Assembly: GCA_905181875.1 (NCBI GenBank) | Contig: CAJIZH010000006.1 | Coordinates: forward strand, 1-64,000 | Direction of reading: 5' to 3' | Length of the DNA: 64,000 nt | DNA from: Flavobacteriales bacterium UBA6770 | GTDB taxonomy: Bacteria > Bacteroidota > Bacteroidia > Flavobacteriales_G > Salibacteraceae | Part shown: piece by piece, positions 1 through 64,000 of the stretch | Position numbering within the stretch: the stretch's first letter is position 1 | Layout of the letters: the number at the start of each line of letters is the position of its first letter | Translations under genes and position numbers: made by a program | The notes under the pieces: generated by a model | Told to the model about the DNA's origin: nothing | Databases searched by the model: none | What the model saw: only the letters and a program-made list of their open reading frames with translations

Positions 1-220
1 CACCATGAATTTTAATAGAATCAACTAATTCCTGCAAAGCCTCAACACTGAATTGTTTTCTGGGTTGAAAAGGATTAGCAGTGATAGAACTAATTTCAAT
101 TTCACTAATAGAACCAGCAACATGACTATCAGCAGCAGAGTATTTAGAGGTAATATCCGTATTGGCATTTTCGAGCAAGGCACTTAAGCCTCTGCCTAGT
201 GCTCGTTTCTTAGTGGCCAT
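1..220 (-). CDS. parB: Chromosome-partitioning protein ParB, N-terminal part only
   Basis: Partial gene: the reading frame starts at an ATG at 220 (reverse strand) and runs off the window at position 1. The start reads [16 protein letters not shown], the basic leader typical of Spo0J/ParB, and further on NPFQPRK, the start of the ParB/Sulfiredoxin domain that binds and hydrolyses CTP in this family. It binds parS sites near the origin and loads ParA and SMC. The start overlaps the end of parA by 11 bases, the usual parAB arrangement. The DNA-binding helix-turn-helix and C-terminal dimer domain lie outside the window. The visible frame is intact, in contrast to parA. Confidence 0.88.
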
Positions 221-1026
221 TTCCTACCTCGATAATTTTTTCTTCATCGGTCAATCTGGTGAGATTGTTTTTTTGAAGAATTTCCCTTGCTAAGTTTAAA
301 TAGTTCACCGCACCCTTGCAAGTTGCGTCAAACATTATAACGGTTTCACCATGAGAAGGTGCTTCACCCAATTTTGTATTTCTAAAGATAATTGTGTTGA
401 ACACAAGCTGTTGAAAATGCATTTTAACTTCTTCTACAACTTGATTTGCTAGTCTAAGGCGTTGATCATACATAGTCAACAACATACCCTCAATCTCAAG
501 ATCTTTATTCAATAAATTTTGAACGATTTTCACGGTATTCAATAATTTACCAAGACCTTCAAGCGCAAAGTACTCGCATTGAACAGGAATAATTACTGAA
601 TCTGCATGCTGTCAAAGACATTGACAGTTACCAAACCTAATGAAGGAGAGCAATCAATAATTATAAAATCGTAATCCTCTTTTATATTAGAAAGCGCCAT
701 GCGCATCATTTTCTCTCTATTCGGAAGGTTAATCATTTCAATTTCGGCTCCAACTAAATCAATGTGACCGGGCAGAATATCTAAGTTTGGAGAATCAGTA
801 TGCAAAACAATGTCCGCTGGATCAACGTCATAACCATACATTCATAAATCTGGTTTTTATATTTTTGAGGATCAAGACCTACACCAGAAGTAGCATTTGC
901 TTGAGGATCGGCATCAACAATAAGCACCTTCTTCTCGAGGGCACCTAAGCTTGCGCCAAGATTAATCGCGGTAGTAGTCTTTCCAACCCCACCTTTTTGA
1001 TTGGCAATTGCTATTATTTTTCCCAT
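210..1026 (-). pseudogene. parA: ParA/Soj partition ATPase broken by three single-base indels
   Basis: A ParA-family Walker ATPase that moves ParB-parS complexes. Its pieces lie in three frames: residues from [19 protein letters not shown] (deviant Walker A, KGGVGKTT) to about 840; a middle piece from about 838 to 619 with the Walker B stretch FIIIDCSPSLGL; and a last piece from about 605 to 210 carrying [15 protein letters not shown] and ending GNGH. By eye, removing the plus-strand A at 606 and at 618 gives N-A-L-T-A-A-D-S-V, exactly the family sequence, and adding one base near 832-837 joins E-C-M to Y-D-V-D-P. The net error is one base, matching the 817-nt length. Since all motifs are conserved, either this is a very recent pseudogene or, more likely, a local sequence error in an essential gene. 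Confidence 0.85.
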
Positions 1027-1201
1027 TACTGAGTTTTTTTAAAACATTAATTGATCTAAAATATCTGTTTTTTACTGAATTACATGTTGTTACAGTTCTC
1101 TAACAAGAAGTAAAGACAGATGTTTCTCAACCAGCTAAAAGTACTTTATTTGCATTGTGAGGTTTTTGAAACTCCTCGCTTTTATACACAATGTTTAAAC
1201 A

Positions 1202-1209
1202 TAAATTTG
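1202..1209 (+). promoter_or_regulatory. Possible -7 element TAAATTTG ahead of the FMN reductase
   Basis: TAAATTTG matches the Bacteroidota -7 consensus TAnnTTTG and ends 10 bases before the ATG at 1220. No TTG is present at the expected -33 spacing, so only half of the promoter is recognisable. If real, the leader is only a few bases long. Confidence 0.35.
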
Positions 1210-1219
1210 TTGAAAAGGA

Positions 1220-1747
1220 ATGATAACTATAATTTGTGGAACAAACAGAAATCTGAGTAACAGCTACATTTTTGCTAAAGAAATTGAAGCATTAATTAAC
1301 TCAAAACAAGAGGGTTGTAAGGTGTTGAATTTAGAGGATCTACCCAATGACTTTGCATTCGAAAATGAGGTCTACGGTAATGAGTATGCACCATTGAACC
1401 TTATTGCGAATAAGTTCATTTCAGGTTCAAATAAGTTTGTTTTTGTAATTCCAGAATACAATGGGAGTTTTCCAGGAGTTCTGAAAGCTTTTATAGATTC
1501 TTTTTCACCTGATAGAATAAGAGGGAAACAAGCACTACTTATAGGAATAGCTAGCGGCAGAGCAGGTAATCTTAGGGGATTAGATCACTTCACGGGGGTA
1601 ATGAATTATCTCGATGTACATGTATTACCAATGAAAGTAGCAATTAGTCATTGCCATACTTTGATAGATGAGAAAAGCAAGAGCATAAGTGATGAAAGAA
1701 CAATTGAATTACTGCGTCAGCAGGTAGAAACTTTACTGGCTAGCTAA
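1220..1747 (+). CDS. NAD(P)H-dependent FMN reductase family protein
   Basis: A 175-residue flavodoxin-like protein of the NADPH-dependent FMN reductase family (YieF/ChrR/azoreductase type), expected to be a soluble FMN enzyme that reduces quinones, chromate or azo compounds. The phosphate-binding loop of FMN is visible as CGTNRNLSNS at residues 6-15, and the second flavin-contact motif PEYNGSFPGVLKAFIDS begins at residue 78. The length is that of the family. It is transcribed away from parA and its last codons overlap the 3' end of rimM on the other strand by 8 bases. The physiological substrate cannot be told from sequence. Confidence 0.85.
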   Translation: MITIICGTNRNLSNSYIFAKEIEALINSKQEGCKVLNLEDLPNDFAFENEVYGNEYAPLNLIANKFISGSNKFVFVIPEYNGSFPGVLKAFIDSFSPDRIRGKQALLIGIASGRAGNLRGLDHFTGVMNYLDVHVLPMKVAISHCHTLIDEKSKSISDERTIELLRQQVETLLAS

Positions 1748-2264
1748 ACAAATCCATTAAACCGGGTAACATTTTTACTTTCAAAGATTTTTCTTCTCGG
1801 TTGAGTTTTATGATAGTATTCTCTAGAATTGGAATTAGTAGTTCTTTTTCATTCCGTTGCACAACAATTAAATCTTGGGCCGGAGCATCCTGTATTTTGG
1901 TAATCGAACCAATTTCATTCTCTTCTTCATCAATCAGTTTATAACCTTCTATTTCGTGATAGTAGAAATGATTTCCAGTTAATTTCGGCAAAACATCGAG
2001 TGGTAAGAACAATTGTTTGCCAACTAATCTTCTAGCTTCATCTGTTGATGAAATATCTTCAATTTCTATTCGAGCTTTTCCATTTGGCTGAACCGAAATA
2101 GCTGAAATAAAAAATGGAACCAGTTGTCCGTCCAATTCGACGAACACTGATTCCATTTTAGTGTATTCTTGAGGATTACTTACATCTAAAGAAACCTGAA
2201 AAGCTCCCTTTAGACCGTGTGGTTTGACGATGTAACCTAGATAGTAACAATCGTCATGTGACAT
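1740..2264 (-). CDS. rimM: Ribosome maturation factor RimM
   Basis: Assists assembly of the 30S head by binding S19 and pre-16S rRNA. At 174 residues it has the expected two parts: an N-terminal RimM barrel starting with LGYIVKPHGLKGAF near residue 9, and a C-terminal PRC-barrel from about residue 100 with YYHEIEGYKL and LLIPILEN. The ATG at 2264 lies two bases after the rpsP stop codon, so the two genes form one operon, as in many bacteria. trmD and rplS, which follow in Proteobacteria, are absent here. Residue count and motifs are complete; nothing is odd. Confidence 0.95.
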   Translation of the reverse strand: MSHDDCYYLGYIVKPHGLKGAFQVSLDVSNPQEYTKMESVFVELDGQLVPFFISAISVQPNGKARIEIEDISSTDEARRLVGKQLFLPLDVLPKLTGNHFYYHEIEGYKLIDEEENEIGSITKIQDAPAQDLIVVQRNEKELLIPILENTIIKLNREEKSLKVKMLPGLMDLFS

Positions 2265-2266
2265 AA

Positions 2267-2911
2267 TTAATCTTCTTTCTTTTCCTCTTTAGCAGGAGCT
2301 TCTTCAGCAACCACAGCAACAACTGCTTCTACTTTTTCAGCTACTACCTCAACAACTTCAACCACTGTTTCTGTAGCTTCAACAACTGCTTCTTCTACAA
2401 CTTCTGCAATTACTTCTACAGGAGCTGCTGCAGCTACAGCAGCTGCATGCAATGCTGCTTCTTTAGCTTGAAATTCAGCAAGACGTTTATCGTTAACTTC
2501 TTTCTCAGCAGCTAATTTCTTAGCAGCTTCAGCACCTTCAGCTTTTTTGAGGCCTTCGATTTTTCCTTCGATTTTTCCAGTTTTATCGGCTTCCCATTTA
2601 ACAAACTTTGCATCAGCTTCAGCCTGAGTATGTGCACCCTTTATTACACCTTTATCAAGGTGATTTTTCATCATTACTCCTTTGTAAGAAAGAATTGCTC
2701 TAGCGGTATCGGTGGGTTGTGCACCTGTTTTTACCCAATACAATGTTCTTTCAAAATCGATATTGATAATTGCTGGATTTTCGTTCGGGTTGTAATCACC
2801 TAAACGCTCAATATATTTTCCATCTCTTTTTACACGGCTATCAGCAGCTACTATATAATAGTAAGGTTTTCCTTTTTTACCATGTCTTTGGAGTCTAATC
2901 TTTGTTGCCAT
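2267..2911 (-). CDS. rpsP: 30S ribosomal protein S16 with long acidic/alanine-rich tail
   Basis: S16 binds 16S rRNA helices and is needed for 30S assembly. Residues 1 to about 80 are ordinary S16, starting MATKIRLQRHGKKGKPYYYIV with DSRVKRDGKYIERLGDYNP. Instead of the 80-90 residues of E. coli S16, this one has 214: after residue 100 comes a low-complexity tail of Ala, Glu, Val and Lys, ending in AKEEKKED. Bacteroidota S16 proteins are known to be longer than average, so the extension is lineage-typical, but here it is large. First gene of the rpsP-rimM operon. A short hairpin (2925-2939) sits in the leader. Confidence 0.95.
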   Translation of the reverse strand: MATKIRLQRHGKKGKPYYYIVAADSRVKRDGKYIERLGDYNPNENPAIINIDFERTLYWVKTGAQPTDTARAILSYKGVMMKNHLDKGVIKGAHTQAEADAKFVKWEADKTGKIEGKIEGLKKAEGAEAAKKLAAEKEVNDKRLAEFQAKEAALHAAAVAAAAPVEVIAEVVEEAVVEATETVVEVVEVVAEKVEAVVAVVAEEAPAKEEKKED

Positions 2912-3011
2912 AATTTTATTTTTTGTGGTTCGAGACCACGATTAATAATGCGGCTGCAAATATCTTATTATTTTTTTGATAAAAACTAGTGTATTTTATT
3001 TATTTCATCAT

Positions 3012-3019
3012 TAAATTTG
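3012..3019 (+). promoter_or_regulatory. Possible -7 element TAAATTTG
   Basis: A perfect TAnnTTTG match 12 bases before the ATG of the DCC-family gene at 3032. No TTG at the matching -33 distance. Supports transcription starting about 8-10 bases before the gene. Confidence 0.35.
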
Positions 3020-3031
3020 ATTCTCTAAATT

Positions 3032-3436
3032 ATGGCTAAAGTTCCCGATAATGTAGTGTTTTATGACGGCGTTTGCAATTTGTGCAATTCCACTGTTCAG
3101 TTTGTTTTAAAAAGAGAAAAAAAAGGCAGCTATCTTTTCGCTCAAATTGGAGGTGAAAACTATAAAAAGTTGATCAAAAAACATCCAGAGTCTTTAGGGG
3201 TGGATTCTATCCTTTTTTATCAAGATAATAAGTTGTATTCTAAATCTTCCGCAGCATTAAAAATTTTAATTGGTTTAGACGGGGTTTGGAGATTACTGAG
3301 CGTGTTTTGGCTGATCCCTTTGCCAATAAGAGATTTTATATACGACCGAATTGCTTCAAACAGATATACGGTCTTTGGTAAGACAGATTCCTGTACGTTT
3401 ATGAATTCGAACACGTTGACCCGATTTATAGACTAG
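3032..3436 (+). CDS. DCC-family thiol-disulfide oxidoreductase (DUF393)
   Basis: A 134-residue protein with the hallmark DGVCNLCN at residues 12-19, giving the C15-x-x-C18 pair of the DCC (YuxK/DUF393) family, a thioredoxin-fold group of predicted thiol-disulfide oxidoreductases. The rest fits the family: a hydrophobic stretch around residues 85-110 (LLSVFWLIPLPIRDFIYD) and C-terminal FGKTDSC. There is no signal peptide, so it is probably cytoplasmic or membrane-associated. No neighbour suggests a substrate. The overlapping reverse frame at 3220-3414 is a shadow. Confidence 0.85.
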   Translation: MAKVPDNVVFYDGVCNLCNSTVQFVLKREKKGSYLFAQIGGENYKKLIKKHPESLGVDSILFYQDNKLYSKSSAALKILIGLDGVWRLLSVFWLIPLPIRDFIYDRIASNRYTVFGKTDSCTFMNSNTLTRFID

Positions 3437-3538
3437 TTTTTTTTAAAAAAGCTATACTTTTAGCTTTAGATTACACTTATTATTAATAATCCATTATTAG
3501 GTCATTCGCTTGATTATTTTTGCTCTAAATTCAATATC

Positions 3539-6088
3539 GTGAAAATTAAATTATTTATTGCGTTTTTAATCACAATACTTGGTTTTTGTGGATTTGCTCA
3601 AGAGGAAATGTCAGAAGATGAAAGAAAAAAGGTGCTTAAGCAGGCACGTACTTACTTTCAAATGGAAGAGTTTACTGATGCTTTTAAACTTTATTCTATA
3701 TTGCACACTGACGATACCAATGACGCTCGTGTGAACTTCGAACTTGGGATGACTATTTACGAGGGCTCTTTTAATAAGCTTGCTGCCAAAAAATATTTGG
3801 AAAAAGCAGAGCGTGATGGTGAGAGAGTAGATATGCCCGAATTATTCTACTACTTAGGCAGAGTTTATCATTTAGAACACGATTTTTTATTCGCAACAGC
3901 TGCCTATTCCACATATATGGCAGAGTCCTTGCCTCTTGGAAAACAAGGGAGACTTCGTCAGAAAGAAGTTGAATCTTATATCCAACAATGTGAAGAGTTG
4001 AAAGGCCTCATGGAAGAAAGTGAAGATATTTTAGCGAGTGTCGAAAATGATAAAAAGAACATTCATAAGTATTATTTAGACGACGGAACTTTTGTTAAAA
4101 TTGAGAACTTAGGTGACGAGGTAAATTCAGCTTTTTCAGAATATGGTCCAATCATTATGGATGAAGGTCAGACTATGATTTTTACCTCTAGGAGAGAGGG
4201 GTCAACAGGTGGGTTGCTTTATACAGATGGAGAGTATTTTGAAGATATTTATGTAACGAAAAGGAAATTCGGAATTTTTACTGAGGTTCAAAACGTCAAT
4301 AACATGGATGTTTTTGATAATGTAATTCGCAATTCTGTAAAACATGATGCTACCGTTTCAATTTCAATTGACGAAAAGGATTTGTACGTATACAAGGACA
4401 ATCAAATTGAGCATATTAATTACGATGGAGAAAATTGGGTTCAGCCTGCAACGTTTAGTGCTGATTTTAGCCGAGCTGGTTCACAGGTAACTTCTGCTAC
4501 AATTTCCTCTGATGGTTCTTACATGATTTTAAGTGCAACTCGCTTTGATTGTATTGGTGGTAGAGATTTGTATATCAGTGAAAACATCGGAACCGATCAG
4601 TGGGGTGATTTAACAAATATAGGTCCTGAATTAAATACCATTCAAGATGAGGATTCACCTTTCATGCTGAATGATACCACATTGTATTTTAGCTCTAAAG
4701 GTCACTCTTCTATCGGGGGTTATGACATTTTTGTTTCGTACTTAAGAGAAGAGAAATGGAGTACACCAGAAAATTTAAAAATTCCAATTAATAGTCCATA
4801 TGATGAAATTAACTACCTAAACGGACACGATGGCACTCATGCTTTCATTGCTTCAAATCGACAAGGTGGCTTCGGAGCTTTTGATATTTATATGGTAACA
4901 GAAAGTGCGGAAGAAGAAATTGATGAAGAGATGATCTCTAACTTGGGTAAGAAAGTACAAGCTGTTTTAATCATTGATAGTATTGTGTTACTTGAAAGTG
5001 GTGAACTTGATTCTACATACATGGCCGAACTTGATAAGAAGGCTGAGCTTATGCTGGCTAATGATGGGTTGACTGCCAAAATTTATGGTGCAGCGCTGCT
5101 GGGAGAGAGTAAGGATATGGCAAGAAAGCGTGCTCTAAAAGCATACAATTATATGATTGGTAAGGGAATTGATCAAGAAAGACTAGCCTATGGTAAGAAA
5201 GTTCAAGCCGTTTTAATCATTGATAGTATTGTGTTACTTGAAAGTGGTGAACTTGATTCTACATACATGGCCGAATTGGATAAAAAGGCTGAGCTTATGC
5301 TGGCTAATGATGGGTTGACTGCCGAAATTTATGGTGCAGCGCTGCCGGGAGAGAGTAAGGATATGGCAAGAAAGCGTGCTCTAAAAGCATACAATTATAT
5401 GATTGGCAAGGGAATTAATCAAAAAAGACTAACCTATGGTAAGAAAGTACAAGCCGTTTTAATCATTGATAGTATTGTGTTACTTGAAAGTGGTGAACTG
5501 GATTCTACATACATTGCTGAATTGGATAAAAAGGCTGAGCTAATGCTGTCTAATGATGGGTTGACTGCCGAAATTTATGGTGCAGCGTTGCCTGGAGAGA
5601 GTAAGGATATGGCAAGAAAGCGTGCTCTAAAAGCATACAATTATATGATTGACAAGGCGATTAATGAAAAAAGACTAACGGCTAATTATCCAGGAAAAAA
5701 TGTCATTGATGGTAAAAAGGAGACGGTCGAAGGCGGACCATTTGTTGCAAAATATGAGCAAACCATTCATTTTGGAACCAATTCTAAGCTCGTCACAGAG
5801 TATAGCCGAGGTAAGTTAGGTGCATTTTTAGATTTTATGAAGGATAAACCAAATGCAAAAGTTTATTTAAGCGGTCATTCTGATCATATTGGAAATGAAA
5901 AATACAATTTGGAATTGTCCAAGAAACGTGTTGATTCAGTTGAAGAGTACTTAAGAAGTCAAGGAATTAAGCAGAATATTCGAAAAGAGTATTTTGGTGA
6001 ATCTACGCCAAGAGTATCAATGGAAGATGTTCAGAGCGATCCTAAAAAGTTGATTTTAAACAGAAGAGTAAATATTGTAGTTTTTTAA
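3539..6088 (+). CDS. PD40/OmpA-family outer-membrane protein with three tandem degenerate OmpA-like repeats
   Basis: An 849-residue exported protein, GTG start, with signal peptide MKIKLFIAFLITILGFCGFAQ. Residues about 25-145 look like TPR helices; about 190-460 contain WD40-like PD40 repeats (SSDGSYMILSATRFDCIGG, SSKGHSSIGGYDIFVS, SNRQGGFGAFDIYMV); 469-714 hold three copies of an 82-residue unit; the end (about 735-849) is a normal OmpA peptidoglycan-binding domain with GHSDHIGNEKYNLELSKKR. The family anchors outer-membrane or gliding/secretion-associated complexes to peptidoglycan. Each repeat resembles the second half of an OmpA domain (ARKRALKAYNYMIGKGI) but lacks the Asp that binds diaminopimelate. 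Followed after 19 bases by fabG. Confidence 0.9.
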   Translation: MKIKLFIAFLITILGFCGFAQEEMSEDERKKVLKQARTYFQMEEFTDAFKLYSILHTDDTNDARVNFELGMTIYEGSFNKLAAKKYLEKAERDGERVDMPELFYYLGRVYHLEHDFLFATAAYSTYMAESLPLGKQGRLRQKEVESYIQQCEELKGLMEESEDILASVENDKKNIHKYYLDDGTFVKIENLGDEVNSAFSEYGPIIMDEGQTMIFTSRREGSTGGLLYTDGEYFEDIYVTKRKFGIFTEVQNVNNMDVFDNVIRNSVKHDATVSISIDEKDLYVYKDNQIEHINYDGENWVQPATFSADFSRAGSQVTSATISSDGSYMILSATRFDCIGGRDLYISENIGTDQWGDLTNIGPELNTIQDEDSPFMLNDTTLYFSSKGHSSIGGYDIFVSYLREEKWSTPENLKIPINSPYDEINYLNGHDGTHAFIASNRQGGFGAFDIYMVTESAEEEIDEEMISNLGKKVQAVLIIDSIVLLESGELDSTYMAELDKKAELMLANDGLTAKIYGAALLGESKDMARKRALKAYNYMIGKGIDQERLAYGKKVQAVLIIDSIVLLESGELDSTYMAELDKKAELMLANDGLTAEIYGAALPGESKDMARKRALKAYNYMIGKGINQKRLTYGKKVQAVLIIDSIVLLESGELDSTYIAELDKKAELMLSNDGLTAEIYGAALPGESKDMARKRALKAYNYMIDKAINEKRLTANYPGKNVIDGKKETVEGGPFVAKYEQTIHFGTNSKLVTEYSRGKLGAFLDFMKDKPNAKVYLSGHSDHIGNEKYNLELSKKRVDSVEEYLRSQGIKQNIRKEYFGESTPRVSMEDVQSDPKKLILNRRVNIVVF
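4946..5683 (+). repeat. Three direct 246-bp repeats inside the PD40-OmpA gene
   Basis: Units start at 4946, 5192 and 5438, a constant period of 246 bases (82 codons). They differ at only scattered bases, for example K/E after GLTA, ALL/ALP, YM/YI. The repeats are in frame, so gain or loss of a unit keeps the protein open. Confidence 0.95.
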
Positions 6089-6107
6089 TTCATTGCAGTA
6101 AAGGAAT

Positions 6108-6860
6108 ATGAAATTATTAGAAGGTAAAGTTGCTATAATTACTGGAGCATCAAGAGGTATTGGAAGAGGAATAGCGCAAAAATTCGCTCAATCAGGAAGC
6201 CACGTGGCCTTTACTTATTTATCATCAGATGAAAAAGCAAAGCAGTTAGAAAATGAATTGAGAGCTTTCGGTGTTGTAGCGAAAGGATATAAGTCGGATG
6301 CGTCTAAATTCGATTCTGCGGAACAATTAATTGCGGATGTAATCCAAGATTTTGGTGGTAGAATTGACGTGGTTGTTAATAATGCTGGTATCACTAAAGA
6401 CAACCTGCTAATGAGAATGACTGAAGATATGTGGGATGATGTAGTTAATATTAACATGAAGTCAGTTTTTAATATGACCAAAGCCGTTCAACGAACTATG
6501 CTTAAACAGCGAGAAGGTTCAATAATTAACCTAAGTTCTGTAGTTGGTGTAAAGGGGAATGCTGGACAGTCTAATTATGCTGCTTCAAAAGCAGGAATCC
6601 TTGGTTTTACTCGTTCTATAGCACTTGAGCTTGGTTCGCGTAATATTAGATGTAACGCAATAGCGCCAGGGTTTATTGAAACTGAAATGACAGGAAAGCT
6701 TCCTGAAGAAACAGTTCAACAATGGCGTGATGCAATTCCACTTAAAAGAGGAGGCACAGTAGATGACGTTGCTAATTTGGCATTGTTCTTAGCTTCTGAT
6801 ATGTCAGGATACATTACAGGTCAAACTCTTAATGTTGACGGTGGAATGTTAACTTCTTAA
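6108..6860 (+). CDS. fabG: 3-oxoacyl-[acyl-carrier-protein] reductase
   Basis: NADPH-dependent reduction of 3-oxoacyl-ACP in type II fatty acid synthesis. A classical short-chain dehydrogenase of 250 residues: TGASRGIG at 12-19 binds the cofactor, NNAG at 91-94, and the catalytic set Ser144 (NLSS), Tyr157 and Lys161 (NYAASKAG). The C-terminus GYITGQTLNVDGGM is typical of FabG rather than of a sugar or steroid dehydrogenase. It follows the OmpA gene by 19 bases and is ended by a clear terminator at 6904, so it may be read from the upstream transcript or from a promoter inside that gene. Confidence 0.93.
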   Translation: MKLLEGKVAIITGASRGIGRGIAQKFAQSGSHVAFTYLSSDEKAKQLENELRAFGVVAKGYKSDASKFDSAEQLIADVIQDFGGRIDVVVNNAGITKDNLLMRMTEDMWDDVVNINMKSVFNMTKAVQRTMLKQREGSIINLSSVVGVKGNAGQSNYAASKAGILGFTRSIALELGSRNIRCNAIAPGFIETEMTGKLPEETVQQWRDAIPLKRGGTVDDVANLALFLASDMSGYITGQTLNVDGGMLTS

Positions 6861-6903
6861 AACAAGATTAGTAAAACTGCATAGTTATAAATGTGCAAAT
6901 TTG

Positions 6904-6926
6904 AAGCCCTGCGAAGGGCTTTTTTT
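6904..6926 (+). terminator. Intrinsic terminator after fabG
   Basis: Hairpin AAGCCCT-gcga-AGGGCTT followed by seven T. The T run ends at 6926, immediately before the ATG of the next gene at 6927, so terminator and start codon abut. Confidence 0.85.
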
Positions 6927-9008
6927 ATGATTCAATTTGGAGAAAATATAGGTTGGCTTTTGCCGTTATTGTTGATCTGCGCGGGCGGTTCTGCATTATT
7001 GTACTTTTTTAAACCTGACGGCTATTCGAACAAGGTAAGAATTGGTTTAGCCATTCTGCGATTTGCCATTTTATGTTTGATTGGGTTATTTCTTCTCGAT
7101 CCTCTTGTGAAATATTCAAGTACGGAAGAGGAGAAACCCGTATTTATAATTGGAATAGATCAATCGGAGTCTATTTTAGCTAATAAAGATAGCAGTGAAA
7201 TAAAGCAGCTGATTCAGAAAGTCAAAGATAAAATTGAATCCATAGAAAATGTAGAACTAAATGTAATTGGTTTTGGTAAGGAGGTCGTTGAAAATTTTAA
7301 CTTTTCCGAAAAAGAGACAAACCTTTCAGTATACTTGAATTATATTGATGATAACTATAGTTTTAGAAATGTTGTAGGCCATTTATTGGTAACGGATGGC
7401 ATTGTTAATTCTGGCATAGATCCAGATTATGTTGATTCCAAAGCAAACACCCCCATTGATGTTATCGCTCTAGGAGACACCTCTAAAAGACCGGATCAAA
7501 TGATTCTCGATTCGCGTTACAACAAGATCGTTTATTTGGGAAATAAGTTCCCGATACAAGTATCGGTAAAGGCCAATTTCTTAAAAGGAAAATCTACAAC
7601 GCTACTTATTAAATCGTCATCTGGAGCAATATTTAGTAAGGAATTTGACTACAATTCACAGAGCGAAATACTGAAATTTAATGCAGAGTTTGAGGCGAAA
7701 AAGGTTGGTATACAATTAATCACGATCCAATTAAATGAAATAGAAGGAGAGTCTAATATTTTGAATAACAAGGTGGTAATTCCAATAGAGGTGTTAGACT
7801 CAAAAGAAAAAATAGCATTGATTTATCATACGCTATCTCCGGATATTGGAGCAATTCAAAAAGTAATAGTTGGAAATGATAATTTGGAAATTGATTTGGT
7901 GCAAAGTGCCGACCTTTCGCTGGAATTCATCAATAGCCTCAAAAATGAATACAATGGATTGATATTGTACCAAATACCAAGCTCAAAGCTTCAATTGAAT
8001 GCTAATCTTTTAAAGGCGCTTTACGCTATCGAATTGCCTGCTATGCATATTATAGGTAAATATGTAAACATGAGTCAATTTGCTTCTTTAAACGCCGGAG
8101 TGGCAATTAAAGGGAATGCAAATGGAATGGTAAATACAACGACAGCGGGTTTAAATTTTAATTTTAGTTTGTTCAAAATTCCAAAAGAAAGTGCAACAAT
8201 ATTGAACGAATACCCACCAGTTGCTGCACCTTTTGGAGAGTATAGTTTTAAAGGTAAAAATTCAACGGTTCTTTTTCAAAAAATCGGAAATATTCAATCG
8301 GAAATTCCGCTGTGGACTTTTACAGAATTTAATGGTAAAAATGCCGTCTTTGTGATGGGGGAGGGGTTCTGGAAATGGCCTTTAGCAGAATATAAAAAGA
8401 ACGGAAATACTGAACTTTTTACAAGTCTAATTGAGAGCAGTATTGGCTATTTATCGGTTAAAAAAGATAAGAGTCGTTTGCGCGTTTATACCGCATCTAA
8501 TTATTCAAGTTCGGAAGATATTGTGTTAAAGGCAGAACTGTATAATGAATTATACGAATCCATCAATTCCCCGAATATCGAATTAAAATTAAAGAAGAAC
8601 GATAGTCTCAACTATGAATACAGTTTTGATAGAAGCGAAATTGGTTACCGGCTTAATATGGGTGCTTTAGAACAAGGCATCTATAATTACACAGCCAAAA
8701 CAGTTGTCAATGGTATTGAAATTTCTAAATCAGGACAGTTTTCCGTGTCTGAAATGAATACAGAGCTTGCTAACCTTGAGGCAAATCACAAGGTGTTGTA
8801 CAAACTATCTAAAAAGAATGGTGGACAGTTTTATTTGCCAAGTGAATATGACAACTGGAATTCCAAGTTGGAAAGTCAACAATTTAGCTCCATTCTCTAT
8901 AGCCAAATAAACTTTAAAGACTTAATTGACTTTAAATGGTTTTTTGCATTAGTAATTTTGCTTTTAGGAGCCGAGTGGTTGATTAGAAAAAGAGAAGGCT
9001 TCCTTTAG
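6927..9008 (+). CDS. Membrane-anchored VWA-domain protein of unknown role
   Basis: About 693 residues from the ATG at 6927; an upstream ATG at 6891 is in frame but would translate through the fabG terminator, so I reject it. Two N-terminal membrane segments (WLLPLLLICAGGSALLYFF and LAILRFAILCLIGLFLL), then a von Willebrand A-like domain with the metal-site motif DQSES near residue 75 and VTDG near 156, a long periplasmic beta-rich region, and a last membrane helix near the end (FFALVILLLGAEWLI). This layout matches large Bacteroidota VWA proteins annotated near aerotolerance (Bat) genes, but no Bat or MoxR gene is adjacent. Function unknown. Its 3' end overlaps mnmD by four bases. Confidence 0.75.
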   Translation: MIQFGENIGWLLPLLLICAGGSALLYFFKPDGYSNKVRIGLAILRFAILCLIGLFLLDPLVKYSSTEEEKPVFIIGIDQSESILANKDSSEIKQLIQKVKDKIESIENVELNVIGFGKEVVENFNFSEKETNLSVYLNYIDDNYSFRNVVGHLLVTDGIVNSGIDPDYVDSKANTPIDVIALGDTSKRPDQMILDSRYNKIVYLGNKFPIQVSVKANFLKGKSTTLLIKSSSGAIFSKEFDYNSQSEILKFNAEFEAKKVGIQLITIQLNEIEGESNILNNKVVIPIEVLDSKEKIALIYHTLSPDIGAIQKVIVGNDNLEIDLVQSADLSLEFINSLKNEYNGLILYQIPSSKLQLNANLLKALYAIELPAMHIIGKYVNMSQFASLNAGVAIKGNANGMVNTTTAGLNFNFSLFKIPKESATILNEYPPVAAPFGEYSFKGKNSTVLFQKIGNIQSEIPLWTFTEFNGKNAVFVMGEGFWKWPLAEYKKNGNTELFTSLIESSIGYLSVKKDKSRLRVYTASNYSSSEDIVLKAELYNELYESINSPNIELKLKKNDSLNYEYSFDRSEIGYRLNMGALEQGIYNYTAKTVVNGIEISKSGQFSVSEMNTELANLEANHKVLYKLSKKNGGQFYLPSEYDNWNSKLESQQFSSILYSQINFKDLIDFKWFFALVILLLGAEWLIRKREGFL

Positions 9009-9685
9009 TCCACCTTTCTTGCTCTAAGCATTTCTCTTTTACCAGGAGGACCAGGCAGTCGTTCAACTTCAAACCCAAGTTCAATTAAGGTTCGCCGCAC
9101 ACTCCCTTTAGCGCAATAAGTGACAAAGAAGCCTCCGTAATTCAGCAATTCGTACATTTTCTTAAGTACCGTAATTTCCCATAAAAATGGCTGAACTCTA
9201 GGGCCAAAAGCATCAAAATAGATAAGATCAAATTTTTTGGAACTTTTGAACTCTTCTATATCTGATTCAATTTTTGTAAGCTTAAAATCGGCCGAAATAG
9301 TAGCTCCTTCATTCCATTGAGAAGTATGGATTTTGTTGAATATTTCAGCAGCATTTTTGTCATTCAGTATTTCTACGTAATTGCAGCTGTCGATTTGTTC
9401 ATCAGATAAAACTGTATTTTCTATTCCAGTATAATTTATTGTAAACGAGTTTTCTAGCGACCAAAGGTCAGTTAACAAACAATTTAAACCAGTTCCAAAA
9501 CCCATTTCAAATATTGAAATCTGTTTCAAGTTGTTTTGTTGAATGGAGTGCTCTAATCCTGTTTTAATGAAGACATGCACTGCTTCTTGAATTGCTCCAT
9601 GACGGGAATGATAAGTTTCGTCTAATTCAGGATGAAAAAACGATGTACTGCCATCTCCAGTTATTAGGATTTCTAATTTAGTCAT
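9005..9685 (-). CDS. mnmD: tRNA mnm5s2U34 methyltransferase, MnmD type
   Basis: A stand-alone SAM-dependent methyltransferase (DUF752) that completes 5-methylaminomethyl-2-thiouridine at tRNA position 34; in E. coli this is the N-terminal half of MnmC. Seen: the family N-terminus TGDGSTSFFHPELDETYHSRHGA, the SAM loop FEMGFGTGLN, and DLIYFDAFGPRVQPFLW followed by GGFFVTYCAKGSVRR and the C-terminal GPPGKREM motif. The ATG at 9685 gives 227 residues; a TTG further upstream is less likely. It overlaps the 3' end of acpH by eight bases, so the two are translationally coupled. The FAD oxidase half of MnmC is absent. Confidence 0.88.
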   Translation of the reverse strand: MTKLEILITGDGSTSFFHPELDETYHSRHGAIQEAVHVFIKTGLEHSIQQNNLKQISIFEMGFGTGLNCLLTDLWSLENSFTINYTGIENTVLSDEQIDSCNYVEILNDKNAAEIFNKIHTSQWNEGATISADFKLTKIESDIEEFKSSKKFDLIYFDAFGPRVQPFLWEITVLKKMYELLNYGGFFVTYCAKGSVRRTLIELGFEVERLPGPPGKREMLRARKVD

Positions 9686-10256
9686 TAGGTTTTTCAATAT
9701 ATTGTTTCAAGTCTTGAAAAAAGTCAAGAAATAAGTCTTCTAGCTCTTGTGTATTTGATGCCAATAAAATTCCAGCCTTGTCTAGATTTGACTCGAATTT
9801 TGTTCTGGAATTAATACCATTAAAGACCCTATTAATAGTTTCCATTTCGCCATATTTATAAAGCAGATTATGGGCAACCATGTAAGTATAAAACCGTCTT
9901 CCTTTATCAGGGATATGTAACCATTGCCTTTCAATTAAACTATAAACTGAATCTGCGAAATCAGGTAAACTGCTGTTATGGAAGCTTTTCCAATTTTGAG
10001 CCAAGAAATAATCGAAATAAATATCGACAGCGACACCAGCATACTTTCCAATTGTTGGTCGAATCAATTTTGTTGCTTCCCTAAACTTAGGATGTTCATC
10101 CGTAAAAGTGTCAATTTTACGGTGCATATAAACACCTTCAATAATTTTAGGAGGAAGTGTATTAAAATTATTTCCCCTCAAATAATCCGCGATATAATTA
10201 CCAATCACCAATTCTTCATTGTCTCCGGCAAGATAAATATGAGCAAGGTGATTCAT
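9678..10256 (-). CDS. acpH: Acyl carrier protein phosphodiesterase family protein (DUF479)
   Basis: A 192-residue protein of the AcpH family, which removes 4'-phosphopantetheine from holo-ACP. The family start MNHLAHIYLAG and the metal-ligand region GNYIADYLRG, HRKIDTFTDEHP, and VAVDIYFDYFLAQNW are all present. Members are distant HD-domain relatives. It sits upstream of mnmD with an eight-base overlap. A -7 element (10261-10268) ends only four bases before the ATG, so the mRNA is probably leaderless. Specific ACP activity is by family only and not shown by the sequence. Confidence 0.82.
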   Translation of the reverse strand: MNHLAHIYLAGDNEELVIGNYIADYLRGNNFNTLPPKIIEGVYMHRKIDTFTDEHPKFREATKLIRPTIGKYAGVAVDIYFDYFLAQNWKSFHNSSLPDFADSVYSLIERQWLHIPDKGRRFYTYMVAHNLLYKYGEMETINRVFNGINSRTKFESNLDKAGILLASNTQELEDLFLDFFQDLKQYIEKPND

Positions 10257-10260
10257 TGTA

Positions 10261-10268
10261 CAAATTTA
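10261..10268 (-). promoter_or_regulatory. -7 element TAAATTTG directly before acpH
   Basis: On the minus strand TAAATTTG is followed by TACA and the ATG. Matches TAnnTTTG fully; no TTG at -33. Places the transcription start at or within a base or two of the start codon. Confidence 0.5.
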
Positions 10269-10314
10269 AGCTTTGGAATAATCGTTGTGCTTGATAACAT
10301 GTTTTATTTGCCTT

Positions 10315-11775
10315 ATGATTAATAAGAATTTATTTTTTGCATTTTTATTCAGTATTGCTAGCATTTCATCCTTATGTGCTCAAGAATTTAAAGACCACAT
10401 GTCTGATGTAACGTGGACATTTTACAATAAAAACATACAATCTTTTAATAATCAGCGACTCGGGGAGTCTTTGAAGTATGGATTGGATGACCAATACGTC
10501 GATAATCTTATATCGGAAGACCATCCTATGTACCACGAAATAAAATCTTTCCACAAAGAAACGTATTCATTGATTGATTTTTCTAAAGAAATCAATAAGT
10601 CTTATTACAAATTTGAATTCGATAAAGATCAGACACTAACAGTTCAAGAAGTATTAATTTACCTAGCAGATAAGTATTCTGCTTTTTTTGAAGGTCCAGA
10701 GCAATTCGGCTATGTTGCAAAAGTAGATGCTAAGAAAAGAATAGAGGAATTTCAATTAAATACGTCTCATAAACTGATAATTAGAGAGCGTTGGTATTAT
10801 CATAATAATCGAGGAAAAATGGTATCTAGAATTATGGATATTGGTTTAATTCCTGATGCTTCTAAATCCAATACTGCTGCGCTTTGGATTGATTTTAGTT
10901 ATATGAAATTTGCGAATATGGAGCGTATAAAGCCTAAGAATATTGAAGGAATCACCAATATTATCGACTACTTGGAACAGCCAACATTTACAAGAGATTT
11001 TTATCAAGTGAATTATTCAACTTATGAAGGTCAAAAGAAGCTTTACAAGTTTTCTACCCAGATTGACGCTTATTTCTGGAAGTATCAATTAGATAATAAG
11101 TTTCGTGAATACCAATTGGATAAAAGCATAAATAAAAAATGGAAAAAGAATAAAGTCAAGACCGATGAATTAGTAGGCTTAGTAAACGATAAAAAAGAAA
11201 AAATTGGCAAGTGGGAGATTTGGAATTCTAAAGGTAAAAAAATGGGAGTTTATACTATCTCAAATGCTAATGCAAACGGTGCTTACGAGCTGTTTCACTC
11301 CAATGGAAACCTAAAAGAAAAAGGAAGCTTAATAGAAGGGCGAAAAAATGACACTATTTTCACTTTTGATAATTCAGGGAATAAACTTGGGTGGCAAGTG
11401 TATCAATTGGGTGAGTTAAACGGCGACAGTAAGTTTTATCACAAGAATGGTAACTTACATTCCGAATGTCAATTTGTAAATGATTCGTTATTTGGTAAGT
11501 TTAGTAGCTTCTATCCCGATGCAGCTCCTCATACAAGTGGTGTGTGTAAAAAAGGTTATTTCTACGGAAATTGGACTTTAAATATAAAGTTGAATGAGGT
11601 AATGTGCGGGTTTCTTGCTGATGAGAACAATTACAGTCAGCTGTCTAGCTTTTTTGAAATAAACGCACTTGATGATTGTACTGCTACGTTTGACATTTTT
11701 TTTAAACACCGAATAGCTCGTGAATGTTATCGTGGGATATGTGTAATCCCGGAGTTTAAGAGTCTAATTCGCTAA
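10315..11775 (+). CDS. Exported MORN/YwqK-repeat protein, function unknown
   Basis: A 486-residue secreted or periplasmic protein; I take the ATG at 10315 because it starts a clean signal peptide, MINKNLFFAFLFSIASISSLCAQ. The N-terminal two thirds (to about residue 290) resembles gliding-motility GldN-type organisation only loosely and I do not recognise it. The last third has repeats of the YwqK/MORN kind: GKWEIWNSKGKKMG, GAYELFHSNGNLKEKG, GDSKFYHKNGNLHSECQF, GKFSSFYPDAAPHTSG. Such repeats occur in many Bacteroidota surface proteins and in proteins labelled 'antitoxin YwqK', a label not to be trusted functionally. Divergent from acpH, convergent with the next gene. Confidence 0.75.
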   Translation: MINKNLFFAFLFSIASISSLCAQEFKDHMSDVTWTFYNKNIQSFNNQRLGESLKYGLDDQYVDNLISEDHPMYHEIKSFHKETYSLIDFSKEINKSYYKFEFDKDQTLTVQEVLIYLADKYSAFFEGPEQFGYVAKVDAKKRIEEFQLNTSHKLIIRERWYYHNNRGKMVSRIMDIGLIPDASKSNTAALWIDFSYMKFANMERIKPKNIEGITNIIDYLEQPTFTRDFYQVNYSTYEGQKKLYKFSTQIDAYFWKYQLDNKFREYQLDKSINKKWKKNKVKTDELVGLVNDKKEKIGKWEIWNSKGKKMGVYTISNANANGAYELFHSNGNLKEKGSLIEGRKNDTIFTFDNSGNKLGWQVYQLGELNGDSKFYHKNGNLHSECQFVNDSLFGKFSSFYPDAAPHTSGVCKKGYFYGNWTLNIKLNEVMCGFLADENNYSQLSSFFEINALDDCTATFDIFFKHRIARECYRGICVIPEFKSLIR

Positions 11776-12533
11776 AATTTTTCAACGACTCCTAAACCAA
11801 AAAGAGCGAAATCGTATTTACAAGGATCAACAACGTCAAATTTTCTAAGTTGACTTGTAATTTCTTCAACCGTTTTCCAGTCGTTTTGTTTTCGTTTAAG
11901 TATACCGAGTTTTCTAGATGTATTTCCAGTATGAACATCTAATGGCAGCATTAAATCTGTCATTGGTATGTTATTCCAGATACCAAAATCTACACCTTTT
12001 TTATCGTCTCTAACCATCCAACGCAAATACATATTTAGTCTTTTGCATGCGCTGTTTTTATTGGGATTACTAACGTGTTTCCTAGATTTATCTGGAACAG
12101 ATACACCGTCCAAATTGAAAAATAACTGTTGGAAATTGGCGATTCTTTCAAAATTATTTTTGCCCATTGAAAAGGCCTTTTCGAGTCCACCATAATTTGC
12201 ATAAATATCTTTTAATGCACGCAAAAAAAACTCAAAATCGGTTGAATTGAATGTTCGATGTACAAAGCCATCATAGAAAAAATCATTGTGTTCGTTTTCC
12301 TTTAGAAATAGGTAGGGTTGCCATTCCATAAACTCCATCATTCTAATTGCGTTTACAAGAATAGTTTTTCGCTGACCCCAAGCGATAGTAGAGGCTAGGA
12401 AGCCTGCAATTTCAATATCTTCTTTTCTTGAAAACTTATGTGGAATTAGAATAGGGTCATCAACTATAAAATCAGGTCGATTATATAGCTCAACTTTTTC
12501 ATCTAGAAATAGTTTGATTTCCTTTTTATTCAA
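11772..12533 (-). CDS. TIGR02757 family protein (DUF2400)
   Basis: A 253-residue conserved protein with a TTG start overlapping the last codons of lolD (stop at 12526). Recognised by [15 protein letters not shown] near residue 45, [15 protein letters not shown] near residue 90, and the C-terminal block [25 protein letters not shown] plus [17 protein letters not shown]. This family is widespread in Bacteroidota and has a helix-hairpin-helix-like C-terminal half reminiscent of DNA glycosylases, but no function is established that I can name. The overlap with lolD suggests co-expression. Confidence 0.82.
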
Positions 12534-13179
12534 CGATCACTCCATCTTGTATCGTTAGCTTTCTATCTGCCATATTAGCCAATTCGTCGTTATGAGTCAC
12601 TATGATAAATGTTTGGTCAAACTTTTCACGTAATTCAAAAAATAAATCATGCAATTCTTTGGCGTTTTTAGAATCTAAATTTCCGCTAGGTTCATCCGCT
12701 AATACAACCGATGGCTGGTTAATTAAGGCTCGCGCAACTGCAACACGCTGTTGTTCGCCGCCAGATAATTCGGCAGGTTTATGACTTATTCTATGCTCAA
12801 GTTTCAAGAATTTTAGGTAATCTAGCGCTTCTTTCTCCGCCTCCGATTTACTTTTTCCTGCTATGTAAGCAGGAATACAAACATTTTCTAATGCTGTAAA
12901 TTCGGGAAGTAGTTGATGGAATTGAAAGATGAATCCTATTTCCTTATTCCTGAATGCAGCCAGTTTCTTGCTACTAAGGAGTGTAATATCGGTTTCATTG
13001 ATAAACAAATTACCTTCATTTGGCTTATCCAGAGTACCTAAAATTTGAAGTAAAGTGGTTTTACCAGCACCTGAAGCCCCAACGATACTCACTACCTCAC
13101 CCTTTTTTACTTCAAGATTTAGTGAATTCAGAACATTAAGTTCCCCGTATTTTTTTGAAATATTTAGTGCTTTTATCAC
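12526..13179 (-). CDS. lolD: LolD-like lipoprotein-release ABC transporter ATPase
   Basis: ATPase of the LolCDE/MacB class that extracts lipoproteins from the inner membrane. In 217 residues: Walker [10 protein letters not shown] at 34-42, Q-loop region [19 protein letters not shown], signature [15 protein letters not shown], Walker [13 protein letters not shown] and the H-loop IIVTHND. The permease subunit LolC/E is not adjacent, which is common in this phylum. GTG start. A -7 element ends four bases before it, so the transcript is probably leaderless. MacB- or FtsE-type alternatives cannot be excluded without the partner. Confidence 0.85.
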
Positions 13180-13183
13180 AGCT

Positions 13184-13191
13184 CAAAAATA
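13184..13191 (-). promoter_or_regulatory. -7 element TATTTTTG directly before lolD
   Basis: Minus-strand TATTTTTG, four bases ahead of the GTG start at 13179, within the 22-base gap behind the upstream gene. Full TAnnTTTG match, no TTG at -33. Confidence 0.45.
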
Positions 13192-13201
13192 GACCTTCAA
13201 T

Positions 13202-13855
13202 TCAATCTTGTCCTTCTTTATTGGGATCTTTCAAATCACCACTTTTTAATGCCCTAAAGAACTCTGCCCAAGCAAATGGATTAAAGATAGTCATAGGTGG
13301 CGCTTGACCTGCGTAATACATGCGCTCCATATACATTTGGTTGGACTGTTTGTAGTTAATACTGCCCCAATTAGGAATGCCCGTTATCTTATCTCTGAGT
13401 TTTGCCTGCTCTAAATTATTTCGGGCGCGCTCCATATCGTCGTCAGGAATATATAATTCCAAAAATGCTTCTCTAAAATCATCTTTACTAGGCCATGGAA
13501 AGATCACGGCTTCAGGTAAATTGTAAGTATCCCTGCTAAATAGCTGAACCAGGGTATAGCGCTTAGTTGATAGAGTATCGGGAATGGTGCATCGAAAAGG
13601 TTTGTAACCCACACAGGTAAATTGAATGGTATCTCCTTGGTGTGCAACAAATGAAAATGCACCTCTATAATCGGTTGTAGTTCCTTTTTTTCGATTGATC
13701 ACCACAATATTCACCCAGGGAACAGGTGTTAGGCTATCTGCGTCAAGAAAAACTCCTGAAAATTGAATCAACGTAGAATCCTTATTGAATACTTGCCCTT
13801 GAACGGTGAGAGATGCACCGATAATAAAAATTAGAGTTAAAATTCTACTTCGCAC
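13202..13855 (-). CDS. Secreted protein with carboxypeptidase-regulatory-like domain
   Basis: About 217 residues from the GTG at 13855; the earlier TTG at 13861 lies inside a -7 promoter element and is not chosen. Signal peptide MRSRILTLIFIIGASLTVQGQ, then a CarboxypepD_reg-like beta-sandwich (FSGVFLDADSLTPVPWVNIVV, GTTTDYRGAFSFVAHQGD, FTCVGYKPF) as found at the N-terminus of TonB-dependent receptors and in small stand-alone Bacteroidota envelope proteins. The C-terminal 100 residues (RARNNLEQAKLRDK, ALKSGDLKDPNKEGQD) are not recognised. Role unknown, probably periplasmic. Confidence 0.75.
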   Translation of the reverse strand: MRSRILTLIFIIGASLTVQGQVFNKDSTLIQFSGVFLDADSLTPVPWVNIVVINRKKGTTTDYRGAFSFVAHQGDTIQFTCVGYKPFRCTIPDTLSTKRYTLVQLFSRDTYNLPEAVIFPWPSKDDFREAFLELYIPDDDMERARNNLEQAKLRDKITGIPNWGSINYKQSNQMYMERMYYAGQAPPMTIFNPFAWAEFFRALKSGDLKDPNKEGQD

Positions 13856-13858
13856 AGT

Positions 13859-13866
13859 CAAATATA
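13859..13866 (-). promoter_or_regulatory. -7 element TATATTTG overlapping the alternative start
   Basis: Minus-strand TATATTTG followed by ACT and the GTG at 13855. The TTG inside this element is the only longer start in frame, so the element argues for the GTG start and for a leaderless transcript. Confidence 0.45.
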
Positions 13867-13918
13867 ATTTATGGAAGCAAATGCTGGAGTGTATTCCTTG
13901 TTGTAAAAAGCAAAAACA

Positions 13919-15625
13919 TTAATAAATAAAAGTTGAAGCAAAATCACTTGTGTTTCCAACCTTATCTTGAATCCTAATTTTAAGGGTGTGTTTGTCCTTT
14001 GTTTTTGTAATGTTATCCAATTCGAAAAACACTTGTTTTCTATTTTTTTCGTATTCAATTAAAATCCATTTTTCATCGATATAAGCTTCATAACTCCCAA
14101 GACCAGAAATGTCATCAGTACAATGGAAGTACAGTCTTTTGGAGCTTAAATAAGTCGCTTTTGGAATAAAGTTTTTAGCAGTGATTTTTGGCGCTTTCTT
14201 ATCAATAAATACAGTGTAAGGACCAAAACTTCGTGTTTTACAGGTAATCCAGTTACTATCTATTTTCCCACCTTCGGCAGCCAAAATTTGCTTTTGTGTA
14301 TTCAAAGAAACAATAACTGCTTTGGAGCGATCTTCTTTTAAAACAGTTGAAATATCAAAGCTTAAGTCTATGAAATCATTTAGCGGATCATACATTGTAT
14401 TTATAAAGGCAATTGGAGCTGCACAGCGACCAATTGCCGGATCATAAGAAATGTTCAGTGGAGTATTTTGGTATAGACAAGTAGCAGGGAAGTTGATGCT
14501 AACGATGGAGTCTTTAAATTTATTTTCTATTCCATAATTCAGCATTGCAAGTGGTTTGGTTTGAAGATAGGACAGTGGATCGGAGCTTGATATCACCTTA
14601 AAATTAATGATAGAAGTATTTCCGCTATAGTCTTTAATAATGTATTTCATCGCTATAGTATCGTCTTTCAAAAAGAAGAATTCTCCATTATTAACAACAC
14701 TAGAATAAGTGTTTAATTTATTTCCAGGCAAAAGAAAACTGCGTTGGATTTTACGTTTCTTTTTGGTCGCTTCATGAAAGTCCATGTGCGCATTTATAGA
14801 TCTAGATGTTTCAAAGTTTAGGCTGTCCAGTTGGTGCTTATAAACCAGTTGATTTTCTTTAAATAATTCAATGGAGTAAATTCCAAAATTGAATGGTGAA
14901 CCCGTTATTTTATCTCGAGTATAAATGCCAAATCCAATTTTACCATTCACGGTTATCGATTTTCCAGATTCAATTTCGTATTCTTTTCCATTGCCAACTG
15001 TTTTTAGAATTTGTTTTTCATTACTACCGTTTACATTACTAGTTACACTCAGAGGATAAATACCAAGTGCATAAATTTTTGGTGCAATATTGTCTGTGAT
15101 ATCAAACCCAAAATGCAATGGGTTGATGGGGTGTTCGGTTAAGGTATTTCTAATTTCAAAATGTAAATGTGGACCTGCTGAACCTCCAGTATTTCCAGAA
15201 AAACCAATAATATCGCCTTTAGATACAATAAGGTTCGTGTCGGTCAAGGTCGAATCAAATTGAAATGCGCGTTGGTCGTATTGAATGGCTTTAGCAAGGC
15301 GTTCAATTGCGCCATTATAATTTCTTAGGTGCGCATATACTGATGTGTACCCATTTGCATGAGTAATGTATATAGCTTTCCCATATCCGCCTTCAGAGGC
15401 TGCTATTCTGCTTACATAACCACTTTCGATTGCATAGATTTTTAGCCCAACCTTTCCTTGAGTTCTGATATCTAATCCAGCATGAAAGTGGCCGGGTCGT
15501 AATTCTCCAAAATTTCCTGATAATTGAAGAGGAATGTCCAGTGGCGGCCTAAAGTTGACCTTATTTTGGGAAAGGGCTGTCAAGCAGACAAAGAAGAATA
15601 GAATACCGAGGGGTATAGATTTCAT
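13919..15625 (-). CDS. M23 family metallopeptidase (peptidoglycan hydrolase-like)
   Basis: About 568 residues from the ATG at 15625, with signal peptide MKSIPLGILFFFVCLTALSQ. The LytM/M23 domain occupies roughly residues 30-180: first zinc motif HFHAGLDI (His and Asp) near residue 48, SVYAHLRNY near 97, and the HLHFEI motif near 153. It should cut peptide cross-links in peptidoglycan, or act as an activator if inactive, but the zinc residues look complete. The remaining 380 residues are beta-rich and of unknown role (FDISTVLKEDRSK, KIRIQDKVGNTSD). A -7 element lies 17 bases upstream. Confidence 0.85.
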   Translation of the reverse strand: MKSIPLGILFFFVCLTALSQNKVNFRPPLDIPLQLSGNFGELRPGHFHAGLDIRTQGKVGLKIYAIESGYVSRIAASEGGYGKAIYITHANGYTSVYAHLRNYNGAIERLAKAIQYDQRAFQFDSTLTDTNLIVSKGDIIGFSGNTGGSAGPHLHFEIRNTLTEHPINPLHFGFDITDNIAPKIYALGIYPLSVTSNVNGSNEKQILKTVGNGKEYEIESGKSITVNGKIGFGIYTRDKITGSPFNFGIYSIELFKENQLVYKHQLDSLNFETSRSINAHMDFHEATKKKRKIQRSFLLPGNKLNTYSSVVNNGEFFFLKDDTIAMKYIIKDYSGNTSIINFKVISSSDPLSYLQTKPLAMLNYGIENKFKDSIVSINFPATCLYQNTPLNISYDPAIGRCAAPIAFINTMYDPLNDFIDLSFDISTVLKEDRSKAVIVSLNTQKQILAAEGGKIDSNWITCKTRSFGPYTVFIDKKAPKITAKNFIPKATYLSSKRLYFHCTDDISGLGSYEAYIDEKWILIEYEKNRKQVFFELDNITKTKDKHTLKIRIQDKVGNTSDFASTFIY

Positions 15626-15642
15626 AATCAATGATTAAAATA

Positions 15643-15650
15643 CAAAATTA
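15643..15650 (-). promoter_or_regulatory. Possible -7 element TAATTTTG of the M23 peptidase gene
   Basis: Minus-strand TAATTTTG, a full TAnnTTTG match 17 bases before the ATG at 15625. No recognisable -33 TTG. Confidence 0.35.
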
Positions 15651-15713
15651 CCCTAGTCCAAGACCGCGCCATGCTCTAATTATAATAGCTATACACAAAA
15701 AGAACTTAAAAAC

Positions 15714-15744
15714 TTGCTTTCTCTTAATTAGCCTGCTAAATTTG
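15714..15744 (+). promoter_or_regulatory. Complete Bacteroidota-type promoter of the zapA operon
   Basis: TTG at 15714-15716, a 20-base spacer, and TAAATTTG at 15737-15744: both elements and the spacing fit the housekeeping promoter of the phylum (TTTG-N19..21-TAnnTTTG). Transcription would start near 15748, giving a leader of about 18 bases to the ATG at 15766. Confidence 0.7.
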
Positions 15745-15765
15745 TAAAGCATAAAGTGGGGCACA

Positions 15766-16002
15766 ATGACTACTAACAAGGTTGAAAAAATAGGAGAAAA
15801 AGTGGATCGTTTGATTACTGCATATCGCAGCAATATCAAGGAGTTGGAGGTGTTGCGGGCTGAGAATTCTAAACTGCGAAACACTATAAATAATAGCAGC
15901 GAAAGTTCAATGGATAATTCCTTTGAAAATGAGCAAATAAAGAAGAAAGTAGACGCACTTATTTCAGAATTGGATAAGTGCGTTCAACTAATTGCCAAAT
16001 AA
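15766..16002 (+). CDS. Small coiled-coil protein encoded upstream of zapA
   Basis: 78 residues, almost entirely charged heptad-like sequence (KVEKIGEKVDRLITAYRSN, LEVLRAENSKLR, then after a Ser/Asn linker IKKKVDALISELDKC). This predicts a short dimeric coiled coil. The stop codon is directly followed by the zapA ATG at 16003, so the two are one operon with tight coupling. I know of similar unnamed small proteins before zapA in Bacteroidota. By position and shape a ZapB-like division partner is an attractive guess, but no homology can be shown by eye. Confidence 0.7.
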   Translation: MTTNKVEKIGEKVDRLITAYRSNIKELEVLRAENSKLRNTINNSSESSMDNSFENEQIKKKVDALISELDKCVQLIAK

Positions 16003-16299
16003 ATGGGTGCTAAATCTGTTGAAGTTCAAATAGGAAAACGTTCTTACCCAATAGAGGTGGATAATGAAGGAGAGGAGAAAAATGTTTTACTTGCTGCTCA
16101 AATGATCAACGATAATATCAATAAACTCAAGGGAAATTACGTAGTAACAGATTATGTAGATTTACTTGCAATGACCGCGTTAGAATTGGCCAACAATGCT
16201 GATAATAGCGAAAAATTAGAAAATATCGCATTTAATAAATTGATGGATAACGAATTGGATAAGTTGAATAAAAAGCTTGATCAAGTTCTAGATTCATAG
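16003..16299 (+). CDS. zapA: Cell division protein ZapA
   Basis: ZapA bundles FtsZ filaments at the division site. The 98-residue protein has the family N-terminal domain (VQIGKRSYPIEVD, AAQMINDNINKLK near residue 30, TDYVDLLAMTALELANN) and a C-terminal coiled coil (NKLMDNELDKLNKKLDQVL). The start directly abuts the upstream coiled-coil gene. Downstream lie a 6S-like RNA and rny; the zapA-6S RNA neighbourhood is known in Proteobacteria and in Bacteroidota, which strengthens both calls. Confidence 0.88.
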   Translation: MGAKSVEVQIGKRSYPIEVDNEGEEKNVLLAAQMINDNINKLKGNYVVTDYVDLLAMTALELANNADNSEKLENIAFNKLMDNELDKLNKKLDQVLDS

Positions 16300-16332
16300 A
16301 TGTTCTTAAATTATAATCTACTTCGGTAGAAC

Positions 16333-16532
16333 TTTTTGCCCGCATAATTGCGTTTTGTAAACTCAACATTTTAAACGTTGGGAATGTAAGACTTAGAGTA
16401 AAAGAAGGCCTGTTTATCGCGCTTTGGTGCTGAGATTCCGAAAGGGACACTGGACTCTTGAGCTTGAAAAGTTGCATTCCATTCTTGTACTTATTGGAGT
16501 TTACAAGAACTTTTTATGCGGGCATTTTTTTT
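16333..16532 (+). ncRNA. ssrS: 6S RNA (6S-Flavo-like) between zapA and rny
   Basis: 6S RNA binds RNA polymerase by imitating an open promoter. This 247-base gap folds by hand as one long interrupted hairpin: GCCCGCATAA (16338-16347) pairs fully with TTATGCGGGC (16514-16523); TTGTAAACTC (16355-16364) pairs fully with GAGTTTACAA (16497-16506); then a large two-sided bubble of about 16 bases per side; then GGAATGTAA (16381-16389) with TTGCATTCC; and an irregular apical arm. Eight T follow the closing stem, serving as terminator. Size (about 190), bubble and zapA/rny context all fit. Exact ends are inferred; no clear upstream promoter was found. Confidence 0.85.
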
Positions 16533-16546
16533 AACTAAAACTAAAC

Positions 16547-18088
16547 ATGGATATAATAAGTATAGTAATAGGGTTGTTGCCCGGAGCAGTTTTAGGCGCT
16601 GTCGGAGCCAACATAATGCTTAAAAAAAGCTCCCAACAAAAGGCACGAAAATTTCTTGAAGACGCAAAGACTGAGGCCGAAGTGGTCAAAAAAGAAAAGA
16701 TTCTTCAAGCAAAAGAGAGATTCTTGCATTTGAAAAGTGAGCATGAAAAACTGGTAAATGAGAAGAACAATAAAATGTCTCAGGCCGAAAATAGAATTGG
16801 TCAGAAGGAAGAAAGTTTAAACAAAAAACTGAAACAATCAAACCAGCAAGAGGCCGATTATAATCGCAAACAATCTCGACTAAACGATCAGCTGGCCATT
16901 CTTGAAGAAAAAGAAAAAACGCTTTCTAAAGTGTATGCGGAGCATGTTCAAAAATTAGAGCAGGTTTCAAACTTGAGCGCTGAAGAAGCAAAAGCAGAAA
17001 TGACCGAAGCGTTAAAAGAAGAAGCGAGAACCAATGCAATGGCGCTTATTCAGGAAATGACGGAAGAGGCGAAGATCAATGCAAATAAAGAAGCAAAGAA
17101 AATAGTTATTCAAACCATCCAACGTGTTGCAACTGAGCATGCAATTGAAAACTCAGTGTCTGTTTTTAATATTGAAAGTGACGATGTTAAAGGTAGAATC
17201 ATTGGTCGTGAAGGACGAAACATTAGAGCTTTAGAAGCTGCTACAGGTGTCGAAATTATCGTAGACGATACACCAGAAGCAATAATTCTAAGTTGTTTTG
17301 ATCCTGTAAGAAGAGAAATTGCAAGATTATCTCTACACCAATTGGTAACTGATGGTAGAATTCACCCAGCAAAAATTGAAGAAGTAGTTGCTAAAACGCA
17401 AAAACGAATTGAAGAAGAGATAGTAGAAGTTGGAAAACGAACAGCAATAGATCTAGGAATCCACGGATTACATCCAGAACTGTTGCGTATGGTGGGTAGA
17501 ATGAAATACCGTTCTTCTTATGGGCAGAACTTGTTACAGCACTCGCGCGAAGTAGCCAATTTATGTGCTACAATGGCTTCTGAATTAGGATTGAATACTA
17601 AGGTTGCGAAAAGAGCTGGTCTTTTGCATGATATTGGAAAAGTACCGGATGATGAGCCAGAATTGCCACATGCAATTTTGGGGATGAAGATTGCTGAAAA
17701 GTATGGTGAAAAGCCTGATGTTTGTAACGCAATTGGAGCACACCATGATGAGATTGAAATGACTTCAATGATTTCACCACTGGTTCAAGTATGTGATGCT
17801 ATTTCAGGTGCAAGACCGGGAGCTAGAAGAGAGGTAGTTGAATCTTATATACAACGACTAAAAGATTTAGAAACACTTGCAATGAGTCATTCTGGTGTTG
17901 AAAAGGCATATGCCATTCAAGCGGGAAGAGAACTCAGAGTTATGGTGGATTGTGATAGAATTGACGATAAACAAGCTGCTGAATTGAGCTATAAAATCTC
18001 TACTAAAATTCAAGAAGAAATGACTTATCCAGGTCAGGTAAAAGTTACCTTGATTAGAGAGACTAGAGCAGTATCCTACGCTAAATAG
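16547..18088 (+). CDS. rny: Ribonuclease Y
   Basis: Membrane-bound endoribonuclease that starts mRNA decay. The 513 residues follow the family plan: an N-terminal membrane helix ([19 protein letters not shown]), a long coiled coil to about residue 190, a KH domain with [15 protein letters not shown] near 214, and an HD domain with [12 protein letters not shown] near 357 and [10 protein letters not shown] near 405. The C-terminus [15 protein letters not shown] is typical. It follows the 6S-like RNA and lies four bases before a sugar epimerase gene, so those genes may share its transcript. Confidence 0.95.
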
Positions 18089-18092
18089 AACA

Positions 18093-19088
18093 ATGAATAG
18101 AATTACAGGAAAAAGAGTATTAGTTACAGGCGGTGCCGGATTTATTGGCTCTAACTTATGTGTTGATCTAGTAAAGGACAATGAAGTCGTTTGTCTAGAC
18201 AGTTTTATAACAGGAAAGAGAGAAAACCTCGAATCCTTAAAAAACAACTCTAAGTTCAATTTGATTGAAGGTGATATACGTAACGAAGAAGATTGCCAAA
18301 AGGCACTGCAAGGTGTGGATATCGTGCTGCACCAAGCTGCACTCGGTTCGGTCCTTCGATCTATCGAAAACCCTATACTTACAAATAGTATAAATATTGA
18401 CGGATTTTTAATGATGCTGAATCAATCGCAAAAAATGGGCGTAAAGCGCTTTGTTTATGCTGCGAGTTCCTCAACTTATGGCGACCATCCTGGATTACCT
18501 AAAATTGAGGAAAATATTGGATCCCCTCTATCTCCTTATGCTGTTACAAAATATGTGAATGAATTGTATGCCAAGGTGTTTTTTGATTTGCACGGCATGG
18601 AAGTAATTGGACTTCGGTATTTCAATGTATTTGGCCGGCATCAAGATCCAGATGGAGCCTACGCTGCAGCTATTCCAAAGTTTATCAAAGCATTTCTATC
18701 GGGAGCAGCTCCGACCGTGCATGGCGACGGAGAGCAATCTCGTGATTTTACTTACATAGAGAATGTGCTTCAAGCAAATCATTTGGCTGCAATAACCACG
18801 AACAAATTGGCCATTGGTGAAGTATTTAATGTTGCTTTTGGCGATAGAACAACGGTGAACGAACTCACTTCGGCGCTAAGAGCGAACTTGTCAAAATTTG
18901 ATGCATCAATATCGAACATTGAAATAAATTACGTAGCAGAAAGAAAGGGAGATGTAAAACACTCTTTAGCTTCAATAGAAAAGGCTCAAAGTTTATTGAA
19001 TTACAATCCTCAATTTTCATTGGAGAAAGGTCTGGATGAAGCCATAAACTGGTATTTCGAATATTTTAAAAATAAAGCACATGTCTAA
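18093..19088 (+). CDS. NAD-dependent sugar epimerase, UDP-GlcNAc 4-epimerase (WbpP/TviC) type
   Basis: An extended short-chain dehydrogenase of 331 residues. Cofactor loop TGGAGFIGS at residues 12-20, catalytic region SSSTYGDH near 126, and YAVTK near 149-153. The family resemblance (LHQAALGSVLRSIENP, LRYFNVFGRHQDPDGAYAAAIPKF, GDGEQSRDFTYIENV) is to WbpP/TviC enzymes that interconvert UDP-GlcNAc(A) and UDP-GalNAc(A), so it should feed surface polysaccharide synthesis. Four bases after rny and overlapping the next gene by eight bases. The exact sugar is inferred. Confidence 0.82.
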   Translation: MNRITGKRVLVTGGAGFIGSNLCVDLVKDNEVVCLDSFITGKRENLESLKNNSKFNLIEGDIRNEEDCQKALQGVDIVLHQAALGSVLRSIENPILTNSINIDGFLMMLNQSQKMGVKRFVYAASSSTYGDHPGLPKIEENIGSPLSPYAVTKYVNELYAKVFFDLHGMEVIGLRYFNVFGRHQDPDGAYAAAIPKFIKAFLSGAAPTVHGDGEQSRDFTYIENVLQANHLAAITTNKLAIGEVFNVAFGDRTTVNELTSALRANLSKFDASISNIEINYVAERKGDVKHSLASIEKAQSLLNYNPQFSLEKGLDEAINWYFEYFKNKAHV

Positions 19089-20103
19089 AAAGGAGATAAC
19101 CTTTGCAATTGTAGGTTACGGTCACATTGGTAAACGTCACGCATCAATGGTTTCTGGCAATGAAGAAGGTAAAGTTGTTGGTGTTGTTGAACCGTTGGAT
19201 GATAGACGCGCCGATGCTGAAGCAACTGAAGGTGTTAAAGCTTTTAAGACAATTGCTGAACTGTATGAAGCAGGAGTCGATCCAGATGTTATCAATATTT
19301 GTACTCCTAACGGCTTGCACGCTAAATTGGCGCTAGAGGCTTTAGAAAAAAGAGCGCACGTGGTTATTGAAAAACCTATGGGTTTGACCAAACAGGAATC
19401 TGAAGAGGTTATATATCGGGCTTTACAAGTGAGTAAGCAGGTGTTTTTGGTGAAACAAAATCGCTACAGTCCTACTTCTGCTTGGTTAAAAACAATTGTT
19501 GATGAAGGTCGATTGGGTAAGCTGTTTATGATACAGCTCAACTGTTACTGGAATAGAGACAATAGATATTACAAACCGGGCGGTTGGAAAGGCACAATGG
19601 ACATGGATGGAGGAACGCTGTTTACGCAGTTCAGTCATTTCGTAGATATTATGTATTGGCTGTGTGGAGACATAAAAAATATTGAAGGTAGAAGTACCAA
19701 TTTCAATCATCCGTCTACAGAGTTCGAAGACACTGGCGTTGTAAATTTTGATTTTATAAATGGTGGTATGGGCTCAATGAATTTTTCGACTTCAATTTGG
19801 GGTCAAAATTTAGAAAGTAGCATTACCATTATTGGAGAAAAAGGAAGTGTTAAGGTATCGGGACAATACATGGATAAAGTGGAAGCTTGTCATGTACAAG
19901 ATTATGTAATGCCTGAATTACCACCGTCTAATCCACCGAACGATTATGGAGATTACAAAGGATCTGCTGCGAACCATCATTACATTATTCAAAACGTAAT
20001 TGATGTAATTGCTGGACGAGCTGAAATCGCTACCAATGCCTTAGAAGGAATGAAGGTGGTAGAAATGATTGAAAGAATGTACGAGAAAATTAGAACCAAC
20101 TAA
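19081..20103 (+). CDS. Gfo/Idh/MocA oxidoreductase, WlbA/WbpB-like sugar 3-dehydrogenase
   Basis: A 340-residue NAD-dependent dehydrogenase: Rossmann loop VGYGHIGKRH at residues 12-21, ICTPNGLHA near 78, the family EKPMG at about 97-101, and KQNRYSPTSAWLK. The pattern GGWKGTMDMDGGTLFTQFSHFVD resembles WlbA/WbpB, which oxidises UDP-GlcNAc-uronate at C3 on the way to 2,3-diacetamido sugars. The partner aminotransferase and acetyltransferase (WlbC, WlbB) are not next to it, so they would have to be elsewhere. Overlaps the epimerase gene; ended by a terminator at 20137. Confidence 0.82.
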   Translation: MSKKEITFAIVGYGHIGKRHASMVSGNEEGKVVGVVEPLDDRRADAEATEGVKAFKTIAELYEAGVDPDVINICTPNGLHAKLALEALEKRAHVVIEKPMGLTKQESEEVIYRALQVSKQVFLVKQNRYSPTSAWLKTIVDEGRLGKLFMIQLNCYWNRDNRYYKPGGWKGTMDMDGGTLFTQFSHFVDIMYWLCGDIKNIEGRSTNFNHPSTEFEDTGVVNFDFINGGMGSMNFSTSIWGQNLESSITIIGEKGSVKVSGQYMDKVEACHVQDYVMPELPPSNPPNDYGDYKGSAANHHYIIQNVIDVIAGRAEIATNALEGMKVVEMIERMYEKIRTN

Positions 20104-20136
20104 GCACTTAAATTGTCGAAAGAAAAGATAAATCAT

Positions 20137-20169
20137 ATGGCTGCTAATTTATTAGTGGCCATTTTTTTT
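20137..20169 (+). terminator. Intrinsic terminator after the dehydrogenase gene
   Basis: ATGGCTGCTAAT-tt-ATTAGTGGCCAT forms a 12-pair stem with two G-U pairs, followed by eight T. It closes the rny-epimerase-dehydrogenase transcript. Confidence 0.85.
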
Positions 20170-20273
20170 ACTTTAATGCATAGTATAACGCGTCAAACTA
20201 AACTCGACAGCGCAGCTCGAAACAAAAGAGTAAGGATAGATGTGAGTACTACTATGTTAACGATATTAGAATA

Positions 20274-21677
20274 ATGAATTACGCAAAAATTACAAAAGCA
20301 CATTTTGAAAAGCTCGTCTCAATAGTAGGAGCAGAGTATGTTTCTGTTGACCAAGAACAACTGATTAACTACGGGCATGACGAGACGGAAGATTTTTCAT
20401 TTCCACCCGAAATATTGGTGAAACCAGCTGACGCAAAAGAAATTTCTTCGATTCTGAAGCTGGCTAATATTGAACAGCTTCCAGTTACTCCAATTGGCGC
20501 TCGTACAGGCTTGAGCGGCGGTGCGCTATCCATTCACGGCGGAATTGGATTGAGTTTAGAACGATTGAATCGTATTCTAAAAATCGACGAAAAAAACTTG
20601 CAAGCGACGGTCGAACCTGCAGTCATTACCCAAGTTTTTCATGATGCATGCAAAGAACAAGGCCTTTTTTATCCGCCAGACCCTAGCAGTTGGGGATCTT
20701 GTTTTATTGGAGGAAACCTTGCTTACAATGCTGGTGGACCAAAGGCAGTGAAATATGGTGTAACGAAGGACTATGTTCTGAACCTCGAGGTGGTTTTGCC
20801 AAATGGGGATATCATTTGGACAGGTGCTAATGTACTTAAAAACTCGACGGGCTATAATTTAACTCAGCTTATGGTGGGCAGTGAAGGAACGCTTGGAATT
20901 ATCACCAAAGCAGTCTTTCGATTGATTCCCTACCCAAAACATATATTGACACTCTTGGTTCCATTTGATGCTCCTGAGAGTGCTTGTGAAGCTGTATCTG
21001 CTGTATTTAGAGCTGGGTTAACTCCTTGTGCCATGGAATTTATGGAACGCGAGGCATTGGATTGGACGATTCCTTACATTAATGATTTTAATATTACGGT
21101 AGAGGCTAACGTAAAAGCGCATTTGCTGATTGAAGTTGATGGCAATGAACTGGAAGTGTTGTACAAAGAATGCGAACAGATTTCTGAAATAATGACTGCT
21201 CATGGAAGCGGTGAAGTATTGTTTGCTGATGATGCTGCACAGAAAGATGCACTTTGGAAATTGCGCCGTAGAGTAGGAGAGGCCGTAAAATCGCATTCTA
21301 TCTATAAAGAAGAAGACACTGTTGTTCCAAGATATGAAATGCCAAAGTTACTGGCAGGCGTTAAGGAAATTGGTGCTCGTTATGGATTTAAATCCGTTTG
21401 TTACGGGCATGTAGGTGATGGGAATTTACACGTAAATATTGTAAAAGGCGAAATGTCAGACGACGATTGGAACAACAAACTTACTGCAGGAATTCGCGAG
21501 ATTTTCCAACTTACAAAATCGCTAGGTGGAACTATATCAGGTGAACACGGTATTGGTTATGTTCAGAAAGGATATTTAGACATTGTGTTTTCGGAAGCTG
21601 AAATCGCCATTCAAAAAGGGATTAAAAACGTGTTTGATCCTAATGGTATTTTGAATCCGGGAAAGGTTTTTGACTGA
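20274..21677 (+). CDS. FAD-linked 2-hydroxyacid oxidase, GlcD/D-lactate dehydrogenase type
   Basis: 467 residues of the GlcD/DLD family (PCMH-type FAD domain plus C-terminal cap). Seen: FAD loop PIGARTGLSGG near residue 75, SSWGSCFIGGNLAYNAGGP near 138, VGSEGTLGIITKA near 204, the cap-domain metal and substrate region YGHVGDGNLHVN near 381, and the ending GTISGEHGIGYVQKGYL and DPNGILNPGK. It should oxidise glycolate, D-lactate or a related 2-hydroxyacid, passing electrons to the quinone pool. No GlcE or GlcF gene is adjacent, so a single-subunit D-lactate or D-2-hydroxyglutarate enzyme is as likely as glycolate oxidase. Confidence 0.87.
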   Translation: MNYAKITKAHFEKLVSIVGAEYVSVDQEQLINYGHDETEDFSFPPEILVKPADAKEISSILKLANIEQLPVTPIGARTGLSGGALSIHGGIGLSLERLNRILKIDEKNLQATVEPAVITQVFHDACKEQGLFYPPDPSSWGSCFIGGNLAYNAGGPKAVKYGVTKDYVLNLEVVLPNGDIIWTGANVLKNSTGYNLTQLMVGSEGTLGIITKAVFRLIPYPKHILTLLVPFDAPESACEAVSAVFRAGLTPCAMEFMEREALDWTIPYINDFNITVEANVKAHLLIEVDGNELEVLYKECEQISEIMTAHGSGEVLFADDAAQKDALWKLRRRVGEAVKSHSIYKEEDTVVPRYEMPKLLAGVKEIGARYGFKSVCYGHVGDGNLHVNIVKGEMSDDDWNNKLTAGIREIFQLTKSLGGTISGEHGIGYVQKGYLDIVFSEAEIAIQKGIKNVFDPNGILNPGKVFD

Positions 21678-21888
21678 TTTAATGATCATTTAAGCTTGAA
21701 AGCATTGGTAAATTCTTGTAACTGGTTTTATCGGTTATCCAAATTTAATACTGTGTCTTTAGTAGACAATGACAGCTATATCGTATCAAAGAATGAAAAA
21801 AAAATAAAATTGTTTCTCATTCAGATAGACTTCTAGTACAAAAGCTAAAACTATTTTTAGACTAATAATTCTTTTCAAATAAAAAATA

Positions 21889-21911
21889 CGAGCGAGAAAT
21901 CTCGCTTTTTT
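21889..21911 (+). terminator. Intrinsic terminator hairpin
   Basis: AGCGAG-aaat-CTCGCT followed by six T, over 200 bases after the glcD-like stop codon. Confidence 0.75.
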
Positions 21912-22011
21912 CATAGACTGTCCGATTAGAATTCTTTAAAATATAGACTAATGATTATAGTTTGAGAAAAAAACGTTTGCTAACATTGAATATAAAAAAT
22001 AGTACAAGTGA

Positions 22012-22040
22012 TTGCAAACAAAATAGTTTGAGTATGTTTG
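22012..22040 (+). promoter_or_regulatory. Possible promoter of the histidine kinase gene
   Basis: TTG at 22012-22014, spacer of 18, TATGTTTG at 22033-22040. The -7 match is complete, the spacer one base short of the usual 19-21. The leader would be about 120 bases. Confidence 0.35.
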
Positions 22041-22167
22041 AATAGGCTCCGAATTAAAAAGTTAGCCCTGTGTATCAACTGAAAACCTATCGCCTATTTT
22101 CAATTCTACTTTTTATACAAGTAACCGTGGTCAGCAATAAGTCATTTGTTTTAACAAAAGTGAAAAA

Positions 22168-23199
22168 ATGAAGATTTTAAGAGATTTTATAGAAAATTCG
22201 CCTGACTTAATTTCAATCTACGACGAGAAACTTAATCTGTTAGAAATCAATCAGGTAAGTCTACAGATAATGAAAAAGTCTCGTAAGCAAACCATTGGTA
22301 AGAATATAAAAACACTTATAGAGGGCATTGAAAAAACCGATCTCTTAAAGAAATACAACGCAGTTATAAATGGCGCTAATCCCTTTATTAGTGAGGATGT
22401 AAGCCAAACTGTAAAGTTTGGAAAAAAACAATTTAGTGTTCGGGCTTTTATGACAGATGAAGGCCTTGCAATAGTTACTCGTGACATCAGCGAATTAAAA
22501 AAAGCAGAGCAGCAACTAATCAAAACGAACCAACGATTAGAAGAACTGGCATATATAGCGGCCCATGATATTAAAGCCCCGCTAACCAATCTTCAATCAC
22601 TCATTCAATTAATTGTCGCATCAGACGGTATAAAAAAAGAATCTAAGGGGCTATTCGATATGCTAATTACCTCTGTTGATATAATGGAAAATACCGTTTA
22701 CGCTTTGAATAATGTTATTGCAATGCAGGAATCTCATCTTCCCAATAATGAGTATCTCAAATTTAGAGAGGTATTCAATACCGTAAAAGAGAGCCTAGCA
22801 ACCCAAATTAACGAAGCTAATGTGATAATTCGAGCAGACTTTACTAAGGCGCCTGACATTTACTATCCACAGCTTTATCTTCAAAGCATTTTACAAAATT
22901 TGATGACCAATTCAATCAAATATAGACAGCCCAATAAAGTGCCACTCATCGAAATTCATACACTGAAGAAAGATGATGGCTCTTACCTTATTATTAAAGA
23001 CAATGGCATTGGTATGGACTTGGACAGCTCAAAGGACAGTATATTTAGGCTCTTCAAGCGGATGCATACTCACATTAAAGGCGGTGGAGTTGGTTTGTAC
23101 GTTGTCAATTCACTTGTAGAATCATATGGAGGAAACATTGAGGTGACCAGCGAAATAAACAAAGGCACAACATTTAAAATATATTTTGGAGATGAATGA
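22168..23199 (+). CDS. Soluble PAS-domain sensor histidine kinase
   Basis: 343 residues with no signal peptide or membrane helix, so a cytoplasmic sensor. Residues about 1-115 form a PAS domain (ENSPDLISIYDEKLNLLEIN), then a dimerisation helix with the phospho-accepting His near 132 in AYIAAHDIKAPL, and a HATPase domain with N-box LMTNSIKY, G1 DNGIGMD and G2 GGGVGLY. The last codons overlap the receiver gene (ATG at 23192) by eight bases, so the pair is translationally coupled. The signal sensed is unknown. The 490-base upstream gap sets it apart from the metabolic genes before it. Confidence 0.87.
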   Translation: MKILRDFIENSPDLISIYDEKLNLLEINQVSLQIMKKSRKQTIGKNIKTLIEGIEKTDLLKKYNAVINGANPFISEDVSQTVKFGKKQFSVRAFMTDEGLAIVTRDISELKKAEQQLIKTNQRLEELAYIAAHDIKAPLTNLQSLIQLIVASDGIKKESKGLFDMLITSVDIMENTVYALNNVIAMQESHLPNNEYLKFREVFNTVKESLATQINEANVIIRADFTKAPDIYYPQLYLQSILQNLMTNSIKYRQPNKVPLIEIHTLKKDDGSYLIIKDNGIGMDLDSSKDSIFRLFKRMHTHIKGGGVGLYVVNSLVESYGGNIEVTSEINKGTTFKIYFGDE

Positions 23200-23569
23200 T
23201 ATAAACATATTATTAGTTGACGATGACTTTATCGTAAATTTTTTATCAGAAAAGGTATTAAAAAACATGGACTTTAAAAATATTACCGCAGTCACCGATG
23301 GCAAACAAGCTTTAGATATTCTAAAAAAAGGGAACTGCCCTGACTTAGTGTTTTTAGACATCAATATGCCAGTTATGGATGGTTTTTCTTTTCTTACCCA
23401 AATAGTAAAAGAAATTTTGTGCTTGCAGATGAACGTGGCAATACTTACCTCATCCAATCGCCAAAAGGAAAAGGATATGGCAAGCCAATTTGACAATGTG
23501 ATAGATTATATAGAAAAACCATTAAACCAAAGTAAAGTGAGAGAAGTACTGAGAAAAATAACCTTATGA
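23192..23569 (+). CDS. Single-domain response regulator
   Basis: 125 residues from the ATG at 23192; an upstream in-frame TTG is less likely. A bare CheY-like receiver: acidic pocket VDDD at 9-12, phospho-acceptor Asp56 in FLDINMP, the switch residue in LTSS and the Lys in EKP. With no output domain it probably passes phosphate on or acts by protein contact, like CheY or Rcp1-type regulators. Overlaps the kinase gene, which is therefore its likely phosphodonor. Confidence 0.88.
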   Translation: MNDINILLVDDDFIVNFLSEKVLKNMDFKNITAVTDGKQALDILKKGNCPDLVFLDINMPVMDGFSFLTQIVKEILCLQMNVAILTSSNRQKEKDMASQFDNVIDYIEKPLNQSKVREVLRKITL

Positions 23570-23835
23570 CCCATAAACTTTAAAATAAAACAACCGGTAA
23601 ACACCCAATAGATTTTATTTTTTATGACTATATAATTTATCCCAACAACTATTTGCTTAACCTGAATGTGGGAATTTTTAGTTTTTATTCACAGGCTAAA
23701 GACAAAAGAAAACTAATGTTATCTGCATTAAATACACGGAATAATATTAATAAAGGCCTTTGTTTAAAAGAAAAGTTAACGTTTCTGAATTCCGCCACTA
23801 TTCTTATACAAACGTTATCTGCAACCGAAAAAAGA

Positions 23836-24210
23836 CTACGAACACTGAGGGCACAAACCAGACAAAGTAAAATTCATTTCGCTTACTTTGTAATTGTTTG
23901 GTAACTTATAGGTCGGTTCAACATCTTCAAGACAGGTTAAAGACTTACATTTTTGACAACTAAAATGTATATGATTATGGCTATGTTCTGATGAACACGA
24001 TTGACAACTTGCAAATTTTATTACACCGTCAGTATTTACAATTTTGTGAATTATGTCTTCATCCAAAAGCCTTTCTAAAACTCTATAAATGGTTACTCTA
24101 TCACAAAGACCTTGAAGTGAGTTTTGAATTTCGCTTTGAGAAAGTGCAGTATATGAAGAAATAATCAACTCTTTGATTTTTGTTTTTGCTTTCGTATTTC
24201 TTGGTTTCAT
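23836..24210 (-). CDS. zur: Fur-family regulator, Zur-like zinc repressor
   Basis: 124 residues of the ferric-uptake-regulator family. N-terminal winged helix (ALSQSEIQNSLQG, CDRVTIYRVLERLLDE near residue 45), then a metal-binding region rich in His and Cys: CQSC, HSHNHIHFSCQKC, and C-terminal CPQC. Two CxxC pairs give the structural zinc site and the HxHxH-type cluster the sensing site. Divergent from a merC-like gene and a COG0523 GTPase, both typical zinc-starvation genes, and two 7-1-7 operators lie between, so zinc sensing is far more likely than iron. Its own -7 element lies beside one operator, implying autoregulation. Confidence 0.85.
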   Translation of the reverse strand: MKPRNTKAKTKIKELIISSYTALSQSEIQNSLQGLCDRVTIYRVLERLLDEDIIHKIVNTDGVIKFASCQSCSSEHSHNHIHFSCQKCKSLTCLEDVEPTYKLPNNYKVSEMNFTLSGLCPQCS

Positions 24211-24231
24211 TATTTCTCTTTAATACGTTAA

Positions 24232-24246
24232 TGCAACATGGTTGCG
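24232..24246. promoter_or_regulatory. Zur-like operator 1 (imperfect 7-1-7 palindrome)
   Basis: TGCAACA-T-GGTTGCG, an imperfect copy of the palindrome at 24270. It overlaps the -33 TTG of the merC-like gene promoter and the expected start of zur transcription. Confidence 0.7.
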
Positions 24247-24271
24247 TTTACAAATATAATCATTACTTTTG
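24242..24271 (+). promoter_or_regulatory. Promoter of the merC-like/COG0523 operon
   Basis: TTG at 24242-24244, spacer of 19, TACTTTTG at 24264-24271. Both elements and spacing fit the phylum consensus. Each element is overlapped by one palindromic operator, a design expected for repression. Confidence 0.65.
24251..24258 (-). promoter_or_regulatory. -7 element TATATTTG of zur
   Basis: Minus-strand TATATTTG between the two operators; transcription would start inside operator 1 and run into zur. No -33 TTG at correct spacing. Confidence 0.45.
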
Positions 24272-24284
24272 CAACATTGTTGCA
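24270..24284. promoter_or_regulatory. Zur-like operator 2 (perfect 7-1-7 palindrome)
   Basis: TGCAACA-T-TGTTGCA, a perfect 15-base dyad of the size bound by Fur-family dimers. It covers the end of the -7 element and the expected transcription start of the merC-like operon. Confidence 0.75.
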
Positions 24285-24291
24285 TTAAGGA

Positions 24292-24699
24292 ATGTTTATA
24301 ATGATTATAACTACAGCAAAAACCGACAAGGTTGGAATAATTGCAAGCACATTATGTATAATACATTGCATTGCTACACCATTTTTATTTTTAGCCAAGT
24401 CTTGCTCAGCATCGTGCTGTGAAGCTTCGCCAAAATGGTGGAGTGCATTAGATTTTCTGTTTCTTTTAATATCATTTTTTGCAATTTATCAATCAAGCAA
24501 AAACTCTACTAAAAATTGGGTAAAATATGCAATGTGGACTTCTTGGGCGGTTTTACTTGCCGCACTATTAAACCAAAAAATCCATCCATTCTCTCTTTTT
24601 GAATACGCAATATATTTCCCAGCTCTAATGCTTGTTGCATTGCATATTTACAACTTAAAACACTGTCAATGCAAAACAGACAACTGTTGTACAAATTAA
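24292..24699 (+). CDS. MerC-domain membrane protein, probable zinc-linked metal carrier
   Basis: 135 residues with about four membrane helices and several Cys pairs: HCIATPF near residue 24, KSCSASCCEAS near 36, and a Cys/His-rich tail CQCKTDNCCTN. MerC proteins move mercuric ions in resistance operons, but in Bacteroidota merC-like genes are often in zinc loci. Here no merA or merR is present; it lies under the Zur-like operators and 20 bases before the COG0523 GTPase. I infer a role in zinc or other metal movement. A second ATG at 24301 is an alternative start. Confidence 0.78.
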   Translation: MFIMIITTAKTDKVGIIASTLCIIHCIATPFLFLAKSCSASCCEASPKWWSALDFLFLLISFFAIYQSSKNSTKNWVKYAMWTSWAVLLAALLNQKIHPFSLFEYAIYFPALMLVALHIYNLKHCQCKTDNCCTN

Positions 24700-24719
24700 A
24701 TACTAAAACTTAAAACAAA

Positions 24720-25922
24720 ATGAACAAGAAATTACCAGTAACGGTATTAAGCGGTTTTTTAGGAGCTGGAAAAACCACTTTACTCAACCATATTCTACAC
24801 AATAAACACGGCTTAAAAGTAGCCGTAATTGTGAACGATATGAGCGAAGTGAATGTAGATGCCAGGCTTGTAAATGAACAAAATACACTTTCCCGAACCG
24901 AGGAAAAATTAGTAGAAATGAGCAATGGTTGTATCTGTTGTACGCTCCGGGAAGACTTAATGATAGAAGTAGAAAAACTTGCTAACGAAGGTAGATTTGA
25001 CTATTTACTTATAGAAAGTACAGGAATTAGTGAACCAGTTCCCGTTGCACAAACTTTTAGTTTTGTAAGTGAAGATGGCGATATAGATTTATCAAAATTT
25101 AGTTACATCGATACAATGGTGACCGTTGTGGACTGTTTCAACTTTTTTAAAGATTTTGGGACAAATGAATTATTGGTTGACCGCAAGCTAACCGATATGG
25201 AAGGAGATTACCGAACGATTGTAAATTTACTGACCGACCAAATAGAGTTTGCTAATGTAATTATTTTGAACAAAACCGATTTGGTAGATGCAAAAACGGT
25301 AGGGATTTTGAAGGCATCTATTCAAAAACTAAACCCTGGAGCAAAGATTATTACTTCTGATTTTAGCAAAGTAAATCCGAAAGAGATTTTAAACACCAAA
25401 CTTTTTGACTTTGAGGAAGCTCAAACATCAGCAGGATGGCAAAAAGAATTAGAAGGCGGAACACACACACCAGAAACGGAAGAATATGGAATATCTTCAT
25501 TCGTTTTTAGAAACCAAAAACCATTTCACCCTGAACGTTTTTGGAAGTATATTAATGAAGATTATCCTTACAGTATAATTCGTGCCAAAGGATTGTTTTG
25601 GTTAGCCTCAAGATCTGATGATGCTATTAATTTTAGTCAGGCAGGTGGCTCATCACGAATGGAAAGAGCAGGAGTTTGGTGGGCAAGTATGACGTTTAAT
25701 GAAAGAACAAATTATCAAGCATTTGCTGATAATAAAGAATACATTGAAAGTAAATGGAACAAAAAATGGGGCGATAGAATGAATGAACTTGTTTTCATAG
25801 GTCAAGATATTGAAAAGGAAAAGATGATTGCCGACTTAGAAAAATGTTTATTACAAGATAATGAGCAACATTTATTTGAAAATAAGACTAATTTTATTGA
25901 TCCTTTTCCATTAGATATGTAA
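24720..25922 (+). CDS. CobW/COG0523 GTPase, probable zinc metallochaperone (ZigA/ZagA type)
   Basis: 400 residues. Walker [11 protein letters not shown] at about 14-23, the metal site CICC near 72 (the CxCC hallmark of COG0523), IESTGISEP, the G4 motif NKTD near 184, and a C-terminal CobW_C domain ([19 protein letters not shown]). Proteins of this group deliver zinc to client enzymes under zinc limitation. The gene is downstream of the merC-like gene in an operon with Zur-like operators, which supports zinc over cobalt or nickel. The client is not visible nearby. Confidence 0.87.
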
Positions 25923-26294
25923 CGGCTTAAAGAAGGGCAGCAGATAACAATTTATATAAAAAATAGTCGAATTAGTGCTAAATTCAAGGCTTTTGGCTCG
26001 TATCAAACTTTGTGCTTAACTAAAAGTTTAGTGCTTCAAAATCGCCTATATTTCATATACTAACCGTTGTATGCCATTTAAAAAAAGAGGAAACCAACCG
26101 CATATTTTAGCACATTTGGTTTTAGTCAACGTTGGTTGCCAATCGCACAAGTTAAAACCTGTCAAAGAGTATGTTTTTCCAATGCTAAAAACGAAATGTA
26201 TAAAAGAACTCTTTTATACTAACCGCTGCCAATTGAAAAAGGAAACAAACCTTTGTAAACCTCCTTAAAAAAATACTAAAAAACAGAATTAGTT
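25923..26294. repeat. 372-base non-coding patch of related palindromic/terminal repeats
   Basis: No credible gene. Two copies of a terminal motif in the same direction: TATACTAACCGTTGTATGCC (from 26057) followed by a run of A and GAGGAAACCAACC, and TATACTAACCGCTGCC (from 26215) followed by AATTGAAAAAGGAAACAAACC. A third, partial copy reads CAACGTTGGTTGCC (26127-26140). GGCAGC at 25936-25941 is complementary to GCTGCC at 26225-26230, so the whole patch has inverted ends. A short palindrome CTAAA-ag-TTTAG lies near 26020. The arrangement recalls cassette recombination sites or dispersed palindromic repeats; assignment is inference. Confidence 0.6.
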
Positions 26295-27284
26295 ATGAAA
26301 CACCCAGTTATTGATCTGCATTGCGACCTACTAGCACATATGTTGGATATGCCCAATCCAGACCCATTTAAACGTGAAGGTATTGGTTGTTCTTTTCCGG
26401 CATTGGCTGAAGGAAATGTGAAGCTGCAAGTGATGGCCATTTTTACTGCTACCCAAAAGGGAAGCACAGCATTGGCTTTAAGACAGAGTGAGATCTTTGC
26501 TTCCTTCCTTACCAAATACCCGAATGATTGCACCTTGATTGATGACGTAAGTACTTTAGGTCAAATTGCTACATCCTCTAAATTGGGCATGATTGCAGCG
26601 ATTGAAAATGCCTCGGGGTTTTGCGAAGAGGACGAGCAACTGGAAATTGGGTTAGAGCGATTGGAGCAAATCATCGCTAACACAAAGCGCATCCTGTACA
26701 TTGGATTTACGCATCATGCAGAAAACAGATTTGGTGGAGGAAATAACAGTAAAGTAGGGTTAAAGGAAGATGGAAAAACAGTACTCCAGTATCTGAATGG
26801 AAAAAAAATTGCAGTCGATTTTTCACATGCTAGCGATGCCTTGGCCCATGATATCCTAGACTATGTTTCAGAGCACAGTTTGGATATACCTATTCTGGCG
26901 AGTCATTCGAATTACCGCGCGGTTTTCGATCATGTACGCAACCTACCTGACGCTATTGCAAAAGAAATTATCCAACGGGGAGGAATTATTGGGGTTAATT
27001 TTTTGAGGGCATTTGTAAATAACGAAGATTCCAACGCCCTCTATCAGCATATCAATTACGGAATTGAATTGGGAGGTTTGAACTCCGTTTGTTTTGGAGC
27101 TGATTATTTTAGTACTGATAAACACCCTGACCGATCAAGGGTTCCTTTTTACTTTAAAGAGCATGGAGATGCAAGCCGTTATCCGTCCATTCTTGAAACG
27201 ATAGCCCAGCAGGTTTCACCACATGTTATTGAAGGCATCAGTAGTAAAAATGTGATGCATTATCTTATTCAACTTTGGAAGTAA
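26295..27284 (+). CDS. Membrane dipeptidase, peptidase family M19
   Basis: 329 residues of the renal-dipeptidase family, a two-zinc TIM-barrel enzyme cutting dipeptides, often D-residue-containing. First metal motif HCD at residues 9-11, the bridging Glu in AAIENASGF near 97, YIGFTHHAENRFGGG near 135, DFSHASD near 176, SHSNYRAV near 204, and GADYF near 271. No signal peptide is evident, so cytoplasmic. It starts just after the repeat patch and converges on uvrA. Confidence 0.88.
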   Translation: MKHPVIDLHCDLLAHMLDMPNPDPFKREGIGCSFPALAEGNVKLQVMAIFTATQKGSTALALRQSEIFASFLTKYPNDCTLIDDVSTLGQIATSSKLGMIAAIENASGFCEEDEQLEIGLERLEQIIANTKRILYIGFTHHAENRFGGGNNSKVGLKEDGKTVLQYLNGKKIAVDFSHASDALAHDILDYVSEHSLDIPILASHSNYRAVFDHVRNLPDAIAKEIIQRGGIIGVNFLRAFVNNEDSNALYQHINYGIELGGLNSVCFGADYFSTDKHPDRSRVPFYFKEHGDASRYPSILETIAQQVSPHVIEGISSKNVMHYLIQLWK

Positions 27285-27367
27285 GTTACGGGTCTGCTAA
27301 AATTCTTCAAAACAATACAATGCGTTGCTCTCTAAGCTGATTTTTTTAGTCAAGGAGGAGACTTATC

Positions 27368-30190
27368 TTAATCCTCCATTTCTTTTTTCAGGAACTTACC
27401 TGTATAAGATGCTTTGCAAGCTAAAAGACCTTTTTTATCACCTTGATACATAACTTTTCCGCCTTCATTTCCACCTTCGGGACCAATATCTATGAAGTGA
27501 TCACCCACTTTTATAAAGTCCATGTTATGTTCAATAACCAACACTGTATTTCCTTGATCAACAAGTCTATCAAGGACTTTCAATAGAATACGAATATCCT
27601 CGAAATGCAGTCCTGTCGTTGGTTCATCTAAAATATAAAAGGTGTTTCCAGTATTCTTTTTTGCCAATTCACTTGCTAACTTAACACGCTGTGCTTCACC
27701 GCCAGAGAGCGTTACACTCGACTGACCTAATGAAATATATCCTAACCCTACTTCATTTAACATTCTGATTTTCAAAGCTATTGAAGGGATCTTCTCAAAG
27801 AAAGGCAAAGCCTCTAACAGGGTCATATTTAATACGTCGGAAATGGACTTTCCTTTATAGCGTACTTCTAGTGTTTCTCGATTATAGCGTTTTTCGTTGC
27901 AGTCTTCACAGGTCACATAAACATCTGGCAAGAAGTTCATCTCTATGGTTTTTACACCAGCTCCTTTGCAGGTTTCGCAGCGACCACCTTTAACGTTAAA
28001 TGAAAAACGACCCGGTTTATAGCCTCTAATTTTAGCCTCTGGAAGGAGCGCAAATAAATTACGAATATCACCGAACACTCCAGTATAAGTGGCTGGATTA
28101 GATCTTGGTGTTCGCCCAATTGGGCTTTGATCTATTTCTATAACTTTATCAATATGTTCTAATCCTTTGATGCTTTTATAGGGAAGAGGCTTAGTAACGG
28201 ATTTATAAATATGTTGATTAAGAATAGGGTAGAGGGTATGGTTTATCAAACTGCTCTTTCCACTTCCCGAAACACCAGTTACCAAGATGAATTTACCCAA
28301 AGGCAATTCTATGTTTACATTTTGAAGATTATGGCCGGTAGCTCCTTTTAAAACTAGCTTTTTGCCATTTCCTGTTCTTGGAGTTAAGCGAACTTCAATT
28401 TCTTTTTTACCATTGAGATAGGTTGCTGTTTCGCTTTTTCCTTTAAGGATTTGAGCAGGTGTGCCTTCTTCAACGATATACCCACCATGCACTCCTGCAC
28501 CAGGGCCTATATCAAAAATGTAATCCGCCTCTAACATCATATCCTTATCGTGTTCAACCACCATTACGGAGTTTCCAATATCGCGGAGGTTTTTAAGGGC
28601 TTCAATCAGTTTAGAGTTGTCTCTCTGGTGCAATCCAATACTGGGTTCGTCTAAAATATAGAGCACCCCAACCAATTGAGATCCGATTTGAGTAGCTAAT
28701 CGAATGCGCTGACCTTCTCCACCAGAAAGCGTTTTTGCTGATCGATTAAGAGTCAAATAATTTAAACCAACATCCAATAAAAACTGAATGCGTGTTCGGA
28801 TTTCTTTAACTACTTCTTCCGCTATTTTCCCTTGATTTTTTGAAAGCTTAGAATGTATTGTCGCAAACCAAACATCCAATTCAGAAATATTAAGACTGGC
28901 AATATCTCCAATATTTTTGTTGTCGATTTTAAAGTAAAGCGCCTGTTTTTTTAATCGAGTTCCTGCGCAGGCAGGGCAGGCTACTTTATTCATGAAACTC
29001 TGAGCCCAACGCTGGTAACCTCGTCCAAACTCTTCATCCATTTGCTGTGTTAGCATGCTTACAATTCCATCAAATTGAAATCGATAATTATTATTTACAC
29101 CAGCTATTTGTGACTCGACAACTATTTCTTCATTACTTCCATACAGTAATTGATCAATCGTTTCGTCATCTAAATCAGATAGTGGTGATGTGATTTTGTG
29201 CCCTTTCGAATTCACTAAACCTTCCACTTGTTTGAAAATCCAATTCGACTTGTATGCTCCTAGTGGAGCCAAACCACCTTGTTTTATAGTCTTTTTAGTA
29301 TCTGGAATAATCTTATCTAAATCAACCTCCGACACTTCTCCTAAGCCATTGCATCGAGGACAGGCTCCTTTTGGCGAGTTGAATGAAAATAAGTTAGGAG
29401 CAGGCAAATCGTATGCTATTCCAGTACTAGGACACATTAGATCTCTTGAAAAAAACCGGCCCGTTTTTTCATGTTCACCAAGAATCATAATAACGTTATT
29501 GCCCATTTTCATGGCAACTTTAAACGATTCCTTGATACGAGCCTTTGATTTTGTTTCCACCTTTAAACGATCGATAACTAGCTCAATATCATGTGTTTTG
29601 TAGCGGTCCAATTGCATTCTAGGAACAATATCTTGAAGTTCCCCATTTACACGAACCTTAAGAAACCCTTTTTTTCCTACGTTTTGAAAAAGCTCTCGAT
29701 AATGTCCTTTTCTTCCACGAACAAGAGGTGCTAAAATTGATATTTTCTGGCCTTTATATTCGCTTAGAATGAGTTTTAGAATTTCATCATCACTATACTG
29801 AATCATTTTCTCTCCAGTATTATAGGAATAGGCATCTGATGCCCGAGCATAAAGCAAACGTATGAAATCGTAAATCTCAGTGATAGTTCCTACAGTGGAT
29901 CGAGGACTCTTATTCACTGTTTTTTGCTCAATACTAATTACGGGGCTAAGTCCGCTGATTTTATCGACATCTGGCCGCTCCAAGACTCCCATAAATTGTC
30001 GAGCATAAGAAGCGAAAGTCTCAATGTAACGCCTCTGTCCTTCAGCATAAATAGTATCAAATGCCAGAGACGATTTTCCGCTACCACTTAAACCTGTAAT
30101 AACGACGAGCTTATTTCTGGGAATTTTTACATCAATATTTTTAAGGTTGTGCTCGCGAGCACCATAAACTTCTAGAAACTCTTGTCGCAT
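27368..30190 (-). CDS. uvrA: Excinuclease ABC subunit A
   Basis: DNA damage sensor of nucleotide excision repair. 940 residues, full length: first Walker [10 protein letters not shown] at 33-41, zinc finger starting CPRCNGLG, the first ABC signature [14 protein letters not shown], second Walker [14 protein letters not shown], second zinc finger CETCKGAG and CEDCNEKRY, and second signature [15 protein letters not shown]. The start codon lies one base after the stop of the upstream lytic transglycosylase gene, so it may be transcribed with the exopolysaccharide cluster. No SOS box is recognisable in that gap. Confidence 0.96.
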
Positions 30191-30191
30191 C

Positions 30192-31184
30192 TTAGTTTTT
30201 ATTCTTAGAAGTGTCTAATTCTGTTAATGGAGGTTGGGTTTGTAATTGATTAATGAACTTTTCATCAGGAATCTTTATCTCATACTTCTTCCTTTTAGAA
30301 TTGGTCAGTTCTTTACTTCGTAACCAAGGATTGAGGTATTTAAGCACTTTGTAGTTTATACCATTTTGAGCTGCAAATTCAGTAAAGCTTGAAATAGATG
30401 AATCAGTTACTATGGTTTTATAGGTTATCGCGGGATAAAGATCTTTAGGTCTAAAGTTGAACCCAAACTGATTTGCATTTGATAAAATGTGTTTTGCTGC
30501 AAGAATTCTGAAGAGATATCTCGAAGTTTCTGAATTCAATAACAAATCGTAATAGGAGTTTACTTCTTGTTTATTCAATTGTCTTTGAAGTCCAGATTGG
30601 CCAATGTTATAAGAAGCGGCTGCAAGTGTCCAAGATCCAAATTTTTCTTTCGCTTCTTTTAAGTATAAGCAAGCTGCATGTGTTGATTTTTCCACGTGGT
30701 AACGCTCATCAACTTCGCTAGTTACTTCAAGACCAAATTCAGGAGCAGTTTTTTTCATGATTTGCCAAAAACCTGCAGCTCCAGCAGGAGAAACAACTTG
30801 AGTTAAACCGCTTTCGATAAGTGCTAAATACTTGAAATCATTAGGCACATTTTCTTCCAGTAAGATCTTTTCAATAATTGGAAACCAACGATTCAATCTC
30901 TTTATAAAAAGGAGCGTATTTGATTGCCAATAAGTGTTTACATGTAATTCTCGATCTAGTTTTTCTCTTACATCGATTAAGTTCATCGGAACCTTTTCTC
31001 CTGCAAATTCGATAGTGTTTGGAAGGTTTAGCGCGAATATTTTGTAATTTGCTTGAAAGACTTTTTTATAAGATAAGTCTTCTTTTTCTTCGTAAGTAGA
31101 GTAGGTGAAAAGGTAAATACTAAACGCGGATACAAAAACCGTAACACAAACAATTACGATTCCTCTTTGAATTTTACTTTTCAT
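30192..31184 (-). CDS. Lytic transglycosylase (MltD/SLT type)
   Basis: 330 residues with an N-terminal membrane anchor or signal (IVIVCVTVFVSAFSIYLFT). The Slt domain shows the catalytic Glu in LALIESGLTQ near residue 117, the AAGFWQIMKKTAPEFGL block and AAASYNIGQSGLQRQL. It cleaves the glycan strand of peptidoglycan to leave 1,6-anhydro ends. A LysM domain, found in MltD, is not visible. Overlaps the 3' end of the WecA-like gene by 11 bases and precedes uvrA by one base. Its place at the end of a polysaccharide cluster suggests opening the wall for export machinery, an inference. Confidence 0.85.
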   Translation of the reverse strand: MKSKIQRGIVIVCVTVFVSAFSIYLFTYSTYEEKEDLSYKKVFQANYKIFALNLPNTIEFAGEKVPMNLIDVREKLDRELHVNTYWQSNTLLFIKRLNRWFPIIEKILLEENVPNDFKYLALIESGLTQVVSPAGAAGFWQIMKKTAPEFGLEVTSEVDERYHVEKSTHAACLYLKEAKEKFGSWTLAAASYNIGQSGLQRQLNKQEVNSYYDLLLNSETSRYLFRILAAKHILSNANQFGFNFRPKDLYPAITYKTIVTDSSISSFTEFAAQNGINYKVLKYLNPWLRSKELTNSKRKKYEIKIPDEKFINQLQTQPPLTELDTSKNKN

Positions 31185-32271
31185 TTATTTCCTTAAACTT
31201 CTTTTTCGTTTTTGGCAATTGGGTGATACCAAATAGAACCCCAAAAACAATTAAAAACCAAGAGCCGAAAATTAGACTATAGCTGATGTCCCAAACTGGA
31301 AATACATTAACAATGACGTAGATAAGAATAAAACTTACAATACATATTCCTGAGAAAATTTGAGCAACGTTTCTATCTGACAATCCTAAATAGGAAAGGT
31401 GGTGCGTTGTATGGTCTTTTCCTCCAACAAAAGGAGATTGACCGCGTCTTATACGATTTATGATAACAGTCAATGTGTCACTTATCGGGATAACAAAAGC
31501 TAATAGAACAATTATCAATTGTTTTGAAACCGCTTCTTCAATACCTCCAACTGACTGATTATTCCAAAAATAAATGATTCCGAAAGTAGCCAGGACAATT
31601 CCTAAAAATTGACTTCCAGTATCGCCCATAAACATTTTTGAAGGGTGCCAATTAAAAAACAGAAAACCCACTAAACCACCCGAAATCCCAATGAGGGAAG
31701 AAATAAAGAAATGATTGAAATTTGGACTTATCCAAGCAACGCTAATGGCACAAAAAATTATAAATAATGAAACTACCGTAGTAATAGAATCCATGTTATC
31801 CAACATATTTATAGAATTCATAACAGCAACTACCCAAATTATCGTCAACAAATAGTTGAAAAGAGGGAGTTCAAAGAACGAAATAAAAGTCCCTGTTAAA
31901 ATGAGCACCATGCCACAGGCTAATTGAACCAAAAACTTCAGCAAGGGGTTTGTGTTATAAGCATCGTCTGATAATCCCATCAAAAACGCCATACCAGACG
32001 CCAGAAGCACTCCGAGATTCTGAAAGTTTAGATAGTCTAATACAGGATGAAATAGCAACGTGTATAACATGTAAGTTACTAGAAAAATGATGTAGAAACT
32101 AATACCTCCTAAGGCTGGTTTGGATATTGGAGACCATCTAACAATACTTTCATCCACATTTCTTCTTCCTAAGTTTTTAGAAAATTTCAGAAAGATCGTA
32201 TTCATTACAACTGATAGCAAAAGTGCTATGCAAAAAATACCGACGTACTTGTATAAATCTATCGAATTCAA
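31174..32271 (-). CDS. Undecaprenyl-phosphate sugar-1-phosphate transferase, WecA/MraY family
   Basis: 365 residues with about ten membrane helices, TTG start. Family motifs: GLSDDAYNT (metal-binding Asp pair) near residue 99, MLDNMDSIT near 155, FMGDTGSQFLG near 212, and the cytoplasmic His motif KDHTTHHLSYLG near 289. It should place the first sugar phosphate on the lipid carrier to begin a repeat unit. Overlaps the transglycosylase. Context within wza-wzc-rfbC favours WecA-type initiation of exopolysaccharide over MraY of the cell-wall pathway. Confidence 0.87.
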   Translation of the reverse strand: MNSIDLYKYVGIFCIALLLSVVMNTIFLKFSKNLGRRNVDESIVRWSPISKPALGGISFYIIFLVTYMLYTLLFHPVLDYLNFQNLGVLLASGMAFLMGLSDDAYNTNPLLKFLVQLACGMVLILTGTFISFFELPLFNYLLTIIWVVAVMNSINMLDNMDSITTVVSLFIIFCAISVAWISPNFNHFFISSLIGISGGLVGFLFFNWHPSKMFMGDTGSQFLGIVLATFGIIYFWNNQSVGGIEEAVSKQLIIVLLAFVIPISDTLTVIINRIRRGQSPFVGGKDHTTHHLSYLGLSDRNVAQIFSGICIVSFILIYVIVNVFPVWDISYSLIFGSWFLIVFGVLFGITQLPKTKKKFKEINEK

Positions 32272-32327
32272 ATCAATATCAAAGCTAGGGTATGCGTTTA
32301 TAATTGTTGGTTGGATTTAAAAAATAA

Positions 32328-32888
32328 TTAAGTTGATTTATACACAAATTGACTTTCAAAATCTATAAATTTTGGATTGAACTTATCTTTTTCTGATAGT
32401 ATTGGATTTTTCGAATTCCATTTTATATCGAGATCCTTGTCATTCCATAAAATTCCACCTTCTGATTCTTTATTGTACATACTAGAGCATTTGTAGTTAA
32501 ACAGTGAGTTGTCTTCAAGTGTTTCAAAGCCATGAGCAAACCCTTCTGGAATAAATAAAAAGAGTTTGTTTTTAGCACTCAGTTCAATTCCAAAATGCTC
32601 ACCATAAGTAGGAGAACCCTTTCTAATATCAACCACAACGTCATATACAGAGCCTAAAACCGCTCGAACAAGTTTAGCTTGGGCATAAGGAGGTTTTTGG
32701 AAATGTAACCCGCGTATAACATTTTTAAAAACCGATAAAGATTGATTGTCTTGCTTAAAATCATGAGTAATACCAAGATCTTGAAACCTATTTCGACTAT
32801 AAGATTCAAAAAAATAACCTCGCTCATCTTCGAAAACATTGGGTTCTAGAACAAATAGGCCTTTAATAGGTTCATCGACTAATTTCAT
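32328..32888 (-). CDS. rfbC: dTDP-4-dehydrorhamnose 3,5-epimerase
   Basis: 186 residues, a cupin enzyme of dTDP-L-rhamnose synthesis. Seen: FEDERGYFFESY near residue 19, the catalytic-His motif IRGLHFQKPP near 58 with AKLVRA after it, VVDIRKGSPTYG near 85 and FIPEGFAHGFETL near 111. rfbA, rfbB and rfbD are not in this window, so they must be elsewhere if rhamnose is made. Lies three bases after wzc, inside the exopolysaccharide operon. Confidence 0.92.
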   Translation of the reverse strand: MKLVDEPIKGLFVLEPNVFEDERGYFFESYSRNRFQDLGITHDFKQDNQSLSVFKNVIRGLHFQKPPYAQAKLVRAVLGSVYDVVVDIRKGSPTYGEHFGIELSAKNKLFLFIPEGFAHGFETLEDNSLFNYKCSSMYNKESEGGILWNDKDLDIKWNSKNPILSEKDKFNPKFIDFESQFVYKST

Positions 32889-32891
32889 ATT

Positions 32892-35366
32892 CTAGCTTTT
32901 TCTATTAAAAAAACGACTCTTTTTCTCAGTATCTTCGTTATCTTGTTCTTCGTAATAACCTCCATAACCATAGCCGTAACCATAGCCGTATCCATAACCA
33001 TATCCATAACTATAATTATAGCTGTAACGACCACTTCTAATTTCTACACCGTTTAATACAACAGCTAGATTTTTTAAATTATTCTCATTAACAACTCTAT
33101 CGACCATTTGAATAAAACTTCGCTTGCTATATTCTGCTCTAAATATGTAGAGCGGATAATCGGCTAATTTTAAGCAATAGATACCATCAGTTACCAATCC
33201 AACTGGAGGATTATCAATAATTATAGTATCGTAGGTTTTCTTCAACTCGTCCAGTAACGCTGGTAATTTACCATTTATGATTAACTCAGATGGGTTAGGA
33301 GGAACTGGTCCAGCAGTTATAAAGTCTAGGTCCATTTGCTGACTGGATTGTATCGTATCTTCAATTTTATCTTTTCCAATAAGTAGAGTAGACATTCCGT
33401 TTTTATTCTGAACATTAAAACCTTTGTGGATTTTTGGTTTCCGCATATCTAAATCAAGGATAATTACTTTCCTACCTGAAAAGGCTATAATTCCGCCTAG
33501 ATTTATAGCAACAAAGGTTTTTCCTTCACCAGAAATAGTCGAGGTTATAGCAATAATTTTTGAGCCTGCTGATTCTGTAGATAGGAATTTTAAATTTGTT
33601 CTTAATGAGCGGAAGGATTCAGCCAAAACAGATTTAGGCCTTTTGTCTACGATTAATTGGCTAACAGGTATTTTGTCCTTTACTTGTGGTACAATACCCA
33701 AAGTCCCAACAGAAGCGTTAGTCAATTTTACAATTTCATTCAAAGAACCTATTGTGTTGTGACTCAGATAACGCACTACAACAAGTAAAACCGAGCAGAA
33801 AAAAGCAAATACTATAAAAATGATGTAGGTCATTTTTATATTTGGTTCAATAGGCAAATGGTCAGGAGTAGCCTTTTCTAGTATTACACATTCCGGCACA
33901 ATTCCAGCTTTTGCTATTGCGTACTCTGCTTTTTTTTCCAGCAGTAATGTATAGAACTTCTCATTTATCGCAAAAATTCTTTTGAGCCTTGTATATTTTA
34001 ATTCTTGAAGAGGTAATCCGCTAAAAGTGCTCTCAATTTCACTAATCTTTTGAGTAAGGCTAGAAATTCTAGCCTTCAAATTCAATTCCATAGAAATAAT
34101 ACTTTCTGTAAGTAACTTCTTTTGAATGCGCACCTGATAATCTAAATTTTGGACTCTGCCGCTAGTTGCAGTAACCTCATAAAGACTTTGTTCTTTTTCT
34201 ATTTGAAGTTCTTGCACGTACGCAATTTGTTGCATTAGATTATCTTCAAATTGAGTTCCTGTCAGAAATGGAATAAGTTCATGAACTTCTACCGAATCAT
34301 AGTTGCCAGAAGCTGCTCGTTTAACTTGTTTCAAGATTTCTTGTTCTAGTTGTTGATTGATTAGTTCTTCTTCTAGATTGCCAAGACGATCAAGATATAC
34401 TCCCGTTAATTCAACAGATCCAGTTACTTTATTGCTCAATTTAAATTCTTGAATAGAAACTTCAGATTCTTTAAGTCTTCCATATACTTCAGAAATTTGG
34501 CTATCAATAAAGTTAATCACTTGTGTTGAACTGTGGATTTTTCGATCTAAATCGTAATCAATAAAACCAGTAGAAATAGCATTAGAAAGATCTGCAGCTT
34601 TTCTTGGGTTTTCGTCAGTGAATGAAATACTAATCGATTGTGCAGATTCATTTAAAACTCTTATATCCAGACTGTTACTGTATTTGTTTAGAATGCTGGA
34701 GTTATTATTAAGAACAAAAAACACATCGTTCATAGATTCTGTTTCTTGATCATTTTGAATAATATCAAAATCTAGAATTTTTATGGAGAATGATAAGTAG
34801 GGTAGTTCTATAAGCTTATTTATTGGAAACTTCTGGTAATTAGAAGCTCCTACTGGTTCATCAATTGACAGATGTATTTCATAGCTATTTGGAAAGTAAA
34901 CGTAGTATTTATGCAGGAAGGCTTTAGAATTAATTATATCATAATCCACAAAATATGGGGAAGACATATATAATTCATAGTTTAACAGTTCGCCTTCATT
35001 AAAATATGAAATATCAAGAGGCAGTTTTTTGAAAATGGTTTTTAGAAACTCTTTAGATTTAATAACCTCTAAATCCGACATCATATCCTGATTCTGATTT
35101 TTACCAAAATCTAGTTCGAGTAATTGGCTAGCTTGATTAGATTCTTTTAGTTGCAAAATACTCGTGCTCTGATACATGGGTTGATAATATCTCAGGTATA
35201 AGTAGGCACTACAAAAAGAAATAGAGAGAAATAGTAAAATCCAAATTAGAGATTTTTGAGCCAAATGGATAAATAACCCAAGCTCAAATTCTTGACTAAA
35301 TTTTGTCAGTCTGTCTTTGTATAAATCAAGACTTTCGTTTTGGTCCTCTCTAGTTTCCTGTATCAT
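32892..35366 (-). CDS. wzc: Exopolysaccharide tyrosine autokinase, Wzc type
   Basis: 824 residues. A Wzz-type chain-length domain with membrane helices near residues 40 and 510 flanks a long periplasmic coiled coil; the C-terminal BY-kinase has Walker A TISGEGKTF near 612, Walker A' IILDLDMRKPK near 632 and Walker B IIIDNPP near 716. The extreme C-terminus is a Tyr cluster in which Tyr-Gly is repeated eight times (coded at 32961-33008), the autophosphorylation substrate. It controls polymer length and export together with Wza, whose gene ends at 35367 immediately before. wzb phosphatase is not seen here. Confidence 0.92.
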   Translation of the reverse strand: MIQETREDQNESLDLYKDRLTKFSQEFELGLFIHLAQKSLIWILLFLSISFCSAYLYLRYYQPMYQSTSILQLKESNQASQLLELDFGKNQNQDMMSDLEVIKSKEFLKTIFKKLPLDISYFNEGELLNYELYMSSPYFVDYDIINSKAFLHKYYVYFPNSYEIHLSIDEPVGASNYQKFPINKLIELPYLSFSIKILDFDIIQNDQETESMNDVFFVLNNNSSILNKYSNSLDIRVLNESAQSISISFTDENPRKAADLSNAISTGFIDYDLDRKIHSSTQVINFIDSQISEVYGRLKESEVSIQEFKLSNKVTGSVELTGVYLDRLGNLEEELINQQLEQEILKQVKRAASGNYDSVEVHELIPFLTGTQFEDNLMQQIAYVQELQIEKEQSLYEVTATSGRVQNLDYQVRIQKKLLTESIISMELNLKARISSLTQKISEIESTFSGLPLQELKYTRLKRIFAINEKFYTLLLEKKAEYAIAKAGIVPECVILEKATPDHLPIEPNIKMTYIIFIVFAFFCSVLLVVVRYLSHNTIGSLNEIVKLTNASVGTLGIVPQVKDKIPVSQLIVDKRPKSVLAESFRSLRTNLKFLSTESAGSKIIAITSTISGEGKTFVAINLGGIIAFSGRKVIILDLDMRKPKIHKGFNVQNKNGMSTLLIGKDKIEDTIQSSQQMDLDFITAGPVPPNPSELIINGKLPALLDELKKTYDTIIIDNPPVGLVTDGIYCLKLADYPLYIFRAEYSKRSFIQMVDRVVNENNLKNLAVVLNGVEIRSGRYSYNYSYGYGYGYGYGYGYGYGGYYEEQDNEDTEKKSRFFNRKS
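32961..33008 (-). repeat. Hexanucleotide tract coding (Tyr-Gly)8 in wzc
   Basis: Eight consecutive TAY-GGN codon pairs, 48 bases. Third positions vary (TAT/TAC, GGA/GGT/GGC), so it is not a perfect microsatellite. Confidence 0.9.
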
Positions 35367-36161
35367 TTAATTACTTAAAGCAGATAACGCTTGAAATGTG
35401 GTGATTGTCAATAAAATTGTAGAAAGGATACTTACAAATGGGGTGATTTCCCTAAGAACATTGGATGCAATTCTTTTTCTCGGTTCTACATAAATAATAT
35501 CTTCAGTTTGTAGGAGCATATTTGCGTACTTAAGTCCTTCAATCGTGCTAAGATCGAATTCATATACTAGTGGATTATTCGGGTCACCTGTTTTCCGAAT
35601 CAATTTTACTTTTTGAGCCTTTCCAAATTCGGAAACACCTCCAGCAAGCGCGAGCGCCTCCATTAGTGTAGTGTTATTATTATTTAATCCAATTACTGTC
35701 GCATTACCATAACTTCCTGGAAATACAAATACCCTTCTATTATTTACAAATAATTGAACAAATGGGTCGTTAAAAGAATATGCATATTTTTCCTGCAAAA
35801 AGAGTTCCGCTTCTCTAACAGTTTTCCCTGCAATCTTTATATTTCCTAGAACAGGTAGCTTGCTGGAGCTGTCTCGTTCAACTAGGTAACTAAACATAGC
35901 TATGTTTTGAACACCGCCCATCATTTGACCTCCTGCTTGTCCTTGGTTAGAAATATCAATTAGCTTAAACCCATCATTAGCATAGAGTCTAAAAAAGAAC
36001 AGATCGTTAGGTTGAATAATATAGCCACTAGATCGGACAGTATCGCTGGGTATGTCAAACTTATAATCCTTTTCGGTTTTGAGCATTATACTCTGATTGA
36101 TACAACTTGTAAAGCCAATGCTTGATACAATTGCTAAAAGAATTAAATTGAGTTTTTTCAT
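35367..36161 (-). CDS. wza: Polysaccharide export outer-membrane lipoprotein, Wza type
   Basis: 264 residues. Lipoprotein signal ending FTSC with the acylated Cys at position 20. A Poly_export domain starts near residue 47 (GYIIQPNDLFFFRLY), followed by SLBB domains (FVFPGSYGNATVIG near 150). A C-terminal membrane-like segment (FVSILSTILLTITTFQAL) is the usual end in Bacteroidota and may serve as an anchor or the outer-membrane helix. Forms the outer-membrane channel that pairs with Wzc. Stop codon directly precedes the wzc ATG region. Confidence 0.88.
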   Translation of the reverse strand: MKKLNLILLAIVSSIGFTSCINQSIMLKTEKDYKFDIPSDTVRSSGYIIQPNDLFFFRLYANDGFKLIDISNQGQAGGQMMGGVQNIAMFSYLVERDSSSKLPVLGNIKIAGKTVREAELFLQEKYAYSFNDPFVQLFVNNRRVFVFPGSYGNATVIGLNNNNTTLMEALALAGGVSEFGKAQKVKLIRKTGDPNNPLVYEFDLSTIEGLKYANMLLQTEDIIYVEPRKRIASNVLREITPFVSILSTILLTITTFQALSALSN

Positions 36162-36179
36162 GTTCTATTTTTGACTGTA

Positions 36180-36187
36180 CAAAGTTA
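36180..36187 (-). promoter_or_regulatory. Possible internal promoter (-7 TAACTTTG) before wza
   Basis: Minus-strand TAACTTTG in the 52-base gap between the glycosyltransferase and wza, 18 bases before the wza ATG. No -33 TTG. It could start a separate wza-wzc transcript. Confidence 0.35.
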
Positions 36188-36213
36188 ACCAAATGAATAA
36201 TCTTAGCTAAGTT

Positions 36214-37395
36214 CTATTGCTTGATTAACCTAGAATATAAGCCTTCCATATTTTTAACTAAAACGTGGTAGCTAAATTTATCAATAACCATAGCTCTGCC
36301 AACACCCGACATCTCTTTTCTGAGTTCTTGATTATCAACTAATTTCAAAAGATTTGTAAAGAATAAACTCTCGTTTTCTATAGGACTCAAAAGAGCGCTT
36401 TTATTTGGAACAACGACATTCTTAATTCCACCAACTTCAGTACTTACTATTGGCTTTCCGGCAGCCTGCGCTTCTATTAAACTTACAGGTGTTCCTTCAT
36501 TCAAACTCGTTAAACAAACAAGATCAAGACCTGCCAATGCCCAATCAACTTCCTTAATCCAAGAGGTGAAAATAACATTGGCGCCTTTATACTCCTTCTC
36601 TTCATAAGACAAATCTGCTGCTATACATTGTTCTTGAATGTCAGATTTAGACTCTCCATCACCGATTATTACAAATCGGACTGCAGTCTTAGAGTTTCTC
36701 TGGACATGTTGTGCTGCCTTAATAAACAATTGATGGTTTTTTATGGGCACCAATCGACCAATTATTCCAATTGCGAGTTCTTCGTCTTTTATATTAAATT
36801 TCGATCTGAAGGATCTTCTTTTTTCTTCATTGTTTTCGGTAAATTGTTCCAAATCAAAACCCAATGGAATAACTGATATTTTGTCAGCTGCAACAATTTT
36901 GTAAATATTGACGAGTTCATTTTTTTGCAATTCACTAATTGCTACTATAGCATTCGATTTTTTGGCTAAGTAACGCTCTACCGTTTTATAAATCCTTGCG
37001 ATTATTGGGTTGAAATAGCCGTGAAAAACATGCCCATGAAAAGTATGAACTATTATCGGTATTTTACAGGATATAGCCGCCATTCTGCCAATAGCGCCAG
37101 CTTTTGAAGCATGTGTATGTACAATGTCAGGTTTAAATTCTCTAATTATTTTTTTAATTTCCCGATAAGCTTTCCAGTCCTTAATTGGATTCATGGATCG
37201 CCTCATTTTATAAATAATTTCGGGTTTTAGGCCTAAGTTATCAGCCATATATAGGGAGGATGCTTCTGACTCATCTTTATCCCCACCAATAAGCTTTGTC
37301 TCATATTTATCGGAAAGATATTTGGTTAAATAGGTGGCGTTATAGGTAGGCCCTCCAACGTTAAAACGATTTAATATTCTAAGGACTTTAGTCAT
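36214..37395 (-). CDS. Glycosyltransferase family 4 protein
   Basis: 393 residues, GT-B fold retaining glycosyltransferase. N-terminal loop RILNRFNVGGPTYNA, HTHASKAGAIGRMA near residue 92, HGHVFHGYF near 120, and the nucleotide-sugar site IGIIGRLVPIKNHQLF near 210 with CLTSLNEGTPVSLIEAQAAGKPIV near 290 containing the E-x7-E pattern. It adds one sugar to the lipid-linked repeat unit at the cytoplasmic side. Between asnB and wza; donor and acceptor cannot be predicted. Confidence 0.88.
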   Translation of the reverse strand: MTKVLRILNRFNVGGPTYNATYLTKYLSDKYETKLIGGDKDESEASSLYMADNLGLKPEIIYKMRRSMNPIKDWKAYREIKKIIREFKPDIVHTHASKAGAIGRMAAISCKIPIIVHTFHGHVFHGYFNPIIARIYKTVERYLAKKSNAIVAISELQKNELVNIYKIVAADKISVIPLGFDLEQFTENNEEKRRSFRSKFNIKDEELAIGIIGRLVPIKNHQLFIKAAQHVQRNSKTAVRFVIIGDGESKSDIQEQCIAADLSYEEKEYKGANVIFTSWIKEVDWALAGLDLVCLTSLNEGTPVSLIEAQAAGKPIVSTEVGGIKNVVVPNKSALLSPIENESLFFTNLLKLVDNQELRKEMSGVGRAMVIDKFSYHVLVKNMEGLYSRLIKQ

Positions 37396-37404
37396 CTGGA
37401 AAAT

Positions 37405-39345
37405 TTATACGTGCATGTATTTTATATACCAACGCTGGAAAACCATCAAATTCCAGATCGTTCCAGGAGCATTTCCTACATCATTTGATTGTAATTTTTT
37501 CAGCTGCTTTTCTACAGCGGGCCAATTAAACAGACCTTGTTCAACAATGTAGGATTGGCTAAAGTAATCTGCAGTTATAAGATGGTTTAATTCTCCTTTT
37601 AACCAACTAGTTACAGGTATTTCAAACCCTTTTTTAGATCGGTTATACAATCTTTCAGGTAGTATTGTTCTAAAGGAATCCTGAACAATTTTCTTTCTAA
37701 TGTTCTGGTTGATTTTAAACTGTACGGGTATTTCAAAAGCAAAATTGACCAAGTTATGGTCCAGAAAAGGTGTGCGCACTTCTAAGCCATTAGCCATTGA
37801 CATATGATCTACTTTAAATAGCATATCGTTCGGTAGCACCAATTGCATATCAGTATACAATGCTTCATTTAAGGTACCGTTCTTAGAAATACTTTTTAAA
37901 ATACGCTCTTTTCGTTTTTTGTAATCATATGCGCCATCGGTTAGTCTGTGAATTTTTTCAATATCGGATTCGTGTAAAAGATAATTTGCTGTTTCTTCAT
38001 TTCTGAAAGTTGTCCACTGCCAGTAGCGTTCTTTTGCAGAAAGTTTCATTCCCATCGCAAAACGCTGTAATTGTCTGTTGACATTCCAGATTTTACTATC
38101 TCTATTTTTAGGTAATGGATTCAGCAGTGGTGCCAGAGTAACGGCTATTTTCTCTGAATTACCTGGATTTCTAGCTTTAAACTCTGCTGCATGTTTATTA
38201 TATCCAGCAAACATTTCATCAGCACCGTCACCACTTAAGGCAACTTTGATTTCTTTTCTAGTTTTTTTAGATAGAATAAACATATTAATTGCACTAGAAT
38301 CCGCAAAGGGTTCATCAATATAATCTAGTGCCTCCTCAACATGATCTAATAAATCTTGGTTAGTTAATTTAAAGGTCGTGTGATCCGTTTTAAACTTTTC
38401 GGCAACTTCTTCGGCATAATCAGTTTCATCAAAAAACGGGTGGTCCTTGAAACCAATTGAGAACGTTTTAAGTTTTGATGAATACCTTGAAGCCAGCGCA
38501 CAAATAACAGAACTATCTATACCTCCGCTTAAAAACGCACCTAGAGGAACATCAGAAACCATTCTTCTTTGCACAGATTCTTTTAGTAATTCCATGAAAT
38601 TGGTTTTTGCCGTCTCGTAAGAAAGTGGATTTAAATCTTCATGGGTGAACTTAGGCTTGGGAATAGAGTAGTAGTTAACAGGAGTTCTCTCTTTTTCCTG
38701 TAAGTCAAAAATATTGTTGATCTTTAAATACTGACCAGGTTCCAGCTTGTGTACATTCTCGAATATGGTGTTGGGCGCGGGAATATAGTTGAGTTGTAAA
38801 TAATTAAACATGGAAACCTTGTCTAACGACCTTTGCATAGGATATTTAACCAATGCTTTTAGCTCAGATGCAAACGCAAAGAAATTCTCTTGGAAGGTAT
38901 AGACTAGTGGTTTAATTCCTATTCGATCTCTAGCTATGAATAGTGATTTTTCAACTTTATCAAAAATTGCAAGTGCAAAAAGGCCGTTTATTTTTTCCAA
39001 ACATTTCTCTTTTTCACTTATGTATAGTTGAAGTAAAACTTCGGTATCTGAATTGGTTTTAAATATTACACCTTTAGATTCAAGCATTTCACGGTAAACT
39101 TTATAGTTATAAAATTCACCATTGAATACGATTACAAACCTTTCTGTAGAATCAAACATAGGTTGATTTGCAGAATTATCGGTATCAATAATTGATAATC
39201 GTCTGTGGCCTAGCGCTATATTAAATTCAGAAAAATAGCCCTCAGCATCGGGCCCTCTTTTTTCAAGAGCAATCGTCGCAGCAGAGATAGTCTCTAAAAC
39301 GGATTGGTCGCTATTCAGAGAAACGACGCCTGTTATTCCGCACAT
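37405..39345 (-). CDS. asnB: Asparagine synthase (glutamine-hydrolysing) family
   Basis: 646 residues. Class II glutaminase with catalytic Cys2 (MCGITG), GHRRLSIID near residue 47, and a synthetase domain with the ATP PP-loop SGGIDSS near 271 and SGDGADEMFAGY near 373. AsnB homologues lying in polysaccharide clusters (as WbpS-type proteins) are thought to amidate a uronic acid sugar rather than aspartate; the position here next to a glycosyltransferase, wza and wzc suggests that, but plain asparagine synthesis is equally possible. First gene of the cluster. Confidence 0.88.
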   Translation of the reverse strand: MCGITGVVSLNSDQSVLETISAATIALEKRGPDAEGYFSEFNIALGHRRLSIIDTDNSANQPMFDSTERFVIVFNGEFYNYKVYREMLESKGVIFKTNSDTEVLLQLYISEKEKCLEKINGLFALAIFDKVEKSLFIARDRIGIKPLVYTFQENFFAFASELKALVKYPMQRSLDKVSMFNYLQLNYIPAPNTIFENVHKLEPGQYLKINNIFDLQEKERTPVNYYSIPKPKFTHEDLNPLSYETAKTNFMELLKESVQRRMVSDVPLGAFLSGGIDSSVICALASRYSSKLKTFSIGFKDHPFFDETDYAEEVAEKFKTDHTTFKLTNQDLLDHVEEALDYIDEPFADSSAINMFILSKKTRKEIKVALSGDGADEMFAGYNKHAAEFKARNPGNSEKIAVTLAPLLNPLPKNRDSKIWNVNRQLQRFAMGMKLSAKERYWQWTTFRNEETANYLLHESDIEKIHRLTDGAYDYKKRKERILKSISKNGTLNEALYTDMQLVLPNDMLFKVDHMSMANGLEVRTPFLDHNLVNFAFEIPVQFKINQNIRKKIVQDSFRTILPERLYNRSKKGFEIPVTSWLKGELNHLITADYFSQSYIVEQGLFNWPAVEKQLKKLQSNDVGNAPGTIWNLMVFQRWYIKYMHV

Positions 39346-39425
39346 AGTATAAATTTCTTCACGTCGTGAAAGTAGAAAATGCTTTCTATACTATTTCTAA
39401 TTATAGCTAAAAGTCACCAAAATTG

Positions 39426-39469
39426 AAAAAAAAAAGCTTCGACCGATTAATTAGGTTGAAGCTTTTTTA
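39426..39469 (-). terminator. Terminator after lpdA, bidirectional in form
   Basis: AGCTTCGACC-gattaatta-GGTTGAAGCT with a run of A on the left and T on the right, so it can stop transcription either way. It ends lpdA on the minus strand, ahead of asnB. Confidence 0.8.
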
Positions 39470-39483
39470 GAATTAGTTTTTCA

Positions 39484-40872
39484 TTATATGTGAATTACTT
39501 CATCGTAAGCTGCAGCAGCGGCTTCCATAATTGCCTCACTCATCGTAGGGTGAGGATGAATAGTTTTGATAAGCTCGTGCCCTGTAGTTTCCAACTTTCT
39601 AATTGCCACTATTTCTGCAATGAGTTCAGTTACGTTATAACCAATCATATGACCGCCTAATAACTCGCCGTATTTAGCATCAAAGATCAACTTTACAAAA
39701 CCTTCGTTATGTCCAGCAGCACTTGCTTTTCCAGAAGCTGAGAAAGGAAATTTACCTACTTTTAAATCGTAACCAGCATCCTTTGCTGCTTGTTCTGTAT
39801 ATCCTACAGAGGCTACTTCAGGAAAACAATAAGTACATCCAGGGATGTTATTGTAATCGATAGCTTCTGGGTTTAAACCTGCCATTTTTTCTACTGCCGT
39901 AATTCCTTCAGCAGAAGCAACGTGCGCTAAAGCTGGTCCAGGCACTATGTCACCAATTGCCCAAACAGTAGGAAGGTTAGTTTGGTAAAAATCGTTTACC
40001 AAAACTTTTCCTTTATCCGTTGCAATTCCAACTTCTTCTAATCCTATTTTAGCAAGATTGGTAGCAATACCAACTGCAGAAAGCACTACATCGCATTCGA
40101 TTACTTCTTCGCCTTTTTTGGTTTTAACAGTAACCTTACAACCAGTTCCTTTTGTATCAACAGATAGTACCTCTGAAGACGTCATAACTTTCATTCCTGA
40201 TTTCTTGAATGAACGCCCCAGTTGTTTTGAAATATCAATGTCCTCAACAGGAACAATTTCCGGTAGATATTCAATTAAAGTAACTTCAGTTCCCATGGTT
40301 TGATAGAAGTATGCAAACTCAGAACCAATGGCACCAGAACCCACTACAACCAGTTTCTTAGGTTGTTTTGGCAATGTCATTGCTTCTCGGTAACCAATTA
40401 TTTTTTTTCCGTCTTGCGGTAGGTTAGGCAATTCTCTTGATCGGGCACCTGTAGCAAGAAGAATGTTCTTGGCGGAGTAAACAGTATCTTTTCCTTTATC
40501 ATCGGTAACAGTAAGTTCAGTTCCCGATTTTAGAATACCACTTCCCATGATAACTTCAATCTTATTCTTTTTCATCAAGAACTGGATTCCGTTACTCATT
40601 TTTTCTGCAACAGCTCTGCTTCGTTTAACAACTGCGCTAAAGTCTGCATTTGCATCTTTAACATTTATACCAAAATCCTCGGCATGAGAAAGGTAACTGA
40701 ATACTTGAGCACTTTTTAACAGTGCTTTGGTAGGAATACAACCCCAGTTTAGGCAAATGCCTCCAAGTTCTTCACGTTCAACAATCGCCACTTTTTGGCC
40801 AAGTTGCGCTGCACGAATAGCAGCTACATAGCCACCTGGTCCGCTTCCCAATACAATAAGATCAAAATTCAT
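39484..40872 (-). CDS. lpdA: Dihydrolipoyl dehydrogenase
   Basis: E3 subunit of pyruvate and 2-oxoglutarate dehydrogenase complexes. 462 residues: FAD loop VLGSGPGGYVAA near 7-18, the redox disulfide Cys40 and Cys45 in GGICLNWGCIPTKA, the NAD loop VVGSGAIGSEFA near 177, WAIGDIVPGPALAH near 306 and the C-terminal catalytic His in HPHPTMSEA. Monocistronic by appearance, with its own terminator. No E1 or E2 genes are nearby, common in Bacteroidota. Confidence 0.94.
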   Translation of the reverse strand: MNFDLIVLGSGPGGYVAAIRAAQLGQKVAIVEREELGGICLNWGCIPTKALLKSAQVFSYLSHAEDFGINVKDANADFSAVVKRSRAVAEKMSNGIQFLMKKNKIEVIMGSGILKSGTELTVTDDKGKDTVYSAKNILLATGARSRELPNLPQDGKKIIGYREAMTLPKQPKKLVVVGSGAIGSEFAYFYQTMGTEVTLIEYLPEIVPVEDIDISKQLGRSFKKSGMKVMTSSEVLSVDTKGTGCKVTVKTKKGEEVIECDVVLSAVGIATNLAKIGLEEVGIATDKGKVLVNDFYQTNLPTVWAIGDIVPGPALAHVASAEGITAVEKMAGLNPEAIDYNNIPGCTYCFPEVASVGYTEQAAKDAGYDLKVGKFPFSASGKASAAGHNEGFVKLIFDAKYGELLGGHMIGYNVTELIAEIVAIRKLETTGHELIKTIHPHPTMSEAIMEAAAAAYDEVIHI

Positions 40873-40957
40873 ATATCGTGTTTTTCTTTCATTTTAATAA
40901 GGACTGCGAATTTATAAAATAACACCTTCAACGATTGAGTATTTGCAATTTTCAGTA

Positions 40958-41686
40958 TTACTTTATTCCTCTTTCCAATTTGACTTGCTCATAAGCCTTT
41001 TGAACTTTTTGGAATTTCTCTTTAGCAGCTTTCTGGTATTCCTCTCCTAGGTTGGAAACCTTGTCCGGGTGGTATTCAACAGCCAATTTTCGGTATGCCT
41101 TTTTAACCTCTGCTTCGCTAGCAGTATTTTTAAGATTTAACACATCGTAATGTGTGGCTGAATTCACATAAAACATTGACTTCAAGGAATTAAAGTCAGC
41201 GGTAGAAAGTCGCAAGCCAACTGCTATTTGTTGTAATAAGTTTAGCTCACTTTGATCAACAATACCATCGGCTTTAGCGATTCCAAATAAGTACTGCATA
41301 AGTTGAAGCCTCATAGGAGCTTCCATGTTCATTGCAATTTGAGCAGTTACTTGATTGATCGGAATCGGTTTGTCTAGAATATCTCTAAGAGCTATTAAGA
41401 GTTCTTTTGCATTTTGAGTTCCAAATTGGCCTATCAAAAACTGCTTTACATACTCAAGTTCGCTCTTTTTAACTTTACCATTTGCTTTCATTACCGCAGC
41501 ACTCAGCACTAAAAGACTAATATTAAAATCGCCTCGACCTGTTGGTTGTCCATTTACAGGTCCTAATCTACTTTCTTGAGACGCACCATCTAGCATACTT
41601 CCGATAGCAAAGCCTACTATTCCACCAATTGGACCTCCAAATGCCCAGCCTAATCCACCTGCTATCCACTTACTATAATTTGCCAT
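40958..41686 (-). CDS. TerB-DnaJ protein (DjlA-like co-chaperone)
   Basis: 242 residues. A glycine-rich N-terminus ([25 protein letters not shown]) that could insert in a membrane, a TerB-like helical domain ([27 protein letters not shown], near residues 55-150), and a C-terminal J domain with the essential HPD in [11 protein letters not shown] near 210. DjlA proteins stimulate DnaK at the inner membrane. Here the order TerB then J is that of DjlA. Downstream of two TPM genes on the same strand, perhaps in one transcript. Confidence 0.85.
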
Positions 41687-41712
41687 TTTAGCTACTTATT
41701 TCGATTTTAAAC

Positions 41713-42501
41713 TTACCAAGATCCTTCAGCACCTCCGCCGCCAAAACCATTGATTCCTCCAGCGCTTCCTGAAAAATCACTCCAGCTTCCATGGCTTCCT
41801 TTACCAACAGAACCGCCTAAAAATAGAGTAGTCCAAAACGGATGAGCACTTGAAGAATAGTTTCTTCTATTTTCGCTTCTTGCGCGAAAAACAATAAAAA
41901 CAATAATTATAACCAATAAAGGTAAAATTGCCCAAAGGCTTATACCATGTTCAGTTTTAATCAAGTATTCGCTAGCCGAAGTTTCTTTAAGAGCTATACT
42001 TTTTAAAGTTTGAATACTCTTTGATATTCCAGTAGAATAGTCGTTTTGAATAAATTCAGGCATCATTTCAAACTCAACAATCCTTGCTCCGATTTCTTTC
42101 GGCAGTAATTGCGCCAATCCGTTGCCAATTGCGATGAAAATATACTCCTGAGAATTAATTGCTTTTGGTTTTAATAGCAACACAATTCCACTGTCTTTTC
42201 CATTTTCTTCTTTAGCCCATTTTCGCCCAATTTCGATAGCCATTTGAGTTTTCTTGTATCCATTTAAATTAGGCACAATTGCAAGCATAATTTGAATGCC
42301 AGTACTTTTTGAAAACTGAATTAACTCCGATTCTAATTGATTTAGTTGTTTAGAGGTAAATATATTTGGTGCTCCGTCGATAATATTAACGAAGCGAGAA
42401 GGGGATGGCTTTATCGGAATACCATCTTTATCAAAAACTTGAGTATTGGCACTAAACAGCAAGCTTGGAACTAACAGCAATAAGAGAATTAACTTTTTCA
42501 T
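41713..42501 (-). CDS. TPM-domain protein with glycine-rich tail
   Basis: 262 residues. Signal peptide MKKLILLLLLVPSLLFSA, a TPM (TLP18.3/Psb32/MOLO-1) domain around residues 30-160 (LNQLESELIQFSKSTGIQIMLAI, GIVLLLKPK), a membrane helix near 190 (LWAILPLLVIIIVFIVF) and a C-terminal tail of Gly and Ser ending GGGGAEGSW. Family role uncertain; linked to membrane or photosystem repair in plants and common in pairs in bacteria. Three bases separate it from the second TPM gene. Confidence 0.83.
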   Translation of the reverse strand: MKKLILLLLLVPSLLFSANTQVFDKDGIPIKPSPSRFVNIIDGAPNIFTSKQLNQLESELIQFSKSTGIQIMLAIVPNLNGYKKTQMAIEIGRKWAKEENGKDSGIVLLLKPKAINSQEYIFIAIGNGLAQLLPKEIGARIVEFEMMPEFIQNDYSTGISKSIQTLKSIALKETSASEYLIKTEHGISLWAILPLLVIIIVFIVFRARSENRRNYSSSAHPFWTTLFLGGSVGKGSHGSWSDFSGSAGGINGFGGGGAEGSW

Positions 42502-42504
42502 CGT

Positions 42505-42945
42505 TTAGTTATTACCGAATGAAATATCATCACTCAATTCGTTGATGTCATTTGATTGATATGGAAAGAAATCATGCAATTGTTCACCAGCAGATCCAAT
42601 CCCCTTAACAAGTCCGTTGCAAAACTCACCAGATTTAAACTCTTTAAGCATAATGGACTTTGTCTTGTCCCAAAAGTCGTCTGAAACTTTAGCATTAATT
42701 CCTGAATCACCAATGATAGCAAATCGTTTATCTTTTATTGCCAAATAAATCAGAACGCCATTTCTTAAGCGTGTTTTATGCATTTTCAGCATAGAGAATA
42801 CTTGTGCTGCTCGATCTAAGGCGTCATCTTTACAGTGATTTTCTACATGCACTCGTATTTCTCCAGAAGTATTGAGCTCTGCTTTCTCAATTGCAGCTAC
42901 AATTTCATTACGTTCTTCTGAGTTAAAAAAGTTATCTGCGTTCAT
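42505..42945 (-). CDS. TPM-domain protein, short form without signal peptide
   Basis: 146 residues, single TPM domain (EIVAAIEKAELNTSGEIRVHVENHC, NGVLIYLAIKDKRFAIIGDSGIN, SAGEQLHDFFPYQ). The typical bacterial set is lemA followed by two TPM genes of these two sizes. The two TPM genes are adjacent here, but lemA is not present on either side within the window. Presumably cytoplasmic or peripheral to the membrane. First gene of the TPM-TPM-DnaJ group. Confidence 0.82.
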   Translation of the reverse strand: MNADNFFNSEERNEIVAAIEKAELNTSGEIRVHVENHCKDDALDRAAQVFSMLKMHKTRLRNGVLIYLAIKDKRFAIIGDSGINAKVSDDFWDKTKSIMLKEFKSGEFCNGLVKGIGSAGEQLHDFFPYQSNDINELSDDISFGNN

Positions 42946-43111
42946 TGTTTGATTAAAGTTTACAATTGGAACTTCACCGCTTCTTTTGATTAAATCGAAA
43001 TAGAGCTTCTAAAGGACATAGAATTAAACCAATATTTAATTTATGGTAAACATTAAAATATAAGAATTGTAGGTTTCAGCAGAATTATTAAAATCTTTCG
43101 TTTAAAAACAA

Positions 43112-43147
43112 AAAAAATGCCGATTGAATAATCAATCGGCATTTTTG
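43112..43147 (-). terminator. Terminator after htpG
   Basis: ATGCCGATTGA-ataa-TCAATCGGCAT flanked by A and T runs; strong stem of 11 pairs just after the htpG stop codon. Confidence 0.88.
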
Positions 43148-43149
43148 TG

Positions 43150-45045
43150 TTAATCAATCAATTCTACACTTCGCTTAACAAAGCTAGTAAGGTCTTTTCC
43201 TTTCAGAAGACCTTGAGACAGCTTAGCTAAATCAGCAGCTTGCTTAGCCAGTTTTGATTTCTTATCGGAATCTTGTTCCATAAGAATCTTACTAGTAAGT
43301 GGGTGATTGGCGTTTACTATCAAGTTATACATGTCAGGCATATTCCCCATACCCATCATTCCACCGCCACCAGCAGCACTTTGCTCTTTCATACGACGCA
43401 TAAACTCACTTTGAGTAATTAGCATGGGACTATCGTTTTCGCTCAAGTTTTCGACAACAACTGTGTAGGCAGCTTTATCAATTATGCTTTCAATTACTTC
43501 TTTTAAGTCTTTTTCTTGATCTTCTGATAAATTGTGTTTTGCAACTTCTTCTTTAGCCACTAATTTGTCAATGGTGTCAGAATCTACACGTGCAAAGGTT
43601 ACATTTTCTAATTTAGATTCTAACATTTGAACAATGTGAGAAGATAAAGGGCTCGCCATTTCAACTACTTGGTAGCCTTTGTTTTGAGCTGAGTCGATAT
43701 ACGAATGTTGTTCATTGGTGTCAGAAGCGTAAAGAATTACAATCTTCCCATCTTTATCGGTTTGCTTTTCTTTGATTTCTTCTTTGAATTCTTCAATGGT
43801 TTTGTAAGCACCTTCGGTATTTTTTAACAAATAAATACCCTGAGCTTTCTCCATGAATTTTTCTTCGGTAAGCATTCCGTATTCCATGAAAATCTTTACA
43901 TCATCCCATTTTTGCTCAAAATCTGCTCGATCTTTTTTGAACATTGAAGAAAGCTTATCGGCTACTTTTTTAGTAATGTGACCGCTAATTTTCTTAACAT
44001 TTCCGTCAGACTGCAAGTATGATCTAGAAACATTTAAGGGAATATCTGGAGAATCAATTACACCGTGTAATAACGTCAAGAATTCAGGAACGATATCCTC
44101 TACAGAATCAGTAATAAATACTTGATTTGAATACAATTGAATTTTATTCTTCTGCAATTGCAAGTTGTTTGTATTTCCAAGTTTTGGGAAATACAAGATT
44201 CCTGTCAAATTGAATGGGAAATCTACATTCAAGTGAATATTGAACAAAGGCTCTTCAAAAGTCGAAGGATATAACTCACGATAGAAGTTATTGTAATCTT
44301 CAGTTTTTAAATCTGCTGGTTTTTTATTCCAGGCAGGATTTGGATTGTTGATTACATTCTCAACTATTGAATCAATTTTCTTAGGATTCTCTTTTTCGTC
44401 TTTGGCACCAGAAGGGTCATCAATACTTTCGGTTTTAGTTCCAAACTTGATTTCAACAGGTAAGAATTTACAGTATTTATTCAGAATACCAGTAATTCGT
44501 TGTTCTGCCAAAAATTCGCTAGAATCTTCTGCAATGTGCAAGGTGATTTTAGTACCTCTAGTTTCCTTCTTAGATTTTTTGATTTTGAATTCAGTATCAC
44601 CTTTACATTCCCAAAGGACTGCTGGTTCGTCTTTAAACGATTTAGTTTCAACAGATACTTTGTCTGATACCATGAAAGCAGAGTAGAAGCCTAATCCAAA
44701 ATGACCGATTATTTGCTCTGCTTGACCTTCATATTTTTTTACAAATTCTTCTGCTCCAGAAAATGCTACTTGATTCAGGTATTTCTTTACTTCCTCTTCG
44801 GTCATACCTAAACCGTGATCCTCGATAATTATAGTTTTCTCTTTTTCATCAAAAGAAATCTCTATTTTAATATCACCTAATTCTTCTTTGAATTCGCCAA
44901 TCTTTTGGAGGGTCTTTAGTTTTTGGGTTGCATCTACTGCATTCGAAACCAATTCACGAAGAAATATTTCATGATCAGAATACAAGAATTTTTTAATAAT
45001 GGGGAAAATGTTATCCGCTTGAACGTTAATCTTTCCTGTTGCCAT
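43150..45045 (-). CDS. htpG: Molecular chaperone HtpG (Hsp90)
   Basis: ATP-dependent Hsp90 chaperone. 631 residues: N-terminal GHKL ATPase with ELVSNAVDA near residue 34, the DHGLGMT motif near 77, GHFGLGFYSAF near 113, the middle domain with GVIDSPDIPLNVSRSYLQ, and a C-terminal dimer domain with a Gly/Met-rich loop (AGGGGMMGMGNMPDM). Single gene with its own terminator and a sigma-54-like promoter upstream, which would place it under stress control other than the housekeeping sigma factor. Confidence 0.95.
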   Translation of the reverse strand: MATGKINVQADNIFPIIKKFLYSDHEIFLRELVSNAVDATQKLKTLQKIGEFKEELGDIKIEISFDEKEKTIIIEDHGLGMTEEEVKKYLNQVAFSGAEEFVKKYEGQAEQIIGHFGLGFYSAFMVSDKVSVETKSFKDEPAVLWECKGDTEFKIKKSKKETRGTKITLHIAEDSSEFLAEQRITGILNKYCKFLPVEIKFGTKTESIDDPSGAKDEKENPKKIDSIVENVINNPNPAWNKKPADLKTEDYNNFYRELYPSTFEEPLFNIHLNVDFPFNLTGILYFPKLGNTNNLQLQKNKIQLYSNQVFITDSVEDIVPEFLTLLHGVIDSPDIPLNVSRSYLQSDGNVKKISGHITKKVADKLSSMFKKDRADFEQKWDDVKIFMEYGMLTEEKFMEKAQGIYLLKNTEGAYKTIEEFKEEIKEKQTDKDGKIVILYASDTNEQHSYIDSAQNKGYQVVEMASPLSSHIVQMLESKLENVTFARVDSDTIDKLVAKEEVAKHNLSEDQEKDLKEVIESIIDKAAYTVVVENLSENDSPMLITQSEFMRRMKEQSAAGGGGMMGMGNMPDMYNLIVNANHPLTSKILMEQDSDKKSKLAKQAADLAKLSQGLLKGKDLTSFVKRSVELID

Positions 45046-45097
45046 TTTTTCAGTTATTTAGGGTTATTCAATTTGATTTTATATTGATTAGGCTGTT

Positions 45098-45114
45098 TTC
45101 AATGCATGTGCCAA
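45098..45114 (-). promoter_or_regulatory. Sigma-54-like promoter of htpG
   Basis: Minus strand reads TTGGCAC-atgca-TTGA, against the sigma-54 consensus TGGCAC-N5-TTGC. The -24 half is complete, the -12 half has A for C. Start would be near 45088, leaving a leader of about 43 bases. Immediately upstream, CTGCCAAACTGACA (45125-45138, plus strand) may be an activator site. Confidence 0.5.
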
Positions 45115-45224
45115 CGGCTAAAGACTGCCAAACTGACAAAAATTACATTTTTGGTTATTTATAGGGTGAAATTTTAAATCTATTTTTTATCGAGATAGGG
45201 CCGTTCAATCTTAATCGCGGCCAA

Positions 45225-45317
45225 CTATAACCCAACGGGATTACCTGCAAACGCTGCTGATCCATTTACTGCTAAGTTTGATAAAATTAAGGCTAATAAA
45301 GTCAATTCAATTTTCAT
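45225..45317 (-). CDS. Possible 30-residue exported peptide
   Basis: A short frame opening at an ATG and closing at TAG, reading MKIELTLLALILSN then LAVNGSAAFAGNPVGL. It has the charge, hydrophobic core and Ala-x-Ala ending of a signal peptide, leaving only a few residues after cleavage. It could be a genuine tiny peptide, the remnant of a longer secreted protein, or chance. No ribosome-binding site or promoter is clear. Confidence 0.3.
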   Translation of the reverse strand: MKIELTLLALILSNLAVNGSAAFAGNPVGL

Positions 45318-45429
45318 CGAATAAAATTTTATTTATTGGTTTTGAGTAAGGAAGTTTGGGGGCTAATACAAATATCAAATCATTTAAAGTATGTTCTCAT
45401 ATATTATCGTTTTGTAGCATGTTTGTAGG

Positions 45430-46143
45430 ATGAAAAGATTACTTCTCCTTAGCAATTCATCTATTCCTTCAGAGCCCTATTTTAATTGGGGAAAACCATT
45501 CGTTAAGTCCTTTTTAGGAAGCGAAAAAATTAAGGTGCTATTTATACCCTATGCTGGCGTAACAATGTCGTATGATGAATATACTAAGACCGTCTCGGAT
45601 GTTTTTTCGTCCATAGGACATGAAATAGTAGGTATACATGAATATGTAGACCCTAAAAAAGCCATTGAAGAGTGTGAAGCTTTTGCTGTAGGAGGTGGTA
45701 ATACTTTTAGATTATTTCAGCAACTTCAGGAGTTGGATTTGATGGACATCATGAATAATCGAATAAATGCAGGAACGCCGTATATGGGATGGAGCGCTGG
45801 AAGTAATACAACTTGTCCCAATTTATTTACCACTAATGACATGCCTATTGTACAACCGCAGAGTTTTGATGGACTAGGACAAATACCTTTTCAGTTGAAT
45901 GTACATTATAGCAATGCTAGCATTGCTGGACATGGAGGCGAAACTAGAGATACACGTCTAAAAGAATTTAAGGTATTACATCCTGATACCAATTTGATAG
46001 GGCTTAGAGAATGTTCGTTAATTGAAATTAAAGGCGATCGATATTTTCTGAAGGGAAGAGGTAATACTATGAAGCTGTTTCGGAATGATGGAAATCATGA
46101 AGAAATAGGAGAAGGGGAGTTCAATCCTAGTGTTTGGGTTTAA
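45430..46143 (+). CDS. pepE: Dipeptidase E (peptidase S51)
   Basis: 237 residues. An aspartyl dipeptidase cutting Asp-X dipeptides. The nucleophile is Ser122 in YMGWSAGSNTTCP, and the family blocks FAVGGGNTFRLFQQL near residue 85, HYSNASIAGHGGETRDTRL near 158 and GLRECSLIEI near 197 are present. Cytoplasmic, no signal peptide. Starts after the 384-base gap and converges with the large repeat protein gene, overlapping it by four bases. Confidence 0.92.
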   Translation: MKRLLLLSNSSIPSEPYFNWGKPFVKSFLGSEKIKVLFIPYAGVTMSYDEYTKTVSDVFSSIGHEIVGIHEYVDPKKAIEECEAFAVGGGNTFRLFQQLQELDLMDIMNNRINAGTPYMGWSAGSNTTCPNLFTTNDMPIVQPQSFDGLGQIPFQLNVHYSNASIAGHGGETRDTRLKEFKVLHPDTNLIGLRECSLIEIKGDRYFLKGRGNTMKLFRNDGNHEEIGEGEFNPSVWV

Positions 46144-49100
46144 TTAGCTTCTCTGGGGTCTCGAGTTTCGTATTGCCAAATATAGGTTCCAACAGATTCC
46201 CCGTTTTTAAAATAATAAGTTCCTCCCCAATCGTATGAAATACGCTTATACTCGGAACCCATTTTTTCTTTAACGACGATGCGTTTAGTGATTTTTTTTC
46301 GCTCTTCTTGTTTCTCTGTTTCTGTTACTCCCTCAGGGTATGCATTTCCTAACTCGTTTTGATACTTCTTCTTGTCGGTTCTTTCATTTCCACTAATGTT
46401 TTGAGTCTCAAATTTGGCTTGAGGTCTTGGTTTATTTGATTTTAAAGCTAACAGGATCATTCTCAAACGAATTTTTTGTTCTAATGCATCGTGAATTGCT
46501 TGCTTTATTTCTGAATTGGTAGGATCGATTTTAACACCTTCCTTGAATTTTTCAATTGCCGGATCATATTTACCACCTGAAAATAAATCGAAGCCCTCAT
46601 CTAGAATGCGTTCGACTTCTTTTGCTTTTTTAAATTCAGCCTCTTTATTAGAGGAATTACGAGCCTCAATTGCTGCCAAATCATCCAATTGAGATTGAAT
46701 AGCTATTAACCCATTTTCTGCTGCAGCATTGCTTGCGTCTAGCGATAAAACTTTTTCGTATTTACTTTTAGCGAGCCGATAATCACGCTTAATAACCAAT
46801 TTTTTTGCTTCATTTAAATACCTCGCGATTTCTTCTTGACGTTGTCGAGCATTCATTTTATTTCGTTTGTCTTCTTCTGATTTTATCAAATTAGTTACAT
46901 CACTAATTTTGGTTTTGGCCAATGAGTTTTTCGGATCCATTTCAATTACTTTCCGGAATGCTTCAATAGCATCAGCATAGTTTTTATTAGAAACCATTTG
47001 ATCTCCAATTGCAAGTTGACTTGTCACTTTTTGCATAAACTCTTTATTAGCAAACTTAGCAGTAAGCTTTTCTCTACTAGCTTTATCGGTAGCTTCTTTT
47101 GCCAGCTGTTCTTTATTTTGATTGGCAATTTTTGAGTCCATATCAGCAATTTTAGACGTGGCTAGGCTATTAGTATTGTCAATAACCAATACCTCTTGAT
47201 ATTTAGTTCTAGCTTCCGTATAGTTTTTTTGAATCGCTAACTCATCTGCTTGTATAATAAGGTTCTGAATCTGTTGCTCTTTAGCGGCTTTTTTCTGCGC
47301 TATGGCAACTGCTTCTGCAGTGGCAGCTTCTTTTTCTTTCAAGGCATTCGCAGCAGCCTCTTTTGCTCGTTTTTCATCATCAAGCTTAGCCAGTTTTAAA
47401 TCAATGTTGCTAATTTTAGATTTAGCACCGGTGTTATTTGGGTCTAGAGTAATAACTTCATTGTACTTAGATTTTGCAGCATTAAAATCTGCAGCTAATT
47501 CCAGTTTCTCTCCTTGACTCATTATTGAATTGATTTTAGCAATGCGATCGGCTGAGGCTTGCGCCGATTCTGCTGCTGCAAGTTCTTTTGCTTGGGCTAC
47601 TGATAAGGCTTTAGCAGCATTTTCTGCATCTAACTTTTTACTTTTTGTTGCTGAAATTCTTGAAGTTATCTCTGAATTTGAAGGGTCAAGTTCTAAAGCA
47701 GAATTAAAACTAGTCATGGCGGCGTTAAAATTATTCTCTGTCAAGGATAGGTTACCTTTCGTTAATAGAGCCTCAACTTGTTTTCTTGTTTCTTCCTTCT
47801 GTGCTTGACTTTCTGCTGCCTTTGCTGCTTTATCTTTTGCAAGAGATTCTTGCTCTTTAAGAGTTTTTAGTTCTGCCAACTTTGTATTAGCTGCCGCATT
47901 ATTGGGATCGATAGTTAATACTTCGTTAAAGGCAATTTCTGCATTAGAAAAATCATTATTTGCTAATGCATCTATCCCAGAGCTTAGAAGCCTAGCAATT
48001 TTAGCTTCTTTTTCTTTAGTTGCTTTTTCTTCAGCTGCAGCTGTTTCAGCATTCAGCTGTTTTTCTGCTTCAAATGCTTTCTGAGCAGTTTCAATTTCTG
48101 ATTTTGCAGATAGTACGGTTTCACTTGTATTGTCAATGTTTAGTGCATTTTGAATTTTAGTCAATGCAATAGAGTAATTATTTTGATTTGCTTCTTGTTT
48201 GGCAATGACAATAAGTTGGTTAATCTGTTGCTCTTTAGCACTTTTTTCTTTTGCTTCTTTTTCTGCTGAGGCTGCCGCTTCAGCCTCAACTAATTGTGCT
48301 TGAATTTTTCCTTCTAGTTCTGATTTCAGTGTTGCTCCTTCCTTATTATCTGGAAATATTATTAGTGCCTTTGAGACAACTGCCATGGCTCCATTGTAAT
48401 CACTAGTGCTTGTTTTTTGATTGGCTTCAGTAATTAATTCATCGAATTTCTTTTGTTTATCAGCAGCATCAAAAGCGGCCATTTCTTGTTCTTGTTTTTC
48501 CTTCTCTGCATTAGCCAGCCCAGCTAATTTAGCATTCACTGTATTTTTACCAGCTTTGTTTGTTGCAAGAGCATCATTATATTTTAACTCTGCGTTTACG
48601 AAATCTTCCGCGGCTAATGCAGCATCACCTTCTTTAATTAATGAATTGAACTTTTCTATTGCAACAGCTTGTTCTTTAGCAGACCTGCCCCTTTTTGCTT
48701 CTTCGATTAATGATTTTACTTTGTTGTCTGTAGGCAGAACAATAGCAGCTTCATTGAATTTTGCAATTGCCTGGTCGAATTCTTGAGAATTAAGCAATTC
48801 CTCTCCTTCCTTGATTTTCGCTTTGAATTCAGCTTTTACTGCACCTTGTTTCTTTTGCTCTTTTAAATTTTTTGCTTCAGTTATTAATTCAGTGGTTTTG
48901 TTTTCAGTCGGCAATATTTTGTGTGCGACTTCAAAGGACACTATTGCTTCGTCAAATTTCTCTTCTTTCAGAAGTACTTCACCTTTTTTTAGTTCTACTT
49001 CGTATTGCTCACTGATTTCAGCATTTGCTTTTTGCTTTTTCAGTTTTCCAATTTCAAGCAGCATATTATTCGGATGATTTTCTGTTGTAATTATTTTCTT

Positions 49101-50474
49101 TGCTTCATTGTACTTTGCAATAGCTTGGTCAAAGTCTTCCGTCTTTACTAATGCATCAGCTTCTTTTACAAGTGCATCATACTGCGCTCTAATTATACCG
49201 TTTGCTTGAGCTTTTTTACGTATATCGGCTTCCGTAATCATGGTTTTAGGATGGGTCTCGTGCGGCATTAATGACAATGCTTCTTGATATTTCCCTTTGG
49301 CTGCATCAAATTCCTCCCTCTCTAGCATGCCATCAGCGTCTTTTACCAAAGCATCATATTGCTTTCTTAGTTCAGCTTGCGCAGCGGAAACCTTTAACTC
49401 TTCACATTCCTTGATTTTAATTTTCGGATAGGTTTCATGCGGTAAAACACCCATAGCTGCTGCATATTTCTCTTTTGCAGCATCAAATTGACTGTCTTTC
49501 AGAAATTCGTCAGCCTCGGAAACTAGAGCTTCATATTTTGCTTTTGTAGCCTGTTCTTCATTTTGTTTTTTAAGGGTTTCGACTTCCGTGATTTTTGATT
49601 TTGGTGCAGGATCAGTAGGTTTTATTTTCTGTGCATCCTTATAGGCTGCAATAGCTTGATCAAAAGATTTGGCATCAAGCAAAACAGCTGCCTTTGACAT
49701 GGTTGCATCAAACTCTATCTGAACTTTTTCTTGTTCAGCTTTTGCATTCGCATTAGCTTGATTTTTTTTCGCAGTTTCCATTCTGGCATTTGGAATAGGA
49801 TCAGATGGCTTTAAAGATTTTGCTTTTTGGTAAGCGACAATTGCCTTATCAAAAGCATTGTCTTTCAATGCTGCATCTCCCTCATCGAGTGCATTTTTAA
49901 AATCTGCTTCTAATTTCTCTATTGCCTCGGCCTTAGCTTGCTGCTCTTCCAATTGTACCTGAAGTTTTTTAGCTTCTACAATCTGATCAGTAGGGTAGGC
50001 CATTTCGGGATCTATACTTTTCGCTTTTAGATACTCGGAAATAGATTCTGAGTATTTTTTTAAATCAAACAGTTCATCTGCGAAAGCAATTGCCGCGTTA
50101 TACTCCGCTTCAATTTTTGCTTGTTTTTCGGCTTCCTCTGCTTTTCCTTTTTCTTGTTTAGTTAAAACGATTTGCTCCGCTGGATAAGTTTCGAGTGGAC
50201 CCCATTTTTTAGCTTCAGTAAAAGCTTCAATGGCATCATCGTATTTTTTTGATCGTAAATAGGCATCTCCTTTGCGAATGCTCACTTCATAATTTACCTT
50301 ATACTTATCTTCATTTTTAGATGCTTTGGCGGCTGCTTTTTTCTTTTCCTCTTCAGCTTTTAATTCTGCTTCAATAGCATCTAAGATATCAGCCTGTGCA
50401 ACAGCACTTTGCCCTATTAATAGGGTGGTCAGGAAGATACTTAAGTACAATATTTTGGAAAAAAGGCTTAACAT
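46140..50474 (-). CDS. Giant exported TPR-like repeat protein (1444 residues)
   Basis: Signal peptide MLSLFSKILYLSIFLTTLLIGQ, then about eighteen helical units of roughly 65-70 residues, each with a core like FDQAIAKYNEAKKI followed by a Lys/Glu/Ala-rich linker: tetratricopeptide-like hairpins joined by coiled-coil stretches. Early copies end in a phrase with P (LPHETYPKI), later ones in DPNN, so two sub-families exist. The last 80 residues form a different domain with KRIVVKEKMGSEYKR and DWGGTYYFKNG, which I take as a conserved C-terminal cap. Related shorter proteins occur next to ribH in other Bacteroidota; the function is not known. Probably a periplasmic scaffold. Many reverse-strand frames here are shadows. 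Confidence 0.82.
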   Translation of the reverse strand: MLSLFSKILYLSIFLTTLLIGQSAVAQADILDAIEAELKAEEEKKKAAAKASKNEDKYKVNYEVSIRKGDAYLRSKKYDDAIEAFTEAKKWGPLETYPAEQIVLTKQEKGKAEEAEKQAKIEAEYNAAIAFADELFDLKKYSESISEYLKAKSIDPEMAYPTDQIVEAKKLQVQLEEQQAKAEAIEKLEADFKNALDEGDAALKDNAFDKAIVAYQKAKSLKPSDPIPNARMETAKKNQANANAKAEQEKVQIEFDATMSKAAVLLDAKSFDQAIAAYKDAQKIKPTDPAPKSKITEVETLKKQNEEQATKAKYEALVSEADEFLKDSQFDAAKEKYAAAMGVLPHETYPKIKIKECEELKVSAAQAELRKQYDALVKDADGMLEREEFDAAKGKYQEALSLMPHETHPKTMITEADIRKKAQANGIIRAQYDALVKEADALVKTEDFDQAIAKYNEAKKIITTENHPNNMLLEIGKLKKQKANAEISEQYEVELKKGEVLLKEEKFDEAIVSFEVAHKILPTENKTTELITEAKNLKEQKKQGAVKAEFKAKIKEGEELLNSQEFDQAIAKFNEAAIVLPTDNKVKSLIEEAKRGRSAKEQAVAIEKFNSLIKEGDAALAAEDFVNAELKYNDALATNKAGKNTVNAKLAGLANAEKEKQEQEMAAFDAADKQKKFDELITEANQKTSTSDYNGAMAVVSKALIIFPDNKEGATLKSELEGKIQAQLVEAEAAASAEKEAKEKSAKEQQINQLIVIAKQEANQNNYSIALTKIQNALNIDNTSETVLSAKSEIETAQKAFEAEKQLNAETAAAEEKATKEKEAKIARLLSSGIDALANNDFSNAEIAFNEVLTIDPNNAAANTKLAELKTLKEQESLAKDKAAKAAESQAQKEETRKQVEALLTKGNLSLTENNFNAAMTSFNSALELDPSNSEITSRISATKSKKLDAENAAKALSVAQAKELAAAESAQASADRIAKINSIMSQGEKLELAADFNAAKSKYNEVITLDPNNTGAKSKISNIDLKLAKLDDEKRAKEAAANALKEKEAATAEAVAIAQKKAAKEQQIQNLIIQADELAIQKNYTEARTKYQEVLVIDNTNSLATSKIADMDSKIANQNKEQLAKEATDKASREKLTAKFANKEFMQKVTSQLAIGDQMVSNKNYADAIEAFRKVIEMDPKNSLAKTKISDVTNLIKSEEDKRNKMNARQRQEEIARYLNEAKKLVIKRDYRLAKSKYEKVLSLDASNAAAENGLIAIQSQLDDLAAIEARNSSNKEAEFKKAKEVERILDEGFDLFSGGKYDPAIEKFKEGVKIDPTNSEIKQAIHDALEQKIRLRMILLALKSNKPRPQAKFETQNISGNERTDKKKYQNELGNAYPEGVTETEKQEERKKITKRIVVKEKMGSEYKRISYDWGGTYYFKNGESVGTYIWQYETRDPREAN

Positions 50475-50613
50475 TTAGCTTATCAAAGTCTTAAAAAAGT
50501 CAGAAAAGCGAATATAGTAATTTCAGTGTATGGCTTGTAGCTCTCTGCTTTGATGTTTGTTATGGTTCATTAAAAAAACAGGAATTCGCGCCAGTAATAA
50601 AAGCGGATAGATC

Positions 50614-51093
50614 TTATCGAAAATCCGACATTTTTAATGCAGTAATGGCAGCTTCGTCGCCTTTATTTCCGTGTTTTCCTCCAGATCTAGCACGACTTTG
50701 TTCAATGTTATTATCTGTAAGTACACAAAAAATTACAGGTTTATTATAATTCAGTCCGACATCCTTTATGCCTTGCGCTGCAGCCTCACAGACGAAAGTA
50801 AAGTGTTCGGTTTCGCCACGAATAACGCTACCTATGCAAATAACTGCATCATAGTTTTTGTCTTCTAAACAAAACTGCGCTCCCAGCGGCAACTCATAGG
50901 TTCCTGGAACATATTTTACATCAATATTTTTTTCATTGACGCCATGTTTCACTAAAGTATCATAAGCGCCTTTAGCAAGGGCAGAGGTAATTTCTGCGTT
51001 CCATTCAGCGATTAGAATTGCCATTTTAAAATCCTTTCCGTTCGGAACCTTACTTGCGTCGTAATCTGATAAATTATTATTTATTGTGGCCAT
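50614..51093 (-). CDS. ribH: 6,7-dimethyl-8-ribityllumazine synthase
   Basis: Penultimate step of riboflavin synthesis, joining 5-amino-6-ribitylaminouracil and a four-carbon phosphate. The ATG at 51093 gives 159 residues starting MATINNNLS; an upstream start at 51114 would lie inside the preceding terminator. Motifs: AEWNAEITSALAKGA near residue 27, YVPGTYELPLGAQ near 54, GSVIRGETEHFTFVCEAAAQGI near 82 with the catalytic His, and FCVLTDNNIEQSRARSGG near 112. Confidence 0.93.
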   Translation of the reverse strand: MATINNNLSDYDASKVPNGKDFKMAILIAEWNAEITSALAKGAYDTLVKHGVNEKNIDVKYVPGTYELPLGAQFCLEDKNYDAVICIGSVIRGETEHFTFVCEAAAQGIKDVGLNYNKPVIFCVLTDNNIEQSRARSGGKHGNKGDEAAITALKMSDFR

Positions 51094-51100
51094 ATTTTCA

Positions 51101-51135
51101 AAAAAAAATCCCAATCTGAAGATTCAGATTGGGAT
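51101..51135 (-). terminator. Intrinsic terminator between the YfgM-like gene and ribH
   Basis: TCCCAATCTGAA-ga-TTCAGATTGGGA, a 12-pair perfect stem, followed on the minus strand by a run of eight T. It lies only eight bases before the ribH start codon. Confidence 0.88.
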
Positions 51136-51162
51136 CAAAATTATAATATCTTTTTCGCTAGT

Positions 51163-51858
51163 TTAGTTATTCTCTGCCAAAGTTTTGGCTTTGTAATAAT
51201 ATTTTTCAACTGAACGGCCTTCGCTAGACTCAGGATAATCATCCATAATGGTCTTGTAAGCGTCTTTTGCTTTATCGTAGTTTCCAATTGACTCAAAAGC
51301 TTTTCCAGCTTTCATCAAGTAAATAGGAGTACTAAATTCATTTTTGTTAAGGTTAGCAGCTTTCATATATGCACTGGCTGCAGCATCAACATCACCAAGC
51401 TCTGTTTGTGCATCTCCAATTGCTCCTTGGGCAATTGATGAAACGATCATATCTCCACTTGAGAAAGAAGAAAGATTTTCTATTGCTGCGTCATAATCAC
51501 CCTGCTTAAGGTAAATAAGACCAATATAATAGTCAGCCAATGCTCCAGCTTTCGTTGCACCGTATTGATCTCTAACATCTTCTAGACCTAAGAAGTTGCC
51601 ATCACCGTAAAGTGCCTTGTCTAAGGAATCTATTTGAAAGTATTGTTGCGCTTTCCAAATTTCTAAGCTTGCTTCCTGCTCTAAAGGTTCTAGATATAAT
51701 TTGGTATATCCAAAAAATAAAGCAACTACTACAACAATAGCTCCAACACCTGCTGATAGCGATTTTTTATTGTCTTCAATAAATTGCTCAGTTTTGTTAA
51801 TACTTCCGCCTATGTCAACGATTACTTCGTCTTGGTCTTTATGCTTATTTTTTGCCAT
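51163..51858 (-). CDS. YfgM-like TPR membrane protein
   Basis: 231 residues from the ATG at 51858; the longer start at 51900 lies upstream of a -7 element (51880-51887) and is rejected. A charged N-terminus, one membrane helix near residue 37 (LSAGVGAIVVVVALFFGY), then periplasmic TPR units (YYIGLIYLKQGDYDAAIENL, AYMKAANLNKNEF, GKAFESIGNYDKAKDAYKTI). YfgM in E. coli works beside SecYEG with periplasmic chaperones; the shape here is the same but sequence similarity is low. Divergent from recF. Confidence 0.78.
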   Translation of the reverse strand: MAKNKHKDQDEVIVDIGGSINKTEQFIEDNKKSLSAGVGAIVVVVALFFGYTKLYLEPLEQEASLEIWKAQQYFQIDSLDKALYGDGNFLGLEDVRDQYGATKAGALADYYIGLIYLKQGDYDAAIENLSSFSSGDMIVSSIAQGAIGDAQTELGDVDAAASAYMKAANLNKNEFSTPIYLMKAGKAFESIGNYDKAKDAYKTIMDDYPESSEGRSVEKYYYKAKTLAENN

Positions 51859-51879
51859 TATATTCCTTAAAATGAGCGG

Positions 51880-51887
51880 CAAATATA
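51880..51887 (-). promoter_or_regulatory. -7 element TATATTTG of the YfgM-like gene
   Basis: Minus-strand TATATTTG followed by GCCGC, 21 bases before the ATG at 51858. Decides that start against the longer frame. No clear -33 TTG. Confidence 0.5.
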
Positions 51888-51979
51888 CTTTTTTTAGCAA
51901 TCCGAAAATCGAGTTTAATCAACTTGCATTTCATTTAGCAAACAAAGTAATGTTTACTGAAATCTAAAGTCGATTGAGC

Positions 51980-51987
51980 TACTTTTG
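51980..51987 (+). promoter_or_regulatory. -7 element TACTTTTG of recF
   Basis: Full TAnnTTTG match 16 bases before the GTG at 52004; the alternative TTG start at 51974 would fall upstream of it. Confidence 0.45.
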
Positions 51988-52003
51988 GACGAAAGAATTC
52001 CCA

Positions 52004-53107
52004 GTGATTTTAAATGAACTTTCCCTTATAAATTTCAAAAATTATTCAGAGGCCTCTATTGAAGTTTGCAGTAAGGTGAATTGTTTTGTAGGTAATAATG
52101 GTCAAGGTAAAACCAATGTTTTAGACGCGATATATTATCTGGCCTTTTGTAAAAGTTATTTCAATCCTATCGATAGCCAAAACATAAAGCATGATGATGA
52201 ATTCTTTGTTGTTCAAGGTGGATTTGATCGAGAAGGTAAGCCAGAAAAGATTTTTTGTGGACTTAAGCGCGGCCAGAAAAAACAATTCAAAAGGAATAAA
52301 AAAGAATACGCAAAACTTTCCGAACATATAGGGCTTATTCCTTTGGTAATGGTTTCGCCATCGGATAGTGAGTTAATTCTAGGCGGATCAGAAACACGTC
52401 GTAAGTTTATTGACGGAGTGATTGCTCAATTTAATCCCGTTTATTTGGACAATCTATTAAATTACCAAAAGTCACTTACTCAAAGAAATGCCTTGCTCAA
52501 GTCTTTTTCGGAAAATAGATATTTTGATGAAGACTCCTTGATGATTTGGGATCATAAATTGGCTCAATACGGTGAACCTGTTTTTAAAGAACGAAATGCT
52601 TTTTTGGAGGAGTTTATTCCAATATTTCAAGAGTATTATGGATTGATAGCACCAGAAAATGAAACTGTGGGCCTTCAATACGTTACAAAGCTGCATGAAG
52701 GTGTGTTCTTAGACTTGTTGTTGGAAAACAGGCAAAAAGATAGAGCGATTCGATACAGTTCCACAGGAATTCACAAAGATGATTTGGTATTCGAGTTGGG
52801 CAATCACCCGATGAAACGATTTGGTTCTCAAGGCCAACAAAAATCATATTTACTTGCACTGAAGTTGGCTCAATTCGAATACGTAAAACGAAAGAAAACC
52901 ACTAAGCCGATGATTTTGCTTGATGACGTTTTTGACAAGCTTGATGAGAATAGGGTAGAAGCATTGATTAAATTAGTGAGTGACCCAGAGTTTGGTCAAA
53001 TATTTATTACCGACACTAGTCAGGAAAGGATAGAGCCTATTCTAAAGAAAATTGGTAAAGAGTATCGACTTTACAATGTAAACGAGGGGGCAGTGGAGCT
53101 GATATGA
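52004..53107 (+). CDS. recF: DNA replication and repair protein RecF
   Basis: SMC-like ATPase that helps load RecA at gaps. About 367 residues from the GTG at 52004 (MILNELSLINFKNY), which fits the family start; a TTG at 51974 would add ten unrelated residues and lies before the -7 element. Walker A GNNGQGKTN near residue 30, signature region FGSQGQQKSYLLALKLA near 285, and Walker B MILLDDVFDKLD near 313. The stop overlaps the start of the DUF721 gene as ATGA, so they are coupled. Confidence 0.93.
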   Translation: MILNELSLINFKNYSEASIEVCSKVNCFVGNNGQGKTNVLDAIYYLAFCKSYFNPIDSQNIKHDDEFFVVQGGFDREGKPEKIFCGLKRGQKKQFKRNKKEYAKLSEHIGLIPLVMVSPSDSELILGGSETRRKFIDGVIAQFNPVYLDNLLNYQKSLTQRNALLKSFSENRYFDEDSLMIWDHKLAQYGEPVFKERNAFLEEFIPIFQEYYGLIAPENETVGLQYVTKLHEGVFLDLLLENRQKDRAIRYSSTGIHKDDLVFELGNHPMKRFGSQGQQKSYLLALKLAQFEYVKRKKTTKPMILLDDVFDKLDENRVEALIKLVSDPEFGQIFITDTSQERIEPILKKIGKEYRLYNVNEGAVELI

Positions 53108-53394
53108 GCGAAAAAAACGAACATACACTAAAGCAGTTACTCAATCAAATGTTGGATAAATATAAGTTGTCTGAGAAATTGGATGAGGTAGATTTAGAAT
53201 CGCATTGGGAAGAACTGATGGGAACAATGATTTACAAGCATACTATTCAATTAAAAGTACAGAACAAAAAGCTGTACATACAACTAGACTCGCCTGTAAT
53301 AAGACAAGAGTTGATTTATGGAAAAACTTTGATTATTCAAAAAGTGAATAATTTTGTTGGTAAAGAGCTTATTACTGATGTTGTTTTTAGGTAG
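53104..53394 (+). CDS. DUF721/DciA-like protein
   Basis: 96 residues with the DUF721 layout: an N-terminal helix (LKQLLNQMLDKYKLSEKL), the conserved W in ESHWEELMG, and a beta-rich half with LYIQLDSPVIRQELIYGKT. DciA proteins load the replicative helicase DnaB in bacteria without DnaC. Start overlaps the recF stop by four bases; recF-DUF721 is the common order in Bacteroidota. Small but the C-terminal KH-like region is complete. Confidence 0.83.
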   Translation: MSEKNEHTLKQLLNQMLDKYKLSEKLDEVDLESHWEELMGTMIYKHTIQLKVQNKKLYIQLDSPVIRQELIYGKTLIIQKVNNFVGKELITDVVFR

Positions 53395-53522
53395 CTAGAA
53401 AAGTCACTTTAGTTCAACTTTCTGTGTAAAGCATATTGTTTTCTGGCTTGTATGAGAGATTGAGGCAGCAATAAAAAACTTACAACGTATTTAGGATTTG
53501 TGCTCTCATTACTTTGAGTTCT

Positions 53523-54752
53523 TTAATTACTGCTACTATCAACTTTATTCATTCTGTTTGTTTCTAACCAACTTTGAACGTACTCGTGGTAGTTAATTGT
53601 ATAAAATGCCAGAAGTAATAGCGCAATTGGAGACAAAACTGCCAATAGCCAATGAATATTTGATAGGGCAATAATTAAGATTAAGGCAATCAATGAATTG
53701 GTTGCTAGCAATATTCCGAATCTAATTGAGTTTTGAAAAGTAATTTGCTTTATTTTCTCGTCAACTATCTTTTTCGCGAATAGAAATTGAAATATATTTA
53801 AAAGCACACCAATGGTGTATAAGGGGAAACCTAATAGTGCCAAAAAGAATCCTAGCATTCCATTAGGAGTATTTCCTTTGATTGAAGCATCTGAAATAGT
53901 ATGTTGATCCAGTTCAGAAAAATAAGTTTTGGTTTTTTCTTCTAGTTCTTTTTTTAATTCGATGGTGGACTCGTTTATTGAATTGGCTAATCTTTTTTCC
54001 ATTTCAAAACGAACATTACCCTTCTTTCTCCAAGGAATAATACCACTTTGCATTTCGTTTCTTTTCAGGATTACAATTTTCTCAAAAAGTTCGTCGTCTT
54101 CCTTATTGTCAATATGAATGTACAGCTCCTTCATTGCGAAATGAATATCATCGGTCAACTTGGACAATGCCTTATTTTCATTCTCTAGATAAAGTTGTTT
54201 GTAATCGCTTAATAAAATCCCTTCTCCAACATTTACCATGATTTCAGTCCTAAATTCTTTAGGATAGGTGTAGTTGTTTAGCATAGGAAGTAACTGAAGG
54301 TCCAATTCCCAACCGTGCTTTAAAACAGCACCAAAAGCCATGCGTGCGGTTCCTCTTTTTAAGCTTCGTATTCTTTTTTCTTGGACACAATCTCCTTCAG
54401 GAAAAATTAGAATATTCTGCTTTTTAGCTAATAGATCATAGGTCTGTTGAAAACTACCCTCGTTCTTTTTTACATTATCAATTCCATCTCTAATTCGAAA
54501 CATTGGAATCTGGCCCATATTCCATAGCAACCAATGTTTTAGTGGCGTATTAAATATATCCCCTCGAACAATAAAATATATTCGTGGCAGTATTATCGTT
54601 GGAAACACTATTGGATCAATGAAAGCATTGTTGTGGTTACTCACAATTATCGTAGGTCTTTTTAGATCGAAATCCTTGTAATTTACAAAGAAGTGCTTGA
54701 AGAAAACTCGATACATTAAAGCTGAAAGAAACCAAATAGGGCGATATAACAT
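53523..54752 (-). CDS. Lysophospholipid acyltransferase (PlsC-like) with C-terminal membrane domain
   Basis: 409 residues from the ATG at 54752 (MLYRPIWFLSALMY); the GTG at 54776 shares its G with a -7 element and so is rejected. Acyltransferase domain in the first 200 residues: the catalytic His in VSNHNNAFIDPI near residue 43, and FPEGDCVQEKRIRSLKRGTARMA near 118. The C-terminal part has membrane helices (GMLGFFLALLGFPLYTIGVLL and SLIALILIIALS). Such proteins acylate glycerol-3-phosphate or 1-acyl-G3P. Divergent from the next gene. Confidence 0.82.
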   Translation of the reverse strand: MLYRPIWFLSALMYRVFFKHFFVNYKDFDLKRPTIIVSNHNNAFIDPIVFPTIILPRIYFIVRGDIFNTPLKHWLLWNMGQIPMFRIRDGIDNVKKNEGSFQQTYDLLAKKQNILIFPEGDCVQEKRIRSLKRGTARMAFGAVLKHGWELDLQLLPMLNNYTYPKEFRTEIMVNVGEGILLSDYKQLYLENENKALSKLTDDIHFAMKELYIHIDNKEDDELFEKIVILKRNEMQSGIIPWRKKGNVRFEMEKRLANSINESTIELKKELEEKTKTYFSELDQHTISDASIKGNTPNGMLGFFLALLGFPLYTIGVLLNIFQFLFAKKIVDEKIKQITFQNSIRFGILLATNSLIALILIIALSNIHWLLAVLSPIALLLLAFYTINYHEYVQSWLETNRMNKVDSSSN

Positions 54753-54775
54753 GTGCTTATTTATAAATTTTCGCA

Positions 54776-54783
54776 CAAATGTA
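54776..54783 (-). promoter_or_regulatory. -7 element TACATTTG of the acyltransferase gene
   Basis: Minus-strand TACATTTG, 23 bases before the ATG at 54752. Full TAnnTTTG match; its last G is the first base of the alternative GTG start. No -33 TTG. Confidence 0.45.
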
Positions 54784-54825
54784 AAATAATTGGATTCTAG
54801 TAAGATTTTGAAAAATCGAAAATCC

Positions 54826-54833
54826 TATTTTTG
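54826..54833 (+). promoter_or_regulatory. -7 element TATTTTTG directly before the membrane-protein gene
   Basis: Six bases before the ATG at 54840. Full TAnnTTTG match; a TTG lies only 15 bases upstream, too close for the usual spacing. Suggests an almost leaderless transcript. Confidence 0.4.
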
Positions 54834-54839
54834 TAATTC

Positions 54840-55547
54840 ATGGAAAAGTTATCAGTTGAATTTATGGGTCTCATACTTTATGAGCCAATTACGTATTTGT
54901 CGAATATAGTTTTAGCTATGTTTAGTTTGTTCTGGTATACCAGATTAAGAAGAGAAAATAGTGGAGATAGTATGAGTCAATCTTTTTCTCGATACTTCTT
55001 GTTCATGGGTCTTGCTCCATTAATTTCTGCTCAGGCTCATTTGTTCAACTATTATATCGACCATAATTTCTTTCACGTTCTCGGTTGGTCGAATATTGCA
55101 ATTGCTTCCTATTACTTTAAACGGGGATCAGCAATGGACTTTTCGGTAGAAGTAAAAGATAAGTTGAACTGGATTTTTATTGTTCTGCTTGTAGCATCGA
55201 TTTCTACATTTCTACTCTACCAGTTTTTTGGAGATATAGATTTAGATAAAACTACAATCGGTGTGCCTGGTTTTGCAGCTGTAAGTATCTTTACTGGAAT
55301 TAGTTACGTTGGATTCATTGTCCCTTTAAACTATATAAAGTTACAGCGTGATAAAAATGCGGGTTCAGGTCTTATTTTACTAGGTATAGTTCTTACGATA
55401 GGCACATTGGTGGTGCATTCTAAGAAATTTTCATTGGGTCCACATCTCAATTATAATGTGCTTGCACATATAATTCTGATTTTTTGTTACTATCTCTACT
55501 ATTCAGGAATGCGTAAAAAAATCAGGGGACATGAAGACGCTGATTGA
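54840..55547 (+). CDS. Multi-pass membrane protein of unknown function
   Basis: 235 residues with about seven predicted membrane helices, e.g. YLSNIVLAMFSLFWYTRL, WIFIVLLVASISTFLLYQFF, GLILLGIVLTIGTLVVH and LAHIILIFCYYLYYSGM, and few charged loops. Conserved polar positions inside helices (AQAHLFNYYID) hint at a bound ligand or metal. I do not recognise the family; it resembles small DUF-type seven-helix proteins of Bacteroidota. It overlaps the M14 peptidase gene by 17 bases, so the two are co-translated. Confidence 0.72.
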   Translation: MEKLSVEFMGLILYEPITYLSNIVLAMFSLFWYTRLRRENSGDSMSQSFSRYFLFMGLAPLISAQAHLFNYYIDHNFFHVLGWSNIAIASYYFKRGSAMDFSVEVKDKLNWIFIVLLVASISTFLLYQFFGDIDLDKTTIGVPGFAAVSIFTGISYVGFIVPLNYIKLQRDKNAGSGLILLGIVLTIGTLVVHSKKFSLGPHLNYNVLAHIILIFCYYLYYSGMRKKIRGHEDAD

Positions 55548-56718
55548 TGATGTAATTATCCATTACGAAAATTACATTCATCCGAATTTTCCGTTAAAAA
55601 AGGTGACTTATTCCGATTACGAACGCGAGATTCATGCGGTGAAATCGTTTTCATTTCTAGAATTTAAGGAAATAGGAAGGTCAATCGAAAGTCGACCAAT
55701 TCATTCAATTAAATTTGGATTTGGCCACCGGAAAATTCTTATTTGGACACAAATGCATGGCAATGAGGCCACTGGAACTCGCGCCTTGTTTGATGTCTTT
55801 AATGCTTTAAACGATAATGAAGACTTGAAAAATTTGCTTTCCACTGAATTGCAAATTTTGTTTGTGCCCATATTGAATCCAGATGGAGCAGAACGCTATC
55901 AGCGAAGAAACGCATTAGACATAGATCTTAACCGAGATGCTAAAAAACAGGAAACTCCTGAGATTCAAGCTTTGTTTAGAGTAATTGAAGATTTTCAGCC
56001 AGATTGGTGTTTTAATATGCACGATCAACGCAATCTTTTCAATGTCTCTGGAACCAGCTGTCCAGCGACGATTTCATTTCTTTCTCCAGCTACAGCTTCC
56101 AACGAAACATTAACGGATCAACAAAAAGAGGCTATGCAATTAATTGATTGTATTTCTACTAATCTAACCTCTACAAAAGACATTGGAATTGCTCGGTTTT
56201 CGCATGAGTTTTATCCTACAGCTACTGGAGATAATATTCAAGCAATGGGACACAGAACTGTTCTTATTGAATCGGGAGGATATAGAAATGATCCAGATCG
56301 ATTCGTTGCTAGAAAACTAGGTTTTGAGGCTTTATTTAGGTCCTTCTTTTCTATTGCTAAGGATCAATGGAAAAGTGGTAGCATAAAGAATTATTTGGAG
56401 ATACCTATTAACGATACTAAGTTGTTCGATTTACTGATCCGAAATGTTCAATTAACTCCAAATTCAGTTATAAGAGCAGATATAGGTATCGCAATAACTG
56501 AAAGTTACGATCAGTCGTTATCTCAAATACTTTATAAATCCACAGTAAAAGATATAGGAGATTTATCTTGTTACTACGGATATAGTGAGGTTGATGGAAG
56601 CAATGGACACATTACAAAGCAAGTTGGATTAAATCAAAAAGCAGATTTTGATATAATATTTGAAAAAACGGCAACAAAAAATTCAACCATTTTTGTTCGT
56701 AACGGTTATAAGCAGTAA
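55531..56718 (+). CDS. M14 family zinc carboxypeptidase
   Basis: 395 residues. Zinc ligands His76 and Glu79 in QMHGNEATGTRA, then NPDGAERYQRRNALDIDLNRD near residue 120, the third zinc His in NMHDQRN near 162, and the catalytic Glu in LIESGGYRNDP near 250. No signal peptide, so likely cytoplasmic, as in peptidoglycan-recycling or peptide-trimming M14 enzymes. Overlaps the membrane-protein gene upstream and shares one base (TAATG) with the DUF2452 gene downstream; the three form one operon. Confidence 0.85.
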   Translation: MKTLIDDVIIHYENYIHPNFPLKKVTYSDYEREIHAVKSFSFLEFKEIGRSIESRPIHSIKFGFGHRKILIWTQMHGNEATGTRALFDVFNALNDNEDLKNLLSTELQILFVPILNPDGAERYQRRNALDIDLNRDAKKQETPEIQALFRVIEDFQPDWCFNMHDQRNLFNVSGTSCPATISFLSPATASNETLTDQQKEAMQLIDCISTNLTSTKDIGIARFSHEFYPTATGDNIQAMGHRTVLIESGGYRNDPDRFVARKLGFEALFRSFFSIAKDQWKSGSIKNYLEIPINDTKLFDLLIRNVQLTPNSVIRADIGIAITESYDQSLSQILYKSTVKDIGDLSCYYGYSEVDGSNGHITKQVGLNQKADFDIIFEKTATKNSTIFVRNGYKQ

Positions 56719-57170
56719 TGGAAGATAAGAAGAGTTTTCAAAATCCAATTGATGAAGATCACATTACTGAGAACCCGAGCGGATTGGAGTACCCGCATCA
56801 CAGAGGCAGTGCAATTGTTAAGGCTGAAGATAAGGGCAAGATAAAAGGTCGTGCACTTGCTGCTATGGAACAGCAGACCACGCGCCAAATGGATCAAATT
56901 CAAGAGCAAATTGAATTATTGGCCAAACAAGCGAAAAAATTAAAAAGTAGGGTAGAGATTAGCGAAACTATTTACCAGGCAAAAATGAGTTTTGAGCCTC
57001 TTGTGGGACACGATTACTATTTGTATGAAACCGACGAACATAATTTTGTTCTTTCCTTACTTTCTCCTGAAGATTGGGGTAAAAGACTACCGAACATTTA
57101 CAAAGCAAAAGTTTCGCTTTTGGCCGATCATACTTGGGATGTTTTAGACTTAAACGAATCTAATATTTAA
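56718..57170 (+). CDS. DUF2452-family protein
   Basis: 150 residues of the small, Bacteroidota-typical DUF2452 family: NPSGLEYPHHRGSAIVKAEDKGKIKGRA near residue 15, a helix with QMDQIQEQIELLAKQAKKLKSRV near 57, and the C-terminal YYLYETDEHNFVLSLLSPEDWG near 98. Function unknown, presumably cytoplasmic. Last gene of the operon with the M14 peptidase. Confidence 0.82.
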   Translation: MEDKKSFQNPIDEDHITENPSGLEYPHHRGSAIVKAEDKGKIKGRALAAMEQQTTRQMDQIQEQIELLAKQAKKLKSRVEISETIYQAKMSFEPLVGHDYYLYETDEHNFVLSLLSPEDWGKRLPNIYKAKVSLLADHTWDVLDLNESNI

Positions 57171-57206
57171 CAACTTTCGAATATCAGTAAAGCTTAAATT
57201 CGCAAT

Positions 57207-59174
57207 GTGCGATTAGTTACGATTCTTTTATTTATCATTTTTACTGTTCACTTCGCGGCAGGGCAAGAATTTGATCATTCTACTACAGATCAAATTGCAG
57301 AATTTGAGAAAAAAGCATTCAAATCTTCGGTAGCAAACAATTTAACCAACCTAAATACCCCGATTTATCGTAAGTATTTTGACGTTACCAAACAAAGTAT
57401 AGATGTTCAGGTAACTCCAGGTATTCGATTTATAGAAGGAGTAATTACAACAGAGTTTGAAGTCCTAGAGGCGGGCTATTCGGAAATTATCTTGAACTGT
57501 CACGATTCACTTAGAGTAAGTTCTGCAAAACTGGTTGGAAACGCAGTGAACTATTCACAAGAAAACGATTTACTAAATATTAAAATTGAAAGCGTTTTTG
57601 AGATTAATAAAAAGTACGTTTTAGAATTGAAATATGGCGGCATTCCTCCGCAAACTAGAGCATTTAGTACAGATACTAATATTTATGGCGATAGCGCTTT
57701 GTGGACCCTTTCAGAGCCTTATGGTGCAAAAGATTGGTGGCCGTGCAAACAAGATTTGCAAGATAAAATAGAGGATTTAGAATTAAGTGTAACGGTGCCC
57801 AAAAAGTACAAAGTTGCCGCTAATGGTCTCTTGCAATCGATTGATCCTATTGGCACAGCGCAACTCAAATATACTTGGAAACATCAATATCCAATTGTTA
57901 CTTATTTGGTTGCTTTTGCGGTTGCCGATTACGTCGTGGTAAATGAGCAGTTGCAATTGGAAGAAGGCCCTTTAAACTTTGTCAATTACATTTATCCTCA
58001 AGATACTGCGGAAGCGCTTGCTGATCTTAAAGACTTTAAGAATACCATGAATTTGTTTGAAAAGTTGTTTGGTCCATATCCATTTAGAAATGAACAATAC
58101 GGTCATGCACAATTTGGTTGGGGTGGAGGAATGGAGCATCAAACTATGAGCTTTATGGTAAACTTTAAGCACGGTTTAGTCGCACATGAATTGGCGCATC
58201 AATGGTTTGGCGATTTGGTTACTTGTGGCACTTGGAAAGACCTGTGGTTGAATGAAAGTTTTGCTACGTATTCTGATGGACTGACCTATGATTTTTTATT
58301 TAACGAGGGTGCTTGGGAAAATTGGAAAAACATAAATATTGATGCAATTACTAGAGCTGGAGAGGGCAGCGTTAATATTCCCGATACTAGCGATGTCGAT
58401 CGAATGTTTAATGCAAGACTTACTTACAGAAAAGGTGCGTATTTGTTGCACATGTTGCGCTATAAAATGGGGGACGATGCATTTTTTAAAGCAATTCGAG
58501 ATTATTTACAGGATGAAAAACACAACTATGGATTTGCCCGGACTAACGATTTAATTTGGCATTTAAAGGCCAATGGAGGATATAAGATTGATGAGTTTTT
58601 CAACGATTGGTTTTATGCTCAAGGTTTTCCTACCTATGAATTGCAATGGCATCAAACTGCGCAAGGAAAACTGCATTTGGTATTGAATCAAGAGCAAAGC
58701 TTTATTTGGGAAGGAGTGTTTTTTGATATGGAAGTACCCATTCGAATTTTAGACGATGTTACGGATACAACCATCATATTTGACCACACAGAGAGTGGAC
58801 AAGAAAAGATATTGGATTGGGAGTTGCCTGTTAGAGTGGTGTTTTTAGATCCCGATCGTTGGGTATTAAAAAGCAAAGAAAGTAAGGTAACCAATTTGGA
58901 TTATGAAAATGAGGAGGTAGCTTACAAAATTGTACCAAATCCGTTACAGAACGAGCTGAATCTTAGATTTTCGAAAGCGATTTTACCAGAATTGGTTGTA
59001 ACGATTTACGATCTTATGGGAAATATTGTTTTCCAAGAAAAGGTAATTACAGGCTTATCGGATAAGAGCTTAACTATAAACACAGCATCATTTGCTAATG
59101 GTGCTTATACACTGACCATTCAAGATTACTGGAAAAGGACCAGTCTGAAGTTTATTAAGGCAAAAGGAAATTGA
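57207..59174 (+). CDS. Secreted M1 family aminopeptidase with T9SS sorting domain
   Basis: 655 residues, GTG start (the ATG two bases earlier is out of frame and closed at once). Signal peptide RLVTILLFIIFTVHFAAGQ. M1 core: exopeptidase motif GGGMEHQTMSF near residue 309, zinc site HELAHQWFGD near 327 with the third ligand in NESFATY. The last 75 residues carry a type IX secretion sorting domain (YKIVPNPLQNELNLRF, YDLMGNIVFQE, ANGAYTLTIQD, SLKFIKAK), so the enzyme is exported across the outer membrane. The usual M1 C-terminal helical domain is short or missing. Confidence 0.9.
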   Translation: MRLVTILLFIIFTVHFAAGQEFDHSTTDQIAEFEKKAFKSSVANNLTNLNTPIYRKYFDVTKQSIDVQVTPGIRFIEGVITTEFEVLEAGYSEIILNCHDSLRVSSAKLVGNAVNYSQENDLLNIKIESVFEINKKYVLELKYGGIPPQTRAFSTDTNIYGDSALWTLSEPYGAKDWWPCKQDLQDKIEDLELSVTVPKKYKVAANGLLQSIDPIGTAQLKYTWKHQYPIVTYLVAFAVADYVVVNEQLQLEEGPLNFVNYIYPQDTAEALADLKDFKNTMNLFEKLFGPYPFRNEQYGHAQFGWGGGMEHQTMSFMVNFKHGLVAHELAHQWFGDLVTCGTWKDLWLNESFATYSDGLTYDFLFNEGAWENWKNINIDAITRAGEGSVNIPDTSDVDRMFNARLTYRKGAYLLHMLRYKMGDDAFFKAIRDYLQDEKHNYGFARTNDLIWHLKANGGYKIDEFFNDWFYAQGFPTYELQWHQTAQGKLHLVLNQEQSFIWEGVFFDMEVPIRILDDVTDTTIIFDHTESGQEKILDWELPVRVVFLDPDRWVLKSKESKVTNLDYENEEVAYKIVPNPLQNELNLRFSKAILPELVVTIYDLMGNIVFQEKVITGLSDKSLTINTASFANGAYTLTIQDYWKRTSLKFIKAKGN

Positions 59175-59226
59175 TAATGACACAGTTATATTAGACTGCG
59201 CAGCGCTGGGAGGGTATCATAAATAA

Positions 59227-59421
59227 TCAATTTCCACTCTCGCTTTTGGAGTAAGTTGACCATAAAAGAATCAGCAGCATTGCAATTGAAAATAAGGCAA
59301 CTCCTCCCGAAATTTTAGCATAAAAGAAACCATCATCAGCATAGTCAGCTAAACTGAACATTGTGAAAGCAAATGACATTGCTCCGAGAATAAAAAAGAA
59401 TAACATTCCAACTATTTTCAT
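59227..59421 (-). CDS. Small two-helix membrane protein
   Basis: 64 residues with two membrane helices (MLFFFILGAMSFAFTMFSLA and ISGGVALFSIAMLLILLW) around a short acidic loop YADDGFFYAK. Convergent with the M1 peptidase gene. The composition and clean start argue for a real gene; no family recognised. Confidence 0.6.
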   Translation of the reverse strand: MKIVGMLFFFILGAMSFAFTMFSLADYADDGFFYAKISGGVALFSIAMLLILLWSTYSKSESGN

Positions 59422-59801
59422 GTGCTATTATTTTGTTGCATAATTCTATAAAAATGGATTGCATTGCATAGAGCAAATATTGAATTATTTATTAGTACTG
59501 TCCACGCTGTTCTTATTTTAAATTGTTGCTAATATATCGCAGCTCTAAGAATTAGAACTTTAGCTTCAAACTCTATCACAATTCGGTTTGTATATTAAAT
59601 GTCATAGTACGAATATAAACTATCGGGTACTATTTTCCTTTTGGCGATTTATGCGCGCGCATTTCTATTTCTTTTTATCAAAACCTAGTTTAGATTTGTC
59701 CGAAGGCATGTTTGATAAAATGCATGGAGATTTAGAGTAAACGAACCTTGACAATAGAGCGCTGTATTTGTTATCTCTAAAATATTAGAAATGTAATACT
59801 T
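59422..59801. other. 380-base intergenic region before the FAD enzyme
   Basis: No open frame, RNA motif, terminator or full promoter that I can support. It contains TTGACA at 59748 followed by TGTATTTG after 12 bases, too close for a normal promoter. Confidence 0.5.
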
Positions 59802-61055
59802 ATGAATAAAGAAGACTTTAAAATATACATTATTGGAGCAGGGGTAAGTGGACTTATAGCTGCTAGAGTTTTAGAAGATAATGGCTACAGTCCTGTTATT
59901 ATTGAAGCTACAGAGCGTGCCGGCGGAAGAGTGAAAACTGATATTGTAAATGGTTTTCAACTGGATCATGGTTTTCAAGTATTACTAACAGCATATCCTG
60001 CTGCTCAGAAATACCTTGATTTTGATGCATTAGAATTACAGCAATTCCTGCCGGGAGCTTCTATTTTTAAAAATGGCAAACAAAAAATAATAGGAGACCC
60101 ACTAAAAGAGTTGTCGTTATTGTTTTCCACTCTGTTTTCTGGTATTGGAAACGTAGGAGATAAACTTAAAATATTGAAGTTGAACAGCGACTTAAAGAAG
60201 AAAAGTATGTCTGCTATATTTTCTGAAAAAGAGCAAACAACTTTTTCATATTTGCAAGCTGTTGGTTTTTCAAATGAAATGATTACTGATTTTTTCAAGC
60301 CATTTTTTAGCGGTATTTTCCTTGAGACACAGTTGGATACTTCAAGTAGAATGTTTGAGTTTGTTTATAAAATGTTTGGAGAAGGATATGCAACCTTGCC
60401 TAAGGCTGGAATTGAGGCTATTCCTAAGCAATTGCTGCTAAACCTAAAGAATACAACCCTAAAGTTAAATACGAAAGTAACATCAATAAAAGGGGGCGAA
60501 ATAACGCTTGAAGATAACTCAATATTAGAAAGCCATTTTACGATAATTGCGACCGATGCAAGCAATTTGATTCTCGATTCAAATACGCCCTCAGTTGAAT
60601 GGAAAGCCTGCGATACATTGTATTTTGAAACTGAAAGTAGGGTTATTAAAAAACAACTGATTGGTCTTGTACCCGAAAAAGATACACTAATCAATAATAT
60701 TTTTTATCACACCAGTTTGGAAACCAAAACTCGATCAAATAATGAGTTGCTTTCGGTAACAGTAATAGACCATCCAAACCTATCTGATGAGGCGCTCATC
60801 GAAAGGGTTAAAATAGAATTGAGGGCGCATTGTGGCATTGATGCTTGTACGTTTATAAAGCAGTATAAAATCCCAATGGCATTGCCTAAGTTAATGGACT
60901 TGAAATATGAAGTATTACCTGCTAAAACCTGCTTAACAGCTCAGCTATTTTTGGCAGGAGACACACAATTAAATGGATCCTTGAATGCAGCTATGATTTC
61001 TGGAGAAAGAGCTGCCCTTGGTGTTATAGAAGAATTATCAAAAACGAATTCTTAA
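59802..61055 (+). CDS. FAD-dependent amine oxidase/phytoene-desaturase-like protein
   Basis: 417 residues. Dinucleotide-binding loop IIGAGVSGLIAARVLE near residue 10, the GG-doublet motif EATERAGGRVKTD near 36, and DHGFQVLLTAYP near 56; the C-terminal FAD contact LFLAGDTQLNGSLNAAMISGERAA near 384. The group includes protoporphyrinogen oxidase, phytoene desaturase and uncharacterised NAD(P)-binding oxidoreductases. No carotenoid or haem genes are near, so the substrate is unknown. Confidence 0.85.
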   Translation: MNKEDFKIYIIGAGVSGLIAARVLEDNGYSPVIIEATERAGGRVKTDIVNGFQLDHGFQVLLTAYPAAQKYLDFDALELQQFLPGASIFKNGKQKIIGDPLKELSLLFSTLFSGIGNVGDKLKILKLNSDLKKKSMSAIFSEKEQTTFSYLQAVGFSNEMITDFFKPFFSGIFLETQLDTSSRMFEFVYKMFGEGYATLPKAGIEAIPKQLLLNLKNTTLKLNTKVTSIKGGEITLEDNSILESHFTIIATDASNLILDSNTPSVEWKACDTLYFETESRVIKKQLIGLVPEKDTLINNIFYHTSLETKTRSNNELLSVTVIDHPNLSDEALIERVKIELRAHCGIDACTFIKQYKIPMALPKLMDLKYEVLPAKTCLTAQLFLAGDTQLNGSLNAAMISGERAALGVIEELSKTNS

Positions 61056-61232
61056 GAGATTTAAAGGGTTAAAGTCTCGCAGCCATGATAGTATGTCAAC
61101 TTGAATATGATAAATCTAAATCCAGATAAATGCCTTAAGTACAGTAAAACCCTATCAGGGCGTGCCGACAAAAAGTTTTGCGATTCCTTTTGCTGAAACA
61201 GTTTCAATAATGCCTTTAGCAGTCAGGAGGAA

Positions 61233-61517
61233 GTGTTCATCAAAAACGTAAATGCTAGTATTCGAAAAAATCGAAGAATTCTAAAAACACTTTCTCCACA
61301 GGGCAAGGCCATTTTAAGGAAAGAAATAGCGCAACAATTGGGTTTTGACTTCAACCAGTTTTCTTCACCGTTCTCCTCTAAGCAAGGAGTCTACTATTTG
61401 TGCTACGATTATGGATGTCGAGCCCTATTAGATAATGGAAAAGAAAAAATTCAAATCATTCAAATACAGGATTACATGAAGGAATTTAACCCTTGGAAGT
61501 ACTTGAAAAAAGAATAA
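61233..61517 (+). CDS. Small conserved-looking protein of unknown function
   Basis: 94 residues. GTG start preceded by AGGAGG at 61225-61230, one of the few strong Shine-Dalgarno sequences in the window, though only two bases from the start. Basic N-terminal half (IRKNRRILKTLSPQGKAILRKE) and a C-terminal YYLCYDYGCRALL and FNPWKYLKKE. No family recognised. Convergent with the ABC-F gene. Confidence 0.6.
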   Translation: MFIKNVNASIRKNRRILKTLSPQGKAILRKEIAQQLGFDFNQFSSPFSSKQGVYYLCYDYGCRALLDNGKEKIQIIQIQDYMKEFNPWKYLKKE

Positions 61518-61562
61518 CCGAAAAATTCTATTAGATTAAAACATTACATTTCAATCCCTAAT

Positions 61563-63527
61563 TCAACCTTCAATCTTCTCACTAATAGTTTCCCATTCTT
61601 GCATATTACGGTTCAGGTTTTTTTGAATTTCGGCATGTTCAAAGAAGAGCTTTTTTGAAGCCTCGTTTTCACCATCGTAGAAGGCAGGGTCACTCATTTT
61701 GTTCTCCATCTCTGCCAATTCCAACTCTAGCTTTTCAATCTTTTTTTCGATTTTGTTTAAGTCAGATCGCAATTGGCGATCTTCTTTTTCCTTGGCCTTT
61801 TTTTCCTCATAAGAAAGCTTCTCTGTTTCAGCAGGTGCAGCTTCTGGAGCTGATTTCTTTTTTACCGCAGCCTTCTTTTCTGCTTTAGAAGTTTCTTCTA
61901 ATTGTCGAAAATGTTCGTACTTGTACTTGTCCAAAAATTCGCTGATATCGCCCAAGTGCTCCTTAGTTCCCGTTGGCGTAAATTCAAATGTCTTGGTCGT
62001 CAAATCACTTAAAAAGTCTCTATCGTGAGAAACTACAATCAATGTTCCGTCAAAATCTTTAAGTGCTTGTTTCAGCATATCCTTAGCGCGCATGTCCAAG
62101 TGATTGGTAGGCTCATCAAGAATGATTAGGTTATTATCAACAAGTAAAAGACGTGCTAAAGCAAGTCTAGATTTCTCACCACCTGAAAGCACTTTTACCT
62201 TTTTGTCAATATCACTTTCTCTGAATAAAAACGCACCCAAAAGGCCTCTTAATTTATTGGTTTTCGTCCATTCGCCAGTTGCCTCTGCTTCTAAGGTTTC
62301 CAACACCGTAGCATTCTTAACCAAGGTTTTTTCTTGTACCTGAGCATAATAACCTTGCGCCACGTTATGACCAAGTATAAGCTCTCCAGTACATTTTTCT
62401 TCGCCAGTAATTAGCTTAACCAAAGTGGTTTTGCCCATTCCGTTTTTCCCCACAAAAGCAATACGATCACCACGCTGAATTTTGAAATTAAGGTTTTTAA
62501 GAACGTGTTTGTCGTCGTAATGCTTGTCTACGTCATTGGCTTCAATAACAACAGCGCCAGAGCGCGGAGCAGTTGGAAACTTGAAATTGATAGAAGATTC
62601 ATCGAATTCATCCATCTCAATTCGATCAATTTTATCGAGCATTTTCATCTTACTCTGAACCTGCTTCGATTTACTGGCTTTGGCTTTAAATCGAGTTATA
62701 AATTTCTCTTGCTGTTCTATGTGTTTTTGCTGGTTTTTGAAGGTCGCAATTTGTGTGTCGTAGCGCTCTTGTCTTTGGATAAGATACTCAGAATAAGGAG
62801 CTTTGTAATCGTAGATTTTTCCAAATACAATTTCAATGGTTCTATTGGTAATGTTATCCAAGAATCTTCTATCGTGACTTACCATTACAATAGCACCAGG
62901 ATATGCTTTAAAATATTCTTCTAACCAGAGAATTGATTCAATATCCAAGTGGTTAGTAGGCTCATCCAACAACAACAAATCAGGTTCGGTCAATAGAATT
63001 TTGGCTAATTCTACACGCATTTGCCACCCACCACTAAATTCAGATAAAGGCTTGTCAAATTCTTCGCGTTCAAAACCCAGGCCTTTAAGAACCTTTTCGA
63101 TTTTACTTTGCATTTTCTCGGATTCCATAGTTCCGAGCTTTGCATGAATTTCGTTCAATCGCTCAATCAATTCAGAATAGGAATCACTTTCGTAATCCGT
63201 TCGTTCTACAAATTGAACATTAATGTCCTTTATTTCTTGTTCCAGATCAAGCACTTCTTTAAACACCTCTTGGGTTTCGCCAAAAACAGTTTTATCATAC
63301 TCCCAATTCATTTCTTGGGGCAGATATCCAACGCGTTTTTCTCCGCTTATATCCACCGACCCAGAAGTTGGTTCTTGAGCTCGTGCTATAATTTTTAGCA
63401 AGGTTGATTTACCAGCGCCGTTTTTACCGACAAGGCCAATTCGATCCTTTTCACGAATCATAAATGAGAGATCGGCAAAGAGTTCTTTGCCACTTAAAAA
63501 CATGGAAATTTTTGAGACTGAAAACAT
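61563..63527 (-). CDS. ABC-F family ATPase (Uup/YdiF-like)
   Basis: About 654 residues from the ATG at 63527; a TTG nine bases earlier is not chosen. Two ABC domains without membrane parts: Walker A GKNGAGKSTLLK near residue 35 and GKNGMGKTTLVK near 350, signatures LSEFSGGWQMRVELAK and LSGGEKSRLALARLL, Walker B LLLLDEPTNHLD and LIILDEPTNHLD, and the long ABC-F linker between them. The C-terminal 100 residues are a coiled coil (EKKIEKLELELAEMENKM) as in Uup. ABC-F proteins act on the ribosome exit or peptidyl site. A complete promoter abuts the start. Confidence 0.9.
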   Translation of the reverse strand: MFSVSKISMFLSGKELFADLSFMIREKDRIGLVGKNGAGKSTLLKIIARAQEPTSGSVDISGEKRVGYLPQEMNWEYDKTVFGETQEVFKEVLDLEQEIKDINVQFVERTDYESDSYSELIERLNEIHAKLGTMESEKMQSKIEKVLKGLGFEREEFDKPLSEFSGGWQMRVELAKILLTEPDLLLLDEPTNHLDIESILWLEEYFKAYPGAIVMVSHDRRFLDNITNRTIEIVFGKIYDYKAPYSEYLIQRQERYDTQIATFKNQQKHIEQQEKFITRFKAKASKSKQVQSKMKMLDKIDRIEMDEFDESSINFKFPTAPRSGAVVIEANDVDKHYDDKHVLKNLNFKIQRGDRIAFVGKNGMGKTTLVKLITGEEKCTGELILGHNVAQGYYAQVQEKTLVKNATVLETLEAEATGEWTKTNKLRGLLGAFLFRESDIDKKVKVLSGGEKSRLALARLLLVDNNLIILDEPTNHLDMRAKDMLKQALKDFDGTLIVVSHDRDFLSDLTTKTFEFTPTGTKEHLGDISEFLDKYKYEHFRQLEETSKAEKKAAVKKKSAPEAAPAETEKLSYEEKKAKEKEDRQLRSDLNKIEKKIEKLELELAEMENKMSDPAFYDGENEASKKLFFEHAEIQKNLNRNMQEWETISEKIEG

Positions 63528-63533
63528 GGGCGG

Positions 63534-63565
63534 CAAATATACTTTCCTGAGTGAGATTAGGTCAA
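63534..63565 (-). promoter_or_regulatory. Complete promoter directly before the ABC-F gene
   Basis: Minus strand: TTG (63565-63563), spacer of 21, TATATTTG (63541-63534), then GCCGCC-like bases and the ATG only six bases on. Full match to the phylum consensus; the mRNA should have no leader or one of two or three bases. Confidence 0.7.
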
Positions 63566-63570
63566 TTAAA

Positions 63571-63649
63571 ATGTCCTTGTTATTCGATTGTTTTTAAGAA
63601 TATTTCGGAGCCTAATTCTTCAAGAATTAGAAGCGAATAACAAGGATAT
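63571..63649. repeat. Nested inverted repeat/stem-loop
   Basis: ATGTCCTTGTTATTCG (63571-63586) pairs with CGAATAACAAGGATAT (63634-63649), 16 positions with one G-U; inside it CTAATTCTT-c-AAGAATTAG (63612-63630) forms a second, perfect hairpin. Confidence 0.75.
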
Positions 63650-63776
63650 ACAAAAGCAATATACTGAAGTACAGACTATTAATATGCTCACAGGAAGAAA
63701 GTGTTTTGGGCATTGGGTGAAACTAAAACTACTCGTCTATCCCTTCAACTATGTGGAATTTTTCAATTGAACTAAT

Positions 63777-63806
63777 GAGATACAAGTGTTTTATTCCTTG
63801 TGTCTC
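63777..63806. repeat. Hairpin-forming inverted repeat
   Basis: GAGATACAAG (63777-63786) pairs with CTTGTGTCTC (63797-63806) with one G-U, loop of ten bases. No T run, so not a standard terminator. Confidence 0.6.
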
Positions 63807-63842
63807 TCAATTAGAGTAATTTTACGAAGCTTGCGAAATGAA

Positions 63843-63982
63843 ATTGTATCAAGAACAATCAATACAACTATGTACTTCTCGATACAATTCTCCTTCGTCT
63901 AATCATCGAAGAGATCTACTAGTATATACTTCCCAACCCGTCAGTTGGAGTAATTCCGTTGCGTTGGGATTGTATCGAGAAC
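63843..63982. repeat. Three copies of ATTGTATCRAGAA in both orientations
   Basis: Copies at 63843-63856 and 63969-63982 on the plus strand and 63876-63888 on the minus strand. The first two can pair. Similar TTGTATCGAGAA sequence is familiar from non-coding dispersed repeats of flavobacteria, a recollection rather than a search result. Confidence 0.6.
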
Positions 63983-64000
63983 AGTAAACCCAGCCATTAC

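Follow-up and report, generated by a model that had tools for sequence, protein, structure and literature searches.

6S RNA is a decoy that shuts down RNA polymerase, and ssrS, the 6S gene of Escherichia coli, has its own promoters. In Proteobacteria, ssrS lies directly downstream of zapA (PMC7641849). 6S RNA is also already known in Bacteroidetes, where it is represented by the family 6S-Flavo (RF01685; Weinberg 2010, PMC2864571), by the 6S RNA and two classes of pRNA detected with dRNA-seq in Bacteroides thetaiotaomicron (PMC7366714), and by the 6S RNA seen experimentally in Flavobacterium psychrophilum (PMC9723704). boxA elements are described from rRNA operons and suhB; a survey of them left out non-coding RNAs, by its own statement (Baniulyte 2017, PMC5725501), and we found no report of a link between boxA and 6S RNA in the open-access literature searched.

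We analyzed a stretch of 64,000 nucleotides from Flavobacteriales bacterium UBA6770 (the window; all coordinates below are on its + strand). The gap between zapA and rny holds a 6S RNA candidate at 16338–16523. zapA (16003–16299, 98 aa; PF05164, E = 2e-11) follows a zapB-like gene (15766–16002, 78 aa) whose match to ZapB (PF06005, E = 0.00099) fails Pfam's cut-off. The rny gene, encoding RNase Y (16547–18088; PF12072, E = 4e-39), starts 23 nt past the 6S stem, a distance of mostly 23–50 nt at other loci. An earlier note on this DNA had placed an RNA in the zapA–rny gap, and the Pfam matches on both sides agree with it. As with proteobacterial ssrS, the 6S gene stands directly behind zapA; however, ygfA/EVE genes come next there and rny here (PMC7641849). 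Elsewhere, in Crocinitomicaceae-like and other genomes (L030–L033, L039, L040, L046, L050, L059, and L083), zapA and rny are just ~40–60 nt apart, with neither the RNA nor the motif described below.

The earlier note had described two perfect 10-base stems, a symmetric bubble of about 16 bases per side, additional pairing past it, and a T run, and all four were recovered in the sequence and the minimum free energy (MFE) fold. The outer closing stem (16338–16347/16514–16523) consists of 10 perfect pairs, with both-sided change in seven of the ten among relatives. The inner closing stem (16353–16364/16497–16508), supported by the MFE fold and covariation, has 12 pairs, including a perfect 10-pair run (UUGUAAACUC/GAGUUUACAA), and an A-U to C-G swap in it is preserved in four relatives. 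The stems enclose a bubble with exactly 16 nt on the 5′ side (16365–16380) and 16 nt on the 3′ side (16481–16496); the 5′ side is the probable region of pRNA start, and the AAC adjoining the stem on that side is invariant in the alignment of relatives. Above the bubble, the fold continues with a stem (16381–16389/16472–16480) and further pairing and branches. A U8 run (16525–16532) follows and, together with the outer stem, resembles an intrinsic terminator; at least five T directly follow the 6S stem in 21 of 22 loci. The fold energy was −61 kcal/mol, compared with −43.0 ± 3.9 in 200 shuffles (z = −4.6), none of which was as good.

Covariation was evaluated in an alignment of the window RNA and 17 relatives (18 sequences). 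Five of these relatives were scanned at Rfam's cut-off, and none was reported. Of the 35 pairs in the consensus structure, 20 show both-sided change. Paired cells amounted to 93.7%, against 81.5% in shuffles and 28–48% when the register was slid, and 86 cells were changed on both sides, against 27 ± 5, exceeding all 500 shuffles; the signal collapsed when the register was slid by a single column. Compensatory change thus preserves the RNA structure. The hallmarks of 6S RNA, namely a closing stem, a large single-stranded central bubble, an apical stem, and covariation, are all present.

At gathering thresholds, Rfam gave no match on the window and no 6S match in scans of 20 close loci. Under permissive settings, RF01685 was the top Rfam family, with a full-length model match at 29.9 bits (E = 0.027 in 701 nt), far below its gathering cut-off of 85 bits. 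A plain RF01685 search of the whole genome returned nothing, but 14 control genomes were equally silent (0/14), so this search carries no weight either way. The covariance search with RF01685, proposed in the earlier note as a check, bore out the family as the best match and failed to reach the cut-off. As an independent test of homology, 80 rny loci across Bacteroidia, gathered by a scan with the Rny protein of the window, were considered. RF01685 scored 102–110 bits in the zapA–rny gap of eight Flavobacteriaceae, and the window RNA occupies the same genomic position as all eight. R1, a covariance model built from the 18-sequence alignment, which includes none of these eight loci, recovered 8/8 at identical coordinates (E = 1.5e-12 to 1.9e-16). 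R1 also matched zapA–rny gaps of Bacteroidales, Owenweeksia, Epilithonimonas, and Flavobacterium. As a Flavobacterium locus (L070) and an Epilithonimonas locus (L095) also fall below Rfam's 85-bit cut-off and yet are found by R1, this cut-off marks a sensitivity limit and not a biological criterion. With strict filters, R1 matches occurred in 43 of 198 genomes of the class, with homologues in many families; the genome of the window has one copy.

The shared zapA–rny position and the recovery of all eight RF01685 loci by R1 make the window RNA, with hardly any room for doubt, a divergent 6S-Flavo orthologue, and the earlier note had correctly named this family. Compared with RF01685 (PMC2864571), it shares the locus, the two closing stems and bubble, the ACUCAACA/GGAGUUU ends, the CUUGA segment, and mutual recognition by covariance models; it differs in its score (29.9 bits against the cut-off of 85), in a longer apical part with two extra hairpins, and in an outer stem that falls outside the Rfam model. 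B. thetaiotaomicron, with its 6S RNA and pRNAs (PMC7366714), belongs to the same phylum.

In Sphingobacteriales, zapA–rny gaps (L034, L037, L038, L041, L042, L047–L049, L051–L053, L056, L075, L085, and L088) have the boxA-like motif described below and, around a large bubble, a long closing stem with a U run. Their RNA was recognized neither by R1 (at most 11 bits) nor by Rfam where scanned, and alignment A2 backs the closing stems alone; we do not claim these gaps as 6S loci, and they probably hold a further diverged 6S RNA. In some Pedobacter (L060 and L084), the motif is kept and the hairpin is much shortened.

Side-by-side comparison of relatives revealed this motif, CGTTCTTTAAA, just past the zapA stop codon. 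Its short core of six bases, GTTCTT, lies at 16302–16307, 2 nt past the stop. An exact GTTCTT was found at most 160 nt upstream of the 6S stem in 37 of 40 6S loci (1.5 expected), and the remaining three differ from it by one base. Nearly all of these 40 loci have the motif within 0–15 nt of the zapA stop; its distance to the 6S stem varies between 14 and 63 nt. In the set of 80 rny loci, it was present in 43 of 51 zapA–rny gaps of at least 160 nt versus one of 29 shorter gaps (p = 2.6e-13), and it was absent after the rny stop (0/79 loci). The motif therefore goes with the RNA rather than with zapA or rny. The GTTCTT core also occurs in both rRNA operons of the same genome, at two places: the leader, ~100 nt ahead of 16S (AAGTTCTTTGAAAAG), and the 16S–23S spacer (TAGTTCTTTGACATG); comparison of the leader (GTTCTTTGAAAAG), the spacer (GTTCTTTGACATG), the window (GTTCTTAAATTA), and the same-genus locus L004 (GTTCTTTAATTT) showed that the core matches. 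Because of this recurrence in the genome's own rRNA leader and spacer, the motif looks like boxA, a candidate NusB/S10 site, and it fits the rrn boxA sequences of E. coli and Bacillus subtilis as well. Like the boxA of rRNA operons and suhB, it has a GUUCUUU(R)A core and precedes a long structured RNA that is not translated, but the RNA served here would be a 6S RNA closing a protein operon (Baniulyte 2017, PMC5725501). We also considered the motif as the −33 box of a promoter and rejected this, given its variable spacing to 6S, its position at the zapA stop, and its recurrence in the rRNA spacer. Of 21 genomes searched for nusB, 19 encode it, among them all three of the same genus; the search did not find it in the window's own assembly (83% complete). 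In three loci of Flavobacteriaceae type (L057, L068, and L151), the boxA position is occupied by GTTCATT, which differs by one base, and one operonic locus (L120) has no boxA of any kind.

Sigma-A promoters of Bacteroidetes carry TAnnTTTG (PMC7366714, PMC9723704). When 1.2 kb upstream of 6S was scanned in 100-nt bins, this motif clustered at −700 to −601 from 6S (32 matches over 39–40 loci), with at most three matches in any other bin, so that the only conserved sigma-A promoter upstream of 6S is the one before zapB. In the window, the zapB-zapA-6S unit has a probable sigma-A promoter at 15714–15744 (TTG, 20 nt, TAAATTTG), with its TAnnTTTG box at 15737–15744. From the 6S start to rny, TAnnTTTG was absent in 19 of 22 loci, and none was found between the 6S stem and rny of the window; a sigma-70-type scan showed nothing relevant on the + strand. 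Judging from these patterns in the DNA, we infer that the 6S RNA here lacks its own promoter and would be made, with boxA controlling the process, as part of a zapB-zapA-(6S)-rny transcript. The boxA-like element and this apparent lack of a promoter both go beyond what the earlier note had claimed.

A class-wide draw of R1 matches, made with no selection for context, motif, or promoter, yielded 42 matches with usable flanks, 33 of which adjoin zapA and/or rny (operonic) and nine of which lie elsewhere (relocated). boxA was present in 31/33 operonic versus 1/9 relocated copies (Fisher p = 3e-6), and an own TAnnTTTG within 60 nt was present in 0/33 versus 5/9 (Fisher p = 1.5e-4), mostly at −12 to −14 of the relocated copies; kinship makes these loci partly dependent, but more than 10 families are represented among the operonic copies and about seven among the relocated copies. 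L151 is an operonic exception, with GTTCAT instead of GTTCTT. One genome (G086) has both an operonic and a relocated copy (L133 and L153). Relocated 6S-like copies without boxA and with TAnnTTTG 12–31 nt upstream are L150, L159, L153 (from G086), L154, and L155, and two of them (L150 and L159) belong to a single genome, G117.

Several other explanations were weighed against these data. A fold arising by chance between two genes is suggested by the sub-threshold Rfam score and by the fact that folds from single sequences can mislead, but the z score of −4.6, the both-sided covariation that beats every shuffle and collapses on a one-column slide, and the homologues in many families make it practically negligible. 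It is very improbable that the RNA acts only in cis, as an elaborate terminator or as a leader of rny, with no trans-acting 6S role: the stem and U8 run do stand 23 nt before rny, but the 16/16 bubble and the conserved inner sequence would be superfluous for termination, homologues with their own promoters exist outside the rny context, and a Bacteroidetes 6S RNA with pRNAs is on record (PMC7366714).

The route of transcription and the nature of the motif leave more room for alternatives. The RNA may be a 6S RNA while GTTCTT is not boxA, being an RNase processing signal or a zapA mRNA element that shares the core; the tie of its position to the zapA stop and its length of only six bases, at a putative NusB/S10 site, would fit this. 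However, the motif is kept in just 1/29 gaps where zapA and rny remain without the RNA, the same core stands before 16S and in the 16S–23S spacer of this genome, and a distance to 6S ranging over 14–63 nt is unlike that of a fixed cleavage site, so we regard this explanation as unlikely. Somewhat less probable again is a degenerate sigma-A promoter, located between boxA and the stem, that drives 6S by itself and leaves the operon as a minor route. In E. coli, 6S has promoters of its own. In F. psychrophilum, 6S was detected as a separate RNA species (PMC9723704). Against this stand the 0/33 operonic versus 5/9 relocated copies with a nearby TAnnTTTG and the confinement of promoter conservation to the site before zapB; moreover, boxA would fall outside the transcript.

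We therefore favor the operon route, and consider it likely that the divergent 6S gene at 16338–16523 is carried on a transcript from the zapB promoter and aided by boxA. Building on the observed structure, synteny, homology, and motif context, 6S function and the route of transcription can be pictured as follows. Transcription would start at the sigma-A promoter before zapB, with 6S as the 3′ part of the zapB-zapA-(6S)-rny transcript. The boxA-like element at the zapA stop may recruit NusB/S10; ribosomes would leave at this stop, and the polymerase bearing NusB/S10 could then cross the untranslated, structured 6S region without Rho termination. Alternatively, boxA may help 6S fold correctly. 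Nus factors are also able to favor termination by Rho or to act chiefly in folding (PMC5725501), so boxA might influence 6S in either direction. The closing stem and U run would act as a partial terminator before rny, with read-through probably supplying rny, and the mature 6S ends would arise by processing and termination. By analogy with other 6S RNAs, the bubble would mimic an open promoter and sequester sigma-A RNA polymerase. Synthesis of a short pRNA on the 5′ side of the bubble, the side being assigned by analogy with E. coli 6S, would then release the polymerase, probably via the conserved UAAACUCAAC.

For Bacteroidia at large, we lean cautiously toward a picture in which antitermination yields 6S as the 3′ product of the zapBA cell-division operon and the NusB/S10 boxA machinery is needed to make it. 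This analysis adds a 6S gene missed by the standard library and a model, R1, able to find others. The results point to an entire bacterial class in which a global polymerase inhibitor may be made under rRNA-type elongation control and from a cell-division promoter. If true, boxA would be used by a non-ribosomal small RNA, 6S output would be tied to free S10/NusB and rRNA synthesis, and ribosome synthesis, division, and 6S would be joined by a direct, testable link.

Structure prediction for the window and several relatives places a small hairpin (16317–16330 in the window) between the boxA-like element and 6S. Its sequence varies among relatives; a role as a boxB/boxC-like partner is conceivable, as is one as a processing site.
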